Source: Candidatus Pelagisphaera phototrophica (GTDB lineage Bacteria; Verrucomicrobiota; Verrucomicrobiia; Opitutales; Opitutaceae). From it: a stretch of DNA of 64,000 bases. The DNA lies in the NCBI RefSeq assembly GCF_014529625.1, contig NZ_CP076039.1, forward strand, positions 124,001 to 188,000, in the 5' to 3' direction. Shown one piece after another: positions 1 to 64,000 of this stretch. Both the position numbers and the translations under genes were made by a program. The notes under the pieces were generated by a model, which had not been told where the DNA came from, made no database searches, and saw nothing but the letters and a program-made list of their open reading frames with translations. Every line of letters starts with the position of its first letter. Within the stretch, counting starts at the first letter, position 1.

Positions 1-408
1 TTCCTTGAAAATACCGTTACCTGTTTGATTGCCACCGACTCCATAGGACGCGTCGAGGAGCACAATGGCGGGTACGAAGACTGGCTAACAAAATGCCAAA
101 AACTCTCCGATCGATCAGCCGTTCCGAAAAAGGGAACTCGCAGCGACTGGAAAACACGACCTCCCAAATTTTCCAAGAAGGACCAGCAAGAACTCGATTC
201 TATCCCTGAGATGATCGATGCTATTGACAAAAGACGGGCCCAAATCGCTCATAAGTTGGCAGATCCACAAACCTATAAAAACGATCCAACCTACGCAGAA
301 ACATCAAAGCGGGAACTCGTAGAGCTCGACGTGGAATCCGATCGAGTATTCGCGCGATGGGAAAAGCTAGAAATCATGAAAGAGTCGATTGAAAAAGGCG
401 GAAACTAA
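1..408 (+). CDS. ABC-F family ATPase (Uup-like), C-terminal end only
   Basis: The reading frame is open from base 1, so this is the 3' end of a gene that begins outside the window. The first visible residues (FLENTVTCLI, then GGYEDWL) match the end of the second ABC domain of ABC-F proteins, which normally reads as a D-loop/H-switch region followed by a 'G.Y.dyl' turn. The rest is a Lys/Glu-rich region ending in a predicted helical hairpin (about residues 55-130) like the Uup C-terminal domain that binds DNA or ribosomes. ABC-F proteins are soluble ATPases that act on the ribosome. The TTG at 25 is only an internal codon, not the start. Which ABC-F subgroup this is cannot be decided from the tail alone. 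Confidence 0.8.
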   Translation, partial: FLENTVTCLIATDSIGRVEEHNGGYEDWLTKCQKLSDRSAVPKKGTRSDWKTRPPKFSKKDQQELDSIPEMIDAIDKRRAQIAHKLADPQTYKNDPTYAETSKRELVELDVESDRVFARWEKLEIMKESIEKGGN

Positions 409-548
409 AAGGTGTCTTTCGATTTTCCATTCTTCAGTTTTCTGAGCCATTCTACCTTTGAAGGTGCCGCTATTCCGAACCGTACTCATCGATTCACTAG
501 AGATTGGCGCCTGTTGGGGATAGAGTCAGTGAGTCTTTTTAGCGCCGC

Positions 549-883
549 CTAAACTTGATCTGAGAGCTCAGATTTTTCCATAGATCTCGCAAACATATGG
601 GATTCATTCAAGGCCCGATCATCCTGGCTTACCAGCGCCTCTCTTTTTCTGCGCCTTTCGTTTTGCCTAATTTGGTCCAGAGCGGCCCATCTAACACTCG
701 CAAAAAGCAGTGATATCGTATTTTCGTTCTCATGATGGTTGGATTTCCGATACCGTCGGGAAGCATCCTGGACGAGTCCTCCGCATCGGCTTGGTTGGGC
801 ACAAACTGTCTGGCAAATAGCAATATCTTTGATCCGTATTGGTCGAAAATAGTCTTCCAATCAGCTGTTTCGAAATTTTCCAC
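549..883 (-). pseudogene. ECF RNA polymerase sigma factor, frameshifted and truncated
   Basis: The start (ATG at 883) encodes a normal sigma-70 region 2 beginning: FDQYGSKILLFARQF, then NQADAED. The frame is then lost and the homology continues in another frame from about 777 with LVQDASRRY, LLFASVRWAALDQIR and a basic RRRKRE stretch. One missing base near 775-781 explains the break. The expected order NQADAED-LVQDA matches ECF factors found in Verrucomicrobiota and Planctomycetes. After the basic stretch the frame stops at 549 without a recognisable region 4, so the promoter -35 binding domain is also missing. Both defects make it non-functional as a sigma factor. No anti-sigma factor gene is seen next to it. 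Confidence 0.7.
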
Positions 884-1049
884 GCAAATTGTCGTCTCCT
901 GACCTCCGCAAACTAGTCGTTGCCGATCGCTAATCTCGTCTAAAAATCTTTACTCTTCAACTCCCTGAAGCAGTTTATACGCTGGATTAGAGTAACCATC
1001 AATTCCGCAAAGTTTATTCCACTTCGAATGGATTCTCAACTAGCGATCG

Positions 1050-1898
1050 CTAGAACTGCCCCGTTTCCAGCATGACCAGTGTGCAGGCTTCCTCGGTCAG
1101 TATCCCCGCAGTCTCGAACTGCCGCTTGCTCTCCATCGACTCTGTACCAGGATTGAATATAACCCTTTTTGTTTTCGCTGCGACCAGTTCGGGCATAACT
1201 TGCAACTGTCGATGGGGAGACAGATAGAGAGTGAGTGTGTCCAACGGTTCCCAATAATCAGCTATTTTGCGCAGACATGGGACTCCCAATATCACTCCAT
1301 CTCTTTGGGATACAGGCACAACCGAATGACCAAGGTCCATCAATTTAATTTGAGCCCGGTTGGAATATCGATCTGGCTTTGAACTAGCTCCGATAATCCC
1401 GACAGTCTTGCTTTGATCGAATGCAATCAGTCGCTCCACACCGATACTATCAATTCGCTCGAGCTGTTCCCTCGCAAGGCGATTGCCAATTCGAATATCT
1501 GGCCGGATCTCGGCTAATGGTGCCAAAACAAATGCTCTCTCCAACATGGATGGGTGTGGAACCTTGAGACTCGCATCTTCAATCTCCAGATCACCAAAAA
1601 GGAGAATGTCTAAATCTAGAGTCCTTGGGCCCCAACGCTCATTTCGCAATCTCCCACAATCTTTCTCAATTCGAAGCAAAAGAGAGAGCAAACCATAAGG
1701 ATCCAGAGACGTCTCCAAACACAGTACTGCATTGAAGTACTTATCCTGAGAAACCGGACCCACAGGATCTGTTTTATAAATGGAGGAGACCGCCGTAACG
1801 CTAACTTCTTCAGAACTTGAAAGACCGTTAATAGCGTATTTCAGGAAACCCGAGCGGTCTCCCATATTGCTTCCGAGCCCTATGTAGGCTTCAACCAT
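1050..1898 (-). CDS. folK: HPPK (FolK) fused to a CoA-binding domain protein
   Basis: Residues 1-160 are 6-hydroxymethyl-7,8-dihydropterin pyrophosphokinase, which transfers pyrophosphate from ATP to the pterin alcohol just before FolP acts. Visible motifs are YIGLGSNMGDR at the N-terminus, the catalytic loop RWGPRTLDLDILLFG (86-100) with its metal-binding Asp pair, and the PHPSMLERAFVLAPLAE segment. Residues 163-282 form a second domain of the CoA-binding Rossmann type (YccU-like): KTVGIIGASSKPDRYSNRA, then NPGTES (249-254) and a closing EEACTLVML. HPPK alone is about 160 residues, so the extra 120 residues are a true in-frame fusion with no intervening stop. It is the last gene of the folate operon and overlaps folB by 8 bases. 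The role of the second domain is unknown. Confidence 0.85.
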   Translation of the reverse strand: MVEAYIGLGSNMGDRSGFLKYAINGLSSSEEVSVTAVSSIYKTDPVGPVSQDKYFNAVLCLETSLDPYGLLSLLLRIEKDCGRLRNERWGPRTLDLDILLFGDLEIEDASLKVPHPSMLERAFVLAPLAEIRPDIRIGNRLAREQLERIDSIGVERLIAFDQSKTVGIIGASSKPDRYSNRAQIKLMDLGHSVVPVSQRDGVILGVPCLRKIADYWEPLDTLTLYLSPHRQLQVMPELVAAKTKRVIFNPGTESMESKRQFETAGILTEEACTLVMLETGQF

Positions 1899-2256
1899 CT
1901 CTTGTCCTTGCTATTTCGATACCAAAAGAATCGAAACTTCCAGACACAGGGGCGTCGGGCTTCAGAACCTCAATCGTCACCGACTGCGCAATTGCAAATC
2001 GCTGAAATAATCGGCAAGAAAGCTCTTCCGCAAAGCTCTCGATCAAATCACACTCTGATACCTGCATCAACGAGTCACAAAGATCAAACACAGAGGAATA
2101 GTCTATAGTATCTTCAAGCTGATCACTTAGCCCTGCAGGCTTCAGGTCAGCCTCGATCTCGATTGAAATCCAATAACGCTGGGACCCGGACTTCTCCTCC
2201 TCCATTACGCCTATCGATCCCCAAAGCTCGATGCGATTTAGCTTAATCTTGTCCAT
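1891..2256 (-). CDS. folB: dihydroneopterin aldolase
   Basis: A 121-residue protein, the normal length for FolB. It converts 7,8-dihydroneopterin to 6-hydroxymethyl-dihydropterin plus glycolaldehyde. The N-terminal pattern IKLNRIELWGSIGVMEEEK matches the family signature 'I.l.gl.....iGv.e.E'. It has the central IDYSSVFDL segment (usual 'ldYa.v...i') and the active-site region LIESFAEELSCRLF, where the Glu of ESFAE and a later Lys (VLKPDAPV) are the conserved catalytic residues. It starts one base after folP ends and overlaps folK by 8 bases, so the three pterin genes are very likely translated in series from one message. Confidence 0.9.
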   Translation of the reverse strand: MDKIKLNRIELWGSIGVMEEEKSGSQRYWISIEIEADLKPAGLSDQLEDTIDYSSVFDLCDSLMQVSECDLIESFAEELSCRLFQRFAIAQSVTIEVLKPDAPVSGSFDSFGIEIARTRDG

Positions 2257-3117
2257 TCATTTCTTTCTAATCATATCCATCATTCGCACCGCTCTAACGT
2301 TTTCTCTCACATCGTGAACACGGACAAAATCGACCCCAACTGCGGCGGCAAACGCGGACGTCGCAAGCGTGGATTCAAGTCTATCTTTTAAACTAAGATT
2401 CATAGGAACCCCAGTAATTCGTTTCCTAGATGCCCCTATCATCAATGGAAACCCAAATGCCCTCAATTCTGATAGTCCACGTAATATCGCCATATCCTGA
2501 TCTCTAGTATCTGTAAATCCGATCCCAGGATCCAAAATAATTCGATCTTCTTCAACTCCCGCCTTTTCCGCCCTCAATATTGATTCTTCCCAGAAACGCT
2601 TAATCGAATCGAGAATACTGTTACTCCGCCAACCAAGTCTAGCATTGTGCATCAATATGCAACTCGCTTTATGCTCGGCAACAAGACCCGCCATTTCTGG
2701 GTCGCGGACAAAGCCCCAAACATCGTTCACAATGCCAGCCCCCGCATCCAGAGAGGCGCGAGCAACATCTAACTTGGTCGTATCGATGGAAATGGGCGGA
2801 AAAGACTCCTGGGTAGACAAAGCGCTTATAACGGGAACCACACGTGAAATTTCTTCATCGATGCTGACCTCCTCATAGCCAGGTCGCGTAGACTCACCTC
2901 CGATGTCCACAATATCGGCTCCTTGGTCCGCCAAGTCTTTCCCCTTCAAGACAGCCAATTCAACGTCCGCATACTCCCCTCCATCTGAAAAGCTATCAGG
3001 GGTCACGTTCAAAATACCAACAACGCCAGTCTGCTCACCAATCGACCATAAACCTTCCCCCAACTTGAGTTTAGTTGAATTCAAAGGAATTCCATTCTCC
3101 TCCCTTTCCCCCATCAT
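2257..3117 (-). CDS. folP: dihydropteroate synthase
   Basis: A 286-residue TIM-barrel enzyme that joins pABA to hydroxymethyl-dihydropterin pyrophosphate. The sequence carries the first signature GILNVTPDSFSDGGEY with the Asn/Thr/Asp/Ser loop, then ADIVDIGGESTRPGYEE, which are the two diagnostic sulfonamide-target loops. Later motifs are SIDTTK, VNDVWG, ILMHN, DPGIGFTDT and IGASRKR, then VRVHDV near the C-terminus. All substrate-binding loops are present, so it should be active. The first ATG overlaps the stop of the upstream pabC gene by four bases, a typical translational coupling. Downstream folB follows directly. Confidence 0.95.
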   Translation of the reverse strand: MMGEREENGIPLNSTKLKLGEGLWSIGEQTGVVGILNVTPDSFSDGGEYADVELAVLKGKDLADQGADIVDIGGESTRPGYEEVSIDEEISRVVPVISALSTQESFPPISIDTTKLDVARASLDAGAGIVNDVWGFVRDPEMAGLVAEHKASCILMHNARLGWRSNSILDSIKRFWEESILRAEKAGVEEDRIILDPGIGFTDTRDQDMAILRGLSELRAFGFPLMIGASRKRITGVPMNLSLKDRLESTLATSAFAAAVGVDFVRVHDVRENVRAVRMMDMIRKK

Positions 3118-3956
3118 TTTTCGAATACATTTAAACTCTCGAGTTCCGCCAACCGCAATTTCTCGGCTAACGAAACAACCAATTTTGATCCGATTGTTGC
3201 GAAAGTCTTGGAATAATCTGTTTGGATTTCTGAAACACTCACCAACCCTCTGCCTGAACTGGTCACAAATGCTTCATCCGCTCGTACGCATTCCTCAGGA
3301 AGAATATTGCCTTCCTCAACCCTGAGGCCTTGTTCACGGGCAATACTTAAAACCTGTCCCCGTATCACTCCGCTCAGTAACCCACATTCGTCTGAGGGGG
3401 TTTTTAGAAGACCATCTTTGACCACAAAGATGTTTGCTGTTGCGCATTCCGTTACGTAACCCGCTTCATTGATAAATAGACACTCGTCAAACCCATGTTC
3501 TTCGGCCCGTCTTTTCTCAATCAAGTTCTCCAAATAATTGAGCGTCTTATTATTCGTAGTGAATGCCTGCGATGACTTGATGACTGAAGAAAGCCTTATA
3601 CGGATTGCTCCTTGAGAGCTCGGATCCGTGGAGTCTCTCAAATATAGCACACAACTATCCTGTTGTTCGGTCTTAGTTAGAACGATTTTGAAGATTCCAT
3701 TCCGTACGCCATTCACTTCAAAGAGAGTTTTTGTCTGTCTGAGAATCTCGTTTCCCGAAAACGGCAACTTCATAGAGATCGCATCTGAGCTTCTTTTAAG
3801 GCGGTCTAAATGCTCTTTAAAAAAACAAGGCTTTAGATCTTGAAACTTGATCGTTTCAAATAGACCAAAGCCAAATGAAAATCCTTCACTCCTGACCCCC
3901 AAAGCAACTTTATCGCTTTCTACGAGTTCCCCATTAAGCACTATCTTATCTCGCAT
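3114..3956 (-). CDS. pabC: aminodeoxychorismate lyase, class IV aminotransferase fold
   Basis: I place the start at the ATG at 3956 (MRDKIVLNGELV), giving 280 residues and an 11-base overlap with pabB. A longer frame to 4046 adds a non-homologous leader inside pabB. The protein is a PLP-dependent fold-type IV enzyme: GFSFGFGLFETIKF near the start, the region around KTLNYLENLIEKRRAEE with the lysine expected to hold PLP, DECLFINEAGYVTECATANIF with the conserved Glu that binds the PLP pyridine nitrogen, and LLSGVIRGQVL. In this place it most likely splits 4-amino-4-deoxychorismate into pABA and pyruvate. Branched-chain aminotransferase activity cannot be excluded from sequence alone, but the operon argues for PabC. 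Confidence 0.85.
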   Translation of the reverse strand: MRDKIVLNGELVESDKVALGVRSEGFSFGFGLFETIKFQDLKPCFFKEHLDRLKRSSDAISMKLPFSGNEILRQTKTLFEVNGVRNGIFKIVLTKTEQQDSCVLYLRDSTDPSSQGAIRIRLSSVIKSSQAFTTNNKTLNYLENLIEKRRAEEHGFDECLFINEAGYVTECATANIFVVKDGLLKTPSDECGLLSGVIRGQVLSIAREQGLRVEEGNILPEECVRADEAFVTSSGRGLVSVSEIQTDYSKTFATIGSKLVVSLAEKLRLAELESLNVFEK

Positions 3957-5346
3957 CCCATTTTCCCTTTCCCAATGCTTCGAAGATAGCCTTAGCCTTA
4001 AGTAAGGTTTCTTCGTATTCAGATATCGGATCGCTATCCCATACAATTCCGCCCCCTACATTGAACGCTATTTCACTATCTTTAATCCTCATCGTCCTAA
4101 TCGCTATATTGAAATCCGCCCTTCCATCAAATCCAATATAGCCGATCGAGCCGGTATATATTCCTCTTTTCACCGATTCCAAGGCGTCAATAACTTCCAT
4201 CGCCCTTATTTTTGGGGTTCCCGTAATGGAACCACCTGGAAACATAGCTTCAATGCAGTCAATTGCGCCTCGCCCTTTAGCGATACGACCTTTTACTGTT
4301 GCCGTTTGGTGGATTACCGATGCATAGGTTTCCTGACCATAGAGCCCTTCGACTTCAATGGAACCCGGCTGGCAAACTTTGCCTAAGTCATTACGCTCCA
4401 GGTCAACAATCATCAATAATTCAGCTTTGTCCTTTTCCGATCTCGCAAGTTCCTCGCTAAATCTGTGTTCTTCGGCTTCAGATTCTCCTCTTGGACGCGT
4501 CCCTTTGATCGGTCTCGTTTCAACAAGTCCCTCTTCGTACTTTAAGAATCGCTCTGGAGATGAGGACAATATTTCTTCATCACCAAAATTCAGGTACGCC
4601 GCGTAGGGCGCTGGATTTGATTCCCTAAGTTTGCGATAAAGATCGATTCCACTTCCTTCAAACCTCGCCCTAAACTGATGGGAAAAATTAGCCTGGTATA
4701 TTTCTCCTTCGCGGATCAATTCCCTTAGTTTCCCTATCTGCTCGACATAGGAATCGCGGGTAAAGTTTGAGACGAGTTCTCCTACACCGAAAGACCTTAA
4801 ACTTTCCGAATCGGTCGCCCGGTCTACGAGTTTCCTCAACCTGTTTATGGACCTTTCCGGATTTTGCGAGCCCGGATCGGCCGATACATAAAGCACCTTC
4901 GAAGAGTGGTCCCAAACTAAAGCTGAATCATAAATTCCAAATCGATAGTCGGGCACATTCCGATCAGATTGCACCTTTAGAGTCGAAGGCTTCAATCGGC
5001 GGCCAAAGTCGTAGGAAAAATATCCCACTGCACCTCCACAAAACGGTTTCTGCTCCAACCGATTCTCAAACTCAGGCCCAAGCGACAGCTCGTTTCGCAA
5101 AAAATCAAAAGGGTTGCCATTGAAGAATTCTATTCCCCCATCGGTCCTCACTTCTTGAGTATCTCCATAGGAAACAATCTCTTTGATGGGATTCGTCACC
5201 AGTACCGAATACTGGCCAAAACCAAAACCATGAGAACCACTGTCAAGTAGGATAGTGCCTACTCGGTCTCGAATAGAATCCAGCACTCTTTCGACCGACA
5301 CATAGGTATCTAGTTTCTCAAATCGTGTCATTGAAAAGTTTCGCAT
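3946..5346 (-). CDS. pabB: aminodeoxychorismate synthase component I
   Basis: A 466-residue chorismate-binding enzyme that aminates chorismate using ammonia from PabA. The N-terminal part has the FCGGAVGYFSYDFGRRL motif shared by PabB and TrpE. The C-terminal catalytic half shows YQANFSHQF, SSSPERFLKYEEG, TRPIKGTRPRGE, IVDLERNDLGKVC, HQTATVKG, MFPGGSITGTPKIRAMEVIDALE and the closing NVGGGIVWDSDPISEYEET. The KGT lysine in TRPIKGT is the family nucleophile that marks PabB; TrpE has alanine there. So this is the folate enzyme and not anthranilate synthase. Two ATG codons (5346 and 5331) are possible; both overlap or touch the end of pabA. Confidence 0.93.
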   Translation of the reverse strand: MRNFSMTRFEKLDTYVSVERVLDSIRDRVGTILLDSGSHGFGFGQYSVLVTNPIKEIVSYGDTQEVRTDGGIEFFNGNPFDFLRNELSLGPEFENRLEQKPFCGGAVGYFSYDFGRRLKPSTLKVQSDRNVPDYRFGIYDSALVWDHSSKVLYVSADPGSQNPERSINRLRKLVDRATDSESLRSFGVGELVSNFTRDSYVEQIGKLRELIREGEIYQANFSHQFRARFEGSGIDLYRKLRESNPAPYAAYLNFGDEEILSSSPERFLKYEEGLVETRPIKGTRPRGESEAEEHRFSEELARSEKDKAELLMIVDLERNDLGKVCQPGSIEVEGLYGQETYASVIHQTATVKGRIAKGRGAIDCIEAMFPGGSITGTPKIRAMEVIDALESVKRGIYTGSIGYIGFDGRADFNIAIRTMRIKDSEIAFNVGGGIVWDSDPISEYEETLLKAKAIFEALGKGKWDAR

Positions 5347-5921
5347 AGACTCGCTTGAACCACAGCGTTGGCCAGCAATTGAAGTCCACTATCAGTGAGA
5401 ATCGCTTCGGGATGAAACTGGACCCCACAGATTGGATCTGTACGATGGGATATCGCCATTATTTCACCCTCTTGAGATTCAGCATCTACAAGGAATTCCA
5501 ATGGGAGAGAACTTCTTTCGACCAATAACGAATGATATCGAGTGACATTCATTGGACTTGAAATATCTTTGAATAGTCCTGTTCCCGTATGCGCTATCTG
5601 GCGAACCTTGCCATGCATAGGCTCGTCCGCTTTTACAATCCTTCCACCATAACATTGGGCTACTATCTGCATACCCAAGCAAATACCCAGTATTGGGATT
5701 CTGGATCTATACTTTGTCACCAAATCCATGCTCATCCCTGCACTCTCCGGTCTGCCAGGACCAGGAGAGATCACGATTAGGCGAGGATGCATCGATTCGA
5801 TTTTCTCAAGATCTAACTCGTCATTTCGAATCACTGCAGTCTCTTCTCCCAAGATCAGAAAGTATTGATAAAGATTATACGTGAACGAATCGTAGTTATC
5901 GACGAGCAGAATCATCTTCAA
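5328..5921 (-). CDS. pabA: glutamine amidotransferase of aminodeoxychorismate synthase
   Basis: A 197-residue class I glutamine amidotransferase supplying ammonia to PabB. It starts with ILLVDNYDSFTYNLYQYF, has the oxyanion loop ISPGPGRPESAG, the nucleophile elbow ILGICLGMQ with the catalytic Cys, and the CGVQFHPEAILT segment with the catalytic His and Glu. All three triad residues are present. The protein family is shared with TrpG, and one copy often serves both pathways. Sitting directly before pabB (19-base overlap) makes PabA the primary call. It begins one base after the NUDIX gene ends. Confidence 0.92.
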   Translation of the reverse strand: MKMILLVDNYDSFTYNLYQYFLILGEETAVIRNDELDLEKIESMHPRLIVISPGPGRPESAGMSMDLVTKYRSRIPILGICLGMQIVAQCYGGRIVKADEPMHGKVRQIAHTGTGLFKDISSPMNVTRYHSLLVERSSLPLEFLVDAESQEGEIMAISHRTDPICGVQFHPEAILTDSGLQLLANAVVQASLCETFQ

Positions 5922-5922
5922 T

Positions 5923-6426
5923 CTACCTACTACCTATCGACTCTTCAACGATCACCACTCCTGCATCGCTGGCCTCTTGGCACGATACGTGGATCGCATG
6001 AAACTCTTCCCCGTCTGGATCTAGCAATTTATCCGTCAAGATCAGTTTGTCCAGCCAGGGCATTTCCAGTTCGTCAAGATCTCCGATGTTGAAGAAATTG
6101 AACCTTCCTTCATCGATACTACTTGGAATGGATGAGAGTCGTTTCTTAATCTCATAAACGAACATCAGCCAATGCCCTGTTTCTTCATAGTCTTTTTCGG
6201 ATAGCATCGCTCTAAGTAACAAGTCGGAATCTTTTAGTTCAATACCGATCTCCTCAAAAGCTTCTCTTCGTGCACATTCCACCGGAGACTCTCCCGTTTC
6301 CATCTCGAGCTTACCTCCGACAGCACACCAGAGACCCGCGTTGGGGGCTCTTTTACGTTTAATCAGAAGCAATTGGCCCTGCACCGAGCGAAAATACAGC
6401 AACACGCCTACTCGATATCGACTCAT
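5923..6426 (-). CDS. NUDIX hydrolase, possible dihydroneopterin-triphosphate pyrophosphatase
   Basis: A 167-residue NUDIX protein. The box is intact: G(G)KLEMETGESPVECARREAFEEIGIE gives the Gx5Ex7REUxEExGU pattern with all metal-binding Glu residues (roughly residues 38-60). Before it are the usual strands (VGVLLYFRS, LLIKRKR) and the WCAVGGK turn. NUDIX enzymes split nucleoside diphosphates linked to another group; the exact substrate cannot be read from the box. It lies between yggS (4-base overlap) and pabA (1-base gap) in a folate operon that contains every pterin step after neopterin except the removal of pyrophosphate from dihydroneopterin triphosphate. That makes it a good candidate for that step. 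This last point is inference from position. Confidence 0.85.
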   Translation of the reverse strand: MSRYRVGVLLYFRSVQGQLLLIKRKRAPNAGLWCAVGGKLEMETGESPVECARREAFEEIGIELKDSDLLLRAMLSEKDYEETGHWLMFVYEIKKRLSSIPSSIDEGRFNFFNIGDLDELEMPWLDKLILTDKLLDPDGEEFHAIHVSCQEASDAGVVIVEESIGSR

Positions 6427-7124
6427 GCGTAATCACGCTTTCCAAACAGGGCGGTGCCAACCCTCACGATCGTGCTTCCCTCCAAAATTGCCTCCTGCAT
6501 GTCCCCACTCATTCCCATGGAAAGCTCAGGCAGGTCGACTTTGAACGATTCCGCGAGTTCTTCCCGACACTTTCTGAGGGATGCGAAGGACTTGCGAGCT
6601 ATATTCAGATCTGAGCTCAACGGCGCGATCGTCATCAAGCCATCTACTTTCAAATTCGGCTGGCTCAACGCCCGCTCCAAAAGTGCTGAAGCATCTTCCA
6701 AACGAGCTCCGGACTTGTTCGGGTCATTCCCCGTGTTAATCTGCAACAAAATCCTCAGATTGCGTTCTGCCTCCGCCGCATGACGTTGTAACAAATTCAC
6801 AATCTTTATTCTGTCTACGGATTGAATCCTGTAAAATCGCTCAGCAGCCTTCTTTACTTTATTGCTCTGCAACGGCCCAATCAACTCCCAAAAGATTTCC
6901 TCATCAGCGTCGTCCATCTTGGAAAGCGCCTCTTGCACCCTATTTTCTCCTACCGATTTCAGGCCAGATCGATAGGCGAATCGCACAGCGTCCAAAGGAT
7001 GGTTCTTAGTCACAGGCAGCAATTGAACCGCATTCGAGGAGCGGCCAGCCACCATCGCAGATTGCTCAATTCGCCCCCTAACTTTTCTGAGATTTTCCTC
7101 GAAAACGTGGTAGTCAATAATCAT
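6423..7124 (-). CDS. PLP homeostasis protein (YggS/PLPBP family)
   Basis: A 233-residue single-domain PLP-binding protein with the alanine-racemase N-terminal barrel. The PLP lysine sits in LLPVTKNHP; other family motifs are VGENRVQEAL, WELIGPLQSNK (usual 'WHFIGhLQsNK'), SVDR, LLQINTGNDPNKSGA, GLMTIAPL and LSMGMSGDMQEAILEGSTIVRVGTALFG. These phosphate-binding residues (SMGMSGD, RVGTALFG) are all there. The family buffers free PLP and keeps amino-acid and PLP pools balanced; no catalytic reaction is established. As first gene of the folate operon it sits upstream of PabC, which is PLP dependent. Start is the only ATG near the divergent promoter region. Confidence 0.92.
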   Translation of the reverse strand: MIIDYHVFEENLRKVRGRIEQSAMVAGRSSNAVQLLPVTKNHPLDAVRFAYRSGLKSVGENRVQEALSKMDDADEEIFWELIGPLQSNKVKKAAERFYRIQSVDRIKIVNLLQRHAAEAERNLRILLQINTGNDPNKSGARLEDASALLERALSQPNLKVDGLMTIAPLSSDLNIARKSFASLRKCREELAESFKVDLPELSMGMSGDMQEAILEGSTIVRVGTALFGKRDYA

Positions 7125-7163
7125 TAAAAACTCTTCTCTTTCAATTCAGGCCAAATTAGCTAA

Positions 7164-7169
7164 TATAAT
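7164..7169 (+). promoter_or_regulatory. possible -10 box for the LysR gene
   Basis: A perfect TATAAT hexamer lies 27 bases upstream of the LysR-type gene start in the 71-base space shared with the divergent folate operon. A weak -35 candidate (TTCAAT, 7140-7145) is 18 bases upstream. LysR regulators often bind such divergent gaps, so this gap may also control yggS-folK. No clear T-N11-A operator was picked out by eye. Confidence 0.35.
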
Positions 7170-7195
7170 AGGGTTTCCACTTCAACATCGCCGCT

Positions 7196-8086
7196 ATGCA
7201 AGTCGACAATTTTAAGATCTTCGTCGATCTCGTTGAAACGAAAAGCTTCTCGAAAGCTGCTCGCCTCAACGGAATCACTCAATCCGCTGTTAGCCAGCAG
7301 GCCCGAGCAATGGAGAAACACTTCGATAACCTTCTAATCGATCGCAGCATAAAGCAATTCCAACTTACCCGCGAAGGAAACCGCGTCTACCAGGCTGCGA
7401 AGGAGATTTTGCACGACTACGAAAAGCTGATGAGCGAGTTGATGGAAATGAGGAAAGTCATTAGCGGAACCATCCGTATTTCGACTATCTACAGCATCGG
7501 CCTCCACGAGCTACCACCGTTCATTAAGTCGTTTCTTACCGACTACCCTTCGGTGAATGTCCGAGTCGAATATCGTCGCTCCAATCTTGTCTACGAGGAC
7601 ATTCTTCACAACTCCGTGGACTTTGGACTCGTTGCCTTTCCCGAGAAAACGCGCCAGATCGAAATGATCCCGTTCAGAGAGGATCGCCTTGTAGCGATTT
7701 GTCACCCTGAGCACCCGCTCGCCAACCAGACAAGCGTAGATGTCGAAACGTTGGGAAACTACAAGTTTATCAGCTTCGATCCGGATATCCCGACTCGGAA
7801 AGCAGTCGACCAGATATTCCGCGAAAACAACATTGAAACCGAGCCCGTAATGGAGTTCGACAATATCGAGACCGTCAAGCGGGCAGTGGAAATCGATGCC
7901 GGCATCGCGATCGCGCCACAAGCAACGGTTGCTCAAGAAGTGAAGCAAGGAACGCTCGCTTCCATCACTCTCAATGGAACCGGATTCAACCGCCCTCTCA
8001 CAATCCTCCACCGCAAAGGGAGAATACTAACCCCAGCAATGAGAAAATTCATCAAGACCCTTACTGGCAAAGAGCTACCGGACTGA
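7196..8086 (+). CDS. LysR-type transcriptional regulator
   Basis: A 296-residue regulator. The N-terminal winged helix-turn-helix is clear: FKIFVDLVETKSFSKAARLNGITQSAVSQQ (residues about 6-35), followed by LLIDRSIKQFQLTREG and the linker helix (YQAAKEILHDYEKLMSELMEM). Residues about 90-290 are the periplasmic-binding-protein-like effector domain, beginning GTIRISTIYSIGLHELPPFIKSF, with VDFGLVAFP and DAGIAIAPQATV characteristic of the CysB/CbbR-like branch. The ligand cannot be told. It is divergent from the folate operon, and LysR members commonly regulate the neighbouring divergent gene. A strong terminator hairpin follows. Confidence 0.92.
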   Translation: MQVDNFKIFVDLVETKSFSKAARLNGITQSAVSQQARAMEKHFDNLLIDRSIKQFQLTREGNRVYQAAKEILHDYEKLMSELMEMRKVISGTIRISTIYSIGLHELPPFIKSFLTDYPSVNVRVEYRRSNLVYEDILHNSVDFGLVAFPEKTRQIEMIPFREDRLVAICHPEHPLANQTSVDVETLGNYKFISFDPDIPTRKAVDQIFRENNIETEPVMEFDNIETVKRAVEIDAGIAIAPQATVAQEVKQGTLASITLNGTGFNRPLTILHRKGRILTPAMRKFIKTLTGKELPD

Positions 8087-8106
8087 CCCGTAAATCCGAA
8101 AAAAGT

Positions 8107-8143
8107 GAGGCCGGCGAAAACCCCTTAACGCCGACCTCGGTTT
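8107..8143 (+). terminator. rho-independent terminator after the LysR gene
   Basis: A 10-bp stem, GAGGCCGGCG (8107-8116) with CGCCGACCTC (8129-8138, one G-U pair), encloses a 12-base loop and is followed by GGTTTTC. On the other strand the stem is followed by an A-rich/T-rich tract as well (ACTTTTTTCGG), so it may also end the metH message. From here to 8409 (about 270 bases) I see no gene. Confidence 0.75.
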
Positions 8144-8409
8144 TCTGCTCCTGCAAAAAGTCACAGCTCACAACAATACTACAATGAATGTTTGGATCCC
8201 AGAGCATCGGATGCGCCAAAACTCAGCTTGGGTCGCCAATTCATCAATCTAATGCACAATTGGGGGCTTTGAACGAAATCATCCCACAATTCGCGCCCTC
8301 AGATACTCGAACTCCCCCCGAGCGTTGATCAAATTGAACCTTTCGTGACCCTCAGAGCTCAAAAGGTCCCTCTGACTAACGAGCCTCGCTTAAGAAAATT
8401 TCCCTACTC

Positions 8410-11400
8410 TCAGTAGTCCAGATTCGGCTGGAGCCACTTCTCCGCCACGGAAACTGATATACCCCTACGCCCAGCGTATGATTCGATTTGATCTTTACCA
8501 ATTTTGCCTACGTTAAAATATCGGGCGTCCGCATTTCCAAAGTAGAGACCGGAAACGGAACTGGGAGGATTCATCGCATAGCTTTCAGTTAACGAGATCC
8601 CTGTCGCCGCCTCGGCATCCAGCAGATCCCAAAGAACCGCCTTTTCTGTGTGATCCGGGCAAGCGGGATAACCAGCAGCGGGGCGGATGCCACGGTACTT
8701 CTCGCCAATCATATCTCGAATGGAAAGATCCTCAGATTCTCCAAAACCCCAATTATCACGAACCTTTTTGTGCGCATATTCGGCTAGAGCCTCCGCAAAC
8801 CGGTCTCCCAAAGCTTGAACCATGATGGCTCGATAGTCGTCATGCTGCTTTTTGAACGTTTCAGCGTAACTCTCTACCTCGAAACCCGCAGTAACGGCAA
8901 AACCACCGATATAGTCGACTTTCCCACTGGATTCAGGGGCGATGAAATCCGCCAAACTATAGAATGTAGTATCTGAGGTTTTCTCTTTCTGCTGTCGCAA
9001 AAAGTGGAATTGGCCCACCTTCTCAACCAAGGATGCATCACGGTAAAGAACGACATCCTCTCCGCTGGACTGGGCGGCCCAGAATCGATATACCCCGCGG
9101 AGACGAAATCGATTATTGGATACAATATCCTCAAGCATCGTTAGAGCTTCTTGATAGAGCTCATTGGCCTGTTCACCATATTTGGCATGCTTTAAAATCG
9201 CAGGGAAAGAACCTTTTAGACCCCAAGTCCAAAAGAATGGCGACCAATCAAAATATTCAAGTACGCTTGCTAGGTCCACTTTATCCAGCACAACCTGATC
9301 CAACGAAAGAGGAACCGCTATATCAGAGCTTTTCCAATCAACCTTGTATCCACTTTTAAACGCATCAGAGTAAGTGAGTAGCCTCTTATCACCGGATAAA
9401 CCCTTCGCGTGGCGTTCTCGCAAACGAACTTGATCCTCCTTCAAGGCAGTAACGAATTCGTCTGTTCTGTCCGCACTCAAAAGGTCGTTACAAACTCCCA
9501 CAACTAGGGAGGCGTCCGATACTCGAGCGACGGGACCGTCGTAGGCTGGCGCAATTTTTATGGCAGTGTGAGCTTTGCTTGTCGTCGCGCCTCCAATCAA
9601 GAGGGGCAGCTCAAATCCTTGCCGTTTCATTTCTGATGCAATATGAATCATCTCGTCGAGCGAAGGTGTAATAAGTCCACTCAATCCGATCATATCCGCC
9701 TTTTCTTCCCGTGCCGCATCCAGTATTTTTTCACAGGAAACCATCACACCCAAGTCGACTACATCGTAGTTATTGCACGCTAGCACGACTCCAACTATGT
9801 TCTTCCCGATGTCGTGCACGTCGCCTTTTACGGTGGCGATCACCATCTTGGTTCGCGCCTCGATCTCCTCGTTGGCATCTTCCTTCTCCTTCTCCATAAA
9901 GGGAGTCAAATAGGCTACCGCCTTTTTCATAACACGAGCAGACTTAACCACTTGAGGTAGAAACATTTTCCCAGCTCCAAACAGCTCGCCAACGACTTTC
10001 ATCCCATTCATCAAGGGCCCCTCAATCACGTCGAGCGGGCGGTTCAGCTTCTGTCGCGACTCCTCTGTATCCTCCTCAATATGCGTGACAATACCTTTGA
10101 CCAGAGCATGCGAGATGCGTTCTTCAACCGGAGTCTCTCTCCATTCCTCCGTCTTTTCCTCTTTTAACTTGCCGGTTCCCTTAACGGTCTCCGCGTAATC
10201 CACCAACCTCTCCGTGGCTTCTGGATTGCGATTTAGCAAAACGTCTTCCACCAACTCCTTCAATGTCGGCTCCACGTCTTCGTACACTGCCAGAAGACCC
10301 GCGTTCACGATGCCCATATCAAGGCCTGCTTGTATTGCGTGGTAGAGAAAAGCGGAATGCATCGCCTCTCGTACGAGATTGTTGCCGCGAAACGAAAAAG
10401 ATATGTTGCTAACACCTCCGCTTACCCGTGCATGGGGACAACGTTGCTTGATTTCCCTTGTTGCCTCGATGAAGTCGACAGCATACGTATTGTGTTCTTC
10501 AATACCAGTAGCCACTGTCAGTATATTCGGATCGAATATAATATCCTCAGGAGGAAAATCCAGTTTTTCTCGGAGCAAATTATACGCTCGTTCGCATATT
10601 CTAATCTTGTCTTCCTTGGTCGCTGCTTGACCCTCCTCATCAAAAGCCATCACAATAACAGCCGCACCGTATCTTAAAATCAATGACGCTTGCTCAAGAA
10701 ACTTTTCCTCGCCTTCTTTTAGGCTGATTGAATTAACGATACACTTTCCCTGTGCGCATTTCAAACCCGCTTCGATAACAGTCCACTTGGATGAGTCGAT
10801 CATCAATGGGGCCTTTGAAATCTCCGGTTCAGAAGCGATCAAATTAAGAAACCGAGTCATGCAGGCCTCACTATCGAGCAAACCTTCATCAAAATTCACA
10901 TCGATAACATTAGCCCCATTTTCCACTTGTTGCCTAGCGATCGCGAGGGCGTCCTCAAATTTATCCTCTTTTATCAAGCGCTTGAATTTGGGAGAACCCA
11001 TTACATTTGCTCTCTCGCCAATCATAACGAAAGGAGCTTTCTCACCTCTGACCTCAAAGGGCTCCAGACCACTTATCCTAAGAGCCGGTTCTATCTCAGG
11101 GAGAGGTCTCGGAGAGTAGTCTTTCGCTTCCCGCACTATCGCTGCAACGTGGTCAGGAGTTGTCCCGCAACAACCGCCAATAATGTTAACAAAACCGCTA
11201 GAAGCGAAATCCTCGAGAAACTTTGCTGTCTCGTCCGGCAGTTCATCATAACCCGTTTCACTGAGAGGATTGGGCAGTCCCGCATTTGGATAGCACGAGA
11301 TGTAACAATTAGCGGCGCGAGAAAGAGACTCGATATAAGGTCTCATGTCACTCGCTCCCAACGCGCAATTGATGCCGACGCTTAAGGGTTTCGCATGAGC

Positions 11401-12135
11401 GACAGAATTCCAGAAAGCCTCAATAGTCTGCCCGGATAGAGTACGGCCAGAAGCATCAGTTATGGTGACGCTCAGCATAACCGGCAATCTTTCCCCTCGT
11501 TCTTCGAAAAACGATTCCAGAGCGAATGTACACGCCTTCAGGTTTAGCGTATCAAATGTAGTCTCGGCCAACAAGAGATCCACTCCCCCTTCGGCCAGAG
11601 CACGGATTTGCTCCCCGTAAGCTTCTTTGAGTTCGTCAAATGTAACGGCTCGATACTCTGGCCGGTTTACATCCGGAGATAGTGATGCAGTACGGTTTGT
11701 TGGCCCAAGGGCGCCTGCGACAAAGCACTCCCTTTCCGGGTTCTCGGACACAAATTCGTCGATCGCTTGCCTCGCCAGCTGAGCGGCCTTCAAATTCTGA
11801 TCGTAAACGACACCTTCCAATTCGTAGTCGGCCTGAGCGATTCGCGTCGAACTAAACGTATTCGTCTCGATGATATCCGAACCCGCAGCGAGGAACTCCT
11901 TGTGAATTTTGAGAATAATGTCTGGCCGGGTGTATACCAGCAATTCGTTGTTTCCCTTCAGATCTATGGGATGCTCCTCGAAATGCCCCTTTCGGAAATC
12001 CGACTCTTTTAGCTTGTACCTTTGGATCATCGTGCCCATCGCCCCATCTAAAAAAAGCAATCGATTGGCAAGGAGCTCCCGAATGCGAGCACCTCTCTTT
12101 GTTTCAGGGAGTTTAAACGTGTTTATGGTAGACAT
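8410..12135 (-). CDS. metH: cobalamin-dependent methionine synthase
   Basis: About 1241 residues, the usual full length. I choose the ATG at 12135 ([12 protein letters not shown]); the longer frame to 12180 adds 15 residues without family similarity. Domains in order: homocysteine-binding barrel ([14 protein letters not shown]; zinc cysteines in GINCALG and [10 protein letters not shown]), pterin-binding barrel ([28 protein letters not shown]), cobalamin cap helices, B12-binding Rossmann domain with the lower-ligand motif [10 protein letters not shown], and the AdoMet reactivation domain with [12 protein letters not shown]. It transfers a methyl group from methyl-tetrahydrofolate to homocysteine. 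It is a single-gene unit. I saw no B12-box or SAM riboswitch motif upstream, although a hairpin-rich leader is present. Confidence 0.97.
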
Positions 12136-12380
12136 TATGGTCATGAAACGGGTCTCGAGCCAATCAAAGGATACACACAATGATTACGACCTAAAACGTT
12201 CGAAGTTCGAGCTCCTAGGCAATACCATTCCAACAATATGACAGATAACTGCGGTCCCAGATCCCACAAGGATGGCGTCCGGCCTAATAAAAGAACGTAA
12301 AATGCATACGGCTGATCGGGACAGAGGTACTTTCTCAAAACGACTTTAGGGGATGCAAGTCCCCATCCTCTCTCGGCAGA

Positions 12381-12415
12381 AGCGGGAATAGGGATCTGGA
12401 TTAGCCTATCCCGCT
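12381..12415. repeat. strong inverted repeat between metH and the sensor kinase
   Basis: AGCGGGAATAGG (12381-12392) pairs with CCTATCCCGCT (12405-12415) apart from one bulged A, with a 12-base loop. A smaller overlapping palindrome (GGATG/CATCC and GGGG/CCCC alternatives, 12349-12368) lies beside it on the metH side. Together they occupy the 334-base divergent gap between metH and the kinase. They could be part of a metH leader, an operator, or a small RNA. No T-tract follows on either strand, so it is not a standard terminator. The rest of the gap shows nothing recognisable. Confidence 0.5.
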
Positions 12416-12469
12416 ACTCCGTGAAACATTCTAGTAAGAATAAAAAATCGACTCGCTTCCCTCGTTTGG

Positions 12470-14083
12470 TTGACTATCAAAACCCTATTGAAAACGACGC
12501 CCCCAGAAGAGTCTTTGAGGCATGCAAGTCTTTGCGAGGCGATTGCTGACCTTCAAAATCTGGAAAAAACCAATATCCAAACAGGCCAAATCCTGGAATA
12601 CGGTCCCGGAGCATGCTACGCGATCGACTCCAACAGCTTGGAAATTCGATACCTTTCGGGGAAAGGGCACTCCTACCTGCCCGAGGAAGCCTATCTGCAA
12701 TCAGAAGGCGGGACTTCCTGGTTGCAGATCATCTGCGAGGAAGATCGCATGGCATACATCGACGCCATTCAGAAAGTTGTTTCCAAAGGGGAGGAAGTCG
12801 TTGTCGACTATCATGTTCTGACAAGCAGCGACGGGGAGCCAACTCCGATCAGAGACTATCTTGCTCCTCTCTACGTTCGGGAAAACGAACTCGTCGGGTT
12901 CATTGGCCGAGTCATCGACAATACTTTTCGGATCCGAACGATGGATACACTGGTCAAGCGCTCATGGAAAGAAGTCTCCTCCATCGCCAGCCGGCGTTTT
13001 CTCCACGATTTCAATAATATGATCGCGGGTATCTACTCTTTGAGCGAACTGTATGCAATACCAGGTTCCGATGCCGCGACCATGACTGAGGCCATGGTCC
13101 ATATTAGAGATAGCTCGATACGTGCACAAAAGATTACCCAGAAAATCAGGGCCCTAACCACCATGAACGAAGGAGAGGAAAGCTACTTCGACATAGGCAA
13201 ACTGATCGAAGAACAACGTGACTACCTTCTCGCCATCCTCCCCAAAACAGTGGATCTTCAGTTCGAGTTGAGTGATGAATCGCTACCGGTACGCCTCGAC
13301 GCAAATCGCTTTCGACAGGCCCTAATTCACCTGGCTTCAAACGCTAGCGATGCGGCGGTCGACAAGCCTTCCGTGAGAATTCGATGCCGTTCAGTCGATC
13401 CCTCAGACTCGAGTATTGGAGTTCCAAGTGCAGTAATTGAATTTAGCGATGACGGGCGAGGCATTGACAGCCAGGCACTAACACTTGTTAGAAAGCCATT
13501 CTATTCAACTAGAGACCGCAGTGCCCACGCAGGCATGGGACTCTTTATCGTCGAGCGGTTTGCCAAAGATCTGGGAGGGAGTCTGTCAATATTTTCTGAG
13601 GAAGGAGAGGGAACTCGCATTCTAATTGAACTGCCGCTTTCCAACCTGAGTGAGACGATACCCGTTTCAAACGCCACCTACTCGACGAACTCAACGTCTC
13701 AAGTATCGGAAGCAAGACGTACACCGACGATACTCATCTACACTTGGGAAGACATCACACGGCATCCCCTAATCAACTCCATTCGCAGCGCTGATTGGAA
13801 ATTTCGGATTCACCTCGACGGAGATCAGCTTCAACTAGACATAATGGACTTCGACAAGAAGCTAGACGGTGTCCTTGTGTTCAAAAGCGCTCTTGACGAA
13901 AAAGTGGATCAACTCGTGCTGGATTTAGCGAAATTGGATCCGCAGCCCAAACTTGCCGTTGTCGCCTTAGGCGAGAGTGTTGAAGCGGTTTCCGAGTCTA
14001 TAAGATCAAAATGCGGCCTCCTGGTATCCGGCTCACTCAAGCCCGCTGGACTCATGAAAACGATAGGCAAATACTTTTACTAG
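12470..14083 (+). CDS. sensor histidine kinase with PAS-like input and receiver-like tail
   Basis: 537 residues, soluble by composition. Residues about 40-155 look like a PAS fold (SLEIRYLSGKG through LAPLYVRENELVGFIGRVID). The phosphoacceptor box is RRFLHDFNNMIAGI with His179, a HWE/NtrB-like HDFNN type. The catalytic domain shows the N box HLASNASDAA, SDDGRGID and HAGMGLFIVERFAKDLGG, so ATP binding should work. Residues about 425-537 resemble a receiver in outline (strand, DGVLVF, then VSGSLKPAGL with a Lys-Pro), but the acidic pocket and the phosphoacceptor Asp are not evident. The only start is TTG at 12470; no in-frame ATG lies near. The receiver protein follows 25 bases downstream and is the likely partner. 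Confidence 0.85.
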   Translation: MTIKTLLKTTPPEESLRHASLCEAIADLQNLEKTNIQTGQILEYGPGACYAIDSNSLEIRYLSGKGHSYLPEEAYLQSEGGTSWLQIICEEDRMAYIDAIQKVVSKGEEVVVDYHVLTSSDGEPTPIRDYLAPLYVRENELVGFIGRVIDNTFRIRTMDTLVKRSWKEVSSIASRRFLHDFNNMIAGIYSLSELYAIPGSDAATMTEAMVHIRDSSIRAQKITQKIRALTTMNEGEESYFDIGKLIEEQRDYLLAILPKTVDLQFELSDESLPVRLDANRFRQALIHLASNASDAAVDKPSVRIRCRSVDPSDSSIGVPSAVIEFSDDGRGIDSQALTLVRKPFYSTRDRSAHAGMGLFIVERFAKDLGGSLSIFSEEGEGTRILIELPLSNLSETIPVSNATYSTNSTSQVSEARRTPTILIYTWEDITRHPLINSIRSADWKFRIHLDGDQLQLDIMDFDKKLDGVLVFKSALDEKVDQLVLDLAKLDPQPKLAVVALGESVEAVSESIRSKCGLLVSGSLKPAGLMKTIGKYFY

Positions 14084-14108
14084 ACGTCGAGGAACTTAAA
14101 TTACCAAA

Positions 14109-15377
14109 ATGCGAGCATCCGATTCCAAATCGCGCGACATCCTCGTGCTGGACGACGATCCAGTTGTGCTGTTGGCCATCACGGAAACGCTTGAACGGGA
14201 AAAGTACAACGTACAGGCGTTTTCCAATGCTCGCGAAGCCTTGGTTGCGATGGAGCAGACTCACTTTGCTACTATCATTTCGGACCAACGCATGCCCGAG
14301 ATGACTGGTCTCGAGTTTCTCGACAAATGTAAACACATCCAATCAAACGCTTCCCGCATACTCATTACCGGTGTCCTTACTCTGAATACGGTCATTGAGG
14401 CTGTGAATAGGGGTGAGATTTTTCGATTTATAGCCAAACCTTGGATTCGGGAAGAAATGCTGGCCACCGTTGAGAACGCCGTTCAGCGATTTACTCTGAT
14501 AGAAGCAAATCAGCAGCTTAGCGCGGACACACTCGATTTAAATGAGAAGTTAGTCTCCTCAAATGCAGCTTTGGAAGAAAAAATCTGCGAACTAGAATCA
14601 AAGGCTAAGGTTTTCGAAAAGACAAACCAATCGCTGGAGGAGAACTTTAGTCACTCGCTCGAAATCTGCTTTCGCTTAATCGAGGCTTTTCATCCGGTCT
14701 TAGGAGAACAAACAAAGTCCGTGGTATCCATTTGTCGCGAAATCGCAAAATCGGATCTTTTCACTGAACGGGAAAGCGAAGTACTCGTTGTCAGCTCATG
14801 GCTATACAACTTAGGCCGCATTGGGCTACCCCGCGAACTTCTCACGAAGAGTCTGAACGATCCTCAAAGCCTGAACGAGCAGGAAAAAACGCTGCTCCAC
14901 CACTACCCAATCTACGGACAAACCCTGGCTGGATTCGTTGGGACACTTGAAGAAGTCGGCCATTCTATCAGATCTCATCGCGAGCGCTTCGATGGTCAGG
15001 GGTTTCCGGATGGGTACGGTCGGGAGATGATTCCAGCACCGGCCCGGCACTTGGCGGTCGCCGTTGGTTTCGTTGAATGCGTGCTTCCCAAAGACCAGGC
15101 GCTCGAGTACATTATCCGCGAATCGGGCAAGAGCTTTCATCCCGAAGCGGTCCGCCTTTTCATGAAGAGCTCTAACCTTATCAACCTTCCCAAAAAGGTT
15201 CTGGAGTTAACGCTCGCCGAACTAGAGCCAGGTATGATCTTGGCAAAGGGTATTTACAGCCCGTCAGGACTCCTCCTCATCCCCGAGGAACGCCGTCTTA
15301 CGCAAGGCATCATCAAGAAAATCAAGGAACACGATTTCGCCAACCCTATCACCCAAAGATTGATGGTTTTCCGATAG
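14109..15377 (+). CDS. response regulator with degenerate HD-GYP-like output domain
   Basis: 422 residues. REC domain at 10-125 with LDDDP and phosphoacceptor Asp59 (IISDQRMPEMTG), Thr near ILITGVL and Lys110 in IAKPW. A coiled coil spans about 130-178. The C-terminal part follows the order of HD-GYP domains (RpfG type): AFHPVLGEQT, SSWLYNLGRIGLP, LLHHYPIYGQTLAG, IRSHRERFDGQGFPDG, HPEAV. The key His-Asp pair of 'HDIGKIG' is replaced by Tyr-Asn (233-234), and GYP is GFP. So it keeps the fold but should lack c-di-GMP phosphodiesterase activity. It may be a binding or scaffold module. It lies just after the kinase and before cheW. Confidence 0.85.
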   Translation: MRASDSKSRDILVLDDDPVVLLAITETLEREKYNVQAFSNAREALVAMEQTHFATIISDQRMPEMTGLEFLDKCKHIQSNASRILITGVLTLNTVIEAVNRGEIFRFIAKPWIREEMLATVENAVQRFTLIEANQQLSADTLDLNEKLVSSNAALEEKICELESKAKVFEKTNQSLEENFSHSLEICFRLIEAFHPVLGEQTKSVVSICREIAKSDLFTERESEVLVVSSWLYNLGRIGLPRELLTKSLNDPQSLNEQEKTLLHHYPIYGQTLAGFVGTLEEVGHSIRSHRERFDGQGFPDGYGREMIPAPARHLAVAVGFVECVLPKDQALEYIIRESGKSFHPEAVRLFMKSSNLINLPKKVLELTLAELEPGMILAKGIYSPSGLLLIPEERRLTQGIIKKIKEHDFANPITQRLMVFR

Positions 15378-15532
15378 TCAGGCCTCCCTAGATTCGATTC
15401 GGAGCTTCCTCCTAAATCCTCATTAGCCTTTCTTTAAACAGGGTTGATCGCTTCCCTAAAGAACCGTGACCCAAAGTCGATCTATCTAGAGGCTTGTCCT
15501 CCCACACCTATACGACTGAGCCCATTCCTTTA

Positions 15533-16042
15533 ATGAGCACAAAGTCTCCAGTCCAGGAAAACCCGTCTATATTGAATTTTTCATCAGGAAAATTTCTGAC
15601 GTTCAAACTGGAGGATACTCAGTGCGGCATCGAAGTTCTTTCGATTAGAGAGATCGTCCGCGTACATTCAATCACCCCCGTTCCCGAGATGCCACCCTAC
15701 GTGAAAGGGGTGACAAATCTCCGTGGCAAGCTGACCCCCGTGATCGACCTGCGAGACAAATTTGGTCTCGAAGTGGGAGACCGGACTGATCGGCCTTGCC
15801 TGGTCGTGGTTGAAACCATGAATTCAGAGGCGACGACTGATCTCCTCGGCCTTATTGTGGATGCGGTTGAAGAGGTCGTAAGTATCAATGAAATCCAACT
15901 TGAGCCCTCTTCAGACCGTGGAAATTTCGAGGGTACGGAAGCTCATATAGGGATTGTGAAATTCAAGGGCAGCAAGATACATTTGCTGGATGCTAGGAAG
16001 GTTTTACCCTTGGACTTAAGGAACGCACTCGAAGTCCAGTAA
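15533..16042 (+). CDS. cheW: CheW-type chemotaxis coupling protein
   Basis: 169 residues from the ATG at 15533; a TTG frame 39 bases upstream adds a leader with no similarity. The fold is two SH3-like beta barrels: FLTFKLEDTQCGIEVLSIREIVRVHSITPVPEMPPYVKGVTNLRGKLTPVIDLRDKFG is the textbook CheW signature read in pieces, followed by LLGLIVDAVEEVVSI and IGIVKFKGSKIHLLDARKVL. CheW links chemoreceptors to CheA. No CheA, CheB, CheR or receptor gene is visible in this window, and the cheD next to it is broken. Whether this CheW serves a chemotaxis array elsewhere or the neighbouring kinase is unknown. Confidence 0.92.
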   Translation: MSTKSPVQENPSILNFSSGKFLTFKLEDTQCGIEVLSIREIVRVHSITPVPEMPPYVKGVTNLRGKLTPVIDLRDKFGLEVGDRTDRPCLVVVETMNSEATTDLLGLIVDAVEEVVSINEIQLEPSSDRGNFEGTEAHIGIVKFKGSKIHLLDARKVLPLDLRNALEVQ

Positions 16043-16051
16043 TCGATACGC

Positions 16052-16530
16052 ATGAGCGGCCCTTCCACATCCCACGGTAAAGCCAAGTAAGAAACCACCG
16101 TCAGCGTCGGAAACACAGTCGTTTCAAATAGTTTGAGTGGAGTCATTATTACCCTCTCTCTCGGATCATGCATCGCAATCGCTGCCTACGACTACAACGC
16201 CAGGGCAGGTGGGGTTCTGCACTTCATGTTGCCCGATTCCAACCTATCTCCCCAAAAGGCGATTAACCAGCCAGCCGTGTTTGCAGACACAGGGATACCG
16301 CTGCTGTTTCAAAAACTTTCAGCTCTCCAAGCAGAGCGAAGACACGTAAAAGCGTTCGTAGCAGGTGGCACATCGGAAATAACAGGTTCCGATATGTTCA
16401 AGATTGGGGAGTGCAACTAAGAAGATTCTGATTGGACTCGGAATTACCGTGATCAAAGCGGACATATTCAATCAGATTGAGACTGAAAAAGTTTCCATCA
16501 ACCGGGTTGAGTCTACTAAGGTCGGTTTCG
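16052..16530 (+). pseudogene. cheD: cheD, chemoreceptor glutamine deamidase, inactivated
   Basis: An ATG at 16052, 10 bases after cheW, begins a short peptide MSGPSTSHGKAK that hits a TAA at 16088-16090. The same frame then continues with good CheD similarity: VSVGNTVVSNS, IITLSLGSCIAIAAYD (catalytic Cys in GSC), GGVLHFMLPDS with the catalytic His, ADTGIPLLFQ and FKIGE. It stops at 16420, and the homology resumes in another frame with TKKILIGLGITVIKADIF and runs to about 16520. So there is one in-frame stop (consistent with a single C to T change, CAA to TAA) and one frameshift near 16411-16418. CheD deamidates receptor glutamines. This copy cannot give full-length protein. Confidence 0.8.
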
Positions 16531-16833
16531 ACCATGTGCCAAGCCGGCACTCAGATGCTCGAAGAGTGGGATTTCCCCGAAGAAGTCTTTATTCCAATTG
16601 GCTATCAGTACGAGCCAAGGACAACCGGTGAGTTCAAAGCACTCGCAGGGGCCCTACAGGTGGCCAACTGGGCTGCGGGGATGACCGGATACAACGACGG
16701 ACGCGACACCTGGGCGCTCGACATGAACAACAGCGCTTTTCCGATCGATGAAGAGGCTCTCGAAGGGGCGATTCTCGAAGCTCAAGATCGGATTGAAAAA
16801 GCGAAGCTAGCCTTGGTGAACGGACCGAACTAG
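16516..16833 (+). pseudogene. HDOD-domain protein, C-terminal remnant
   Basis: Following the cheD remnant without a gap, the sequence reads GFDH in one frame and, after one extra base at about 16536, CQAGTQMLEEWDFPEEVFIP, then ALAGALQVANWAAGM in the next frame. This is the C-terminal part of an HDOD domain (usual pattern 'dHaevGa.Ll..W.lP' and 'lv.iv.lAd.la'). The N-terminal two thirds of the domain are absent and there is no start codon. The simplest reading is that a deletion joined the end of cheD to the end of a downstream HDOD gene. HDOD proteins are common regulators among two-component genes. Confidence 0.65.
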
Positions 16834-17017
16834 AACAATCGGCGACTAGACCTGTAACCCCGTCGGAGCTTCGTCCCAACTCACGCCAAGAATTCCGTTC
16901 TGCGAGACTTAAAAACAACCTCCTGGGCGAATCCTAAACTAGGCATTTAACACTAAAGAAATCCGCTTTTGGTGCCGATTTCTTCTATAGTGGAGTTGAT
17001 TCAACACTTTGCCTTTT

Positions 17018-17533
17018 ATGCCCAACTACGATAAATTACTTCAAGCCTCTCTTCCAGAGGTGCTGGATGCCGCTATTGAAACCATCAATTTCGAGCATGA
17101 AGATATAGACTCCCTGCTCGAAGCCAACGTCGTTGAATTCGAGAACCTGAATTTCTGTGTTTTTGGCTATTTCAATCGGAAAGACGTATTCTGCCTCAAC
17201 CGAGCTGGCAGACGCCTTCTCGAAATCTATCAATCACCCTTCGAGCCGAGTCGCAGTGTAAGCAAGCCAACCTTCTCCCTGAGCCTTAACCCATTTCATG
17301 CGTGCGACGATCTGGATGTCATCGAAACCTGCCGCCCCAAGCATCATGTTAAGGAGCTTATTTCGCTTACTTGGGGAGACACCTGGCTGAGAGGATCGAA
17401 ATACCCAATCCGTTCTACCGCGGGCTTAACCATGGCCATTTTGTTTGCAGGTCGCGAGATGCTCGGTTCCGAGCAAATCCAAAACGCCTCATTCAGGCAC
17501 AAAGCTTTTCAGCACCAATGCGGAGAAAACTAA
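17018..17533 (+). CDS. small PAS-like sensor protein
   Basis: 171 residues from the ATG at 17018 (MPNYDKLL); a TTG three codons earlier is also possible. No motif gives a firm family. Residues about 35-155 have the pattern of a PAS fold: a strand pair NFCVFGYFNRKDVFCLNRAGRRLL, then a helical and variable middle, then the closing strands WLRGSKYPIRS, AGLTMAILFAGREM, similar to the PAC end 'yPi.d..G...g.....rdi'. There is no output domain. It lies immediately before (one base) a receiver protein, so the two are probably co-translated and may act together as a ligand sensor and receiver. Confidence 0.55.
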   Translation: MPNYDKLLQASLPEVLDAAIETINFEHEDIDSLLEANVVEFENLNFCVFGYFNRKDVFCLNRAGRRLLEIYQSPFEPSRSVSKPTFSLSLNPFHACDDLDVIETCRPKHHVKELISLTWGDTWLRGSKYPIRSTAGLTMAILFAGREMLGSEQIQNASFRHKAFQHQCGEN

Positions 17534-17534
17534 G

Positions 17535-18236
17535 ATGAAAAAAAATGTACTACTCGTAGAGGACGATCCCGCGCTGCGCATGGTCGTGCGAGAAGTTCTG
17601 AAAGGGGACTTCAATATCGACGAAGCCGACAATGGCATTGACGGCATCGAAAAAGGTGTCCGCAATAAAGCAGACTTGATCATCCTAGACTACCATCTTC
17701 CCAAACAGGATGGGCTCGAAGTGATTGAGGCAGTAAAGAAAGCGAATCCATCAGTCCCTGTGATTGTTCTTACCGGATACTTGAGTCCCGAATCCGAGAA
17801 GCAATTTATCCGCCTTGGGGCGAGCAAGATCTTTCCGAAACCTTTCAACTACCGGACCCTCCTCGAAGCGGTAAAAGATCTCTCAAGTACGGACACTCCA
17901 AACGCCACCGCAACCACAACGCACAACCCCAAAGCCAGCGGTTCGTTCTCGATCAATAATGCAGATACCGACTACCCTTCAGACGCTCAAATGCTTCAAG
18001 CCAGCCTCAATGCCCTAGCCTCACTAGCTGGGAAGGTCGAGTTTCTACAAACGACGACTGAGAAGTACTGGATAGAGGCGAATGATATTGACTCCATTCG
18101 CGAAACAACGCGGATCATGGAAGCCGAGCTCCGGAGTTTCTACGGGAAGATCAACCACTCCCTTTTTGAAATACCCGACCCTCAGGCTGCCGCTATTCTA
18201 AACGCCAACAAGCCCTGTCTATTAGGATTGAACTGA
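17535..18236 (+). CDS. response regulator, CheY-like receiver with helical tail
   Basis: 233 residues from the ATG at 17535, which begins with the usual MKKNVLLVEDDPALR. The longer frame upstream overlaps the PAS gene and is unlikely. Residues 1-120 are a complete receiver: acidic pocket VEDDP, phosphoacceptor Asp52 (IILDYHLPKQDG), switch Thr in VIVLTGYLSPE and Lys in FPKPFNY. After a Thr/Asn-rich linker, residues about 150-233 form a helical region (LNALASLAGKVEFLQ and following) without a known DNA-binding motif. It probably works through protein contacts. It is followed by another single-domain receiver. Confidence 0.9.
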   Translation: MKKNVLLVEDDPALRMVVREVLKGDFNIDEADNGIDGIEKGVRNKADLIILDYHLPKQDGLEVIEAVKKANPSVPVIVLTGYLSPESEKQFIRLGASKIFPKPFNYRTLLEAVKDLSSTDTPNATATTTHNPKASGSFSINNADTDYPSDAQMLQASLNALASLAGKVEFLQTTTEKYWIEANDIDSIRETTRIMEAELRSFYGKINHSLFEIPDPQAAAILNANKPCLLGLN

Positions 18237-18335
18237 GTTGCAAAGCCCTCGCTAAACCCAAACACTTCGTCCGTTTCGTACTAAGAATATTCACTACTCT
18301 CCGATTAATCATAAATACAACCGCTCCCACCTGAA

Positions 18336-18713
18336 ATGAAGATACTAATTGTTGACGACGATCCGGCGATACGCCTCCTACTCTTTACTGTATTTGGAGA
18401 TGATCATGAGGTTTCCGTTCTTTGCGACGGCCACAACGCGGTATCCGTTCTCTCCGATCCAAATCATCAGTTTGACGTGGTACTACTCGACTTGAAGATG
18501 CCTCGTCTTTCAGGTGAGATGGTCCTCGAATTTCTATCAGGCTGGCAGAACATTAAGACCAAGTTCATCATTGTTTCCGGCTTCTCTGAAGAGGCAGAAC
18601 ACCTCCAGTACAGCAACCTCGTTGGTGTGCTTCCCAAGCCCTTCAATATCAGGGAACTCGTCAAGCTGGTTGAAAGCGCTGCCGAAACGACGTCCCTCAA
18701 GCCAGCGGTGTAG
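18336..18713 (+). CDS. single-domain response regulator
   Basis: A 125-residue stand-alone receiver. ILIVDDDPAIR gives the acidic pocket, VVLLDLKMPRLSG the phosphoacceptor Asp52, FIIVSGF the switch Ser and VLPKPFN the conserved Lys. It has no output domain, as in CheY or Spo0F. Positioned 99 bases after the previous receiver at the end of the signalling block, it may take phosphate from the 12470 kinase or from the hybrid kinase at 24069. The two ends of the block converge here: the next genes run on the other strand, only 8 bases away. Confidence 0.92.
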   Translation: MKILIVDDDPAIRLLLFTVFGDDHEVSVLCDGHNAVSVLSDPNHQFDVVLLDLKMPRLSGEMVLEFLSGWQNIKTKFIIVSGFSEEAEHLQYSNLVGVLPKPFNIRELVKLVESAAETTSLKPAV

Positions 18714-18721
18714 GTCCCTGT

Positions 18722-19123
18722 CTACTCTGCCTTGGCCGTACCGTACTTCCCGTAGGCTTTGGCTACTTGCCCCGCTGCGGCTTTCCCAAGTTCTTGTTTC
18801 ATCTTTGGAGGGAGCGACGTCTTGAGGAGCAATCGCTCGTTTTCTCGATCCAGCAGCATCAGCTTCATAACCTGTGCTCTAGCTTCTTCAACTAATGAAT
18901 CCAATCCCCTGGGAAATGACGTAGGGTCTTCATTGATACGCTGGAGGAACTCTAGCCCTTTCTCTAAAACCGGAAGAAAACTCTCCTTTTTCTTTAAGAA
19001 AACTTCATCTGGTGGAGAACCAGTTGTCCGCATGATTCGACCCTCTTCTATGAAGAGTTCGTGCATATCCGAGCACAAGCGAATGTGCTCTTTTAGTATT
19101 TGCTCGATTTGCTCTGAATCCAT
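18722..19123 (-). CDS. helical protein, FlgN-like pattern
   Basis: A 133-residue, all-helical, charged protein. The layout resembles FlgN/FliT-type flagellar chaperones: an initial helix (IEQILKEHIRLCSDMHELFIEEGRIM), a middle helix that begins with a Lys-rich 'kkkesflpvlekgleflq' and a late 'LLDRENERLLLK' segment. FlgN members have low sequence identity, so this is a weak match by pattern only. It is the last gene of a three-gene minus-strand unit (coiled-coil protein, TPR protein, this), 9 bases after the TPR gene. Its C-terminus (AAAGQVAKAYGKYG) resembles tails that dock to partners. Family not established. Confidence 0.5.
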   Translation of the reverse strand: MDSEQIEQILKEHIRLCSDMHELFIEEGRIMRTTGSPPDEVFLKKKESFLPVLEKGLEFLQRINEDPTSFPRGLDSLVEEARAQVMKLMLLDRENERLLLKTSLPPKMKQELGKAAAGQVAKAYGKYGTAKAE

Positions 19124-19132
19124 GAACTTGAA

Positions 19133-20434
19133 TTAATAGGTGCCCAACACTTTTAGTCGAGCTACAAGATCGCCCTCCCAATTCAAGTGTTCAAGCTTCC
19201 ATTTCGCCATTTCACGTAACGTTTCCAATCCCGGACTAAGAGACTCATCAGATTCTTCCCCCTCTTCCGGAGTCAAAATTTCCTGGTACGCCATGATCGC
19301 TTTGTCTGGCAAGCCAAGTCTTTCAAAGCAAAGTCCGATTTGGTAAATCGCAGGCCACCGCCATTCCGGTGAAGAATTGTATTTGGCCAAGGACTGATAA
19401 ATGGTAAGGGCACTCCGGTAGTCGTGCTTCTGATAAAATTCATTTGCAAGCTCATTTCCAGTTCTCTGCCTCCAATAGTCAGCCGTTTCCTCGTGAGCTG
19501 TATCCGGGCTGGACTGACGCTGTAGGATATGGACGACTTCGCGCAACGCCTCTGGCTTTCGATTCAGTTTTTCATACGATTTCGCCAGCAAGTATCTAAT
19601 TTCTGGTGAGTGTGCAGATAATTTATATGTATCCAAGAATTTCTTCAGTTTGTTTACAGCCGATTGATACCTTCCCAACTCGCACAAGAGATTGCACATC
19701 CGATAATGGACCCGCATGCGGTCAGCAGGCTCTAACTCGAGCTTCTCCAGCAACTCGTAGTGGCGATACGATTCGGAATACTCTAGCAACTCAGCATGGG
19801 TTTCCGCTATCTTAAATTTTGCCCTCAAAGACAAATCCCGAGCCTTTTCAACTTGATCAATCGAGATGCTTAAAGACGAGTTCAGAACCATGTAGTAGTT
19901 AGATATCGCGACTTGAAGCCCCCCCATCTCGCGATACAAGTCGCCAAGTTCCATAAAAACACTTGGCAAACGTCTGCTTTCCTTAAACTCATCTCTCAGG
20001 CGCTCGTAAATTGCGGCAGCTTTTGGTAGCAAGTTCTCGCTCCGATACAATTCTGCCATTTCAAAAAGTACTTGCTCCTTTTCAGGCACATCAATCGGAA
20101 TACCGAGAGCGGACGCAAAATACTTTTCGGCCATAACGAAATCGCCGCCTTCCCAAAGAGACCGGCCAAGGTTAAGATAATTCAAAATATCAACAGCCGC
20201 CTCATCTGGATCAATTCGCCTTTTAGGCTCCAAAACCAGAACCCTATCATCTTTCTCCTCGCTACCATCCAGCTCTGCGTCGTCACTATGCGAGTCGCCC
20301 CCGCCATGACTATCTGTGGTACCAGATTCCTCATCTTCAACTCCCCAGGCAAACGAAAATGTAATTGCAGCGAGTACAATGAAACTTCGCCATATCTTAA
20401 TCTGCGTATTAAATATTATTATACACTTTCCCAT
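19133..20434 (-). CDS. secreted or membrane-anchored TPR protein
   Basis: 433 residues. The N-terminus has a basic stretch and a hydrophobic segment (residues about 16-31, SFIVLAAITFSFAWG) that acts as a signal peptide or anchor; a shorter start is possible since the first ten residues are unusual. A Ser/His/Asp/Glu-rich linker follows. Residues about 85-420 hold at least six TPR-like helix pairs: LNLGRSLWEGGDFVMAEKYF, LFEMAELYRSENLLPKAAAIY, FMELGDLYREMGGLQVAISNY, CNLLCELGRYQSAVNKLKKF, YLLAKSYEKLNRKPEALREV, YQIGLCFERLGLPDKAIMAY. TPR repeats bind other proteins. It sits three bases after the long coiled-coil gene, so the two probably work together in the envelope. Confidence 0.8.
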   Translation of the reverse strand: MGKCIIIFNTQIKIWRSFIVLAAITFSFAWGVEDEESGTTDSHGGGDSHSDDAELDGSEEKDDRVLVLEPKRRIDPDEAAVDILNYLNLGRSLWEGGDFVMAEKYFASALGIPIDVPEKEQVLFEMAELYRSENLLPKAAAIYERLRDEFKESRRLPSVFMELGDLYREMGGLQVAISNYYMVLNSSLSISIDQVEKARDLSLRAKFKIAETHAELLEYSESYRHYELLEKLELEPADRMRVHYRMCNLLCELGRYQSAVNKLKKFLDTYKLSAHSPEIRYLLAKSYEKLNRKPEALREVVHILQRQSSPDTAHEETADYWRQRTGNELANEFYQKHDYRSALTIYQSLAKYNSSPEWRWPAIYQIGLCFERLGLPDKAIMAYQEILTPEEGEESDESLSPGLETLREMAKWKLEHLNWEGDLVARLKVLGTY

Positions 20435-20437
20435 AAA

Positions 20438-22066
20438 CTAATTGCGGTTATAGCTAGCACCGCTTTTAGCGGAAGGATTTTGCGAAGGTTGAGCGGGTGA
20501 GAAAGGAACGATCGTTCGCGTATTATTGCCGTCTCTCTTGTTCTCAAAGAAGATCAGTACCTCTTCTGGACGAACAACCGACTCTTCAGATTCCTCCATC
20601 AGCAATCGGTCACGCTCTTCGATTTCCCGCGGAATCGTTGTATCTATGTTTCCAGAAATGATTGTGTGCTGTTCAAGCTCGAACACGACCTGATTCATCA
20701 AAGCAAGTTTTCTGGCTTCTTCATCGCTCAGGTGAGTCTCGACTGTCAGCGAACTTCGTCCCGGAGCCAAAATCGAAAACTCTGGAAGGGCCGGCGAAGG
20801 ACGACTCTTTATTAGCGAAATATCATCAGAAAACCGCAATGGCGGAGGCGCCCTAAAAGCCAAATACCCTGAATAAGTCTCCTTTGAAGGCATCGATATA
20901 CTACCAATACTAGCCCACATACGCTTGGGTGCTCGACTAAAGGAACCCCAAAGGGATGGCCGCTTGTATCCATCTTCTTTAGTAGATCGATCATATCCTG
21001 GGTTCGGCACCTTTATTTTGTTCGAATCGTCTCTCGAATCCCTATCAGCAAGATCACGAACCTTAATCACATTCTCGGCCAGCTTTCTTTCGCTCAATTG
21101 AAGCTTCTGAGCTTCCAATCGTTTTTCAATTTCAACTAACGCTTCCCGCTCCTCTCGCTCAAGCGTTACCCTTAAAGCAGCTTGCTTGGCAATCTTCTCA
21201 CCTCGGAGCTTATCTTGGATCTCTTTACGAGCCTGCTCACTCTCCAGTTCAACACGCTTTTCCATTTCCGCTTTCGCCAAACGCTCTCTTTCGTCCAATC
21301 GATTGTCTATGTCCTTCCGAGCAGCCCGGGCTTCTTCCGAAATCTCCTTTTCAATTTTCTTCTTCGCGGCCAATTCCTCTTCATTCAACTTTGCCAGGAT
21401 CTTGTCCTTATAAGCCTCTTCTTTTTCCCTTAGCTCAGCCTGAATTCTTTCAAACTCCAAATTCTCTTCATCCTCGAGGCGATCCTGCAACGCTTCTGTC
21501 GCTATGCGCTTTTCAGCCGCTACTTTTTCCTGGAGGACAACAAACATCGCTTGTTCTTCAGCCAGGAGTCTTCCTTTCAACTCCTTCTCGGACGCTACCA
21601 GCTCTTCCACCATTCTCTTCTCAATTTCGAGCCTAATAACCCGTTCTTCTTCCGCCAACCGCTTGGCTGCCTCGCTTTTCGCTTTTCGCTGCTCTTCCTC
21701 TCGCTGTTTTTCGAGTTTTTCTTCCGCCGAACGCAGTTTATTGTCCAGCCGCGCCTGTTCTGCTTTTTGAACCGCCAGAAACTTTCCAGCCAAGTGCTTA
21801 ATACGTTGATCCGCCGCCAGCTTTTCTGCTTTCTCCCAGTCGTGCTTTGCGATTTCCGCATTCCTCTCTAGCTCCGACTGGCTTGATTTCATTTTCTCCT
21901 CCGCATCCGACCTCTGCTGCACCCGACCCGAGGTCGCCGTGATATGGGAACGCGTCTTCTTGTCCGCACTGCGCATGATCGAGGGGCCCCAAGCCGCCAG
22001 CAGCAAAAACGCCGCCAATATGAACTTGGCGGTTTTCGGATAAGATTGAGATTTCAGTGGGTTCAT
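20438..22066 (-). CDS. membrane-anchored long coiled-coil protein
   Basis: 542 residues. A short basic start and one hydrophobic stretch (residues about 13-29, AKFILAAFLLLAAWGPS) give a signal anchor. Residues about 50-345 are an unbroken Glu/Lys/Ala/Arg-rich helix with heptad spacing and no proline, long enough for a rod of roughly 40 nm if fully coiled (estimate from 0.15 nm per residue). Residues about 380-542 are a different, Pro/Ser-rich region with few charged repeats. No family was recognised; TolA-like or stalk-like proteins have similar composition. It is the first gene of the coiled-coil, TPR, FlgN-like unit. Confidence 0.75.
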   Translation of the reverse strand: MNPLKSQSYPKTAKFILAAFLLLAAWGPSIMRSADKKTRSHITATSGRVQQRSDAEEKMKSSQSELERNAEIAKHDWEKAEKLAADQRIKHLAGKFLAVQKAEQARLDNKLRSAEEKLEKQREEEQRKAKSEAAKRLAEEERVIRLEIEKRMVEELVASEKELKGRLLAEEQAMFVVLQEKVAAEKRIATEALQDRLEDEENLEFERIQAELREKEEAYKDKILAKLNEEELAAKKKIEKEISEEARAARKDIDNRLDERERLAKAEMEKRVELESEQARKEIQDKLRGEKIAKQAALRVTLEREEREALVEIEKRLEAQKLQLSERKLAENVIKVRDLADRDSRDDSNKIKVPNPGYDRSTKEDGYKRPSLWGSFSRAPKRMWASIGSISMPSKETYSGYLAFRAPPPLRFSDDISLIKSRPSPALPEFSILAPGRSSLTVETHLSDEEARKLALMNQVVFELEQHTIISGNIDTTIPREIEERDRLLMEESEESVVRPEEVLIFFENKRDGNNTRTIVPFSPAQPSQNPSAKSGASYNRN

Positions 22067-22110
22067 AAAGTAGTTTCCTCTGTCTTCGCGCAGGTACTCT
22101 CGTCCGTTAT

Positions 22111-22482
22111 CTATCGACTTTCCGAATGCTCCCCTTGAGCCATTTTGGGGTGAATCCAGTCCAGTAATTCCGCTCGCCTCTCACTTTGTTTCAAACGATA
22201 GGTTCCTAAGAGGTTCTCGAGCGTGTGGATATCGGTTTTTCCCGCCCGCACATCGTCCAATGCAAGCTCAACGGGTCGCGCTAGAGCCGCAGCTCCGAAA
22301 TCGAGTGCCACTCGGGCGATCAGTTCGCATTCAGTCGAAACGACAATTTCGTCGACTCGTTTCGCCTCACGCAATTTCTCAATACCCAAGCCCCAATGCG
22401 GCTTCCCCTCAAATGGCATTAAGTTCTTGTACGCTAGCCGCTTGCTTCCCAGCCGGGCAATAATGGATCCAACTACACGCAT
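22111..22482 (-). pseudogene. CMP-sugar cytidylyltransferase (NeuA/PseF type), N-terminal fragment
   Basis: The first 95 residues match the start of N-acylneuraminate or pseudaminate cytidylyltransferases: VGSIIARLGSKRLAYKN is the nucleotide-binding loop (usual 'aiIPARgGSKrip.KN'), then GKPHWGLGIEKL, VDEIVVSTE and ARPVELALDD. Intact enzymes have about 230 residues. Here the sequence leaves the family after HTLENLL and ends at residue 123, so the catalytic C-terminal half is missing. The loop also carries Leu in place of the usual Gly (RLGSKR). It lies among other glycosylation-gene fragments. CMP-sialic or pseudaminic acids decorate flagellins or surface polysaccharides. Confidence 0.7.
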
Positions 22483-22657
22483 AATCTCAGCAACATGGGC
22501 AAAAACAGGCCGAACGGCAAATAATGCCGCCTAACGGGACCCAAAAGGTTCAACGGATAGGAATTTTTAGACGAAACTCTCAATTCACCACTAGAAAGCA
22601 ATTCCTAGGCCAATATCTTTGTTAGAATCTTATATCGTTTTATTCCAACAACTTAAG

Positions 22658-23077
22658 TTAAACAACCGAGTATTCGCTTCGAGAGGATTGCATCCTAATC
22701 GGATGAGTCGTGATTTGACCGGGTGATTCAGACGTCTCTGAATTTATCAATGCGTCCCGATAACCCTCCAATCTCGAAACCGCTAACTGAAACTGATTCT
22801 TGGCTCTAGTGCTCCCACCCGCACGATGGTAGGCTACACCCAGATTGTTGGCATCCTCCGCTGTAGGCCTTATTCTCTCCGCACGCTCAAGAAAATATAC
22901 GGCCTCTTCAACCTCTAGAAATAGTTCAAGGGTTCCAGCGAAGAATGCCTGTTTCCACCCCTCTTGGATTGGCAACGTTCCCTGTAATTCTAAAATCTCA
23001 CTAGGATCGCTTCTAGCAGGAAAGGCCTCCTGTTGAAACAAAGCCGCTTTTACGTATTCGTCCCGAAAAATGGCCAT
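22658..23077 (-). pseudogene. TPR-containing fragment, end of a longer protein
   Basis: 139 residues. A single clear TPR helix pair (DANNLGVAYHRAGGSTRAKNQF) lies in the middle, preceded by a helical region (GTLELFLEVEEAVYFLERAERIRP). TPR genes are normally longer with several repeats, and the reading frame starts abruptly without a recognisable beginning. It sits directly downstream of a glycosyltransferase fragment and may be the tail of a TPR-glycosyltransferase of the kind found in flagellin-modification clusters. It may also be a small intact protein. Confidence in 'fragment' is moderate. Confidence 0.45.
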
Positions 23078-23186
23078 AGAACAGAGGGCTCAGGATGCTG
23101 ACCCTTGCAGGGAAACCAAAATGGTTGAACAGCTTTCCCACCTCAGCGTCGCTGTGCTTCATTATGACACTCTTAACTGCGCTTCG

Positions 23187-23447
23187 CTACAAACTAATAT
23201 TCCGAGAGAGACTCTGAGGATAGGCATCTTGCCTGTATCGTATGTACCGTAATATTTTGATTCGAGCACTAGATCGCAATACTCTCAAATTAAAGCCTAG
23301 ATCCTCTCCGGTTGGAAGAGCTGTAACATAACCCACTTTCTTCGCAACTTCAGTGCTTACAGCGGGCCAAGCTGGACCCGGCAGGTAGTTTCGCTCGAAG
23401 GTTCGAACCATTGCTCCAGGATCCCACATAAAATCTAGCATAGTCAT
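23187..23447 (-). pseudogene. family 2 glycosyltransferase, C-terminal fragment
   Basis: 86 residues that match only the later part of GT-A glycosyltransferases: WPAVSTEVAKKVGYV (usual 'av.revfekvG.fd'), then LPTGEDLGFNLRVL, the 'l...ED.dlwlRl' metal/acceptor loop, and the tail IRYRQDAYPQSLSRN, which resembles the common 'yRyR.h..s.s.n' ending. The N-terminal nucleotide-binding half with the DxD motif is absent. The frame begins with an ATG that overlaps the stop of the upstream degenerate frame (TAATG), so the two were once a coupled pair or result from a deletion. It is very unlikely to be active. Confidence 0.6.
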
Positions 23448-23870
23448 TATGCATATCCATTTATTGTATACATTACATCAATCAGGCGGGCGTGCAGCAA
23501 TCGTTCAGCTCCCGTTTTCTTAGCCAGACACGAACTGGATACATTTCCCTTACGATCGAGGGCTAGCCAGCGATCGGCTCTACCTTCAAGATCAGGAAGC
23601 GTGTCCCTTTCTTCGTGGACTGGGCTGAACGAAATAAAGATCCCCTCGGAGGCGGCACTGATGTCATTGACGACTTGTACACTCCCCTTTGACTACAACC
23701 AGTCACACCACTCACCCATTCCAAGTCGAATCGCATCTTCACGCGAAGGACTGAATAAATAGAACGCTGGTTGGGTTATTGAGCTCAATGCAATTTCGAA
23801 GCCCCCTAATTTCTTTCGCAAGCCCTCCGCTTTTATGAGGAAAGAAAGCAACCGTATCTACGAGCCATCA
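23447..23870 (-). pseudogene. degenerate reading frame, unknown protein of the glycan cluster
   Basis: On the minus strand a coding-like frame can be followed from about 23870 (TVAFFPHKSGG, LAKEIRGLRNCIELNNP, SVLFIQSF). An extra base near 23743-23745 shifts it to REDAIRLGMGEWCDWL. An in-frame TAG at 23693-23695 interrupts it, and it then continues with VQVVNDISAASEGIFISF and DLEGRADRWLALDRKG down to a TAA at 23447-23449. Amino-acid composition is protein-like across both breaks, so this is a decayed gene. I could not assign a family. Its place beside cytidylyltransferase and glycosyltransferase fragments suggests a surface-glycan role. Confidence 0.5.
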
Positions 23871-24068
23871 ACCAAATCCCGAATACAGGCTGAACATTAA
23901 GAATTCTCCTTGCTTTCATGTGGCATTAATCAGGTTATCAAACGCTGTTATTCGCTGAGGTTCAGACTCAGCGATGAAATTTGATCCGCTCCACATTCAC
24001 GCCGCTCAAGAATTGCTATTTTAGAAAAACGTCACCAACCTCCTCACCCAGTTTCATTTAACCATTAA

Positions 24069-26057
24069 ATGCCCGATTCGTTCATAGAGGATGCTGCAAC
24101 AACGCCTGCTTTGGGGGCGGCTGATGAGCTCGCTAAGTTCAAGACGCTGACGAACGCACTCCTCGAGTCTTCTTCGGAGGGCATTATCGTTCTCAATCGG
24201 TTTGGTAAAGTAGAGCACCTCAACCAAGTGGCTCAGAACCTTCTCGGGTACGATACGGAGGCCGCTCTAGGGAAGTCCATCAACGACGTATTTAAAGCTT
24301 TCGACCCGGTTACGGATGAACCGATTGAGCTCTCTTCAGATCGCTTCCGCATCCCACAACTCTCGTCCACTCGGGCAATCATCGAAAAGCCAGACGGATC
24401 TCGAGTCTCAACCGCGTTCCAGCTCAAGCCCCACGCCAACCCGCTAAAGCGAGAGCTTTCGGGTGCCTTGCTTTTCCTTACCGACCAGAGCCACACCGAG
24501 TCTACGGAAGCGCAGATCCGCCTGATCGCAACCGCCTTGAAGAGCATTGGGGAAGGCGTCATTATCACCGACAAGAACTGGGACGGAGGCGATGCTCGCA
24601 TCCTTTATGCCAACGACGGCTTCACCGAAATCAGTGGCTACGCAGAAATGGATGTCGTCGGCAAAGGTATCTCGCTCCTCCACGGCAAAAATACAGACCA
24701 ATCGATTATCGACGAGATGATCCTCGATATCCGCGATGGAAGAACCGCCGCAGGAGAAATGGTTGGCTATAAGAAAGATCGTTCCGAATTCATCATGGCT
24801 TGGAAAGTCTTCCCCGTTTTCGGTTCTCAGTCGGAAATTACGAATTACGTCGTCATCCAGCGCGATGTCAGCCAGATCCGGCGCCTGGAACAGGATCTCT
24901 TTCAATCTCAAAAGATGGAAGCAGTGGGTCGCCTAGCAGGGGGAATCGCTCATGATTTCAATAACATCCTAGCTGTCGTCCTATCGTTCTCCGATCTCAT
25001 CCTCGAGAACAAGGACGAGAACGACAGCGACACCAAATATCTGCGAGAAATTCGCAAAGCCGCGGAACGCGCGACCGACCTCACCCAGCAGCTCCTCTCG
25101 TTCAGCCGCCGCAACAAGAACCTGAAGCCAGAGGTTCTAGACGCGATCAAGGTGACCAAAGACATGCAGAAGATCCTCCGCCGCCTTATCCCGGAGGACA
25201 TCGAGTTTGATCTGCGATTCACCGACCGACCCGTTTTCGTCAACCTGAACCGAACCGCGCTCGAGCAAATCCTCATCAATTTCACCACCAACGCCCGCGA
25301 CGCCATGCCAGACGGAGGGAAAATTTCCCTTTCCGTTTCAGCCTGCTCTGCCGAGGAGGCGGCCGAGTACCTGCCCGAGCACATCGAGACGCGCCCCTAC
25401 ATGATGCTCAGCTTTCAGGACAGCGGCATGGGAATCGACGCCGAAACGCAAAAGCACATTTTCGAGCCCTTCTTTACCACCAAAGACACCGGCAAGGGAA
25501 CAGGACTCGGACTATCCACCGTCTATGGTATCGTCCGCCAAGCCAACGGCCACATCGAACTCGCAAGCGAAACGGGCAAGGGTACCCTGTTCCGTATTTT
25601 CCTGCCCAAAGTCGCGTCAAAAGATGTGGAAAGCGAAGACGAGGCGGAAATCACACCCCCAACCAATCTTAAATCCAACGAACGCGAAACCATCCTAGTC
25701 GTTGAGGACGACGAGACTATGTGCGACTGCATCTCCGGTCTCCTCGTCTACCACAACTACGAAGTCTTCTCCACCAACCTAGCCGAGGACGCTCTCGAGT
25801 TCTTCGAGGAGTCCAATTCGAATATCGAGCTTCTGCTCACCGATCTCATTCTCCCTAAAATGCGCGGCTCCGAGCTGGCAGAGCGCCTTATGAAGAAAAA
25901 CCCGGAAATGAAAGTCATATTCATGACTGGCTACTCCGAAGAGGTCTTTTCCCAATTTAATCTCCCCGAAGGGGCAACGGTGCTAAAGAAGCCCTTCTCT
26001 CTGAAAGGTGCCCTTTCCGCGGTCCAAAAAATTCTCGCCAAAGACGCTAAGTCTTAG
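24069..26057 (+). CDS. PAS-PAS hybrid histidine kinase
   Basis: 662 residues with no membrane segment. PAS1 at about 25-140 (LLESSSEGIIVLNRFGKVEHLN). PAS2 at about 152-270 (ALKSIGEGVIITD, ILYANDGFTEISGY, YVVIQRDVSQI with a PAC end). HisKA with His295 in GRLAGGIAHDFNNILAV. HATPase with FTTNARDAM, DSGMGIDAE, FTTKDTGKGTGLGLSTVYGIV. A C-terminal receiver at about 538-655 with ILVVEDDE, phosphoacceptor in LLLTDLILPKMRG, switch Thr in IFMTGYS and Lys in LKKPFS. All key residues are present, so it should autophosphorylate and pass phosphate to its own receiver. The signal is unknown. It is a single-gene unit followed by a terminator. Confidence 0.95.
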   Translation: MPDSFIEDAATTPALGAADELAKFKTLTNALLESSSEGIIVLNRFGKVEHLNQVAQNLLGYDTEAALGKSINDVFKAFDPVTDEPIELSSDRFRIPQLSSTRAIIEKPDGSRVSTAFQLKPHANPLKRELSGALLFLTDQSHTESTEAQIRLIATALKSIGEGVIITDKNWDGGDARILYANDGFTEISGYAEMDVVGKGISLLHGKNTDQSIIDEMILDIRDGRTAAGEMVGYKKDRSEFIMAWKVFPVFGSQSEITNYVVIQRDVSQIRRLEQDLFQSQKMEAVGRLAGGIAHDFNNILAVVLSFSDLILENKDENDSDTKYLREIRKAAERATDLTQQLLSFSRRNKNLKPEVLDAIKVTKDMQKILRRLIPEDIEFDLRFTDRPVFVNLNRTALEQILINFTTNARDAMPDGGKISLSVSACSAEEAAEYLPEHIETRPYMMLSFQDSGMGIDAETQKHIFEPFFTTKDTGKGTGLGLSTVYGIVRQANGHIELASETGKGTLFRIFLPKVASKDVESEDEAEITPPTNLKSNERETILVVEDDETMCDCISGLLVYHNYEVFSTNLAEDALEFFEESNSNIELLLTDLILPKMRGSELAERLMKKNPEMKVIFMTGYSEEVFSQFNLPEGATVLKKPFSLKGALSAVQKILAKDAKS

Positions 26058-26126
26058 CGAGCTCATTCAAAGGAAAGGCACGACAGTTCGGGCGGTCAGC
26101 ATCTCTGCGATTGCGGGTTTAAGAAT

Positions 26127-26166
26127 AGGGCGGTTTGAGCCCTCTCAGGTTCTCCGCCCTCTTTCT
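26127..26166 (+). terminator. probable terminator after the hybrid kinase
   Basis: AGGGCGG (26127-26133) pairs with CCGCCCT (26154-26160), with a 20-base loop, and CTTTCTT follows. The loop is long for a standard terminator, but its position about 70 bases after the kinase stop fits. Confidence 0.5.
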
Positions 26167-26601
26167 TGCTGTAATGCAGTGGCCCGAAAAAGCAATCATT
26201 CGATCGAGGACATCGTCACCCAACTGGTCGCCTAAACGCACCTCGCTCGGCCAGAGACCGGTGAGGGCCTGTTGCCTATTCTCAATCTAGTCGATTCGCT
26301 ATCGTCGGACCTTCCTGAAGATCCCCATATCCAAGCGATCGTCGATTCGATCGAAGCCAAGCTTCATACACTCCCTGAAGAAGCCAAGCTCTTGGAAACC
26401 CACAGCATCAAATCACTAAAAGCTGCCTCCTAGGGCCTCTTTGACCACCTGCATATCCTCACATCGGGGGGAGACTCGGTGCATGCTAAGGCATCGAGGA
26501 ATTTATCCTTATCTCGATCCTTTCACATTCGTGCGATCTGTGGTTCAAGACCTCAATCCAAGAGTCATTAACGCCATGAACTCCGTGGTAAGACCAGCTT
26601 C
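26167..26601. other. gap between the hybrid kinase and dusB, possible gene remnant
   Basis: No gene with a start codon is seen. From 26236 to 26433 on the plus strand there is an open frame of about 65 codons without an ATG, protein-like in composition (LVDSLSSDLPEDPHIQAIVD, KLHTLPEEAKLLE). It could be the tail of a lost gene. I could not identify it. The remaining bases up to the dusB stop show nothing. Confidence 0.3.
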
Positions 26602-27696
26602 TCACCAATTCGAAACCGGTCCCTTCGGGACTTTGATCTGCTCCACCGGTGCCTTGTCCGTAATTGATGAATACTGTTCTGGTGGACGGTATCGCTCCTG
26701 TAATTCACCCGACTCATCGCAAAACTTAGCCCGCCACTGGAGGTACTCCGCGAGAATGGTATCAAATTCATCCAAACTGGAAAAACGCACCACCCTATCT
26801 TTAAAGTACTTCGACGGCCCAAACCGCTTGGCATACCAGGGAGCCACCTTGCGAAACTGTACGCACCCGCGGTCCTCGCCATAAAACTCGATCATCCGTT
26901 TCAAATGTATCCGCATCAACTCTACGCGCTGTTCGAACGTCGCCTCTGGCAGTATCTCGCCAGTCCGGAGCATGTGCTCGGTCTGTTTGAAAATCCACGG
27001 ATTGTAGAACGCTCCCCTACCCATGCTGACCCCATCGCAGCCAGAACTTTCCAACATCACTCGGGCCGATTCCGGAGTAGTCACGTCGCCGTTTCCAATA
27101 ACAGGAACACGGGATACCGCTTCTTTAACTTTTCGGATTCCATCTAAGTTAACATTCCCAGAGAACCCTTGAGCTCGTGTCCGACCGTGTACAAAGATCG
27201 CGGATACGCCGACGTCTTCTAATGCCACTGCTAGGTCCGGAGCCGTTATATTGTCATCATCCCAGCCAAGACGCATTTTGGCCGTCACTGGAATGTCGAG
27301 GGCGTCCACCATCCCTTTCACCAGTCGCTGCGTCGCCTGTGAGTCCTTCATCATAGAGGATCCGCTCCCGGTTTTGGTAACTTTTTTCACCGGACAGCCC
27401 ATATTGATGTCTACCGACTGAGCGCCACGTTCTTGCACGATAAGAGCCGCATCGCGCATTTCTTCGGGCACTCCTCCGAAAAGCTGCACCGACATTGGCT
27501 GCTCTCGCGGGTCCGTCGCTATCATCTTATACGCTACTGGTCGCTTTTCCAGAAGGGAGCGGGCATTGACTAAATCGGTGGTGACTAGACCCAGTCCTCC
27601 CAAGGACTTAACCGTCAGGCGAAACGAGAGATTCGTATATCCCGCCAAGGGCGAGAGAAACAAATTGGATTCAAGCTCTAGGTTTCCCAGTTTCAT
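26602..27696 (-). CDS. dusB: tRNA-dihydrouridine synthase (DusB-like)
   Basis: 364 residues, slightly longer than the usual 320-340 because of a C-terminal tail (about 30 residues with a PPEQY and KVPKGP stretch). The enzyme is an FMN-dependent TIM barrel that reduces uridines in tRNA. Motifs: LFLSPLAGYTNLSFR, TTDLVNARSLL, QLFGGVPEEM, VDINMGCPVKKVTKTGSGSSMM with the catalytic Cys in GCP, TAKMRLGWDDD, IFVHGRTRAQGFSG, VIGNGDVTTPESA, GVSMGRGAFYNPWIF. These match the DusB subgroup, though the exact tRNA position modified is not certain. It stands alone; the flanking genes run outwards or are unrelated. Confidence 0.93.
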   Translation of the reverse strand: MKLGNLELESNLFLSPLAGYTNLSFRLTVKSLGGLGLVTTDLVNARSLLEKRPVAYKMIATDPREQPMSVQLFGGVPEEMRDAALIVQERGAQSVDINMGCPVKKVTKTGSGSSMMKDSQATQRLVKGMVDALDIPVTAKMRLGWDDDNITAPDLAVALEDVGVSAIFVHGRTRAQGFSGNVNLDGIRKVKEAVSRVPVIGNGDVTTPESARVMLESSGCDGVSMGRGAFYNPWIFKQTEHMLRTGEILPEATFEQRVELMRIHLKRMIEFYGEDRGCVQFRKVAPWYAKRFGPSKYFKDRVVRFSSLDEFDTILAEYLQWRAKFCDESGELQERYRPPEQYSSITDKAPVEQIKVPKGPVSNW

Positions 27697-27910
27697 TATC
27701 GAACGAACTGCCGCCTCAGATCGACGACGAGGAACACGAAAGGAATTATTTCCGCATGAAAAGCCTTTTCATTGGTATTTAGAACGGTCAAAGTCAAATA
27801 GTAGAACCAGTGCTCGTACTGTGCCGCGTAGTCAGATCAGAAACCTTTGCTCTTGCACTGCTGCGTATCGTAATCGCGAGCCCTACGATCGGATGAAAGT
27901 CCATACCCTG

Positions 27911-27968
27911 TGGGAGCGGTTCCATACTGCGCTTGAGTCAGCCCAAAATCGCGGGATAAACCCGCTCC
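27911..27968. repeat. REP-like inverted repeat between dusB and the thioredoxin gene
   Basis: GGAGCGG (27913-27919) is the reverse complement of CCGCTCC (27962-27968), and a tight inner hairpin GCGGG-ATAAA-CCCGC lies at 27951-27965. The pattern is typical of bacterial interspersed palindromic repeats, which occupy such gaps. Only one copy is in this window, so its repeat nature is not proven. The rest of 27697-28038 has no gene. Confidence 0.4.
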
Positions 27969-28038
27969 TGTGAGCTGCTAACGTTTTTGGATAACGGATG
28001 AGGCAAACCGAAAGCTACTTGGGCAAGATATACCCGAA

Positions 28039-28974
28039 CTAGATTTTAACGTCCAACTTGGCCAGAGCCGTCTTGAGGCTCGGGTCCATTGGATGGCCAT
28101 TGTAAAGAACCGTACCGTCAGGAGCGACTAGGATCATGCGAGGGATTGAGTTGATCATGAGCAACTGGCTCAGTGGTCGGTCCTCCGGTTCCAAAAGCCA
28201 TGGCATCAGTTCCATCTTGTGCTCCGCCCGTGTCTTCTTCGCTTTGCCTACGGGATCGTCCGCATCGGTGTTCATTCCCGCTACCACGATTCCCTGACTC
28301 GGTAGCGATTCGCCTTTCGTGCGAAGCTCCGGCATCAGTTGTATGCAGGGCCCGCACCAGCTTGCCCAAAAGTCAATGAGCATGGCCTTGTTTCCCGAGA
28401 GCCACTGCGACAAAGGCTTTTCCTCGCCATCTGCGCTCGCGATGACTAAATCCATGGGGATTCGCAGATTTGCCATGGCGGCTTCTTGAACTTCTTTTTG
28501 CCGCACTTCCGTCATCAACTGGATCAGACCGAAAGCCTGTGTGTACTCCGGCGCATTAATAAATGACTTGGCTGCCTGCTTTTCAAATTCGGGCATGTCC
28601 GTGGCTTCATAGGCCTGAATGGCACGGATCGAAGCTACCAACCCTATCAGCTGACGCTCGGAGTGGAACGAATTGGCCATCCCATACTCCAGTTCTCCGG
28701 AAACCGCCTCCAACTCGTCCAAATGCTTGTATAATTCAGGCATATTGCCCGTGGAAAGGTAATGAATGGTCTGGGCCTCGACGAGAAACGCCTTCTCGAC
28801 TTCTTCCTCTACGGCCCGTGCGTACGCCTCTTCCCACGATACCGCAGGATCGCGTGCTGCTTCGTACAAATGGTCCTCAGTAGAGTGCGAGTGATCTCCA
28901 TGGTCCTGTGCCCAGAGAGGGGCCAACAAACTTAAAGCCCCCGCAACAAGGCAACTAGGTAGATTGAACGTCAT
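28039..28974 (-). CDS. secreted TlpA-like thioredoxin-fold protein
   Basis: 311 residues from the ATG at 28974 (MTFNLPSCLVAGALSLLAPLWAQ), which gives a good signal peptide; the longer frame to 29010 adds an unlikely basic leader. After a His-rich linker (HGDHSHSTEDH) there is a helical domain up to about residue 165. Residues about 175-311 are a thioredoxin fold of the TlpA/ResA type: LIDFWASWCGPCIQLMPELR with the WCGPC redox pair, VVAGMNTD, and the cis-Pro loop NSIPRMILVAPDG. Such proteins act in the periplasm in thiol reduction, for example in cytochrome c maturation. The target is unknown. No cytochrome genes are nearby. Confidence 0.88.
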   Translation of the reverse strand: MTFNLPSCLVAGALSLLAPLWAQDHGDHSHSTEDHLYEAARDPAVSWEEAYARAVEEEVEKAFLVEAQTIHYLSTGNMPELYKHLDELEAVSGELEYGMANSFHSERQLIGLVASIRAIQAYEATDMPEFEKQAAKSFINAPEYTQAFGLIQLMTEVRQKEVQEAAMANLRIPMDLVIASADGEEKPLSQWLSGNKAMLIDFWASWCGPCIQLMPELRTKGESLPSQGIVVAGMNTDADDPVGKAKKTRAEHKMELMPWLLEPEDRPLSQLLMINSIPRMILVAPDGTVLYNGHPMDPSLKTALAKLDVKI

Positions 28975-29083
28975 ACTCCAAATACGACCCGCACGGCCCC
29001 TTGCATGCAAGCCGATTCGCCAAGAGGTTCCTAGCCGACTATCGAGGACGCAAACGGAACCTCAGTAAATTCCTGCATCCTAA

Positions 29084-29185
29084 GGTAGGGCTGACTGTCC
29101 CTCGCCAGCCAAGTTTTACCATAGCTAATTGCGGCTGCTTTATGCTTCGGCCGTGCGCTCAGTCGAACGGATAAGCAGCCCTACC
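29084..29185. repeat. TAGGGC-ended inverted repeat upstream of recQ
   Basis: GGTAGGGCTG (29084-29093) and CAGCCCTACC (29176-29185) are perfect 10-base inverted copies enclosing 82 bases that contain smaller palindromes. The ends share the TAGGGC/GCCCTA core with the element at 31334-31404 on the other side of recQ. The rest of the gap 28975-29419 has no gene; an open frame that runs into recQ from 29129 is not similar to RecQ. Confidence 0.5.
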
Positions 29186-29419
29186 TCTAAGATCCAGCTG
29201 TGCCAAAAAATAAGCCAAATTTACAGTAGTCCCTCTAAGACCGGCAACTTGAGGTCAACGACCAGCGGTCGCCCGCTTGTTTTCCCCCTCCATCAAAATC
29301 CAGTTTATCACGCCGTAGCCTTACGTTTAAGCGGATCCGTGGCCAAAAAATCTCAACCAAATCCTGTTCGCAATCAATTCAGCCTTCCTTATCAAGATTC
29401 GATTCGACACATTCAGACA

Positions 29420-31291
29420 ATGCCGGCTTCGCTACAAATCGATCGTGCTCGTGAGATCCTGAAACGTTATTTCGGGCATGACACGTTTCGCCCGTTGCAA
29501 GAAGAGATCATATCGGAATCCCTCGAAGGAAGAGATGTTTTCGCCCTCCTTCCTACCGGCGGCGGAAAGTCGCTCTGCTACCAGCTCCCCGCCATTCTCG
29601 AGGAAGGTCTCACGGTAGTCATTTCTCCCCTGATCGCCTTGATGAAAGATCAGGTCGATGGGCTCAACGCGAACGGTATCCCTGCCACGTTCTTGAATTC
29701 TTCTTTGAATAAAACGGAGGCGCGAAAACGCTATGCGAAGCTGTTTGCCGGTGAATACACCATTTTGTACGTCGCCCCGGAGAGGCTTATGCTTTCCGGT
29801 TTTCTCGACGACCTTAAGCAATGGAAGGTTTCCCGCTTTGCCGTGGATGAGGCACATTGCATCAGCGAGTGGGGACACGACTTCCGCCCGGAGTATCGAC
29901 AGCTGTCGAACTTAAGACGCCTTTTCCCCGATCTCCCTTTCATGGCGTTAACGGCTACCGCCACCGACCGGGTACGAACGGACATTCTGACCCAGCTTCG
30001 GCTCAAAGAGCCCCGCACCTTTGTAGCCAGCTTCAATCGCCCCAACCTCAATTATCAGATCGAGACCAAACAGGCGGTATTCCAGCAGATTCTGAAGTTC
30101 GTGAGCAGCAAGCCCTACGAAAGTGGCATCATCTACTGCTATTCACGCAAGGCGACTGAAAGCCTTGCCGACCGGCTCCGCCAGAACGGCATCGAAGCCC
30201 TGCCCTATCACGCAGGCATGACGCCCCTTAAACGCGCTGAAAACCAGGAGGCCTTCATACGAGACGAGATAAAGGTCATTTGCGCGACCATCGCGTTCGG
30301 TATGGGCATCGATAAGCCGAACGCGCGCTACGTTATCCATCAGGACCTTCCAAAGAATATTGAAGGCTACTATCAAGAAACTGGACGGGCAGGGCGCGAC
30401 GGTCTGCCTTCGGACTGCATTCTATACTTTAGTCCGGGAGATGTAGCCAAGCAGCTCCAGTTCATCGCCGACAAGAACAACCACAAAGAACGAGATGTCG
30501 CCACGCAGCAACTACGTCAGATGGTTCACTACTCGGAGTCCTCGGAATGCCGCCGTAAGGTGTTGCTGGGCTATTTTTCGGAGGAGTGGACAGAAGGGAA
30601 TTGTGGTAACTGCGACAACTGCCGCAACCCAAAGCAAACGTTTGACGGCACCCTTCCCGCTCAGAAATTCATGTCCTGCATTTTTCGCGTCAATCAGGCC
30701 AGCGGCTTTAGCGTCGGCATCAACCACATCGTTGATGTTCTCCTTGGCAGCAAGAACGAAAAAGTTCTCAAGTGGAGACACGACCGCCTTTCAACCTACG
30801 ATATCGGACAGGATTACAGACGCATGGAATGGCAGGCGTTTGGTCGTGAGCTCATCCGCAACGGATACATCGAGCAGAACGCTGAAAACCATAGTGTACT
30901 TGAATTGACGAGAAAAGGGAAAGCAGCTCTGCGGGACCGGACTCCAATCCAGCTCACCCAGCCCAGTGTTGCGAAGGCGGCTTCCCAACGGCACCAGCCC
31001 TCATCAACGGGAGGCATCGAATGCAACGAGGAACTATTCGCCATCCTTCGCACCCTCCGCAAAGAGCTCGCCGCAGAGCAGGGGGTCCCTCCCTATATCG
31101 TTTTTTCCGATGTCACTCTCCGCGAAATGGCCCGCGACTTCCCGATCGACGAAGGCCAGCTTTCCGACATCAGCGGCGTCGGGATAGCCAAGCTAGAAAA
31201 ATACGGAGATACTTTCATCGAAGCCATAAAGGAATATTTGGATACTCATCCCGAAGCGGGTATCGATGAACTCGAACCCTCGTTCCGCTAA
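29420..31291 (+). CDS. recQ: ATP-dependent DNA helicase RecQ
   Basis: 623 residues from the ATG at 29420 (MPASLQIDRAREILKRYFGHDTFRPLQ), the usual RecQ start; the open frame continues 97 codons upstream without similarity. Motifs: PTGGGKSLCYQLPA (Walker A), SPLIALMKDQV, VDEAHCISEWGHDFRPEY (DEVH-type box II), ALTATAT, IIYCYSRKATE, ATIAFGMGIDKPN, QETGRAGRDGLPS. The zinc-binding module has all four Cys (SECRRK and NCGNCDNC). A winged-helix domain follows (about 410-510), then an HRDC domain at about 535-610. It unwinds DNA in recombination and repair. The photolyase gene downstream is also a repair gene. Confidence 0.97.
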   Translation: MPASLQIDRAREILKRYFGHDTFRPLQEEIISESLEGRDVFALLPTGGGKSLCYQLPAILEEGLTVVISPLIALMKDQVDGLNANGIPATFLNSSLNKTEARKRYAKLFAGEYTILYVAPERLMLSGFLDDLKQWKVSRFAVDEAHCISEWGHDFRPEYRQLSNLRRLFPDLPFMALTATATDRVRTDILTQLRLKEPRTFVASFNRPNLNYQIETKQAVFQQILKFVSSKPYESGIIYCYSRKATESLADRLRQNGIEALPYHAGMTPLKRAENQEAFIRDEIKVICATIAFGMGIDKPNARYVIHQDLPKNIEGYYQETGRAGRDGLPSDCILYFSPGDVAKQLQFIADKNNHKERDVATQQLRQMVHYSESSECRRKVLLGYFSEEWTEGNCGNCDNCRNPKQTFDGTLPAQKFMSCIFRVNQASGFSVGINHIVDVLLGSKNEKVLKWRHDRLSTYDIGQDYRRMEWQAFGRELIRNGYIEQNAENHSVLELTRKGKAALRDRTPIQLTQPSVAKAASQRHQPSSTGGIECNEELFAILRTLRKELAAEQGVPPYIVFSDVTLREMARDFPIDEGQLSDISGVGIAKLEKYGDTFIEAIKEYLDTHPEAGIDELEPSFR

Positions 31292-31333
31292 TGCGCCACT
31301 TAATCAAATCGCTTTCCCAATCCGTCTGCCAGA

Positions 31334-31404
31334 TAGGGCGTGACGGCCCGGCACGCCACCCTAGATTGAACCTCTTAACCGGCTCGCTGAGCCGGCGTGC
31401 CCTA
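31334..31404. repeat. TAGGGC-ended palindromic element between recQ and the photolyase gene
   Basis: The ends TAGGGC (31334-31339) and GCCCTA (31399-31404) are inverted copies. Inside, GGCACGCC (31350-31357) pairs with GGCGTGCC (31394-31401), and a perfect hairpin CCGGCTC-GCT-GAGCCGG spans 31379-31395. It lies 43 bases after the recQ stop and could end that transcript or be a REP-like mobile repeat. A related end sequence flanks recQ upstream. Confidence 0.6.
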
Positions 31405-31443
31405 CCCATTGTCCACCACATAAACCTACGATGAGGGTGCCAA

Positions 31444-32865
31444 ATGACACTAAACCGCATTTGTAGATCCAACCCACTCCCGAACCCAACGAACATCAAA
31501 ACTTACCAAAAAAGCCTTTTCCTGTTTCGACGCGACCTGCGGGTCGATGACAATACGGGACTCAACCGAGCCCTTATTCAATCCGAAGAGGTCGTACCCG
31601 CCTTTGTCCTTGATCCCCGACAAACCGAGCCGCACGACTACCGTAGCGAACCGGGACTCTGGTTTCTACATGACTCTCTAGAGGAGCTCGATCAGGACCT
31701 GAGAGATCAGAACTCAGCCCTCTTTCTCTTCCCAGGCAAGCCACACGAACTCGTCGAAAAATGGGTCCGGAAACTCGGAATCGAAGCCATCTGGGTCAAT
31801 CGCGACTACACCCCTTTTAGCATTCAGCGGGACCGCGCTCTCCTGTCGGCCTGCAAAAAGCAGGGCATCGCGTTTCCCACCTGCAGCGACTTGCTTCTCA
31901 ACGAACCCGAGGAGTCCCTCAAGGCGGACGGGACGCCCTATACCGTTTTTACTCCCTACTTCAATCGAGCCCGCACGATCAAAGTGGATTCCGTCAGCAA
32001 GTTGACCGCCGGAAAAGGCAGGCTCGCCTCTCCCGCAAAGTCCCTTAAAGTTGGGAAACTCCTTGAAGGACTAATCCGCGATATCCCAGAATACCCTTCC
32101 GTAAAAGGGGGTCGCAAAGAGGCCAGAAACACGCTCCATCGACTGTCTAGGCTTTCTGACTACGCGAATGATCGCGACATTCCCTCCCTTGAATCGACCA
32201 GTCACTTGTCCGCCCACCTAAAATTTGGAACCTGCTCCGTCCGCGAGGCATACTGGACGATTCGACGCAAACTGGATCCGGAAAATCCTCTGATTCGCCA
32301 ACTTTATTGGAGAGATTTCCTCACTCAAATCGCCTTTCACTTTCCACATGTGTTCGGAAATTCCTTCAAGGAAAAGTACAATAAGGTCCCCTGGAAGCAG
32401 GATACCCAGGCATTCGAACTTTGGAGAGAAGGCAGAACCGGCTTTCCCATCGTCGACGCCGGGATGCGCCAGCTCAACCAAACGGGATTTATGCACAACC
32501 GCGTGCGCATGGTCGTGGCGTCCTTTCTCACCAAGGACGTTCACATCGATTGGAGATGGGGCGAACGCCACTTCGCCCAACGCTTGGTCGACTATGACCC
32601 CTGCGTCAACAACGGTAACTGGCAATGGGCGGCGTCAACCGGCTGTGATGCCCAGCCTTATTTCCGCATATTCAATCCTTGGCGACAACAAGAACGATTC
32701 GATCCAGATTGCGAATATATCAAAAAGTGGATTCCCGAACTAAGTTCGCTATCACCCCGCCAAATCCATCGCTGGGAAGGTGAGCTCGGAGTCGACTACC
32801 CGGCCCCAATCCTGAACCACAAAAGAGCCGCCCTAAAAGCCAAGATGCTTTTCGATAGATTATAG
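31444..32865 (+). CDS. phr: deoxyribodipyrimidine photolyase, class I
   Basis: 473 residues. The N-terminal photolyase domain begins SLFLFRRDLRVDDNTGL at about residue 24, after an unusual leader; a start nearer that motif is possible but no ATG is present. The FAD domain shows RQLYWRDFLTQIAFHFP, GRTGFPIVDAGMRQLNQTGFMHNRVRM, HIDWRWGERHFAQRLVDYDPCVNNGNWQW and FRIFNPWRQQERFDPDCEYI. These are typical of CPD photolyases that repair UV pyrimidine dimers using light. The tryptophans of the electron chain appear conserved (WRWG, NNGNWQW). It is downstream of recQ and probably has its own promoter. Confidence 0.95.
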   Translation: MTLNRICRSNPLPNPTNIKTYQKSLFLFRRDLRVDDNTGLNRALIQSEEVVPAFVLDPRQTEPHDYRSEPGLWFLHDSLEELDQDLRDQNSALFLFPGKPHELVEKWVRKLGIEAIWVNRDYTPFSIQRDRALLSACKKQGIAFPTCSDLLLNEPEESLKADGTPYTVFTPYFNRARTIKVDSVSKLTAGKGRLASPAKSLKVGKLLEGLIRDIPEYPSVKGGRKEARNTLHRLSRLSDYANDRDIPSLESTSHLSAHLKFGTCSVREAYWTIRRKLDPENPLIRQLYWRDFLTQIAFHFPHVFGNSFKEKYNKVPWKQDTQAFELWREGRTGFPIVDAGMRQLNQTGFMHNRVRMVVASFLTKDVHIDWRWGERHFAQRLVDYDPCVNNGNWQWAASTGCDAQPYFRIFNPWRQQERFDPDCEYIKKWIPELSSLSPRQIHRWEGELGVDYPAPILNHKRAALKAKMLFDRL

Positions 32866-32976
32866 CCCTAGTCGCGGCCCGTCCCCGAGCTGCCTAGATC
32901 AATCCGAAACCCTGATGCGGCGACTCCTAAATCGACCGCTGCCAAAATCACACAAAAAGACACCAAGCCTTTCCCA

Positions 32977-34455
32977 ATGAAACTATTCGTATTCTTAACC
33001 CTATTACTATCTCTGCCAACACTCGGTCTGTTCGCCCGACCTAATATCGTTTTCCTCTTTGCGGACGATCAACGCCCTGACACGATCGGAGCCCACGGCA
33101 ACGAACACATACAAACGCCTCATTTGGATCGACTCGCTGCCAATGGGCTTAGTTTCACCCGAAACTATTGTGCCGGCAGCTATAGTGGCGCAGTCTGCGT
33201 CGCCAGTCGCAGCATGCTTATGACCGGACGCCACTGGCACCGGATCAAAGACACCCGGAATTGGGAAGGTCTAACCACCTTCCCGGAACACCTCGCCCAG
33301 GCTGGCTATACCACCCACGCAGTCGGCAAATGGCACAACGGCCAAACTACCCTCGCCCGATCCTTTCAAACCGGAGCCAATCTCTTTATGGGCGGTATGT
33401 CCGACCATACGAAAGTCCCGCTGCAAAATCTCAATCGGGATGGAACGCTAACCGAGAAAAAAGTCGGCACTCGCTTCTCCAGTACTCATTTCGCTGACGC
33501 CGCCATCGACTTCATCCAAGAGCAGGATTCCGACGCACCTTACCTGCTCTACGTTGCCTTCACCGCCCCACACGATCCCCGTAATCCACCGCCATCCTAT
33601 CGGCAGCTTTACTATGAGAACCGACCTCCTCTTCCAGAGAACTTCCTACCCGACCATCCGTTCGACAATGGCCATCTTAATGGGAAAAAACGGGACGAAA
33701 GCCTCGCTGCCCACCCGCGTACCAAGTCGGTCGTCAGCGATCAGCTCTGCGAATATTACGGGCTCATCACTCACCTCGATACCCAAGTCGGTCGCATCCT
33801 TGACGCCGTCGAGAACTCTCCCGCTGGAGAAAACACAATCGTCATCTACACCGCCGACCACGGCCTCAGCGTAGGCTCCCATGGATTGCTCGGAAAGCAA
33901 AACGTCTATGAGCACAGCATGGGGGCTCCCCTCATCCTATCCGGTCCAGGAATCCCCCAAAACCAGTCGACCGACGCCATGACCTACATTCTCGACCTCA
34001 ATCGGACTATCTTCGAGCTATGCGGCGTGCCCACACCCAAGGGAATCGACGGCGCCGATCTGACTCCCTTGTTCAAAAACCCGGCGGCTTCCGTGCGGGA
34101 GTCCCTATTTCTTCCATTCCAAGACATCATGCGTGCCGTTCGAAACGAGCGATACAAGCTGCATATATATCCAAAAATTAATCACACACTGCTCTTCGAC
34201 CTCCACACGGATCCGGGCGAAATAAACAATCTTGCCGAAGACCCCGCCTATTCCAATCAACGTGCGGAACTGTTCGCCCTCATGAAGAGCTGGCAATCAC
34301 GTGTAGGAGACCCATCGCCACTCCAAGTTGACAACCCCGCCCCCAAGGAAGTCGACTTCAGTAAAATCGAGCGATCACTCGATGTCTGGCAACCAAACTG
34401 GATACGGGAAAAGTACTTCGACGACCGGTCCCGTGCCGACCATGGCTCGAAATAG
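32977..34455 (+). CDS. secreted type I sulfatase
   Basis: 492 residues with a signal peptide (KLFVFLTLLLSLPTLGLFA). Metal-binding start: RPNIVFLFADDQRPD. The active-site motif is GAVCVASRSMLMTGR, a C-x-A-x-R variant of the usual C-x-P-x-R; the Cys is the one converted to formylglycine by a maturase. Downstream are VGKWHNG with the active-site Lys/His, FTAPHDPRNPP, VIYTADHGLSVGSHG with the second metal Asp-His pair, and GKQNVYEHSMGAPLI. It should be an active, periplasmic or exported enzyme that removes sulfate esters from sugars, fitting a marine polysaccharide diet. The exact sugar cannot be inferred. It is close to sugar-acid genes. Confidence 0.93.
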   Translation: MKLFVFLTLLLSLPTLGLFARPNIVFLFADDQRPDTIGAHGNEHIQTPHLDRLAANGLSFTRNYCAGSYSGAVCVASRSMLMTGRHWHRIKDTRNWEGLTTFPEHLAQAGYTTHAVGKWHNGQTTLARSFQTGANLFMGGMSDHTKVPLQNLNRDGTLTEKKVGTRFSSTHFADAAIDFIQEQDSDAPYLLYVAFTAPHDPRNPPPSYRQLYYENRPPLPENFLPDHPFDNGHLNGKKRDESLAAHPRTKSVVSDQLCEYYGLITHLDTQVGRILDAVENSPAGENTIVIYTADHGLSVGSHGLLGKQNVYEHSMGAPLILSGPGIPQNQSTDAMTYILDLNRTIFELCGVPTPKGIDGADLTPLFKNPAASVRESLFLPFQDIMRAVRNERYKLHIYPKINHTLLFDLHTDPGEINNLAEDPAYSNQRAELFALMKSWQSRVGDPSPLQVDNPAPKEVDFSKIERSLDVWQPNWIREKYFDDRSRADHGSK

Positions 34456-34543
34456 ACACACTCCCTCAATACCACGCTAGGCTCGTCCGTGTAGTGCCGC
34501 GTCGTTTGATCAAGCTGTCTCAACCCTACGCTATCCCCATGGC

Positions 34544-34880
34544 TCACCTGTAGGCATCCACTAGATCCTCAATCGGGACCTCCTGAGTATCACGTATACG
34601 CACACAGCCTTTGCCGCAATTGAACTTCGGATTGTTCGCGACAACCTGAGCAATAACCGCTTCCGAGCAAAAGTAGATGCATTGCGATGCTTTTGATTGC
34701 CCAGACAGGCCCAGTGATTCCCTCGCTCGAAAGTTGGCGTTTTGTAACGCATGGTCCGTTGCGCACAAGGGACCGCTCGCTCAAGTCGCTCTTTTAAGCC
34801 AACCAGTCCGTCTCTTCCAATTAGTGGCAGCGAATCGAAATATCCTTGGGGCCTCGTCCTCACATCAGGAACTCTATGCC
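34544..34880 (-). pseudogene. DUF1801 (YdhG-like) protein, frameshifted
   Basis: On the minus strand FDSLPLIGRDGLVGLKERLE, then MRYKTPTFERGNHW (usual 'i.y.mptf...g.wva') and GNQK match the first part of DUF1801 proteins. At about 34691 the frame changes and the similarity continues with CIYFCSEAVIAQVV, then NPKFNCGKGCVRIRD and PIEDLVDAYR, the typical 'GKGc.rf....e.i....l..li' end. One base change in length explains it. No good start codon is seen. The family is small and of unclear function. Confidence 0.55.
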
Positions 34881-34996
34881 GGACCTTACCACGATCAAGC
34901 CCGTCCCACGACAGAACGAAATGGAACGATCTCAGCTTGATGGCGTCCAATAAAACTCGCTCTAACGAGCAGTATCTCTAGCTTGAGAACAATTAT

Positions 34997-35887
34997 ATGC
35001 AACGATTTCATCGATTCCGCTTCTTCTTCTTACTACTAGCGATTCCTCTCGCAGTCGTTTCCTTCGGGCAGGAAGCCGCAGAGAGCGATACCGGAGAAAC
35101 CCCAAGCTCCGAATCGATGGCGGCCTACCTTCTCAAGGATTTGAACGGGCGAGAGCAGAGTGCCTATAAGCGCTACGAGAAAGCGTTGGTCACCGAGGAC
35201 GTGCATTCGATCGAAACGGAACTTCAGTCGATCGTCGACGGATACGAAGCCCTAATCAGCGCTGCCCCCAACTATGTAGCGGCCTTTATCTCCTACGGGA
35301 TGATGCTACATCGAATCGGTGAACGCATCCCCAGCAACGCTATGCTTATTCGGGCTGACCAGATTGACCCGTATCACGCGATCGTTAAAAACCAGTTGGG
35401 GAACTACCAGGCGGAAGAGGGCAATTACCCGGAGGCAATGGGGTTTTACCAAATGGCCATCGACCTTCGCCCCGACGAGCCTCTCTACCACTACCAGTTG
35501 GGAAACCTCCTCTTTAGCTACAAGAATTTCTTTATCGATGATAAGCTCTTCCTTCCAGAGGGGATCGACCTGGAAATTCAGAATCGATTTCGGAAAGCAG
35601 CCATGCTCGCGCCCGCCCATCTACCCTACCGTCTCCGCTACGCCCAAAGTTTTTTCGATATCGCGAGGCCCAATTGGGAAGCCGCTCTCGAGGAGTGGCA
35701 GCAGCTTGTCAATTTTGTGGAGTCACCCGAGGAAAAGCAGATGATGCAACTCTACATGGCTAAGACCCGGTTTGAAATGGGACACCACACCGCGGCCCAA
35801 AAAATCATCAAAGGAATCGACGAGCCCTCGCTCGAGCACTCCAAGGATATTCTTCTCAAACAGATCAACGCCAAACATCCCAGGTAA
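34997..35887 (+). CDS. secreted TPR protein
   Basis: 296 residues. Signal peptide FRFFFLLLAIPLAVVSFGQ. A helical region rich in Glu and Ser follows, then TPR repeats from about residue 90: AFISYGMMLHRIGERIPSNAML, VKNQLGNYQAEEGNYPEAMGFYQMAIDLRP, YHYQLGNLLFSYKNFFID and a last set near residues 215-285 (YRLRYAQSFFDIA, LYMAKTRFEMGHHTAAQKII). Probably a periplasmic protein that holds partners. It stands alone between a sulfatase plus DUF1801 remnant and an amidohydrolase remnant, so its context says little about its function. Confidence 0.82.
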   Translation: MQRFHRFRFFFLLLAIPLAVVSFGQEAAESDTGETPSSESMAAYLLKDLNGREQSAYKRYEKALVTEDVHSIETELQSIVDGYEALISAAPNYVAAFISYGMMLHRIGERIPSNAMLIRADQIDPYHAIVKNQLGNYQAEEGNYPEAMGFYQMAIDLRPDEPLYHYQLGNLLFSYKNFFIDDKLFLPEGIDLEIQNRFRKAAMLAPAHLPYRLRYAQSFFDIARPNWEAALEEWQQLVNFVESPEEKQMMQLYMAKTRFEMGHHTAAQKIIKGIDEPSLEHSKDILLKQINAKHPR

Positions 35888-36064
35888 GCCTATCCCTATA
35901 TGAGCAGACGAAGACGGCTCACCAAAATTCAACTACGGGCCGCGTATCCTTAGTGCAGAACCTGTCTCGCTGATGGAATAGTCTTTTTCAAACGCTACTA
36001 AGATTGCCCCGGAAATTGATCCAGGTGACCACTGCTCTTTGTCTAGCGGCAATATATAGTTGCT

Positions 36065-36451
36065 TCAGGCCAACAGGGTCGCCGCGGGGCCACGAGGGAG
36101 CCAGCGGTAGGCAGTGTGGGAATTTCGCCAAAAATACTTCTCGGCGACATCACGGCTCTTAGAAGCAAAATATTCAGACACCACTCCGTTCACGTTTGCA
36201 TAGGGAGCGATAAGATCACTTACCGGCCAATTGCTTCCAAAAACCAGCCGATCCGGACCAAACTAGTCAAGTAAGACGTCGAGACCTGGACGATAGAAGT
36301 CTGGATCCGTTACGACCTCTCCCTCTCTCTGCCGGACTACCTCTGACACTTTCACATAGACATTTCTGCTAGGGGTTGCCATCCTGACGAAGGGCGACAA
36401 GAAAAATGAAGAGCACGTGTCTGTAATCTCAGAGGTCGAAGCCTTAAACAT
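36065..36451 (-). pseudogene. COG3618-type amidohydrolase (sugar lactonase), truncated with an in-frame stop
   Basis: The minus strand reads NVYVKVSEVV, then PGLDVLLD, a TAG stop at about 36260-36262, and straight on in the same frame FGPDRLVFGSNWPVSD, YFASKSRDVAEKYFWRNSHTAYRWLP, ending at TGA 36065. The FGxDRLxFGSDWPV and 'N..r.Y' motifs are the C-terminus of the TIM-barrel amidohydrolases that include L-fucono-lactonase and PDC lactonase; here the metal-binding Asp is Asn (SNW instead of SDW). The N-terminal two thirds are missing. It is divergent from the dehydratase at 36500, whose substrates are the acids such lactonases produce. Confidence 0.7.
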
Positions 36452-36499
36452 CCTTAATTCCGAAGTTGCGTTATCGGCAAAATAAAATCGGATAGCAGA

Positions 36500-38440
36500 A
36501 TGCTACTCCTCCGCGAACTGCTCGATTCCCAAGACCCGGAAATATACAAGCTCCAGACACATGCCTCCGGACCCGGAGGCTCCCTTCCGTTAGCAGGCGA
36601 TCAACTGAGAGGCATGGCCAGCGGCGACTTTTTCGGAATGACGCAAAACGCGGGTATGGGCTGGGACCCGAAACAGCTCCTTGGAAAGCAGTTTCTTATC
36701 CTCAGTACGCAAGGCGGACTGCGAGCGCCTAATGGCTCGCCTATAGCGCTGGGTTATCATACCGGACATTGGGAAATCGGAATGCTAGTCGAGGAAGCGT
36801 CGAAAGCATTCTCGAAGGAAGGAGCAATTCCGTTCGCCGCCTACTGTAGCGACCCTTGTGACGGCCGGACCAATGGAACAGTCGGAATGCTTGACAGCCT
36901 CCCCTACCGAAACGACGCCGCCACTGTATTTCGAAGGCAGATACGATCGCTCCCGACCCGTCGAGGAGTTGTCGGTATCGCGACCTGCGACAAGGGTCTC
37001 CCGGCAATGCTTATGGCTTTGGCGGGGACGCCAACATTGCCGACGATTCTGGTGCCGGGAGGAGTCACTCTTTTGGCCGAGGAAGGAGAAGACGCTGGAA
37101 AAGTGCAAACGCTTCCGACTCGATTCGCCCACCAAGAGGTTGATCTCGAATATGCAGCAGAAATGGGATGCAAAGCCTGCGGCACTCCAGGAGGTGGATG
37201 CCAGTTTATGGGTACGGCGGCAACCAGCCAAGTCGTCGCCGAAGCGCTCGGCCTCACCTTGCCCCACGCGGCGCTCGCTCCCAGCGGTGCCGCTATCTGG
37301 AAGGACCTGGCCCGCCGTTCCGCCAAGGCATTGATCGAGCTCGAAGCAAAGCAGAAAACCACCGCCGAAATCCTGACAGACGACTCAATCTACAACGCCA
37401 TGGTTGTGCATGCTGCGGTTGGAGGATCCACTAATCTTGTCCTTCACATTCCGGCCATTGCTCATGCCGCCGGGTTACGACAGCCAACCGTCGAAGACTG
37501 GGCCCGCATCAACCGTTCCGTTCCCCGAATCGTCGATTCATTGCCAAACGGGCCCAAGCACTTCGCAACTGTTCAGGTTTTTCTCGCGGGAGGTGTACCC
37601 GAAATTATGTTACACTTGCGAGAAATGGGGCTGCTGAAACTCGACGCCTTGACCGTGACCGGGGCTACTCTGGGTGAAAATCTTGAGTGGTGGGAATCCA
37701 CAGAACGCCGCACCGTATTAAAGGATAAACTGAGAATGCTAGACGGAATCGATCCGGACGAAGTAATCATGTCCCCTACTAAAGCCAAGCAACGCGGATT
37801 GACGAGTACGGTGACTTTTATGCAGGGCAATTTGGCCCCAGAGGGCGCCTTGGTCAAAAGTACGGCCATTTCTCCGGATAGAATCGATGGCGACGGATTC
37901 TATAGACATGAAGGCCCTGCCCGGGTCATGACGAGCGAAGCAGAGGCGATTGAAGCGATCAAGTCGGGAAAGGTTCAGCTAAACGACACCATTATCCTTA
38001 TTGGGATCGGGCCCGGCTGTGGCATGCCGGAAACATATCAGATCACCTCCGCCCTTAAGCACATGAAAGGGGGCGAGAGTATCGCTTTAATTACTGACGG
38101 CCGCTTCTCCGGTGTCTCCACCGGAGCCTGTATCGGCCACGTCAGTCCTGAGGCCTGGGCCGGCGGACCCATTGGATGTGTTCTAGACGGCGATGTTATT
38201 CGAGTCGAAATCGACACCAATCACTTGCAGGGATCCGTAGATATTTTGTCGATCGATGCGAGGGAACTAGCGGAGCGCTCCATTAATCCTGCCCTAAAAC
38301 CCGATCCTCGAGTCCCCGCCGACACGCGACTATGGGCCGCCCTTCAGAATGCGAGCGGTGGCTCCTGGTCCGGATGCGTCTACGACGCCGACCGAATTTC
38401 CGAATTGCTAGAGAAGGGACTCGAAGCAGAGGGCCGATAG
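36500..38440 (+). CDS. YjhG/YagF-type sugar-acid dehydratase (IlvD/Edd family)
   Basis: 646 residues, near the 655 of YjhG (D-xylonate dehydratase). The match runs from [19 protein letters not shown] and [17 protein letters not shown], through [81 protein letters not shown], to [19 protein letters not shown] and [22 protein letters not shown]. The Cys residues that hold the Fe-S cluster in this family (DPCDGRT, ATCDKG, GCKACG) are present. The enzyme would remove water from an aldonate to give 2-keto-3-deoxy acid. D-xylonate is most likely by subgroup; other pentonates are possible. No aldolase gene is seen next to it. Confidence 0.9.
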
Positions 38441-39245
38441 CAAAGTAACAGCTCCGATCTCTTTCAAATCGATCGAGTTGCGTCTCCACAAGAGTGGAAC
38501 CCCTCGCTAGATCCACTCAAGCAACGGGCATTTCTCCGATAAGGGACTTTATGAGATTCCTTCGTACTCAGATATTTTGATAATTTGCATGATGGAAATG
38601 GAAGACTATCGCTACTCTTTCGAGCCGCTAAAGGCAGAGTTAGATAACTTATTGGAGGACTCAGCAGAAAAGTAGTGAGAGCACAAGGAACCTGCCCTCC
38701 AAAGGGAATATTGCTCAAAACGATGACCTTTCATTCTGGACCGTCGAAGGCATACGTTCTCACATCGAATTCTGGTTTCTTTCTGGATATTGTCAAAGAC
38801 CCTCTAGCGTCGACGATCTTTTGAAAGTAGATTGGTCGGATTCGGACATTGAAAACTGGGAACTCGTTTTCTCCACGTTTAACCACAGTCCCAATCTGAT
38901 CATTACAGCAATGATGGATAAGTTGCTGATTGGATACGCCGACATCCATGGTCCAAGCAGTGGCCCAGACGATTTTTACTCCCTCTGGACAGTGCCAGAA
39001 ATCGTGCAAATCAAGAGAGAAGTTATCAACGGTAGGCCACCGACTCGAGCTATACTAGCGGATCCTCCGTCGTGCGTTAGTCAGTCCAAGAAGCGAAACG
39101 TTCAGGCGTTTCTAAGATTCTCGTTTTCACTGAGCGTCCTACCCTAACCCGATTGCCCAACATCCCCTGCAAGTCGAATGGACTTGCACTCTATGCCCGA
39201 CTCTTCACTCAATGACAATCAGCTCTGCAAAAACTTCGCGAACAC
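38441..39245. other. 805-base stretch with no recognisable gene
   Basis: Longest gene-poor stretch of the window. On the plus strand an open frame without a clear start runs from about 38676 to 39147 (tail from the TTG at 38821): DLSFWTVEGIRSHIEFW, DLLKVDWSDSDIENWEL, IGYADIHGPSSGPDDFYSLW. Its composition is protein-like but I recognise no family. A reverse frame (38731-39009) overlaps it. It could be a decayed gene or a lineage-specific one. A short ATG frame near 38590-38674 is also open. No terminator was seen after the dehydratase. Confidence 0.3.
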
Positions 39246-40325
39246 ATGGACGAACCAATCTCGGACGACTACTCTATCTGGGGATACCGGCTCTTTCTTG
39301 ACCGGGAACCTGAATCGGAACAAACGATAAAAAAGCGCACTGGTGTATTCAAAAGCAGCAAACTCCTTCGCCAGCACTTCCTTTCATCTGAGGAATTCAT
39401 CGCGAATAATCCAGAGTGGGACCTGTTTTTCTATTTGGGGCTTTCGCCAAAGATGAATGTTTCCACTGAACTAGACAGTGAACAACAAAAGGAATTCATT
39501 CAACACGTCCAGAAGACCTGGGAAGCGCTCGGAGAATCTGACCCCCATTGGTCCGTTCTTTCGCAGGACTCCTACCGGAGCGACAAGATCGGGGACAGCC
39601 AAAAGGATTTCGAGAAGAGCGCTGAAATCGATATGATGATTCTTGACTCAACGCTTGAGCGGAACGATATCGACATCAGAAGCTTCAAATCTTGTCGGGA
39701 ATTCGGTTGCGGAGTGGGAAGAGTAACCCGTTTACTCGCAGATCGGTTCGACGAGGTTGAGGGCATTGACATCTCTCGTAATCATCTCGAAATAGCTAGG
39801 AAATCGATTGCCGACGACGGCCTGAATCACGTGGATTTTCGCCATGTGAATGATCCGGCAGAACTCGCTCGGCTTCCCCAAACCGACTTTATATTTTCGG
39901 TGATGGTCTTGCAGCATAACCCGCCTCCCATTATAACAATTCTACTGGAAAATTTGCTGAACTCACTCGCCCCAAACGGTGTCGCATTAATTCAAATACC
40001 AACCTACAAACGAACCTACTCCTTCGAAGTTGATACCTATATCGAATCCCCTCCCTTTGAAGAGGACGAGCTGGAAATGCACTACTTGCCACAGCGTAAG
40101 GTCTTTGAAATTATAGATGAATCCGACTGCAGGCCAATCGAAGTCATCGAAGACAACTACATCGGCAGAAGAGGCAACGAACTTTCCAATACTTTCCTCA
40201 TACGAAAGAAAGGCATTTCGTCAAAGGGATGGGGGATACGGCTCAAGTCTCTTTTGGGGCTAATGCCTCCGCTCCTTATAACGGATACCCACCTGGAAAC
40301 CCACGAGCGGCTTAGAGAGCGGTAA
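39246..40325 (+). CDS. SAM-dependent methyltransferase with DUF4214-like N-terminus
   Basis: 359 residues. The first 60 residues (IWGYRLFLDREPESEQTI, LLRQHFLSSEEFI) resemble the DUF4214 pattern 'yr.lLgReaD..gl.....FL.S.EF', often found on glycan-related enzymes. The methyltransferase core lies at about 140-265: motif I REFGCGVGRVTRLLADRFD, the acidic GIDISRNHLEIAR, FIFSVMVLQHNPP and GVALIQIPTY. It should bind SAM; the substrate is unknown, and sugar or lipid-linked glycan modification is a guess from the front domain. It ends tail-to-tail with the lipoprotein gene, overlapping it by 14 bases. Confidence 0.8.
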   Translation: MDEPISDDYSIWGYRLFLDREPESEQTIKKRTGVFKSSKLLRQHFLSSEEFIANNPEWDLFFYLGLSPKMNVSTELDSEQQKEFIQHVQKTWEALGESDPHWSVLSQDSYRSDKIGDSQKDFEKSAEIDMMILDSTLERNDIDIRSFKSCREFGCGVGRVTRLLADRFDEVEGIDISRNHLEIARKSIADDGLNHVDFRHVNDPAELARLPQTDFIFSVMVLQHNPPPIITILLENLLNSLAPNGVALIQIPTYKRTYSFEVDTYIESPPFEEDELEMHYLPQRKVFEIIDESDCRPIEVIEDNYIGRRGNELSNTFLIRKKGISSKGWGIRLKSLLGLMPPLLITDTHLETHERLRER

Positions 40326-41169
40326 CTATTTTCAAATTTTGGATACAAAATGAGAGTTTCCGATCGTCACCTAGCATCTTTGTGCCAGCAGTGGGTGTCT
40401 CGAATACAAAACGATTAACTCCTGGAGCCAAGTTCACGTTTTGCCGAAACTGTATCCACGGACCAGGAACTAATTCCTCCGTCAAAAGCGAAGTCCCATT
40501 CGCCAAAAACTCCAGCAAGCGCCGATCTATTGTTCTGACCCCAAAGCTAAGCCCAACTGTCTTGGTAACTTCGGGCTCGTTAACGACATGGAATAATCCA
40601 CGTGACTCAGCCCAGCGCCACGAATGCAAATCATCTAATTCTTCGGCGTACCAACCATCATCAAACTGTAGCTTCACCTGAAACACGCTCGGCTCAGCGT
40701 TTTCCTCGCTCAACCTTATACTGAAATCGCGGATACAAACGCACAAATCACGGGTTTCACCGGCCGTCACTACACTCGGCTCGTCGGTTTCAAAGACCAA
40801 AGGCGAAACCCCCGGCTCCATCCGGATCGTAAACTGTCTGCGCTCCCATGCCTTTGTGTCGAGTGTCTCTGTAAATAAGATCTGGCCATCCTGGTAGACA
40901 CGCAAAGAACGCTCGTTAAGGGAAAGTGCATCGTAGGAAATCGTAGCAACCTGAGCCTCCGGCAACTCATTGCTCAGGGCGATCGAATTACGTGCCCCAC
41001 CCCAATGCCACTCATGGCCATCACCTGTCTCCGAAGCGGACCAGCCGCCCTGAAACTCTACCAAGAATGGTTCTACCAAACTTGGTATAGGCTCAGATTT
41101 CGATCCACTATCGCAGCCTTTAAGAAACAGGGAACTTAAAACAAGGATGGAAAGACAAACGTGACGCAT
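40312..41169 (-). CDS. lipoprotein with two tandem repeat domains
   Basis: 285 residues from the ATG at 41169, giving a lipoprotein signal (MRHVCLSILVLSSLFLKGC) with a lipobox ending in Cys; the longer start adds four residues. The mature part is two copies of one beta-rich domain. Copy 1: GGWSASETGDGHEWHWGGARN, ATISYDALSLNERSLRVYQDG, then FTIRMEPGVSPLVFETDEPS and CVCIRDFSIRL. Copy 2: DGWYAEELDDLHSWRWAES, VGLSFGVRTIDRRLLEFLANG, then RQNVNLAPGVNRFVFETPT and SFCIQNLKIV. The 'W....e...hsWrW' start and 'L.pGvn.fvFet' end are shared. It is probably a carbohydrate-binding-like or structural module. Exact family not recognised. Confidence 0.75.
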   Translation of the reverse strand: MRHVCLSILVLSSLFLKGCDSGSKSEPIPSLVEPFLVEFQGGWSASETGDGHEWHWGGARNSIALSNELPEAQVATISYDALSLNERSLRVYQDGQILFTETLDTKAWERRQFTIRMEPGVSPLVFETDEPSVVTAGETRDLCVCIRDFSIRLSEENAEPSVFQVKLQFDDGWYAEELDDLHSWRWAESRGLFHVVNEPEVTKTVGLSFGVRTIDRRLLEFLANGTSLLTEELVPGPWIQFRQNVNLAPGVNRFVFETPTAGTKMLGDDRKLSFCIQNLKIVTAL

Positions 41170-41470
41170 CCAGGCAGCCAACTATAAAGCCGACACAATA
41201 CGAGTCGGAAATAACCCCGCAAGCTGACTTCACTTCGGTAGACAACCCCAGACAAAATGGGGTTCATCCGAATTTTCGATATGCAACCTCGCCTTGGATG
41301 GTGCCCGGTTAAGGATTGGTTCGGATTACGCCGAATCGCTGCGCGACGACCTTCGATCGCCCCTCTCCGCTCGCGGGCTCTATCCGTCGAACCCGTCTCG
41401 GAGAACAGAGGTTCGAAAGTCCCGAGCCCCGCCGCGGCGCGGCATCCGTAGCACACAGAGCGAAGGATGG

Positions 41471-41545
41471 CGTCCCGTAAAGGATTCGAACCTCTGTTTC
41501 ATGGATGAAATCCATGCGTCCTAAGCCTGACTAGACGAACGGGAC
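41471..41545 (-). tRNA. tRNA-Glu (UUC), second divergent copy
   Basis: The 5' end is at 41545. Acceptor arm GTCCCGT/ACGGGAC pairs fully, discriminator base G at 41471, and CCA is encoded at 41468-41470. Anticodon stem CATGG/CCATG with a 7-base loop; anticodon TTC (template 41507-41509). The T-stem AGAGG/CCTTT holds one G-U pair and TTCGAAT loop. It differs from the next copy at several positions but appears foldable. Confidence 0.88.
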
Positions 41546-41686
41546 CGTGCTAAAGCGCCGCAGAACCTAAAATTTATCAAAGGGTATGCAAGAATTAATC
41601 GACCCAACCATAGGGGCTCTAATCCCCATGGCGTTGTACGCAAAAAGACCGCTTGCCTTTCAGCAGCGGTATCTTGGCTTAACTGG

Positions 41687-41761
41687 TACCCCGTAGGGGA
41701 TTCGAACCCCTGTCGCATGGATGAAAACCATGTGTCCTAGGCCTGGCTAGACGAACGGGGC
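41687..41761 (-). tRNA. tRNA-Glu (UUC)
   Basis: 5' end at 41761. Acceptor GCCCCGT/ACGGGGT (first pair G-U), discriminator A at 41687, CCA encoded at 41684-41686. Anticodon stem CATGG/CCATG, loop TTTTCAT with anticodon TTC (41723-41725). T-stem AGGGG/CCCCT with loop TTCGAAT. D-arm TCTAGCCAGGCCTAGGA fits tRNA-Glu. It lies 138 bases before the second copy on the same strand. Confidence 0.92.
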
Positions 41762-41954
41762 GTCAGCTAAGAGCCGGAGAACCTAGAAATACGGATCTCC
41801 CATGCAAGGCTTTTTTTCCAAATTTTAGGTCAAAATGAGAAAGAAAAATCTCCCGTATAATCCTATTTGTGTCCACCGAACTTGCCATGGCCCACTAAAT
41901 TCGCTTTACCCAATCATAGGCAACACTTTGCCAAATCGATCTAGCATAAACGAG

Positions 41955-43745
41955 ATGGGGATTTTCAACATATTCCGAAACGACGCTTCACTTACGATTG
42001 CGGACTGCCTCAACCGGTTGGTCACGAATGTGAGCAACTTCCCCGCTACCCTAAACGGGAGGTCCCAGGCAGGGGAAACCACCCCCCTCTGCCGCATCTC
42101 AGAGGAGAAAGGGAAATACTACATCACAGCCCTAGATCCAGACAGCCTACCCCTCCTAGACGGGGAACCCATCGACCAGAGGATGGAGATCAATCGTGAC
42201 CAGCTCTACCCTCTCACATTGAGAGGACATCTTCTGGCAATCGCCATAGGATCCAATGAACCTGATTTAGGAAAAGACTTTCGAGCTCATAAATGGAGTG
42301 TTGAAGCATCCAGTGGCGATCGACTTCGACTCCAGCTAAAATCTAGCGAGCTCAACCAAAGGAGCTTGCAGGAACGGTTTTCACCAACCAGCCGCTTTAT
42401 AGCGATCCCGGGAAGCCTCGATGCTCGATTTCCGCTGAAGGAACTTATCAATCTCTTGCCAAAGGAGCCCGCGGCCAAAACCACCTCCGAACCCTCGCCC
42501 TCCTACGGTACGGATGCTGCAGCGAGAGTGGGACTCAACAGCGACCCCACTTGCCCGATTTGCTGGAAGACCTTTCCCAAAGGCGATGTTATGAATATCG
42601 CTGCCCACGAGGACCTGATGGGCGATCCGGAACTCGGGCCTTATACGAAATTGAGGTTCGTCGCCAATCGATTCAATGAACTAGGCCAGGCTTTAGATGA
42701 AAAAGGCGTCGTGTGCATTGAATTGGCCTGCCCTCACTGCCGCGGTCGACTGCCAACCTCCTTTTTAAGCCAGAATCACCTGATACTGTCTGTAGTAGGA
42801 GCCCCCAGCAGCGGGAAGTCTTACTATCTTTCAACTTTGCTTCAGCTTCTACCTGAAGAATTGATCCGCACTCATGGATGCGTCCTGCAAGACGGAGACC
42901 CTAGCGGTAACGTTCGACTGAACGAAATGAAGAACCGGCTCTTTTCCGCAACCACGCCAGAGGACGCTTTCATTTCTAAGACGGACTTCGAAGGCCTCAT
43001 GTACGAGCAGCTTCCCCGAAACGGCAAGAAAGTCGCCCTGCCCCGGCCTTTCGTTTACCACTTGCGGCAAATCAAGAACGCCAAGCACCGGATAGCTCTA
43101 GTATTTTACGATAATGCAGGCGAGCACTTTAAACCCACCGTCAGTCTCGACGATTCCCCCGGAGCCCTTCACGTCGCAGCGTCCTCAGCACTGTTTTTCC
43201 TGTATGATCCGACCGCAAATCGAGAATTCCGTAAACGGCTACGCCGCAAGCGTGACCCTCAGCTAAGGTCTCAAGCGACAGACGAGCAGGACACCATCCT
43301 CGCGGAGATGGGAGTACGCGTCAAAAAACTGAAAGCCAAAGATAGTCATGAACTCGTGGATACGCCATTAGCAATTATGGTTGGGAAGTGTGACGTCTGG
43401 AAGTCAATCCTGCCCGAAAACGCGCTTTCGATTCCGGAAAACCGTCCCCTGACAAGCGATGAAATCGATCGGAATAGCGAGGTCGCGAGAAACCTCCTTT
43501 TGGACTTCTGCCCAACGATAGTTGCCAACGCAGAGTCTATCTCTACCTGTATCCGCTATTTTCCTATTTCACCCCTCGGTCATTCACCCAAGGAAATCAA
43601 GGAAGGCCCTCTATCCGGAAAGCTCGCGCCATCTCCCAGAAGGCTTCATCCCATTCTAGCGACTGCCCCCACGCTTTGGGCACTGTCCGAAACAGCTCCA
43701 GACATCCTTTCGCCCTCCTCTGATACCCCTTCCCCCTTTGGCTAA
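41955..43745 (+). CDS. FHA-like, zinc-ribbon GTPase (DO-GTPase/TRAFAC-like)
   Basis: 596 residues from the ATG at 41955 (MGIFNIFRND); a longer frame to 41835 adds 40 non-homologous residues. Residues about 40-105 have an FHA-like pattern (PLCRISEEKGKYYITALDPD, PLLDGEPIDQ, LTLRGHLLAIAIG). Two Cys pairs, CPIC (200-203) and CPHC (259-262), separated by an amphipathic helix, should bind zinc. The nucleotide-binding domain follows: Walker A GAPSSGKS (282-289), switch-like YDNAGEHF (386-393, DxxG), a hydrophobic SSALFFLYDPT strand and MVGKCD (476-480, base-recognition NKxD-like). This resembles GTPases of GAP1 conflict systems. It is two bases from the next gene, which encodes a GAP1-N protein. Family names are from memory, not searched. 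Confidence 0.75.
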   Translation: MGIFNIFRNDASLTIADCLNRLVTNVSNFPATLNGRSQAGETTPLCRISEEKGKYYITALDPDSLPLLDGEPIDQRMEINRDQLYPLTLRGHLLAIAIGSNEPDLGKDFRAHKWSVEASSGDRLRLQLKSSELNQRSLQERFSPTSRFIAIPGSLDARFPLKELINLLPKEPAAKTTSEPSPSYGTDAAARVGLNSDPTCPICWKTFPKGDVMNIAAHEDLMGDPELGPYTKLRFVANRFNELGQALDEKGVVCIELACPHCRGRLPTSFLSQNHLILSVVGAPSSGKSYYLSTLLQLLPEELIRTHGCVLQDGDPSGNVRLNEMKNRLFSATTPEDAFISKTDFEGLMYEQLPRNGKKVALPRPFVYHLRQIKNAKHRIALVFYDNAGEHFKPTVSLDDSPGALHVAASSALFFLYDPTANREFRKRLRRKRDPQLRSQATDEQDTILAEMGVRVKKLKAKDSHELVDTPLAIMVGKCDVWKSILPENALSIPENRPLTSDEIDRNSEVARNLLLDFCPTIVANAESISTCIRYFPISPLGHSPKEIKEGPLSGKLAPSPRRLHPILATAPTLWALSETAPDILSPSSDTPSPFG

Positions 43746-43747
43746 CC

Positions 43748-45829
43748 GTGTCACTGCAATACATACATACCAGCGCCCGGCGAGGCTTGGAGCCCGGAAA
43801 GTCCGGCTTTTGTTGCGTCGCCCGCGACCGTGACCTGCCGGCTGACCTAGAGAAGGAACTGGAAAAGCTAAGTCGGTACGAACACATCCCTGGTAAATCG
43901 AGCCCAGTGATTCTGCGGCACCTGGCCCTATCCAGCCGCACTGGCAATTACCATATCCTTACCTGCCTGCGCGATTCTGGCACCGACTATTCCAAACGCA
44001 ACAATCACATCGCCCACCATCTTGCCTTCACCGAAGACGAGATACCGGTCCTCCCGGATCCCGCTACGATTCTTTTGTTTTGGAACGGGTGGAAGGACTC
44101 TTGGATCGAACCTCCCAGAATACTTCAGGAACGAGACCAATTTCGGATAGGTGATCTGGATATTTCTACAGAAGTCACACCGATAGATTTCGACTCACCC
44201 ATCGAAACGGGCAATCCACGGGATGCTGCTTTCAGTTTCGAAGCGGGTGAAGAACACGACCTCGCCCATCATTTTCGCAATGAACTTCTCACCCTTCCTG
44301 CGAGCCAGCGCTGGGATGTTCCCTTCACAAACTTCATTCTGACATCCGATCAGCCGACCCAGTTTTTGTGGCGAGGAAACTGGAAAGACCGGCCCCTTCC
44401 TTTCGAGTTCGAAGGATTAGCAGATAAAGTAAGCCCCTTCGAGTCGCCCCACGTTTTTGAGGAGCAAGTGCCCGAGGAACCAGAGGATGTTTCACACCGT
44501 ATTACTAAAACAGCCCCCAAAGTCGAAATCCCAGACGAACTCACGCGAGCGGATCGCAAACGTCCAAAGCGGAAATGGACCCGTCGCCGACTCTCTAATA
44601 CATTGAACCTAACCTTGGCATGCCTAGCGATCCTTTGCTGCGGAACAATCGCCTACCTCCTCCTTGATTTCAGATCACCGCCGGAACCCGAGGAGCCGCA
44701 ATCACCTCAGGAAGCGCCTACCTCTGGTCCAAGTGATCCCAATATGGGAACGGACAAATCTTTAGATCCCCGTCAATCATGGGCATCACTCATTGATTCG
44801 GACCGTCTCTATAAAAATCTAGAGCTCGGTCTGGGTGTCGCAGAAGCATTGTCTTCACTCGGGGAACCTAAGCCACTCCAGATCGCTAAGGCTCTATCAG
44901 CCGTCAGAGACGCAGTTGAGAATCAATCGTCAGATTCAATCGCGATTGTACCTGTTCCAAGCTCGCTTGTTCAGAGCGATACCAGCCAGTGGTTCCTGGA
45001 ACCCGACTTCGCTTCGGCAATAAAATCACTAGACGTCTTACTTATTCCCGAATCAATAGTCCCATTTTTTCAGGAGCCTCTCGCCAGCAACCCAATCTTC
45101 GGACCGCTTCGTGAGCACGGTCCATTCGACCGGTTTATTCCAGAGGACACTATTCTCAGTATAAAAGCCGTTCGTCGGGCCGCTAGAGACCGCCTCGTGC
45201 AAAACGGTATCGATGCCATTACGGCTGCAGAGGAATACAGGAAACAATGGCAGTCCCTATCAGAGGATGATATTCACCATAGCATCCAAACTTTGGAGAC
45301 AGCTTTCGAATTAAACGCTGACGAACGCTATTTAGCTCAAGATAGCAAAGGCCTACTCATCTCTCCCACACAAGTAGAGATCTCCAACCATATGAGAACC
45401 CTGTATGAACGATTCATACTACGACGGGTTTCGTCATTCATTACATCGCCAGAATTCCGTGATACCCTAAACACCGCCAACCAGGAGCACAACACAGCGA
45501 TCGAGCAAGCCCGATCAATTTACGAGGTCTTTGCCACGGCAAGGGCGCTTTCCGAACCGATGGCAACCAAACTGGAGAATATTCGCGATCAATGGCGGGA
45601 AACATTTATAAGAGACGATTTGATGGAGGAGACCATGATCAATTTTAACCTCGAGCGCATAGCTAACAGAAAGCACAACCTGTCCACCCTACAGTCTCAG
45701 TTTTCCCAAAATACATTGGCTGATCTGGACTCCGCCAACCAGATCCTAGACTCCATTGAAAAAGCGGAACAGTCTATTCAGGCTATCGATTCGGATTCCG
45801 GATGGGCTTTGCTTGTGGGAAATCCGTGA
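43748..45829 (+). CDS. GAP1-N-like, single-pass membrane protein
   Basis: 693 residues starting at GTG 43748, two bases after the GTPase gene. Residues 1-230 match the GTPase-associated protein 1 N-terminal pattern: LQYIHTSARRGLEPGKSGFCCVA, then LRHLALSSRTGNYHILTCLRDSGTDYSKRNNHIAHHLAF, where the 'G.D.sgR.gN...H.l' core is the family signature. A basic region (KRPKRKWTRRRL) leads into one TM helix (about 285-306). A Pro/Glu/Ser linker and a mostly helical, polar domain (about 345-690) follow, presumably across the membrane. It probably docks the GTPase at the membrane. The C-terminal part has no family I recognise. Confidence 0.75.
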   Translation: MSLQYIHTSARRGLEPGKSGFCCVARDRDLPADLEKELEKLSRYEHIPGKSSPVILRHLALSSRTGNYHILTCLRDSGTDYSKRNNHIAHHLAFTEDEIPVLPDPATILLFWNGWKDSWIEPPRILQERDQFRIGDLDISTEVTPIDFDSPIETGNPRDAAFSFEAGEEHDLAHHFRNELLTLPASQRWDVPFTNFILTSDQPTQFLWRGNWKDRPLPFEFEGLADKVSPFESPHVFEEQVPEEPEDVSHRITKTAPKVEIPDELTRADRKRPKRKWTRRRLSNTLNLTLACLAILCCGTIAYLLLDFRSPPEPEEPQSPQEAPTSGPSDPNMGTDKSLDPRQSWASLIDSDRLYKNLELGLGVAEALSSLGEPKPLQIAKALSAVRDAVENQSSDSIAIVPVPSSLVQSDTSQWFLEPDFASAIKSLDVLLIPESIVPFFQEPLASNPIFGPLREHGPFDRFIPEDTILSIKAVRRAARDRLVQNGIDAITAAEEYRKQWQSLSEDDIHHSIQTLETAFELNADERYLAQDSKGLLISPTQVEISNHMRTLYERFILRRVSSFITSPEFRDTLNTANQEHNTAIEQARSIYEVFATARALSEPMATKLENIRDQWRETFIRDDLMEETMINFNLERIANRKHNLSTLQSQFSQNTLADLDSANQILDSIEKAEQSIQAIDSDSGWALLVGNP

Positions 45830-45916
45830 ATTCACCCATAAAAGTTTGCGCGAGGAATGGATTGTCTTCCTAAATCAAACTAGGCAGCTTTTTTCTCAAA
45901 CATTTGTTTTACACGT

Positions 45917-48907
45917 ATGCGGCCCGACGCTTCCAGACTTGTATATCGAATAAAGACCGCCCTAAAGGGCGAGTCCAACGGCTTGGAAACAGCCAACTTG
46001 GCATGGCAATATGCGAAGGAAGTCGACCTCAGCCTCGCCATCCTGAAGCAGTGTCTCGAAACAGAAAGCGACCTTGAGGCCTACGTCGCTTCCTATTCTA
46101 ACCCCAGCGTGCTGGATACCCTCAATTCCCTGGATTTTGGTGGGGCAAAGGAATGGAGTGAGTGCTGCGAGAAATTTAGTTGGAGGAAAGCGGATGAAAT
46201 TGACCCAGCACAGTTGAAGAAACTGCAAGGAAGATTCTCACAAATCGCAGATCCAAAAACCTGGCTGCAGGGTGAATTCCGGGCCAAAGTTAGAGCGAAA
46301 AAACCTCTCGAAGCCTACCAAATCGCAAGCCTCATATCCGAGAAGTTTGAAGCCGATGCCGATCTTGCAAGTGAGTTGGAGCGGCTCAAGTCCCAGGTCA
46401 TCGATCAGGCAGAGTCTGAGCTCTCAAGCGCGTTGCAGGAACGCATGCCCGCCGAAGCGCCCGAGGCGATCGTCGCCCGATACCGCTCATACGGCATAGA
46501 GCTCCCAGACAAGGAAGGTCCCATCAAAACCGTCCTTTTATCCATGGCGGAAAACGCTGTTCGAGATTCTACGGCCGCTGTTGAATCCCTCATCGAACAG
46601 GCCAAGCCCTCCAATACGGTTGAAGAGAAAAGGGCTCTTGAGAAGGCCTATTTTAAATGCGACTACCAGCTTACCTTGACGGACACACGATCAAAAATCG
46701 ATGCCAAGCTACGTGACGCCTACTCGACTGTTGTAACAGAGATCTCCCATCACAGAGCCGGTAATGAATCCAATCTTTTAATACAAAACGCGATCGATGA
46801 CTTAAGAAAGGTTCTACAAGGGCTGTCGATAAGCTTTGGACGCAAGAAGGCGACGGTCCATGATGCTAGAGAGCGTCTCAAATCATTCGAAGCTCAGGCC
46901 AAGCGGATGGGAAGGCGGATTCCGGCTGCAATCCAGGAAGATATCAAAAAAGCTCTTTCCGAAGCCACCCGTAAACGGGCTCCCAAATACGCCATTCTGG
47001 CATCGGGCGCGCTTGTCATTCTCCTTATACTCGGCTGGATCGCAAATAGTCAGGTAAAGAATAACCAATATTCGAAAACGCTCCAAATCGCTACCGCAGC
47101 ACTCAATCAAGCCGCCGCCAACCAAGATATCGAACAGGCGGAAAAAGCTCTTCTAGAGCGAAATGAGCTTGTAGCCAACGCTCCTTCTGGCCATGCTATC
47201 AAACAAGCTGCGGGATCCCTGCAGCGCTGGATCACCGACCAGAAAAGCCTCCAAAAGGAATACACGGAGATCGGAGATCGCCTAGACTCCATTCGAGGCT
47301 CTGAAAATGCAGATCCCAATGCTCCTGAAATCGATGCCCTTCTAAGCAAGGCAATGACGACGCTTGCCGCAATAGACGTCGAATTGGAAAACGATTCCGA
47401 AGCGCGAATCGCCCGATTTGAAAGTTGGCGTAAAGACCAGATTTCCGAGCAACTGAACGATCGAAAACAAGTATTGCTCGGCTACGTCCGAGAAGCCCAG
47501 AACAACCTCGAACAAGCAGCGGCAGCCTCAAACGACACTGAGTTCGAAACAAGCTCCAGAGCCATCGTTGAGTCGATCGCAAGTGCCCGACTACATATAT
47601 CCCAATTCCCTGATTCGGATCAGAACTCACTTCAGCAGCGTAGTATCGGGCGGATTGAAGAATCGCTTAAAAGCATACAGGGAAAGCGAGATACCATGCT
47701 CGCTGCCCAAAAATCAATCAAAGGGGCCGACGATCTGGTAGGCTATCTCAAATCGCTGGAAGCCATATACAATTTTGAGACCCTCCCTACAGACGGCAAA
47801 CGGAACATTGGCCGGATATTGAAATTGGAGAATCAATACAAATCCTTGATGCAGAATTTGATCATGCCGGGCAACCCTAAAGGGTGGGAAGCATTAAACG
47901 CTGCGAGCGATTTTGCGGCAGAAAAACAGATACTCGATGAGGCTGAAACAGCGTTTGTAGAGCGAATGATCAACAATCCCTTGTTCCCTACGATTTACGA
48001 ATCGAAGGTTAAATACTTCGAAGGCGCTCCTGTAGCTAAAAACGAGTACTCCGTATTCCTGGCGGATCCCATTCAAAAAGGGGATAAGGCCGAACTGAAA
48101 ACAGGAATCAATTTTAGTTTTAAAGTACGGGGATTCGACGAGAACGGGGATGCCGAAGAGGAAGCTTTGGAGATGAATTTTCTTAGCCATCCTGACGGTA
48201 CATTCTGGGGTTTCTTCTACGAACCATCCGAAATGTCGAAAGAGTCGATCTATTACCAGGAATCTCTCCGCGTATCCTTCATGAAGATACTTGCGGGCGC
48301 TCCTCGTTTTTTCCCGCTCCAACTGATCGACGAGCTAACCTCCAAGAGAACCTTATCTCCGGCCTTTCGCGCCTACTGGCAGCAGCAGCTTATTGAATTT
48401 ATGGGAATGAATCCCTGGAAGTGGGGTATGTCGCTTTCCCCTGAATTACAGAATCAAATTGAGTCTTTTGATAAGCTTGATCCAGATGGAATCGACCAAC
48501 AGCAATGGCTATCGACCGTAGAGCAAATATCTCCTTCTGTGCTGCTCACCGAACACTTTCGGATCGCGAGCAAGACGAAAGTGGCAGATGAGGCTAAGGC
48601 ATTTGTCGAATTCTATTCTTACGCAAAAGCGGGGGAAATGAAACTTATAGGGCAGGCCAATGAATCCGGAGAAATCGAATACGAACATCCCCGACTCGAT
48701 AGCGAGAAAGTCTGGATCGTCAATGGGCTAACCGGTAGGATCGAACGCTTTGAGGCAGAGACAAACATCGCCCCCTACGCTCCCGTGGTCGCGTACCGCT
48801 TTGAGGACCAACCCGCATCTCGAGTAATCCAAAAGACAGAAATGCGTACCGGTATCGATTTGAGCTCAAACCGATACTCACAAAAACTCCCTCCTCTATT
48901 TAAATAG
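45917..48907 (+). CDS. large membrane coiled-coil protein, unrecognised
   Basis: 996 residues, ATG at 45917, 87 bases after the GAP1-N gene. I recognise no domain. Residues 1-350 are helical and charged, with repeated short helices. One TM helix lies at about 358-376 (AILASGALVILLILGWIA) after a basic stretch (RKRAPK). Residues about 380-640 are a long Gln/Ala/Glu-rich coiled coil. From about 640 a globular mixed domain follows (YESKVKYFEGAPVAKNEYSV, FKVRGFDENGDAEEEA, DGTFWGFFYEPSEM, YEHPRLDSEKVWIVNGLTG). The soluble-TM-soluble layout parallels its neighbour and the two are likely partners. C-terminal similarity to known secretion proteins (TssM-like layout) is possible but not supported by motifs. 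Confidence 0.7.
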   Translation: MRPDASRLVYRIKTALKGESNGLETANLAWQYAKEVDLSLAILKQCLETESDLEAYVASYSNPSVLDTLNSLDFGGAKEWSECCEKFSWRKADEIDPAQLKKLQGRFSQIADPKTWLQGEFRAKVRAKKPLEAYQIASLISEKFEADADLASELERLKSQVIDQAESELSSALQERMPAEAPEAIVARYRSYGIELPDKEGPIKTVLLSMAENAVRDSTAAVESLIEQAKPSNTVEEKRALEKAYFKCDYQLTLTDTRSKIDAKLRDAYSTVVTEISHHRAGNESNLLIQNAIDDLRKVLQGLSISFGRKKATVHDARERLKSFEAQAKRMGRRIPAAIQEDIKKALSEATRKRAPKYAILASGALVILLILGWIANSQVKNNQYSKTLQIATAALNQAAANQDIEQAEKALLERNELVANAPSGHAIKQAAGSLQRWITDQKSLQKEYTEIGDRLDSIRGSENADPNAPEIDALLSKAMTTLAAIDVELENDSEARIARFESWRKDQISEQLNDRKQVLLGYVREAQNNLEQAAAASNDTEFETSSRAIVESIASARLHISQFPDSDQNSLQQRSIGRIEESLKSIQGKRDTMLAAQKSIKGADDLVGYLKSLEAIYNFETLPTDGKRNIGRILKLENQYKSLMQNLIMPGNPKGWEALNAASDFAAEKQILDEAETAFVERMINNPLFPTIYESKVKYFEGAPVAKNEYSVFLADPIQKGDKAELKTGINFSFKVRGFDENGDAEEEALEMNFLSHPDGTFWGFFYEPSEMSKESIYYQESLRVSFMKILAGAPRFFPLQLIDELTSKRTLSPAFRAYWQQQLIEFMGMNPWKWGMSLSPELQNQIESFDKLDPDGIDQQQWLSTVEQISPSVLLTEHFRIASKTKVADEAKAFVEFYSYAKAGEMKLIGQANESGEIEYEHPRLDSEKVWIVNGLTGRIERFEAETNIAPYAPVVAYRFEDQPASRVIQKTEMRTGIDLSSNRYSQKLPPLFK

Positions 48908-49074
48908 GGGCCTCTGGAAGTTCTAGTTGCCGCCAATAGTCTCCTCAATTCCGCATGGAGTGACTGCGGGCAGTCCTTTTCACAGTAAATAGGAGAATCG
49001 TTTGTCAGGTATGATCCTCGCCCAAATTCAAATTTCCCGGCAAAGGTTCTCTCAAGCGAAACCCGATCCAACAC

Positions 49075-49100
49075 GGAAAGGCCCAACAATAGGCCTTTCC
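49075..49100 (+). terminator. hairpin between the GTPase cluster and rpmH
   Basis: GGAAAGGCC (49075-49083) pairs perfectly with GGCCTTTCC (49092-49100), loop of 8. No T-run follows, so it is a weak terminator candidate. Five bases downstream is a perfect TTGACA (49105-49110), a possible -35 box for rpmH; no good -10 is seen at normal spacing. Confidence 0.4.
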
Positions 49101-49159
49101 ATGCTTGACAGCCCCCCCTTGCTATTTCCATTTTCTCCCTCTTTTTCCAATTTTTAGTC

Positions 49160-49297
49160 ATGAGACCGACATACAGACCACACCGCTTGAAACGAGTTCG
49201 CAAGATAGGCTTCCGTGCTAGAATGGGAACCCGAGGCGGCCGTGCCCTCATCAATGCCCGTAGACGCAAGGGTCGCAAACGGCTCGTGAACGTGTAG
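49160..49297 (+). CDS. rpmH: 50S ribosomal protein L34
   Basis: A 45-residue protein starting at ATG 49160. The sequence is nearly all basic and typical: [20 protein letters not shown], then [19 protein letters not shown] and a short end KRLVNV. The usual motif 'tkRtyqPs..kR.r.hGFr.RM.t..Gr.vl..RR.KGR..L' is present with small changes. L34 is a large-subunit protein. It is followed 35 bases later by rnpA in the classic rpmH-rnpA-yidC order. No dnaA is seen upstream; the GTPase cluster takes that place. Confidence 0.95.
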
Positions 49298-49332
49298 ACA
49301 GCCTCAGGCAATACGAGTCGGAGCCCTCAACC

Positions 49333-49722
49333 ATGACTCCGAAGCTTACCCTTAAGTCAGGCCAGCGACTAAAGCGAAACAACGACTTCGTTCGCACGCG
49401 GAGACACGGCCGAACCTACCGTTGTCCGTATTTCGCCCTCTTTTCAACTACACACACAGAGGAAAGTGGAGGGCACCTCTCTGCCCGTATTGGAATCTCC
49501 GCCTCTAAGCGAGTAGGCAACGCCGTCGCCAGAAACCGACTCAAGAGACGCTTCCGCGAGCTCTTCCGACTCCGGCAACATGAAATCCGCCAGGAAGCAG
49601 ACATCGTGATCAGTATTCGATTCCCTGCAAACCGTGCCACTCTCAGCGAATTGGAACATCGGTTCGAGCAAGCTATCCAGTACAATGGCCTGATTCGCCC
49701 TGAGCGCTCCAGCTCCCCATAA
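49333..49722 (+). CDS. rnpA: ribonuclease P protein component
   Basis: 129 residues, normal length. LKSGQRLKRNNDFVRTRRHGRTYRCPYFALF at the start and the RNR signature RIGISASKRVGNAVARNRLKRRFRELFR are diagnostic, with a later DIVISIRFPA. It binds the RNase P RNA and helps process tRNA 5' ends. Genes of this block (rpmH, rnpA, yidC) are usually co-transcribed. A yidD gene is often between rnpA and yidC; none is seen in the 102-base gap. Confidence 0.95.
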   Translation: MTPKLTLKSGQRLKRNNDFVRTRRHGRTYRCPYFALFSTTHTEESGGHLSARIGISASKRVGNAVARNRLKRRFRELFRLRQHEIRQEADIVISIRFPANRATLSELEHRFEQAIQYNGLIRPERSSSP

Positions 49723-49824
49723 AATTGACCCGTCATTGCGCGCTTATTCTGCTTGCCTGAACATTTTCACCCTCTTTTATGTCCGACCTTCGCTCTTGCG
49801 ATAGAACTCGATAAAAATTTCCAT

Positions 49825-51609
49825 ATGGATAAGAAAAATACCGCTATTGGACTTCTGCTCCTCGCTAGCGCATTCGCCCTGATGTTCTTTCAGGCTCCGC
49901 CGCCTTCTCAACCGATTGAGACGGCCCCCGCTCCTCCTGCCCAATCGCCGAGCCAAAACACACCATCTAATCCGTCTGAAGCGATTCCCTTCATTGTGCC
50001 ACAGGCAAACCTGAATGTTTCCGGCCCTGCAGAACTGGAGAGCATTGGAACGAACCTGAACGAGAGAATTGTCACCCGTGACAACGCCCTAATGGAGGCG
50101 AGGTTCACTAACTATGGGGGAGCGATACAGGAAATCGTCCTCAAGGATTTCGAAAGGTCTCGCGACGATGATTCCCCCTACATCATGAACGAACGTCGCT
50201 CCGGTCCAGCCCTTGAACTAACGGGGCTCCAAGGACTCGATAAAAGCGAATCCTTCCAGCTCGTAGAACCCAGCGATCCGAACACCGTTGAGTTTCGGAA
50301 AGTCATAAATGACAACTACCAAATTACCCGGCGCTACACGATTAGTCAGGACGTTGAAAACGAGAAGGCCTATCTCGTCCGCCATGAACTTGAGTTTCGC
50401 AACCTCACGGCTAACCCGCTTTTCATCGGAGAATTCAACCTGAATTCCGGTACCGTCGCTCCCTCAGGCCCCCAAGACGCGCAACTTCTAACGTTTGGCT
50501 ACTTTGATGGGGAAGACACTGAATTTCTTGCGCAGGGGAAATTCACTGGCAGCAACATTCCTTTCTTCAAATCTGCGCCGCGCGACTCCATTAGCGAGAA
50601 TCGCAATGTTGGTTGGGTGTCCTTGAAAAACCAGTTTTTCATCACCATACTAAAGCCAGACCAGCCCGGGATTGGATACTTCGCTCAACCCGTCCAGTTC
50701 CCTCAATCCGCCGACGAGTCTCGGCCTCAGCTTGGCATGACAGGTTCCATGAAGCTTGGCAGTTTCACTTTGGCTCCCCAGGACACGCAAACGTATGGGT
50801 TTGACTATTACATTGGACCGAAGGAGTTCGATCGCGTTTCAAGGGTGGGAGAGAACACAGAGGAGGGAATGCAGTTCGGCTTCTTTGGAGCGATTTCAAA
50901 ACTGCTACTAACCATGATGAATGGGTTCTACAGTTTCACCCACAATTACGGAGTCGCGATCATTCTACTTACCCTCGCAATCAAGATAGTGTTTCTTCCC
51001 ATCAACCTCATGTCTTCACGCTCCATGAAGCGAATGGGAAAGCTCGGTGAGCCGATGAAGACCATCAACGAGAAGTTCGCCGACAACCCCACGAAAAAGC
51101 AGCAGCTGATGATGGAGATGTACAAGTTGAACAAGGTAAATCCTGTTGCGGGCTGTCTGCCAATGATCATCCAGATTCCAATCTTTTTCGGCCTTTTCTA
51201 TATGTTAAGAAGCGCCGCTGAGCTTCGTTTAGCCGATTTTGTCTGGATTCGCGATCTTTCCATGGAGGAAGGCATTTTTAATCTACCCTTCTCCATCCCC
51301 TTTATGGGGGACCAGTTCAATATTCTGCCTTTCATCTATCTGGTTTCACTGGTCGTTCAGATGGGCATGATGCCAACTCCCTCAGTGGACAACGCCCAGG
51401 TTAAGATGATGAAGTTTATGCCCTACATATTCTTTCCAATCATCTATACTTTCGCTTCTGGTCTCGTTCTATACTGGACTGTCAACAACGTCTTCACCAT
51501 CGGCCAGCAATGGATGATCAATCGTAAGAAGGACGACTTCGAACTCGTACTACCCGCAGCCTTGAAAAAGGCGATGGAAGCTCCCAAAAAGAAAAAGAAG
51601 AGACGTTAG
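49825..51609 (+). CDS. yidC: membrane protein insertase YidC
   Basis: 594 residues from ATG 49825 (MDKKNTAIGLLLLASAFALMFF); the longer frame to 49753 adds a leader without similarity. First TM helix at 6-22, then a Pro/Gln linker, a periplasmic beta domain (about 75-375: AELESIGTNL, NYGGAIQEIVLKDF, VGWVSLKNQFFITIL) and the C-terminal insertase core with TM helices: YGVAIILLTLAIKIVFLPINL, SSRSMKRMGKL, NPVAGCLPMIIQIPIFFGLFYML, ILPFIYLVSLVVQMGMM, FASGLVLYWTVNNVFTIGQQW. A basic tail (KKKKKRR) ends it. It inserts proteins into the inner membrane with or without SecYEG. Gram-negative type with a large periplasmic domain. Confidence 0.96.
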   Translation: MDKKNTAIGLLLLASAFALMFFQAPPPSQPIETAPAPPAQSPSQNTPSNPSEAIPFIVPQANLNVSGPAELESIGTNLNERIVTRDNALMEARFTNYGGAIQEIVLKDFERSRDDDSPYIMNERRSGPALELTGLQGLDKSESFQLVEPSDPNTVEFRKVINDNYQITRRYTISQDVENEKAYLVRHELEFRNLTANPLFIGEFNLNSGTVAPSGPQDAQLLTFGYFDGEDTEFLAQGKFTGSNIPFFKSAPRDSISENRNVGWVSLKNQFFITILKPDQPGIGYFAQPVQFPQSADESRPQLGMTGSMKLGSFTLAPQDTQTYGFDYYIGPKEFDRVSRVGENTEEGMQFGFFGAISKLLLTMMNGFYSFTHNYGVAIILLTLAIKIVFLPINLMSSRSMKRMGKLGEPMKTINEKFADNPTKKQQLMMEMYKLNKVNPVAGCLPMIIQIPIFFGLFYMLRSAAELRLADFVWIRDLSMEEGIFNLPFSIPFMGDQFNILPFIYLVSLVVQMGMMPTPSVDNAQVKMMKFMPYIFFPIIYTFASGLVLYWTVNNVFTIGQQWMINRKKDDFELVLPAALKKAMEAPKKKKKRR

Positions 51610-51663
51610 GATCCCGTTTCTAACGGTCTAATAAAATCAACCCTACAAGTTCTTACTTTAGAA

Positions 51664-52413
51664 ATGTCCGGACACAGTAAATGGTCTACCATCAAACGGA
51701 AAAAAGGCGCCGCTGACGCTAAGCGAGGCCAAATATTCAGTCGCCTTTCCAAAGAAATCACGCTCGCCGCGAAAAATGGCGGAGGCGACCCGGATATGAA
51801 TCCAAAGCTTCGCACCGTGCTTCTCAAGGCAAGGGCTGAGAACATGCCGGTCGAAAACACCGAGCGGGCAATTAAGAAGGGTACCGGTGAACTTCCAGGG
51901 GTCGTTTACGAAGAGTTTGTCTACGAAGGGTATGCCCCGCATGGGGTGGCTGCCATAATCGAGGTTACAACGGACAACAAGAACCGGGCCGCATCGGATG
52001 TCCGCTCCACCTTCTCCAAGAACGGCGGAAATCTCGCGGGCGCTGGAGCGGTCGCGTTCATGTTTCAAAGAACCGGCCAATTCATTATTTCCAAGGATAA
52101 GGCTGACGAGGAGACGCTGATGGATATCGTCCTAGAAGCAGGGGCCGAAGACCTTAAAGTAGAGGAAGAATACTTCGAAGTGCTCGCCCCTCTGACAGAG
52201 TTTGACCATGTAAGCCAGGCTCTCTCTCAAGCTGGAATCGAACCAGACAACGCGGAACTCGCCTATCTACCGGAAAATTTGACCCCCATCTCCAGTGCTG
52301 AGGACGCGAAGCAAGTCCTCCGCATCATAGATGCCTTGGACGATCTCGACGATGTCCAGAACGTTTTCCACAATGCGGACATCCCGGAGGCGTTCATGCC
52401 GGATGACGGGTAG
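51664..52413 (+). CDS. YebC/PmpR-family protein
   Basis: 249 residues. The N-terminus MSGHSKWSTIKRKKGAADAKRG is the family signature, then FSRLSKEITLAAKNGGGDPDMNPKLR, NMPVENTERAIKKGTGEL, YEGYAPHGVAAIIEV, TDNKNRAASDVRSTFSKNGGN and the C-terminal domain with VLAPLTEF and DDLDDVQNVFHNADI. Members have been described as transcription regulators and, more recently, as factors that relieve ribosome stalling. This copy is of ordinary length and composition. It lies downstream of yidC. Confidence 0.95.
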   Translation: MSGHSKWSTIKRKKGAADAKRGQIFSRLSKEITLAAKNGGGDPDMNPKLRTVLLKARAENMPVENTERAIKKGTGELPGVVYEEFVYEGYAPHGVAAIIEVTTDNKNRAASDVRSTFSKNGGNLAGAGAVAFMFQRTGQFIISKDKADEETLMDIVLEAGAEDLKVEEEYFEVLAPLTEFDHVSQALSQAGIEPDNAELAYLPENLTPISSAEDAKQVLRIIDALDDLDDVQNVFHNADIPEAFMPDDG

Positions 52414-52444
52414 CCCTTTTTGCAAAAGCGCGTCATTGCAAAGA

Positions 52445-52460
52445 AGCCTGCTTGCAGGCT
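52445..52460. repeat. short hairpin between the yebC-family gene and metX
   Basis: AGCCTG (52445-52450) and CAGGCT (52455-52460) form a 6-bp perfect stem with a CTTG loop, 32 bases after the upstream gene and 30 before metX. No T-run follows, so a terminator role is unclear. Confidence 0.3.
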
Positions 52461-52489
52461 AAATTCATTTGCGCAATCTCCATTCTACG

Positions 52490-53632
52490 ATGAATCCCGC
52501 AGAGGAAGATATTGCATACAGCTATGATGGAGAAATAGGACTCGTTTCTCCTCAGGATTTTCGCTGCGACACCTCCTTCGAATTTGAAAGTGGCCAGTCC
52601 ATCCCCGAGTTCAAGCTCCGCTACGAAACCTACGGACAACTCAATTCAGACCGGAACAATGTCGTTCTCGTCGCCCATGCCCTGACGGGGGATCACCATT
52701 GCGCCGGTGTTCACTCTCTCAAGGACCGTAAGCCGGGCTGGTGGAACAGTCTGATTGGACCTGGCAAACCGATCGACACCAACCGATTTTTCGTGCTCTG
52801 CGCCAACTGCATTGGAGGATGCCAAGGCTCGACGGGACCCAAGTCAATCGACCCTCGTACGGGACAGCCCTACAATCTCACGTTTCCCTTCGTGACAATT
52901 CGGGACATGATCCGTTCACAGAAAATCCTCCTCGATAGATTGGGTGTATCGGAACTCTACGCCGTTATTGGAGGATCGATGGGGGGTATGCAGGTGCTTC
53001 AATGGGCGATTGAATACCCCTCTTTTGTAAGGCGTATCATCCCAATGGCTACAACCTGGAGGCAAAACGCCCAGGCAATCGCTTTTGACGAAGTGGGAAG
53101 ACAGGCCATTATGCAGGATCCCGAGTGGCAGCAGGGGAACTACGACCCTGAAAAAGGGCCCAATGTCGGTCTTGCTATCGCCCGGATGATGGCCCACATC
53201 ACATACCTTTCCGATCGCAGTATGGACCGGAAATTTGGCCGGAAACGGCAAGAGGGCCAGGGGAATCGCTATTCTTTCAATATCGAATTCGAGGTTGAAA
53301 ACTATCTGAAATACCAAGCTCAAAGTTTCATCAATCGCTTCGACGCGAACGCGTACTTGTATTTTACTCGCGCTCTAGGATATTTTGATCTCGAAAGCGC
53401 CTATGGCAGTCTGGACGATGCATTTAAATCGCTAAAGTGTAAAGCGCTCTCAGTCGCCTTTACTACTGATTGGCTGTTTCCGCCGAAACAAAATCGGGAG
53501 ATCGTATTAGCTATGCTGAGACAGGGGATCGAAGCGTCCTACACAGAGTTGGATCTAGATCTCGGGCATGACTCGTTTCTAATCGAGTCCAACGAGCTTT
53601 TCAATCTTGTGCGTAACTTTCTTTCCACGTAA
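52490..53632 (+). CDS. metX: homoserine O-acetyltransferase (MetX)
   Basis: 380 residues from ATG 52490. An alpha/beta-hydrolase that acetylates homoserine for methionine synthesis. Motifs: ELNSDRNN-like start GQLNSDRNNVVLVAHALTGDHH, the oxyanion loop FVLCANCIGGCQGSTGP, the nucleophile elbow AVIGGSMGGMQVLQWAIEYP with the catalytic Ser, DWLFPP with the catalytic Asp, and LGHDSFL with the catalytic His. All three catalytic residues are present. Acetyl or succinyl specificity cannot be decided with certainty here; acetyl is usual for the family. metW lies tail-to-tail after it. Confidence 0.93.
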   Translation: MNPAEEDIAYSYDGEIGLVSPQDFRCDTSFEFESGQSIPEFKLRYETYGQLNSDRNNVVLVAHALTGDHHCAGVHSLKDRKPGWWNSLIGPGKPIDTNRFFVLCANCIGGCQGSTGPKSIDPRTGQPYNLTFPFVTIRDMIRSQKILLDRLGVSELYAVIGGSMGGMQVLQWAIEYPSFVRRIIPMATTWRQNAQAIAFDEVGRQAIMQDPEWQQGNYDPEKGPNVGLAIARMMAHITYLSDRSMDRKFGRKRQEGQGNRYSFNIEFEVENYLKYQAQSFINRFDANAYLYFTRALGYFDLESAYGSLDDAFKSLKCKALSVAFTTDWLFPPKQNREIVLAMLRQGIEASYTELDLDLGHDSFLIESNELFNLVRNFLST

Positions 53633-53648
53633 TCGATCTCGCCAATCC

Positions 53649-54257
53649 TTAGCTCGCACTCAGATCGTATATGGCATAGCCGCTTAGCCAATTCGGGAGT
53701 ATGGTAGATTCACGCTTCCAGTCCCCTCTGAGATAAACTTTGCGAGCAATGTGAAAATTTTGATGGCGGCAATAGGATTCAAACTGCCTTACCGAAAGAG
53801 GATTACCCCGTCTCGATTCAGCCCAATCCGCTGGATACACCTCATTTTCCAATCGCCGACCGTGTATAAGCATGCTCAGTCTGTTTTTCCAGTAGGCAAA
53901 GTTCACAAATCCAATGGTCAGATTTTGCGAAACGCGCAGCGCCTCCCGGATAACCTTAGATGGGCTATCCAGCTCCTGCAAGGTACGCGAGCAGATCACC
54001 CGGTCAAAATGATTGTCAGGAAACGAGCCCATGAACTCCATCATGTCACCCAAATAGGCGGATAGCCCTCGTTTGACGCAGTCGTGAATCTTTTCCGGAC
54101 TCAAATCAACCCCCACGCCCTCAGTCTGCCTGCTCTGTTTCAGATACTCGAGAAGGACACCGCGACCACAACCGAGATCCAATACGCGCGAACCGGGCTC
54201 CACCCAGTCGCGCATGATCTGCATATCTACGGATCGCTTGTCCTTATACTTAGCCAT
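53649..54257 (-). CDS. metW: MetW-type methyltransferase-fold protein
   Basis: 202 residues from ATG 54257 (MAKYKDKRSVDMQIMRDWVEPGSRVLDLGCGRG). The longer frame adds 13 residues. Motif I VLDLGCGRGVLLEYL, then GVDLSPEKI, the DNHFDRVICSRTLQEL segment and the later RRGNPLSVRQFESYCRHQNF (usual 'h.cTi.DF..l....g'). It matches MetW, which pairs with MetX for homoserine acetylation. MetX and MetW usually lie next to each other in one direction; here they converge with 16 bases between stops. Confidence 0.85.
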   Translation of the reverse strand: MAKYKDKRSVDMQIMRDWVEPGSRVLDLGCGRGVLLEYLKQSRQTEGVGVDLSPEKIHDCVKRGLSAYLGDMMEFMGSFPDNHFDRVICSRTLQELDSPSKVIREALRVSQNLTIGFVNFAYWKNRLSMLIHGRRLENEVYPADWAESRRGNPLSVRQFESYCRHQNFHIARKVYLRGDWKRESTILPNWLSGYAIYDLSAS

Positions 54258-54611
54258 TACAGTGAACTGTCCTAAGCGGCCACATGGGTTGATCAAGACA
54301 GAAAGCTGTCATAGGAAATTAGCCTGGGTTCACTCAACCTTCGATTCTGCACAGGCCAATCGAATTACTATTCCCGCTTTTTCTCCCCGGCCATAACCCG
54401 CCGCATCTTCGTCGAAGGCTTTGCAACAGCCATGAGAGAACAGGCATTTTCCTGCACTCATCACAATAGGAAATTCTGGCCAAAGCATTACGTCCACCCC
54501 TCCAGCTATCGCTGTTTCAGACTCCCCACTCCATTGCTATGGCAGGCGAAATGAGGAGGAGCAAGCCTACCCCAACAATAGCGATCGATTACTTGGCCAT
54601 ATCCTCTAATA
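54258..54611. other. gap between metW and the DNA methyltransferase
   Basis: A 354-base space upstream of metW and downstream of the methyltransferase gene, both on the minus strand. It should hold the metW promoter and a terminator for the upstream operon, but I see no strong hairpin. No gene of useful length is visible. Confidence 0.5.
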
Positions 54612-55598
54612 TTATTTAAGCTCCAAAACGGCCTGTTCCCATTTTAATTTTGCCGCGTCTAACATTTCCTTGCCAATCGCCTCAATCACAGAGGCGACGA
54701 CGGCATTGCCAAATTGCTTATAGGCTTGCCCGACGCGTGGATCAATTTTGAAGCTATCGGGGAAACCCATCATGCGAAGGCACTCAACGGGGTGCAATTT
54801 GCGCACTACACCATCCACCAGGTAGGCACCGGTTTTGGCTGCGGCTCCGCCACCATGGGCAGAAAGAGTGATACCCTGACCTTCGGGCGAATAGATCCGC
54901 TCACCCTGCCCCCCTTTATTAATGACTCCAATTTGGATCGGTTTTTCAGATCTTGCCCCCAAGTCCTTTCCAACATTGGTATCCGTAATCGTAATGTCGT
55001 TACGAACGATCGCCGTACTTTCAACTTTTGATTTTGGAAGCAATATGTCCAGTACCGACACCTTCTTTCCTGCTGGCTGCGGAAATCTAAACTCGCCCCT
55101 CACAACATCTTCCCTGATACCCACGATGTACAAACGCTTGCGTGCCTGGGGAACCCCGTAATCGGACGCGTTTAGAATAGCGTGCTTGGTCCTATACCCT
55201 TCGCCTTCCAGCATCGATAGCGTCCTTTTCAACGTATCTCCGTTACTGTGTCGCGCATAATTGGCTACGTTTTCAAGAAACACAGCCCTTGGTCTTTTCT
55301 CAGAGACCAGCCGCATCACTTCGAAAAACAACGTTCCCCGGGCATCTTCGAATCCCAGCTGCTTTCCACTAACCGAAAACGGCTGGCAGGGAAAACCTCC
55401 ACATAGCACGTCATGATCCGGGACATCTGAAGCATCGATTTGGGTTATATCACCCGACGGTTTTTCTCCGAAATTCCGTTCATAGGTTGCCGCTGCGTGC
55501 TTGTCGATTTCCGAGCTAAAAACGCACCGTCCGCCCAATCGTTCCAACCCAATGCGAAATCCACCAATGCCAGCAAATAAATCGATAAAGGTGAACAT
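54612..55598 (-). CDS. DNA (cytosine-5) methyltransferase
   Basis: 328 residues from ATG 55598 (MFTFIDLFAGIGGFRIGLERLGG); the longer frame adds 29 unlikely residues. All C5 motifs are in order: I DLFAGIGGFRIG, II SSEIDKHAAATYERNF, III GDITQID, IV DVLCGGFPCQPFSVSGKQLGFEDARGTLF with catalytic PCQ, VI VFLENVANY, VIII GVPQARKRLYIVG, IX RKLHPVECLRMMGFPDSF and X VGQAYKQFGNAVV. It methylates a short DNA target that cannot be read from sequence. No restriction enzyme gene is near, so it is an orphan. It starts 10 bases after ilvA ends on the same strand. Confidence 0.95.
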   Translation of the reverse strand: MFTFIDLFAGIGGFRIGLERLGGRCVFSSEIDKHAAATYERNFGEKPSGDITQIDASDVPDHDVLCGGFPCQPFSVSGKQLGFEDARGTLFFEVMRLVSEKRPRAVFLENVANYARHSNGDTLKRTLSMLEGEGYRTKHAILNASDYGVPQARKRLYIVGIREDVVRGEFRFPQPAGKKVSVLDILLPKSKVESTAIVRNDITITDTNVGKDLGARSEKPIQIGVINKGGQGERIYSPEGQGITLSAHGGGAAAKTGAYLVDGVVRKLHPVECLRMMGFPDSFKIDPRVGQAYKQFGNAVVASVIEAIGKEMLDAAKLKWEQAVLELK

Positions 55599-55608
55599 TA
55601 CGATAAAA

Positions 55609-57153
55609 TCAAACGATTCGGGCCAATGCGTTAGGGGTGATCTCACGCACGTCTCGCAGTATCGTTTCCCGATTGAATACCCCATCTCGAAAGGAGGTTC
55701 TCAATTCCTCGGACTGAAAATCGAAACCGATTAGGGCCCGGCCCACTCTCTCACCTGTGTAGCTATAATTGAAATACACGATACTCGCATCCTGGCAATT
55801 GTTAAGAAGGAAGTCGTGCAACGCGCCCGCTCTTTCCGGAAACTCAATTTTAATGAAGCACGGATACTCGATCAAAGACGCGTCGTAGGGGATGATCCGA
55901 AATTCAACGTCCTCATCTCCTGTGGCCGTGGCCTCTTCGAATGTTATCCCCAACTGCTCGAGCCGTTTTTCCAATACGGAAAATTGCTGAGGCATGGCGT
56001 CTATTCCAATTACCGGCGTCGCCTCGGTCAGATTTGAAAGTCCATGCTGGAATTCGATAATATTCACAGATTCCAGAAAGGTCTCCAGCAGATGGAGCAA
56101 GGCCCCCGCCTTTTCAGGAATCCTAAATCGGTAGTACCTTCGATGGGCTGAACCAATACCCGCATGCCGAACGATGTACGGCAGTTGACCGAAATCCATA
56201 TTCGATCCACAGATGATTGAAAGGGCTTGTTTACCTTGTACCGACTCCTTCTCCTTGAGCCATCCCGCAAGCCCCATCGCTCCCGCTGGTTCTGGAATCA
56301 ATCGCTGGCTTTCCCACAAGAGTTCAATCGCAGCACAAACTTCTGCATTCGTCACCGTGATGAAACGGTCAATAAACTGACGGCAATAGTGGCTGGTGAG
56401 ACTGCCCGCTTGCTTCACTGCCGTTCCATCGCAAAACACATCCACATAGTCGAGCTTCACAGGACCACCCTGAGCAACTGCCGCTGCCATAGACGCCTGA
56501 TCCTTGCCCTCGACGCCAACGATTTCTATGGATGGATAGTACCGTTTTAGCCAGCAAGCAACTCCTGCCGCCATTCCACCGCCACCAATTTGTAAATACG
56601 CTATGTCGAAGTCACCCTCACCCGCCATCACCACTTCATCGGCCAACGTTCCTTGGCCCGCGATCACCGCTAGGTCGTCATAAGGGTGAATAAATGTCCT
56701 CTTTTCTTTTTCCGAGTACTTATGGGCCGCCTGGGATGCATCGTCGTAGGAATCTCCCTCCAGTCGGACATTCACGGAATCACCTCCCAACCTTGTAACC
56801 GCCTCTTGCTTCATTAAAGGTGTAGAGCGAGGCATGAAAATCTCGGCACTCGTCTTCAACGCTTTGGCAGCCAAAGCCACACCCTGCGCATGGTTGCCAG
56901 CTGAGACGCAAACTACCCCCTCGGCTTTCTCTTTGCCACTTAACAGGCTCATCCGATTATAAGCTCCTCTCCACTTGTAAGCATGTATTGGCGACAAATC
57001 CTCCCGTTTGATAAAAATGCGGTCGCTCCCGTTTAAACGATGCAGAGGAGTAGGTCTGGCAATTTCGTAGACCCTTTGGCGAGCTTCGAGGATTGCCTGA
57101 AACAATTCCTCGACAGATGGATACGCCGCGGCGCTATTCCCAGATTCGCTCAT
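55609..57153 (-). CDS. ilvA: threonine dehydratase (biosynthetic)
   Basis: 514 residues from ATG 57153 (MSESGNSAAAYPSVEELF), the usual length of biosynthetic IlvA. It turns threonine into 2-oxobutanoate for isoleucine synthesis. PLP lysine in REDLSPIHAYKWRGAYN, then VSAGNHAQGVALAAK, QIGGGGMAAGVACWLK and ELLWESQRLIPEPAGAMGLAG and ICGSNMDF. The C-terminal third holds two ACT-like regulatory domains: RYYRFRIPEKAGALLHLLE and CFIKIEFPERAGALHDFL, which bind isoleucine in this family. So it should be feedback-regulated. It lies between a small membrane protein gene and the methyltransferase with 10-base gaps. Confidence 0.94.
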   Translation of the reverse strand: MSESGNSAAAYPSVEELFQAILEARQRVYEIARPTPLHRLNGSDRIFIKREDLSPIHAYKWRGAYNRMSLLSGKEKAEGVVCVSAGNHAQGVALAAKALKTSAEIFMPRSTPLMKQEAVTRLGGDSVNVRLEGDSYDDASQAAHKYSEKEKRTFIHPYDDLAVIAGQGTLADEVVMAGEGDFDIAYLQIGGGGMAAGVACWLKRYYPSIEIVGVEGKDQASMAAAVAQGGPVKLDYVDVFCDGTAVKQAGSLTSHYCRQFIDRFITVTNAEVCAAIELLWESQRLIPEPAGAMGLAGWLKEKESVQGKQALSIICGSNMDFGQLPYIVRHAGIGSAHRRYYRFRIPEKAGALLHLLETFLESVNIIEFQHGLSNLTEATPVIGIDAMPQQFSVLEKRLEQLGITFEEATATGDEDVEFRIIPYDASLIEYPCFIKIEFPERAGALHDFLLNNCQDASIVYFNYSYTGERVGRALIGFDFQSEELRTSFRDGVFNRETILRDVREITPNALARIV

Positions 57154-57163
57154 CTCAATCGCG

Positions 57164-57343
57164 CTATTTTTGAACGTGGTGGAGAAAACCCCAAACCATA
57201 AGTACTGCGAAAGTGCCAATCCATGCAGACACGTAAGCGAACGGTCCTACTTCCGGAGTGAGAACAGCAATCAATACGGCAAGCATTGTCGCTACAACGA
57301 GCGGGAAAATGATAACCTTGCCCAGTGGTGGGGGCGTACGCAT
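57164..57343 (-). CDS. small two-helix membrane protein
   Basis: 59 residues from ATG 57343 (MRTPPPLGKVIIFPLVV), or 61 from an ATG two codons earlier. Two hydrophobic helices (about 9-27 VIIFPLVVATMLAVLIAVL and 32-52 PFAYVSAWIGTFAVLMVWGFL) with a short loop and a basic His-rich end (HHVQK). It lies 10 bases before ilvA on the same strand, so it is probably co-transcribed. Function is unknown; the composition excludes a shadow frame as the reverse strand has no gene. Confidence 0.6.
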   Translation of the reverse strand: MRTPPPLGKVIIFPLVVATMLAVLIAVLTPEVGPFAYVSAWIGTFAVLMVWGFLHHVQK

Positions 57344-57452
57344 TAGCAACGATCCAAACAGCTTTCGGTGGCTTGGCGACCCTTTTTCTTTAGCCTATCC
57401 ATTAATGACCGGCTTTGTTCGTCACGGCAGCAGGAGCCGCTTCCAATACGCT

Positions 57453-57845
57453 CTAGTCTTCGTCGAACAATCGTTCAATTTCACGGCGGTCTCGCTTAGT
57501 AGGACGCCCAGTCCCGCGATCCCGGCGCAAGACCTTCTGCGCCGCAGTTTGCTGCAAAAGCAGATAGTCTTCGGGAGGTGTCAAATCCTCCATGAATGCC
57601 GAAACGAGCTTCGCCCCAACCCGCTTCTCGATGAGCCCCACCACTTTCAAACGCTTGGTTATGGGGCCTGATTGAATTTCGACAACTTCGCCCACCTTGA
57701 GTCCGTAGGAAGGCTTTACCTTCTCATCTCGCACGCGGATCTTGCCTCCACGGCAGGCGTCAGACGCCAAGGTCCTCGTCTTAAATTGCCGAACCGCCCA
57801 AAGCCAGCGGTCGATTCGAGCTTTAGCTACTGGCTCGCCACTCAT
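57453..57845 (-). CDS. S4-domain RNA-binding protein (Hsp15-like)
   Basis: 130 residues from ATG 57845 (MSGEPVAKARIDRWLWAVR), slightly longer with the upstream ATG. The S4 domain (about 10-60) has RIDRWLWAVRQFKTRTLASDACRGGKIRV, then KPSYGLKVGEVVEI, matching the Hsp15 'R.DkwLw.aR..ktR..A...i..G.v.vng' pattern. A basic C-terminal tail (KVLRRDRGTGRPTKRDRREIERLF) follows. Hsp15 binds stalled 50S subunits with nascent chains. It stands 109 bases upstream of the small membrane gene on the same strand. Confidence 0.88.
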   Translation of the reverse strand: MSGEPVAKARIDRWLWAVRQFKTRTLASDACRGGKIRVRDEKVKPSYGLKVGEVVEIQSGPITKRLKVVGLIEKRVGAKLVSAFMEDLTPPEDYLLLQQTAAQKVLRRDRGTGRPTKRDRREIERLFDED

Positions 57846-58225
57846 TTTGCGCCCAATGCTTCCCAATTGACCTCCCCAAACTTAACCACGGGACAATAAT
57901 TCCGCGTCTTCTAATAATTTTCAATGAACAAGTAGGGCCATTCGCTCCCACCCACTATAAATCCTGCAGAAAATAGATTTTGGCTCTTCTCTCAGTTATC
58001 ATTCACGAACTCCCCGCTTTCCGTGAGAGCCTTTTCTGGATCTCAATCGAGATCCACTACACCTGCCTGATAGGCCATTGGCGGTTTCTGATTGGATAAT
58101 ACCGAAGCACTTTGAGGGGTAATAGGACACGTATCTACCTTTTAGTTTCCAAATTTCGCGATTTTCCTTTCAACCCATCTGGAGCTGGTTCAACAGTCGT
58201 TTAACCGCGTTCCTATCGCCTTACC
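57846..58225. other. divergent gap between the S4 gene and rodA, with a palindrome
   Basis: 380 bases that should hold promoters for both directions. A perfect 8-base inverted repeat TGGATCTC (58037-58044) and GAGATCCA (58049-58056) with an AATC loop lies in it and may be an operator. No gene is visible. Confidence 0.45.
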
Positions 58226-59428
58226 GTGTCACGCTCCCAATCTAGCTACGCGCACTCTCGCTTTGATCCGATTTCACCCCTGTGTATAATCGCTATGTCA
58301 ATTATCGGCGTTTTCTTTATCTATAGCGCCCAGCACTACCAGCAAAGCAACGACTGGATTAAGCAGATCGTATGGATCTGCATTGGCTTCACTGCTTATG
58401 CCGTCGTTTCCTGGCTAGACTACAAAATCTTTTTGAAGTATTCCCACTTATTGTACTTCCTAGCACTTGGGTTGCTTGCCATGGTTCCTTTCAGCCCTTG
58501 GGGCGAGGATTTCTACGGCGCTAAGCGTTGGCTCTACTTTGGTATCGGGCCAACCTTCCAGCCGAGTGAAGTAGCGAAACTCGCCTGCATCGTTATCGGG
58601 GCCAGCCTCCTCACCCGATCCGAAATCGGCAAACTCATGGAATCGCGACTGGCACTCGCAAAAATGACGCTTGCGATTTCTATTCCATTCTTATTCATCT
58701 TATTCCAGCCCGATCTTGGATCGGCACTCGTCATTCCTTCCGCCGTGTTCGCACAGCTTTACGCATCCAATCTTACCAAATCCTTTTTCACAACCGCCTT
58801 TGCAATATTCGCGGTTTTGGTGGGTCTCGTGGTACTTGATACTCACAACTATGGCGAGTACGTAAGTGCCAAGGCGGAAGCGAAGGAGGAGCAAATCGTT
58901 GAACGTCCGCACTACTGGATTCCGATCCGGGACTATCAGCGACAGCGTATGATGGGCTTTATCTACCCCGAGAAGGTCGACCGCAGAGATGCAGGCTGGA
59001 ATCGGGAACAATCAATTATATCCGTTGGATCCGGCGGCTTGACAGGTAAAGGCTACCTGAAAGGCAACCAGGCCCAACTGGGCTATCTGCCTCGTGCAGT
59101 GGCCCACAACGACTTCATTTTCTCCGTTATCGCGGAGGAAACCGGCTTTTTGGGAAGCGTAGTCGTGGTATCTCTATTCGGCTTGCTGATAGGAAACAAC
59201 ATCCGCATCGCCACCATCGCACGCGACCGCTTTGGCACGCTTCTTGTGATGGGGGTGGCGACGTTGTTCACCATTCATTTCTTTGTGAATATCGCAATGA
59301 CGATTGGCCTGATGCCCATAACTGGACTACCGCTCCCGTTCTTAAGTCACGGAGGCACCTTCATGGTGAGTTGCTGCGTCCTGCAAGGACTGGCACAAAG
59401 CGTGTACCGATTTCGAAAGGAATTCTAA
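58226..59428 (+). CDS. rodA: rod-shape determining protein RodA
   Basis: 400 residues, GTG start. A polytopic SEDS glycosyltransferase that polymerises lipid II for cell elongation. About ten TM helices are visible (e.g. PLCIIAMSIIGVFFIYSA). Family motifs: GAKRWLYFGIGPTFQPSEVAKLA, PDLGSALVIPSAVF, YQRQRMMGFIYPEKVDRRDAGWN and SGGLTGKGYLKGNQAQLGYLPRAVAHNDFIFSVIAEE, GFLGSVVVV and GLMPITGLPLPFLSHGGT. The catalytic Asp is in the second loop of this family, in the 'aHnDFIf..iaEE' neighbourhood. The length and the lack of a long N-terminal tail favour RodA over FtsW. It is followed 87 bases later by RNase G. Confidence 0.93.
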   Translation: MSRSQSSYAHSRFDPISPLCIIAMSIIGVFFIYSAQHYQQSNDWIKQIVWICIGFTAYAVVSWLDYKIFLKYSHLLYFLALGLLAMVPFSPWGEDFYGAKRWLYFGIGPTFQPSEVAKLACIVIGASLLTRSEIGKLMESRLALAKMTLAISIPFLFILFQPDLGSALVIPSAVFAQLYASNLTKSFFTTAFAIFAVLVGLVVLDTHNYGEYVSAKAEAKEEQIVERPHYWIPIRDYQRQRMMGFIYPEKVDRRDAGWNREQSIISVGSGGLTGKGYLKGNQAQLGYLPRAVAHNDFIFSVIAEETGFLGSVVVVSLFGLLIGNNIRIATIARDRFGTLLVMGVATLFTIHFFVNIAMTIGLMPITGLPLPFLSHGGTFMVSCCVLQGLAQSVYRFRKEF

Positions 59429-59489
59429 CGATGCATCTATATCAATGCCAGACCCTTGTTGAAACGACAACAACCCATGTGAAGGAGCC

Positions 59490-59516
59490 TTCTGTAAACA
59501 CAATAACATTACAGAA
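59490..59516 (+). promoter_or_regulatory. hairpin abutting the RNase G start codon
   Basis: TTCTGTAA (59490-59497) and TTACAGAA (59509-59516) are perfect 8-base inverted arms with an 11-base loop; the last A is the first base of the ATG at 59516. The only good Shine-Dalgarno (GAAGGAG, 59481-59487) lies just before the hairpin, 28 bases from the ATG. Folding would bring them closer, so translation may depend on the structure. Confidence 0.5.
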
Positions 59517-61261
59517 TGAGCGAAAAAACAATAAACACCGAGTCATCGGACCTTTCAAATGAGCATGAAGAAGAGCTTAGAAAACCACCTTCACGCAAAC
59601 CGGCCAAACCGGTCGAGCAGGCAAACCTCAAGAAAGAGGCGGACAAGCGGGCCAAGAAGCGTCCGCTTCTGACCAAGATCGTCGAGAAACTGAAAAAGAA
59701 TAAGCAACCCTACCGGGAGCTTATAATAAACGCAGAACCTCTAGAAACGCGGGTCGGCCTTCTCGTTGACGGTATTCTAGACAAGTTCGACATTGAGAGG
59801 CGAAGGAGCGCCCAACGCATCGTTGGTGGCATCTTTAAGGGAAGGATCAAGAACTTGGATCCCGGCCTGAAAGCCGCATTCGTGGATATCGGCCTGCCCA
59901 AGAACGCGTTTCTTCACTATTGGGACATCTTGCCACAAGCCGTCGATTCTTCTGTGGAGGTCGTTCGGGTCAATCGATCGAGCAAGCAAAAGAAGAAAAA
60001 GAAGATCACCCTAAACGACATTCCTAGTCACTATCCTACAGGTACTGAAATCGTGATCCAAGTCACGAAAGGACCCATAGGTACAAAGGGGCCGAGAACG
60101 ACGACCAATCTTTCACTTCCGGGCCGATTTCTCGTTCTAATGCCCTATTCCGACCAATGCGGAATCTCTCGTAAAATCGAGGATGTCAAAGAACGTAATC
60201 GACTAAAGAAGATCATCCGAGACCTTACCATCCCGGAGGGAATGGGAGTCATCGTCCGCACGGCAGGAGAAGGAAAGAAAGCCCGATACTTCGTACGGGA
60301 TCTTCATATCATGCTAAAGACCTGGGATAAGATTCAGAGCAAGATCGATACCGTCAAAGCTCCCTCTTGCCTTTACAAGGAGCCCGACCTGAGCGAGCGA
60401 ACCGTTCGCGATTTTCTGACAGAAGATGTGGATCGCGTACTGATAGACAATCCAGTCGACCACCAGAACATTGTCGACGACGTCAGCCAGATCTCGAGAC
60501 GGTCGACCAGCAAAATTCATCTCTACCGGGACAGCATCCCGATATTCGAGCGCTACAATATCGAGAACCAGATTGAGCAGACCTTCCAGCGGGCCGTACC
60601 TTTACCTTCGGGTGGAGCCATCGTAATCGATGAAACTGAGGCTCTCATCGCCATCGATGTGAATACCGGTTCGCATAAGAATAGGGGGAAAGAGAACGAC
60701 ACCATTTTCCAGGTCAATTGTGAAGCTGCCGCTGAAATCGCCCGACAGATCCGACTTCGTAATATCGGCGGACTGGTCATTATCGATTTCATCGACATGA
60801 AACAGCGGAAGCACCGTAATGCGGTTCTCAGCCAGATGCGGGACCACATGGGGCTGGATAAAGCCAAAACGCATATACTCCCCATTTCTCCACTGGGAAT
60901 CATGCAGATGACTCGCCAGCGAATGCAGGAAAGCGTGTCTTCCGGCTTGTATACAGATTGCCCCTACTGTCGCGGTAAAGGCATCGTCAAATCCGCAACC
61001 ACCGTCAGTGTGGAGCTACAAAGAAAACTTTCCGGGATCGTTCGAAGAGCTCGCAACCGGACTACCGATGCGGCCAAGGCGATCAAGCTTCGCGTGCTCG
61101 TAAATCCGACGATCATCGACCGTCTCCGCGAAGAGGATGCGGATTTGCTTATTACCTTGGAAAAGGACTACAATGCACAGCTTACTTTCCGCTCTGATCC
61201 GCATTTCCATATTGAGAACTACCGAGTAATCGACGTCGAAACCGGGGCGGCTTACGGATGA
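59516..61261 (+). CDS. rng: ribonuclease G/E family endoribonuclease
   Basis: 581 residues, somewhat longer than RNase G (about 490) because of a 65-residue Lys/Pro-rich N-terminal extension. [20 protein letters not shown] begins the catalytic part. S1 domain: [11 protein letters not shown]-like [23 protein letters not shown], with a Lys-rich insert ([12 protein letters not shown]). RNase H-like and DNase I-like catalytic part: [18 protein letters not shown] and [15 protein letters not shown] with the two metal-binding Asp. The Zn-link [13 protein letters not shown] has both Cys. It cuts single-stranded RNA in rRNA maturation and mRNA decay. The start is fixed because a stop codon lies four codons upstream in frame. 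Confidence 0.94.
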
Positions 61262-61294
61262 CCTTAACTAGGTTCTCCAAAATCTGCGAATCCG

Positions 61295-62494
61295 ATGGCC
61301 GATTCTCTCATCGATCCTCAAAACCTAATTCAGGAACTGGGTGTAGCCGGCCTCAATCACTTCTCCAACGAGTACTACAAGCGACTGCATGATCCGGGTA
61401 TTCCGCTAGGAAAACCGTTTTCAATGATATCTCAATCACCCCAGCTTCTAGTGAGGCTGGGGTTGATGTTAGAAAGTCTGCGATTAACCCCAGGGATCAA
61501 GGTTCTCGATTTCGGCTCCAGTCCTTGCTCGATATCAAAGGCTCTCTGGCAAATGGGTTACTCCGTTATCGCTACCGATGTATCCGAAGAAGCTCTACGA
61601 CTTGGGGAATCACTCTTCAACGACTACCCGATTCCGAATCAACCTCCCTGCTCCTGGGAAACTAGGTTGTTTGACGGCCATAGTCTCCGGCTGAAAGCCG
61701 AAGAGGTCGATCGAATCATCTGCTTCGATGCGTTCCATCACGTACCCAACCAGGAGGAAATCGTTCATGAATTCTATCGGGTGCTGCGAAACGGAGGCAC
61801 TATAGTCCTCAACGAACCGTTCGGTCTCCATTCCACAAAGCCGGCCTCCCAGATGGAGATGCGGGAATACAAGGTACTGGAGAACGACATGGATATGACT
61901 GCCTTGAAGTCCCTTTTTTGCGAAGCTGGCTTCCGGGAACCTACCTTCAAAGTGGCAGCGAATCCAGAATACATAATGAGCTGCGAAGAGTGGCAAACTT
62001 GCAGAACCGGCGAAATTTCGAACCGCATGGCCAATGCCCTTTCCCAATTTCAACAGAATAGCAGCGTCTTCTATTTTCAGAAGGGAAAGGCCCTCAATGA
62101 CAGCCGCCAAGCAGAAGGTCTGGCCCACGAGCTAGAAATCTCGGTTAGCAAGCTAGCATTCAAAGTTGGAGTCCCACAAAAGATTCAGGTTTCCTTTCGA
62201 AATGTGGGTGAAAGCCGCTGGATCGACAAGAATGGCGGGCATGTCGGCACCGTGAATTTCGCCTCGAGAATTCTCGACTACAACTCAAAGGATATCTTGG
62301 CCGACAACAGCCGGTTCCGAATTCCAAACGAAATGGACCCAGGGGACCACTTTTCCGGCGAAATTTCGGTTCCGCTCTCAATTTCCCAACCTGGAACCTA
62401 TTGGCTCAAATTCGACCTCATTTCCGAAGAGGTTTGCTGGTTCGAGACGCTCGGCTCGAAGGCAGTTCTTGTTGAGATAAAAGTTGAAGCCTAG
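61295..62494 (+). CDS. SAM-dependent methyltransferase with C-terminal Ig-like domain
   Basis: 399 residues, 33 bases after rng. The methyltransferase core lies at about 60-180: VLDFGSSPCSISKALWQMGY (motif I variant GSSPC in place of GxGxG), ATDVSEEALR, DRIICFDAFHHVPNQEEIVHEFYRVLRNGGTIVLNEP. The C-terminal 120 residues are beta-rich: FRNVGESRWID, HVGTVNFASRIL, PNEMDPGDHFSGEISVPLS and YWLKFDLISEEVCWFE, similar to Ig-like or carbohydrate-binding beta modules with the 'n.G...W' start. This suggests sugar-linked substrates. Substrate unknown. Motif I is unusual and lowers certainty in activity. Confidence 0.75.
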   Translation: MADSLIDPQNLIQELGVAGLNHFSNEYYKRLHDPGIPLGKPFSMISQSPQLLVRLGLMLESLRLTPGIKVLDFGSSPCSISKALWQMGYSVIATDVSEEALRLGESLFNDYPIPNQPPCSWETRLFDGHSLRLKAEEVDRIICFDAFHHVPNQEEIVHEFYRVLRNGGTIVLNEPFGLHSTKPASQMEMREYKVLENDMDMTALKSLFCEAGFREPTFKVAANPEYIMSCEEWQTCRTGEISNRMANALSQFQQNSSVFYFQKGKALNDSRQAEGLAHELEISVSKLAFKVGVPQKIQVSFRNVGESRWIDKNGGHVGTVNFASRILDYNSKDILADNSRFRIPNEMDPGDHFSGEISVPLSISQPGTYWLKFDLISEEVCWFETLGSKAVLVEIKVEA

Positions 62495-62698
62495 GACCCA
62501 CCCCATCTAGTGGCTTATATCAATAATAGGAGAGTAGACAGTTGCTCCATAACCGCTCTGATTTGGATCTCCTGAAAACTAGTTGAAGTTTCCATTCAGC
62601 CTCCAAGCGGGAAATTCTAAAACAACCGATACGGAATCCCAAGATCTTAATTCCAACAATATTGAGTCGAGGGAGCAGCTAGCTTTTAGAAATCCCAA

Positions 62699-63718
62699 CT
62701 AAAACCCGATTCCTACGGTTTTGGTGCGCACCCGGCAGACATACATATCAACGGTCATGTAAAGGGTGGATCCATCGTCGCCCCAGGTGCAATTACTCGA
62801 ATGCTCTCCCATTTCGATTCTTCCGAGTAGATCCCCTTGCGGAGAAAAAATATAAATTCCGGCAGGACCCGACGCCCACAGGTTTCCCTTCCGATCAACG
62901 GTCATCCCGTCGGCATTTCCGACACCGTCCTTCTTGAATTTGAGAGCGTTGTATAAGAGCTTTCCCTTCCCGATTTTTCCGTCTCCCTTGACCGGATACG
63001 ATCTCCAAAGAGGAGCCGCACTATCGGATTGGGCAACGTAGAGGGTTTTCCCATCTGGCGAAAGAGCAATCCCATTGGGTCGAGTGAAATCCTTGGTCAA
63101 GAGCTCGACTTCTCCATTCGGCCGAAGCAGAAATACGCCACAGTAATCCATTTCTCGCCGCGGATCGTCTTGCCTTCCGGGCAAGCCATAAATCGGATCG
63201 GTAAAATAGAGATTTCCGTTTGGATGGTAAACCAAATCGTTTGGGCTGTTAAATCGCTTCCCTTTGTAGTTGTCCGCTAGGGTTCGTTTTCCACCATCTT
63301 TGGTGAGGACAGATATTCGCCGATCCCCATGCTCGCACAAAGTCAGTCGTCCCATTGCATCAAAAAGCAGCCCGTTGCTACCAGGCTCCCTTCCGTAATC
63401 CACAATACCCGTATATCCTGCTGGTCGTAAATACTCGCTCAATCCCTCCGTCTCGCTCCATTTCATCACGACATTTCGTGGGATATCCGAGAATACTAAA
63501 AAACCACCTTCTTTATTCCAAGCGGGTCCTTCGGTCCAGACGAACCCGGAGGCAATCACCTCGATTTGGGCTTCTTCATCGATGAGTTCGTCCAAACGAT
63601 CATCGAACTTGTTAATCTTTCCAATCACCGGGTAATTGCTCGGAGTGTCCGTGTTTCCTGAGAGACTGGTAATCGCAATGGAAGCGACGCACGCGAAAAG
63701 AAAAGGGGAGCGTTTCAT
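62699..63718 (-). CDS. secreted SMP-30/gluconolactonase-like protein
   Basis: 339 residues with an N-terminal signal peptide (PFLFACVASIAITSLSG). Six-bladed beta-propeller of the SMP-30/gluconolactonase/LRE family: FVWTEGPAWNKEGGFLVFSDIP with the metal-binding Glu, DYGREPGSNGLLFDAMGRLTLCEHGDR, RFNSPNDLVYHPNGNLYFTDPIYG with metal-binding Asn, FTRPNGIALSPDGKTLYVAQS, NADGMTVDRKGNLWASGPAG with the metal-binding Asp. It should hydrolyse a sugar lactone, likely in the periplasm. The likely product is a sugar acid, fitting the YjhG dehydratase at 36500. It converges with the methyltransferase across 204 bases without a visible terminator. Confidence 0.92.
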   Translation of the reverse strand: MKRSPFLFACVASIAITSLSGNTDTPSNYPVIGKINKFDDRLDELIDEEAQIEVIASGFVWTEGPAWNKEGGFLVFSDIPRNVVMKWSETEGLSEYLRPAGYTGIVDYGREPGSNGLLFDAMGRLTLCEHGDRRISVLTKDGGKRTLADNYKGKRFNSPNDLVYHPNGNLYFTDPIYGLPGRQDDPRREMDYCGVFLLRPNGEVELLTKDFTRPNGIALSPDGKTLYVAQSDSAAPLWRSYPVKGDGKIGKGKLLYNALKFKKDGVGNADGMTVDRKGNLWASGPAGIYIFSPQGDLLGRIEMGEHSSNCTWGDDGSTLYMTVDMYVCRVRTKTVGIGF

Positions 63719-63869
63719 TCCTCTATCCTCTAACTGGGCGCTCGATTGTCCATTTCATTATTGGCCCGCTACTAAACAAACCCCAAACCTTTATCGGAAC
63801 TCCAGGGGATCACTCATTGACTAATTGAGTGCTCCCAGAAACTATTTTTGCTAGTTCCCAACTTAGACT

Positions 63870-64000
63870 ATGAAAACTTTCTTTATCGCTTTAATTCTCG
63901 GCATTTTTATCGGCGCCACAATCACGACCTACCACAACTCACCCGAATCGTTCGATAATCTAATTTCCTCCATTTCGGGAGACCCCTCCTCTTCGAGCCA
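63870..64000 (+). CDS. start of a small membrane-anchored protein, cut by the window edge
   Basis: The ATG at 63870 opens a frame (MKTFFIALILGIFIGATIT, then TYHNSPESFDNLISSISGDP) that runs to the end of the window without a stop. A hydrophobic helix at residues about 4-19 is a signal anchor; a Ser-rich part follows. No family can be named from 43 residues. Confidence 0.55.
   Translation, partial: MKTFFIALILGIFIGATITTYHNSPESFDNLISSISGDPSSSS

Follow-up and report, generated by a model that had tools for sequence, protein, structure and literature searches.

A DO-GTPase/GAP1-N2 pair with a conserved third component, a membrane protein, in Verrucomicrobiota, and its linkage to motor-like genes in many relatives

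DO-GTPases, which are of the TRAFAC type, and their GAP1 partners were defined as a pair, split into N1 and N2 types and predicted to function in biological conflicts by Kaur et al. 2020 (PMC7159879). According to the text of that paper, N2-type GTPases usually have two N-terminal zinc ribbons, the GAP1 protein has GAP1-M and GAP1-C as further domains, and an FNIII-repeat protein is described for N2-type systems outside the two core components. The same text notes a membrane tendency of the class, as well as planctomycete GYF proteins with trypsin or transmembrane (TM) regions, and in its main part (figures and supplements apart) it mentions no MotA, ExbB, TolQ, 'proton channel', longin or TagF. 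DO-GTPases are also predicted, in the text of PMC11237479, to act in membrane-related stress; besides that paper, searches for later literature gave unrelated uses of 'double GTPase'. In the literature searched we found neither experimental work on a DO-GTPase/GAP1 system nor any link of these systems to longin/TagF folds or to a motor.

A different GTPase module is known from Myxococcus. As described in the text of PMC6785124, MglB, the GAP of the MglA/MglB module, has the Roadblock/LC7 fold, and the AglR/AglQ/AglS motor consists of one MotA/TolQ and two MotB/TolR homologues (text of PMC4488436).

The locus and its three proteins

The locus analysed here lies in the window, by which we mean the whole stretch of 64,000 nucleotides under analysis. 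It consists of three plus-strand ORFs in series, separated by intergenic gaps of 2 and 87 bases:

41955-43745, plus strand: p1, a DO-GTPase2-family GTPase of 596 residues (PF19993, E 2.3e-7, above cut-off)
43748-45829, plus strand: p2, a GAP1-N2 protein of 693 residues with one TM helix (PF20013, E 8.5e-21, above cut-off)
45917-48907, plus strand: p3, a bitopic protein of 996 residues without a family, the third conserved component

The next gene 3' of p3 is rpmH, on the plus strand at 49160-49285 of the window (173160-173285 of the contig). An alternative start for p1 lies upstream, at 41835; most aligned homologues begin at the MG.F residue of the 41955 start. Two tRNA-Glu genes with an identical anticodon lie just upstream of p1 on the minus strand (41468-41545 and 41684-41761). 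Promoter and terminator scans gave sites no more numerous than in shuffles.

A preliminary description of this DNA had read the locus as three plus-strand genes, with these same gaps, directly before rpmH. It took them to encode a GTPase-like protein with zinc cysteines, a GAP1-N-like protein with one TM helix and a 996-residue protein with one TM helix and no known family, the last two sharing a bitopic layout. The ORFs, the position of rpmH, the families and the layout were all borne out by the profile searches, alignments and hydropathy analysis given here. Its proposal of an undescribed system is not right, because the GTPase/GAP1-N2 pair is already described (PMC7159879, text): judged by its sequence, the p1-p2 pair has the core of a DO-GTPase/GAP1-N2 system.

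PF19993 matched all 16 of the aligned p1 homologues, and no GTPase family other than DO-GTPase2 scored above the Pfam cut-off. The N-terminal part of p1, of about 190 residues, has no family. The remainder contains the following:

42552-42740, plus strand: zinc-ribbon region, from CPxC (residues 200-203) to CPHC (259-262), cysteines invariant in 16 homologues
42798-42821, plus strand: G1 / Walker A motif GAPSSGKS (282-289), with G282, A283, P284, G287, K288 and S289 invariant in 16 homologues
43110-43124, plus strand: G3 / Walker B motif DNAGE (386-390), invariant in 16 homologues, with the glutamate noted for DO-GTPases in the text of PMC7159879
43383-43394, plus strand: G4-like motif GKCD (477-480), with G477, K478 and D480 invariant in 16 homologues

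C200, C203, C259 and C262 make up a single invariant cysteine set in the 16-homologue alignment. A second zinc ribbon was not seen in p1, and Zn_Ribbon_TF matched two of the 16 homologues, weakly. An FHA-like reading of the N-terminal domain was dropped, as Pfam gave no FHA match among the 16 members; in a few divergent p1 proteins this part gave a GYF-like match (best E 4e-5).

p2 has one strong hydrophobic segment, at residue 288, and its features are as follows:

43748-44437, plus strand: predicted cytosolic part of p2 (residues 1-230), longin/TagF-like in the predicted model, with borderline Foldseek and VIA scores
43997-43999, plus strand: Arg84, which may serve in catalysis or contact and is invariant across an alignment of 44 p2 proteins
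44609-44665, plus strand: TM helix (288-306), preceded by a basic stretch, hydropathy 2.39

The positive-inside bias favours an N-in/C-out orientation in 83 of the 107 p2 homologues with a TM segment, and one further homologue has no hydrophobic segment above threshold. The predicted model of p2, built from 44 sequences, has a mean pLDDT of 86.4. Its residues 1-230 were matched best in Foldseek by the Lst4 longin domain (E 0.11, probability 0.97). The top nine rows of VIA, with Z from 7.1 to 5.1 and thus under the tool's own safe level, comprised TagF/PA0076, a Roadblock-Longin protein, a DENND10-containing complex, Lst4 and three folliculin-FNIP2 complexes; in the complexes we take the matched chains to be the proteins named. 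The longin-type families among these matches (Lst4, DENN, folliculin-FNIP and roadblock, with TagF standing apart) bind or regulate small GTPases, a role that fits the gene order p1 to p2. Because the structural scores lie below the safe level, we treat the resemblance of the cytosolic part of p2 to longin/TagF folds, often GTPase regulators, as a supported guess. In Pfam at E up to 1, p2 had no TagF match and GAP1-N2 was the only family found, so that GAP1-M and GAP1-C were not detected (Pfam may lack models for them).

p3 likewise has one strong hydrophobic segment, at residue 358, and divides in the predicted model into four parts:

45917-46972, plus strand: helical cytosolic part of p3 (residues 1-352), predicted model
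46988-47044, plus strand: TM segment (358-376), hydropathy 2.35, pLDDT under 50 around it
47162-47902, plus strand: long helical part (416-662), presumably periplasmic, predicted model
47984-48904, plus strand: C-terminal alpha/beta region (690-996), predicted model with pLDDT mostly above 85, no fold identified

The bias again favours N-in/C-out, in 92 of the 98 p3 homologues with a TM segment; seven further homologues have no hydrophobic segment above threshold. With the family cut-off for Pfam and limits of E 1 for NCBIfam and PADLOC and E 0.01 for PHROGs, p3 matched no family, and its distant homologues are as little as 13-16% identical. The predicted model (51 sequences) has a mean pLDDT of 83.7 and is mostly helical, with a poorly predicted TM region. 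We claim no fold for p3, because its Foldseek and VIA matches were generic helical repeats and bundles (best Foldseek E 0.02; best VIA Z 9.9 at 39.6 Å). Profile searches of the PDB gave weak matches only for all three proteins (best E 0.2 for p1, 0.049 for p2 and 0.028 for p3).

Occurrence and linkage of the trio

The genome that contains the window has one GAP1-N2 match and one DO-GTPase2 match. Of 95 relatives, 23 have a GAP1-N2 match (above cut-off in 22 of them), 24 a match to the p1 profile and 23 one to the p3 profile. The 22 genomes above the GAP1-N2 cut-off all have p1, and 19 of them have p3. The three without p3 are G062, G091 and G094; in the last of these a run of N occupies the stretch behind GAP1-N2. 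An apparent GAP1 frame of 13,583 residues in that genome is likewise a run of N and was discarded. p1 is set apart from p2-p3 in two genomes (G063 and G089).

We examined linkage more widely in two samples, which may share species. The named loci are the best 80 of 359 relatives found by a p1 scan, and include Pelagicoccus, Prosthecobacter, Brevifollis and many MAGs of Opitutales and Verrucomicrobiota; the nearest is an uncultured Opitutaceae MAG, whose p1 is 97% identical. The phylum survey was drawn by GAP1-N2 alone, which occurred in 49 of 288 genomes at 56 places, 40 of these loci being examined. Profiles for p1, p2 and p3 were built from relatives, that of p3 being trained on the named set.

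Where a locus had a p2 profile match and at least 1 kb following, p2 was accompanied by p3 at 60 of 61 loci in the named set and at 36 of 37 in the survey, the misses being L084 and L176. These counts were made without ORF selection, a step that discards overlapping ORFs (one gene was lost in L056 and L141) and after which they become 59 of 60 and 35 of 36. Two more survey loci, L169 and L178, have a Pfam GAP1-N2 match, no p2-profile match and no p3, and look like another subtype; if they are counted, p3 is present in 36 of the 39 survey loci with room for it. The p3 profile itself gave 120 matches among 10738 ORFs, all but one at E 3.5e-13 or better. p3 is near-constant beside p2, and therefore looks like the third core component of the Verrucomicrobiota form of the system. 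The preliminary description had supposed that the three genes would co-occur, and had suggested profile searches and a neighbourhood analysis across Verrucomicrobiota; these returned the GTPase and GAP1-N matches and a conserved linkage.

Several loci depart from the common arrangement. A gene upstream in L178 reads as Hsp70-like. In four Puniceicoccales MAGs (L072, L093, L095 and L101) p1-like genes had neither p2 nor p3 detected alongside, L095 ending soon after p1; these may be orphan DO-GTPases or contig effects. Genes of 441-661 residues, with no Pfam match, are inserted between p2 and p3 in five loci (L091:14600-16585, L140:5978-7588, L144:7069-8670, L149:5936-7261 and L156:6229-7695). 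Extra p3 paralogues without neighbouring p1 or p2 occur at L180:8319-11450, L181:3878-6832 and L182:7154-9928, in G022 and G018. They are the only unlinked full-length p3 genes among the 95 relatives, and both genomes also carry the trio.

Within the genus, GAP1-N2 is lacking in G006 and G009, where what is left of p3 is its TM and periplasmic half; G009 also has broken pieces of p1. The trio is therefore dispensable, its cytosolic parts being lost together. The remaining p3 half is open in both genomes (L183:8876-10879 in G006, whose frame starts with the first p1 residues, and L184:6334-8358 in G009), and may reflect either recent decay or a retained function. In G008, a single-contig genome, p1 is split into three frames and p2 into two, while p3 is open (L031:6742-10794; L110 is the same place); the split frames may be pseudogenes or sequencing errors.

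In the clade of the window the trio stands alone, with rpmH/rnpA/yidC next downstream; some relatives instead have purC there, and rnpA behind it. Its position beside rnpA/yidC is stable in those genus members whose contigs reach that far. A gene of 306-312 residues between p3 and rnpA in several relatives was considered as a fourth component and set aside, since it reads as a probable purC-type housekeeping enzyme.

Linked motor-like and PilM-like genes

A gene resembling MotA, TolQ or ExbB accompanies the trio at 21 of the 80 named and 20 of the 40 survey loci, that is, at 41 of 120; adding two loci of our first set gives 43 motor-linked loci of 142. Among strains with an intact trio, Brevifollis gellanilyticus (L080) has the motor genes, whereas none was seen linked in Pelagicoccus sp. 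SDUM812002 (L060). The Pfam family MotA_ExbB scored above cut-off in both examples scanned (E 1.9e-9 and 3.7e-8). The motor genes may lie downstream of the trio, upstream (L160), rearranged (L170) or convergent (L114), and this variable placement argues for a functional link. Of the 43 motor-linked loci, 34 have at least two single-TM TolR-like genes and four have one; in five none was found, and some contigs end there. The single-TM proteins match no Pfam family above cut-off, and so we call them TolR-like from their size, the position of the TM segment and their place in the locus. An Asp close to that segment, present in 70 of 72 TolR-like proteins, was dropped as evidence, since 1030 of 1440 random 22-mers of the same proteins also had one.

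At seven other survey loci the trio is accompanied by a PilM-like gene (PF11104, E 7.5e-11 in L150). In L150:13258-16678 and L163:13081-16480 two small single-TM genes come after it, which we read as resembling PilO/GspM and PilP/GspC. Family searches did not confirm this reading: T2SSM scored E 0.021, below cut-off, and there was no other such match. A GYF-type or other small membrane protein often lies between p3 and the motor, and single examples of fourth genes near the trio have RDD, DUF4190, DUF805 or trypsin domains. Of the 57 loci that allow a judgement on linkage, 48 have a linked motor-type or PilM-like gene. The other nine (seven named, two survey) have p3 and at least 5 kb downstream with neither module, and a further 40 loci with p3 contain too little sequence for such a judgement.

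At the window's locus there is no motor gene. The genome has 14 MotA_ExbB matches, only one of which resembles a linked motor gene at E 1e-3 (29% identity, in a different operon). The linked-motor profile scored this MotA at E 5.6e-17, against E 7.1e-138 for the linked gene of G086. It belongs to another subfamily and operon, and no motor is assignable to the window's trio.

Elsewhere in this genome (C1, near 1.52 Mb) an operon at L129:6917-11469 encodes a MotA-like protein, one like the actin/Hsp70 fold and two TM-vWA-like proteins that share an N-terminal TM motif, the names other than MotA being our reading of the sequence. It is possibly another envelope complex driven by proton-motive force. 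One of its proteins occurs in 36 of the 95 relatives. As the missing motor the operon remains a lead only: the protein is present in 11 of the 12 GAP1-N2 genomes of the family, but 17 of the family's 49 other genomes have it too, and none of the 10 GAP1-N2 genomes outside the family does.

Possible roles and comparison with known systems

From the families, linkage, conservation and topology bias given above, we infer how the trio might work. We propose, at about even chances of being right, that it is a DO-GTPase/GAP1-N2 switch in the inner membrane together with p3, coupled in many relatives to a proton-channel-type module. p1 would cycle between GTP and GDP in the cytosol, and the longin/TagF-like part of p2 would bind it there, in the role of a regulator or a sensor. 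Both p2 and p3, which would cross the membrane once in N-in/C-out orientation and perhaps form a complex, would pass the nucleotide state to their large periplasmic domains. Many relatives would couple this output to a TolQ/MotA-like protein, in most cases joined by two TolR-like proteins, and one group would couple it to a PilM-like protein. Such coupling makes it most likely that the trio would control an envelope-spanning machine, serving envelope maintenance, secretion, adhesion or surface interaction, and would not release a toxin. The window would then hold the minimal three-gene form, with no linked motor.

Several observations count against this proposal. The window's genome has no motor of the linked type, and nine p3 loci have neither module. 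p3 has no known fold, some relatives have no p3, and GAP1-M and GAP1-C were not detected. In addition, the structural scores of p2 are below the safe level and the TolR-like call has no Pfam match above cut-off.

Alternatively, the trio could be an immunity (conflict) system that senses an invader, has its threshold set by the GTPase and perturbs the membrane through an effector, either p3 or the periplasmic part of p2. We consider this rather doubtful. It is what the text of PMC7159879 predicts for the whole class, with its membrane tendency, and it would suit the patchy presence of GAP1-N2 (23 of 95 relatives, 49 of 288 genomes of the phylum), the loss of the trio in G006 and G009, and fourth genes that vary and in one case have a trypsin domain. 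However, PADLOC matched none of the three proteins at E up to 1, p1 had no tblastn match in phage and plasmid collections, and Pfam and NCBIfam gave no effector-type domain in p2 or p3. Moreover, p3 behaves as a constant partner and not as an effector that is swapped between loci, and the place beside rnpA/yidC is kept within the genus where contigs allow. The immunity role raised in the preliminary description as a possibility thus gains no direct support from these searches or from the stable position, which are weak counter-arguments and no refutation.

The trio might instead sense envelope stress with no motor involved: p2 and p3 would monitor the envelope through their periplasmic domains and the GTPase would relay the signal inwards. 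We think this unlikely. In its favour, no motor is linked in the clade of the window or at nine other judged loci, and DO-GTPases are predicted to act in membrane-related stress (PMC11237479, text); against it, 48 of the 57 judged loci do have a linked gene of the motor or PilM-like type. That p3 is a generic helical neighbour, appearing as a third component through an artefact of profile searches with helical proteins, is very improbable, for although p3 is mostly helical in the predicted model and its distant homologues are only 13-16% identical, the 120 matches among 10738 ORFs are nearly all strong (all but one at E 3.5e-13 or better) and a length near 1000 residues, a mid-protein TM segment and the place after p2 are all kept.

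The reading of the trio as a membrane switch can be extended, tentatively, to a widespread and unrecognised class of GTP-switched trans-envelope machines in Verrucomicrobiota. In these a DO-GTPase, a membrane-bound longin-type regulator and p3 might steer a proton-driven TolQ/TolR/TolR motor or a PilM-type platform, in parallel with Mgl/Agl of Myxococcus and with different parts; the minimal form would borrow an unlinked motor or need none. If true, this would be a second bacterial way, built from different parts, to steer an envelope motor by a GTPase. p3, the regulator-like fold and the proton-channel-type partner narrow the broad conflict-system prediction of 2020 to specific questions: whether p1 is regulated by p2, whether p2 joins p3 in a single membrane-spanning complex, and whether the proton-motive force is involved.

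Three known systems bear comparison with the trio. TagF of type VI secretion is the best VIA match of the cytosolic part of p2 (9t0n, Z 7.1, 192 residues, 5.3 Å), but p2 has no TagF sequence match and has in addition a TM helix and a large C-terminal part. Mgl/Agl of Myxococcus xanthus also pairs a GTPase with a dedicated regulator and, as in relatives of the window only, one MotA/TolQ-like with two TolR-like proteins. In contrast, the trio has a DO-GTPase2 rather than the Ras-like MglA, a membrane-bound putative regulator, a p3 without counterpart and, in the window, no linked motor. We regard Mgl/Agl as a parallel by analogy, in how such a system might work, and claim no membership for the trio.

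The closest likeness is to the DO-GTPase/GAP1-N2 systems themselves, which share with the trio a zinc-ribbon DO-GTPase, the Walker B glutamate, GAP1-N2 directly downstream and a membrane tendency; relatives of the window also share the GYF-type neighbours. They differ in that GAP1-M and GAP1-C were not detected by Pfam in p2, and in that the conserved p3 stands where the paper has an FNIII-repeat protein; no FNIII match was found in the window's p3, in two further p3 homologues or in the other neighbour proteins scanned. The TolQ/TolR-like or PilM-like linked genes are also absent from the text of PMC7159879. Relative to that text, the constant presence of p3 beside p2 and the link to motor-like genes are new.
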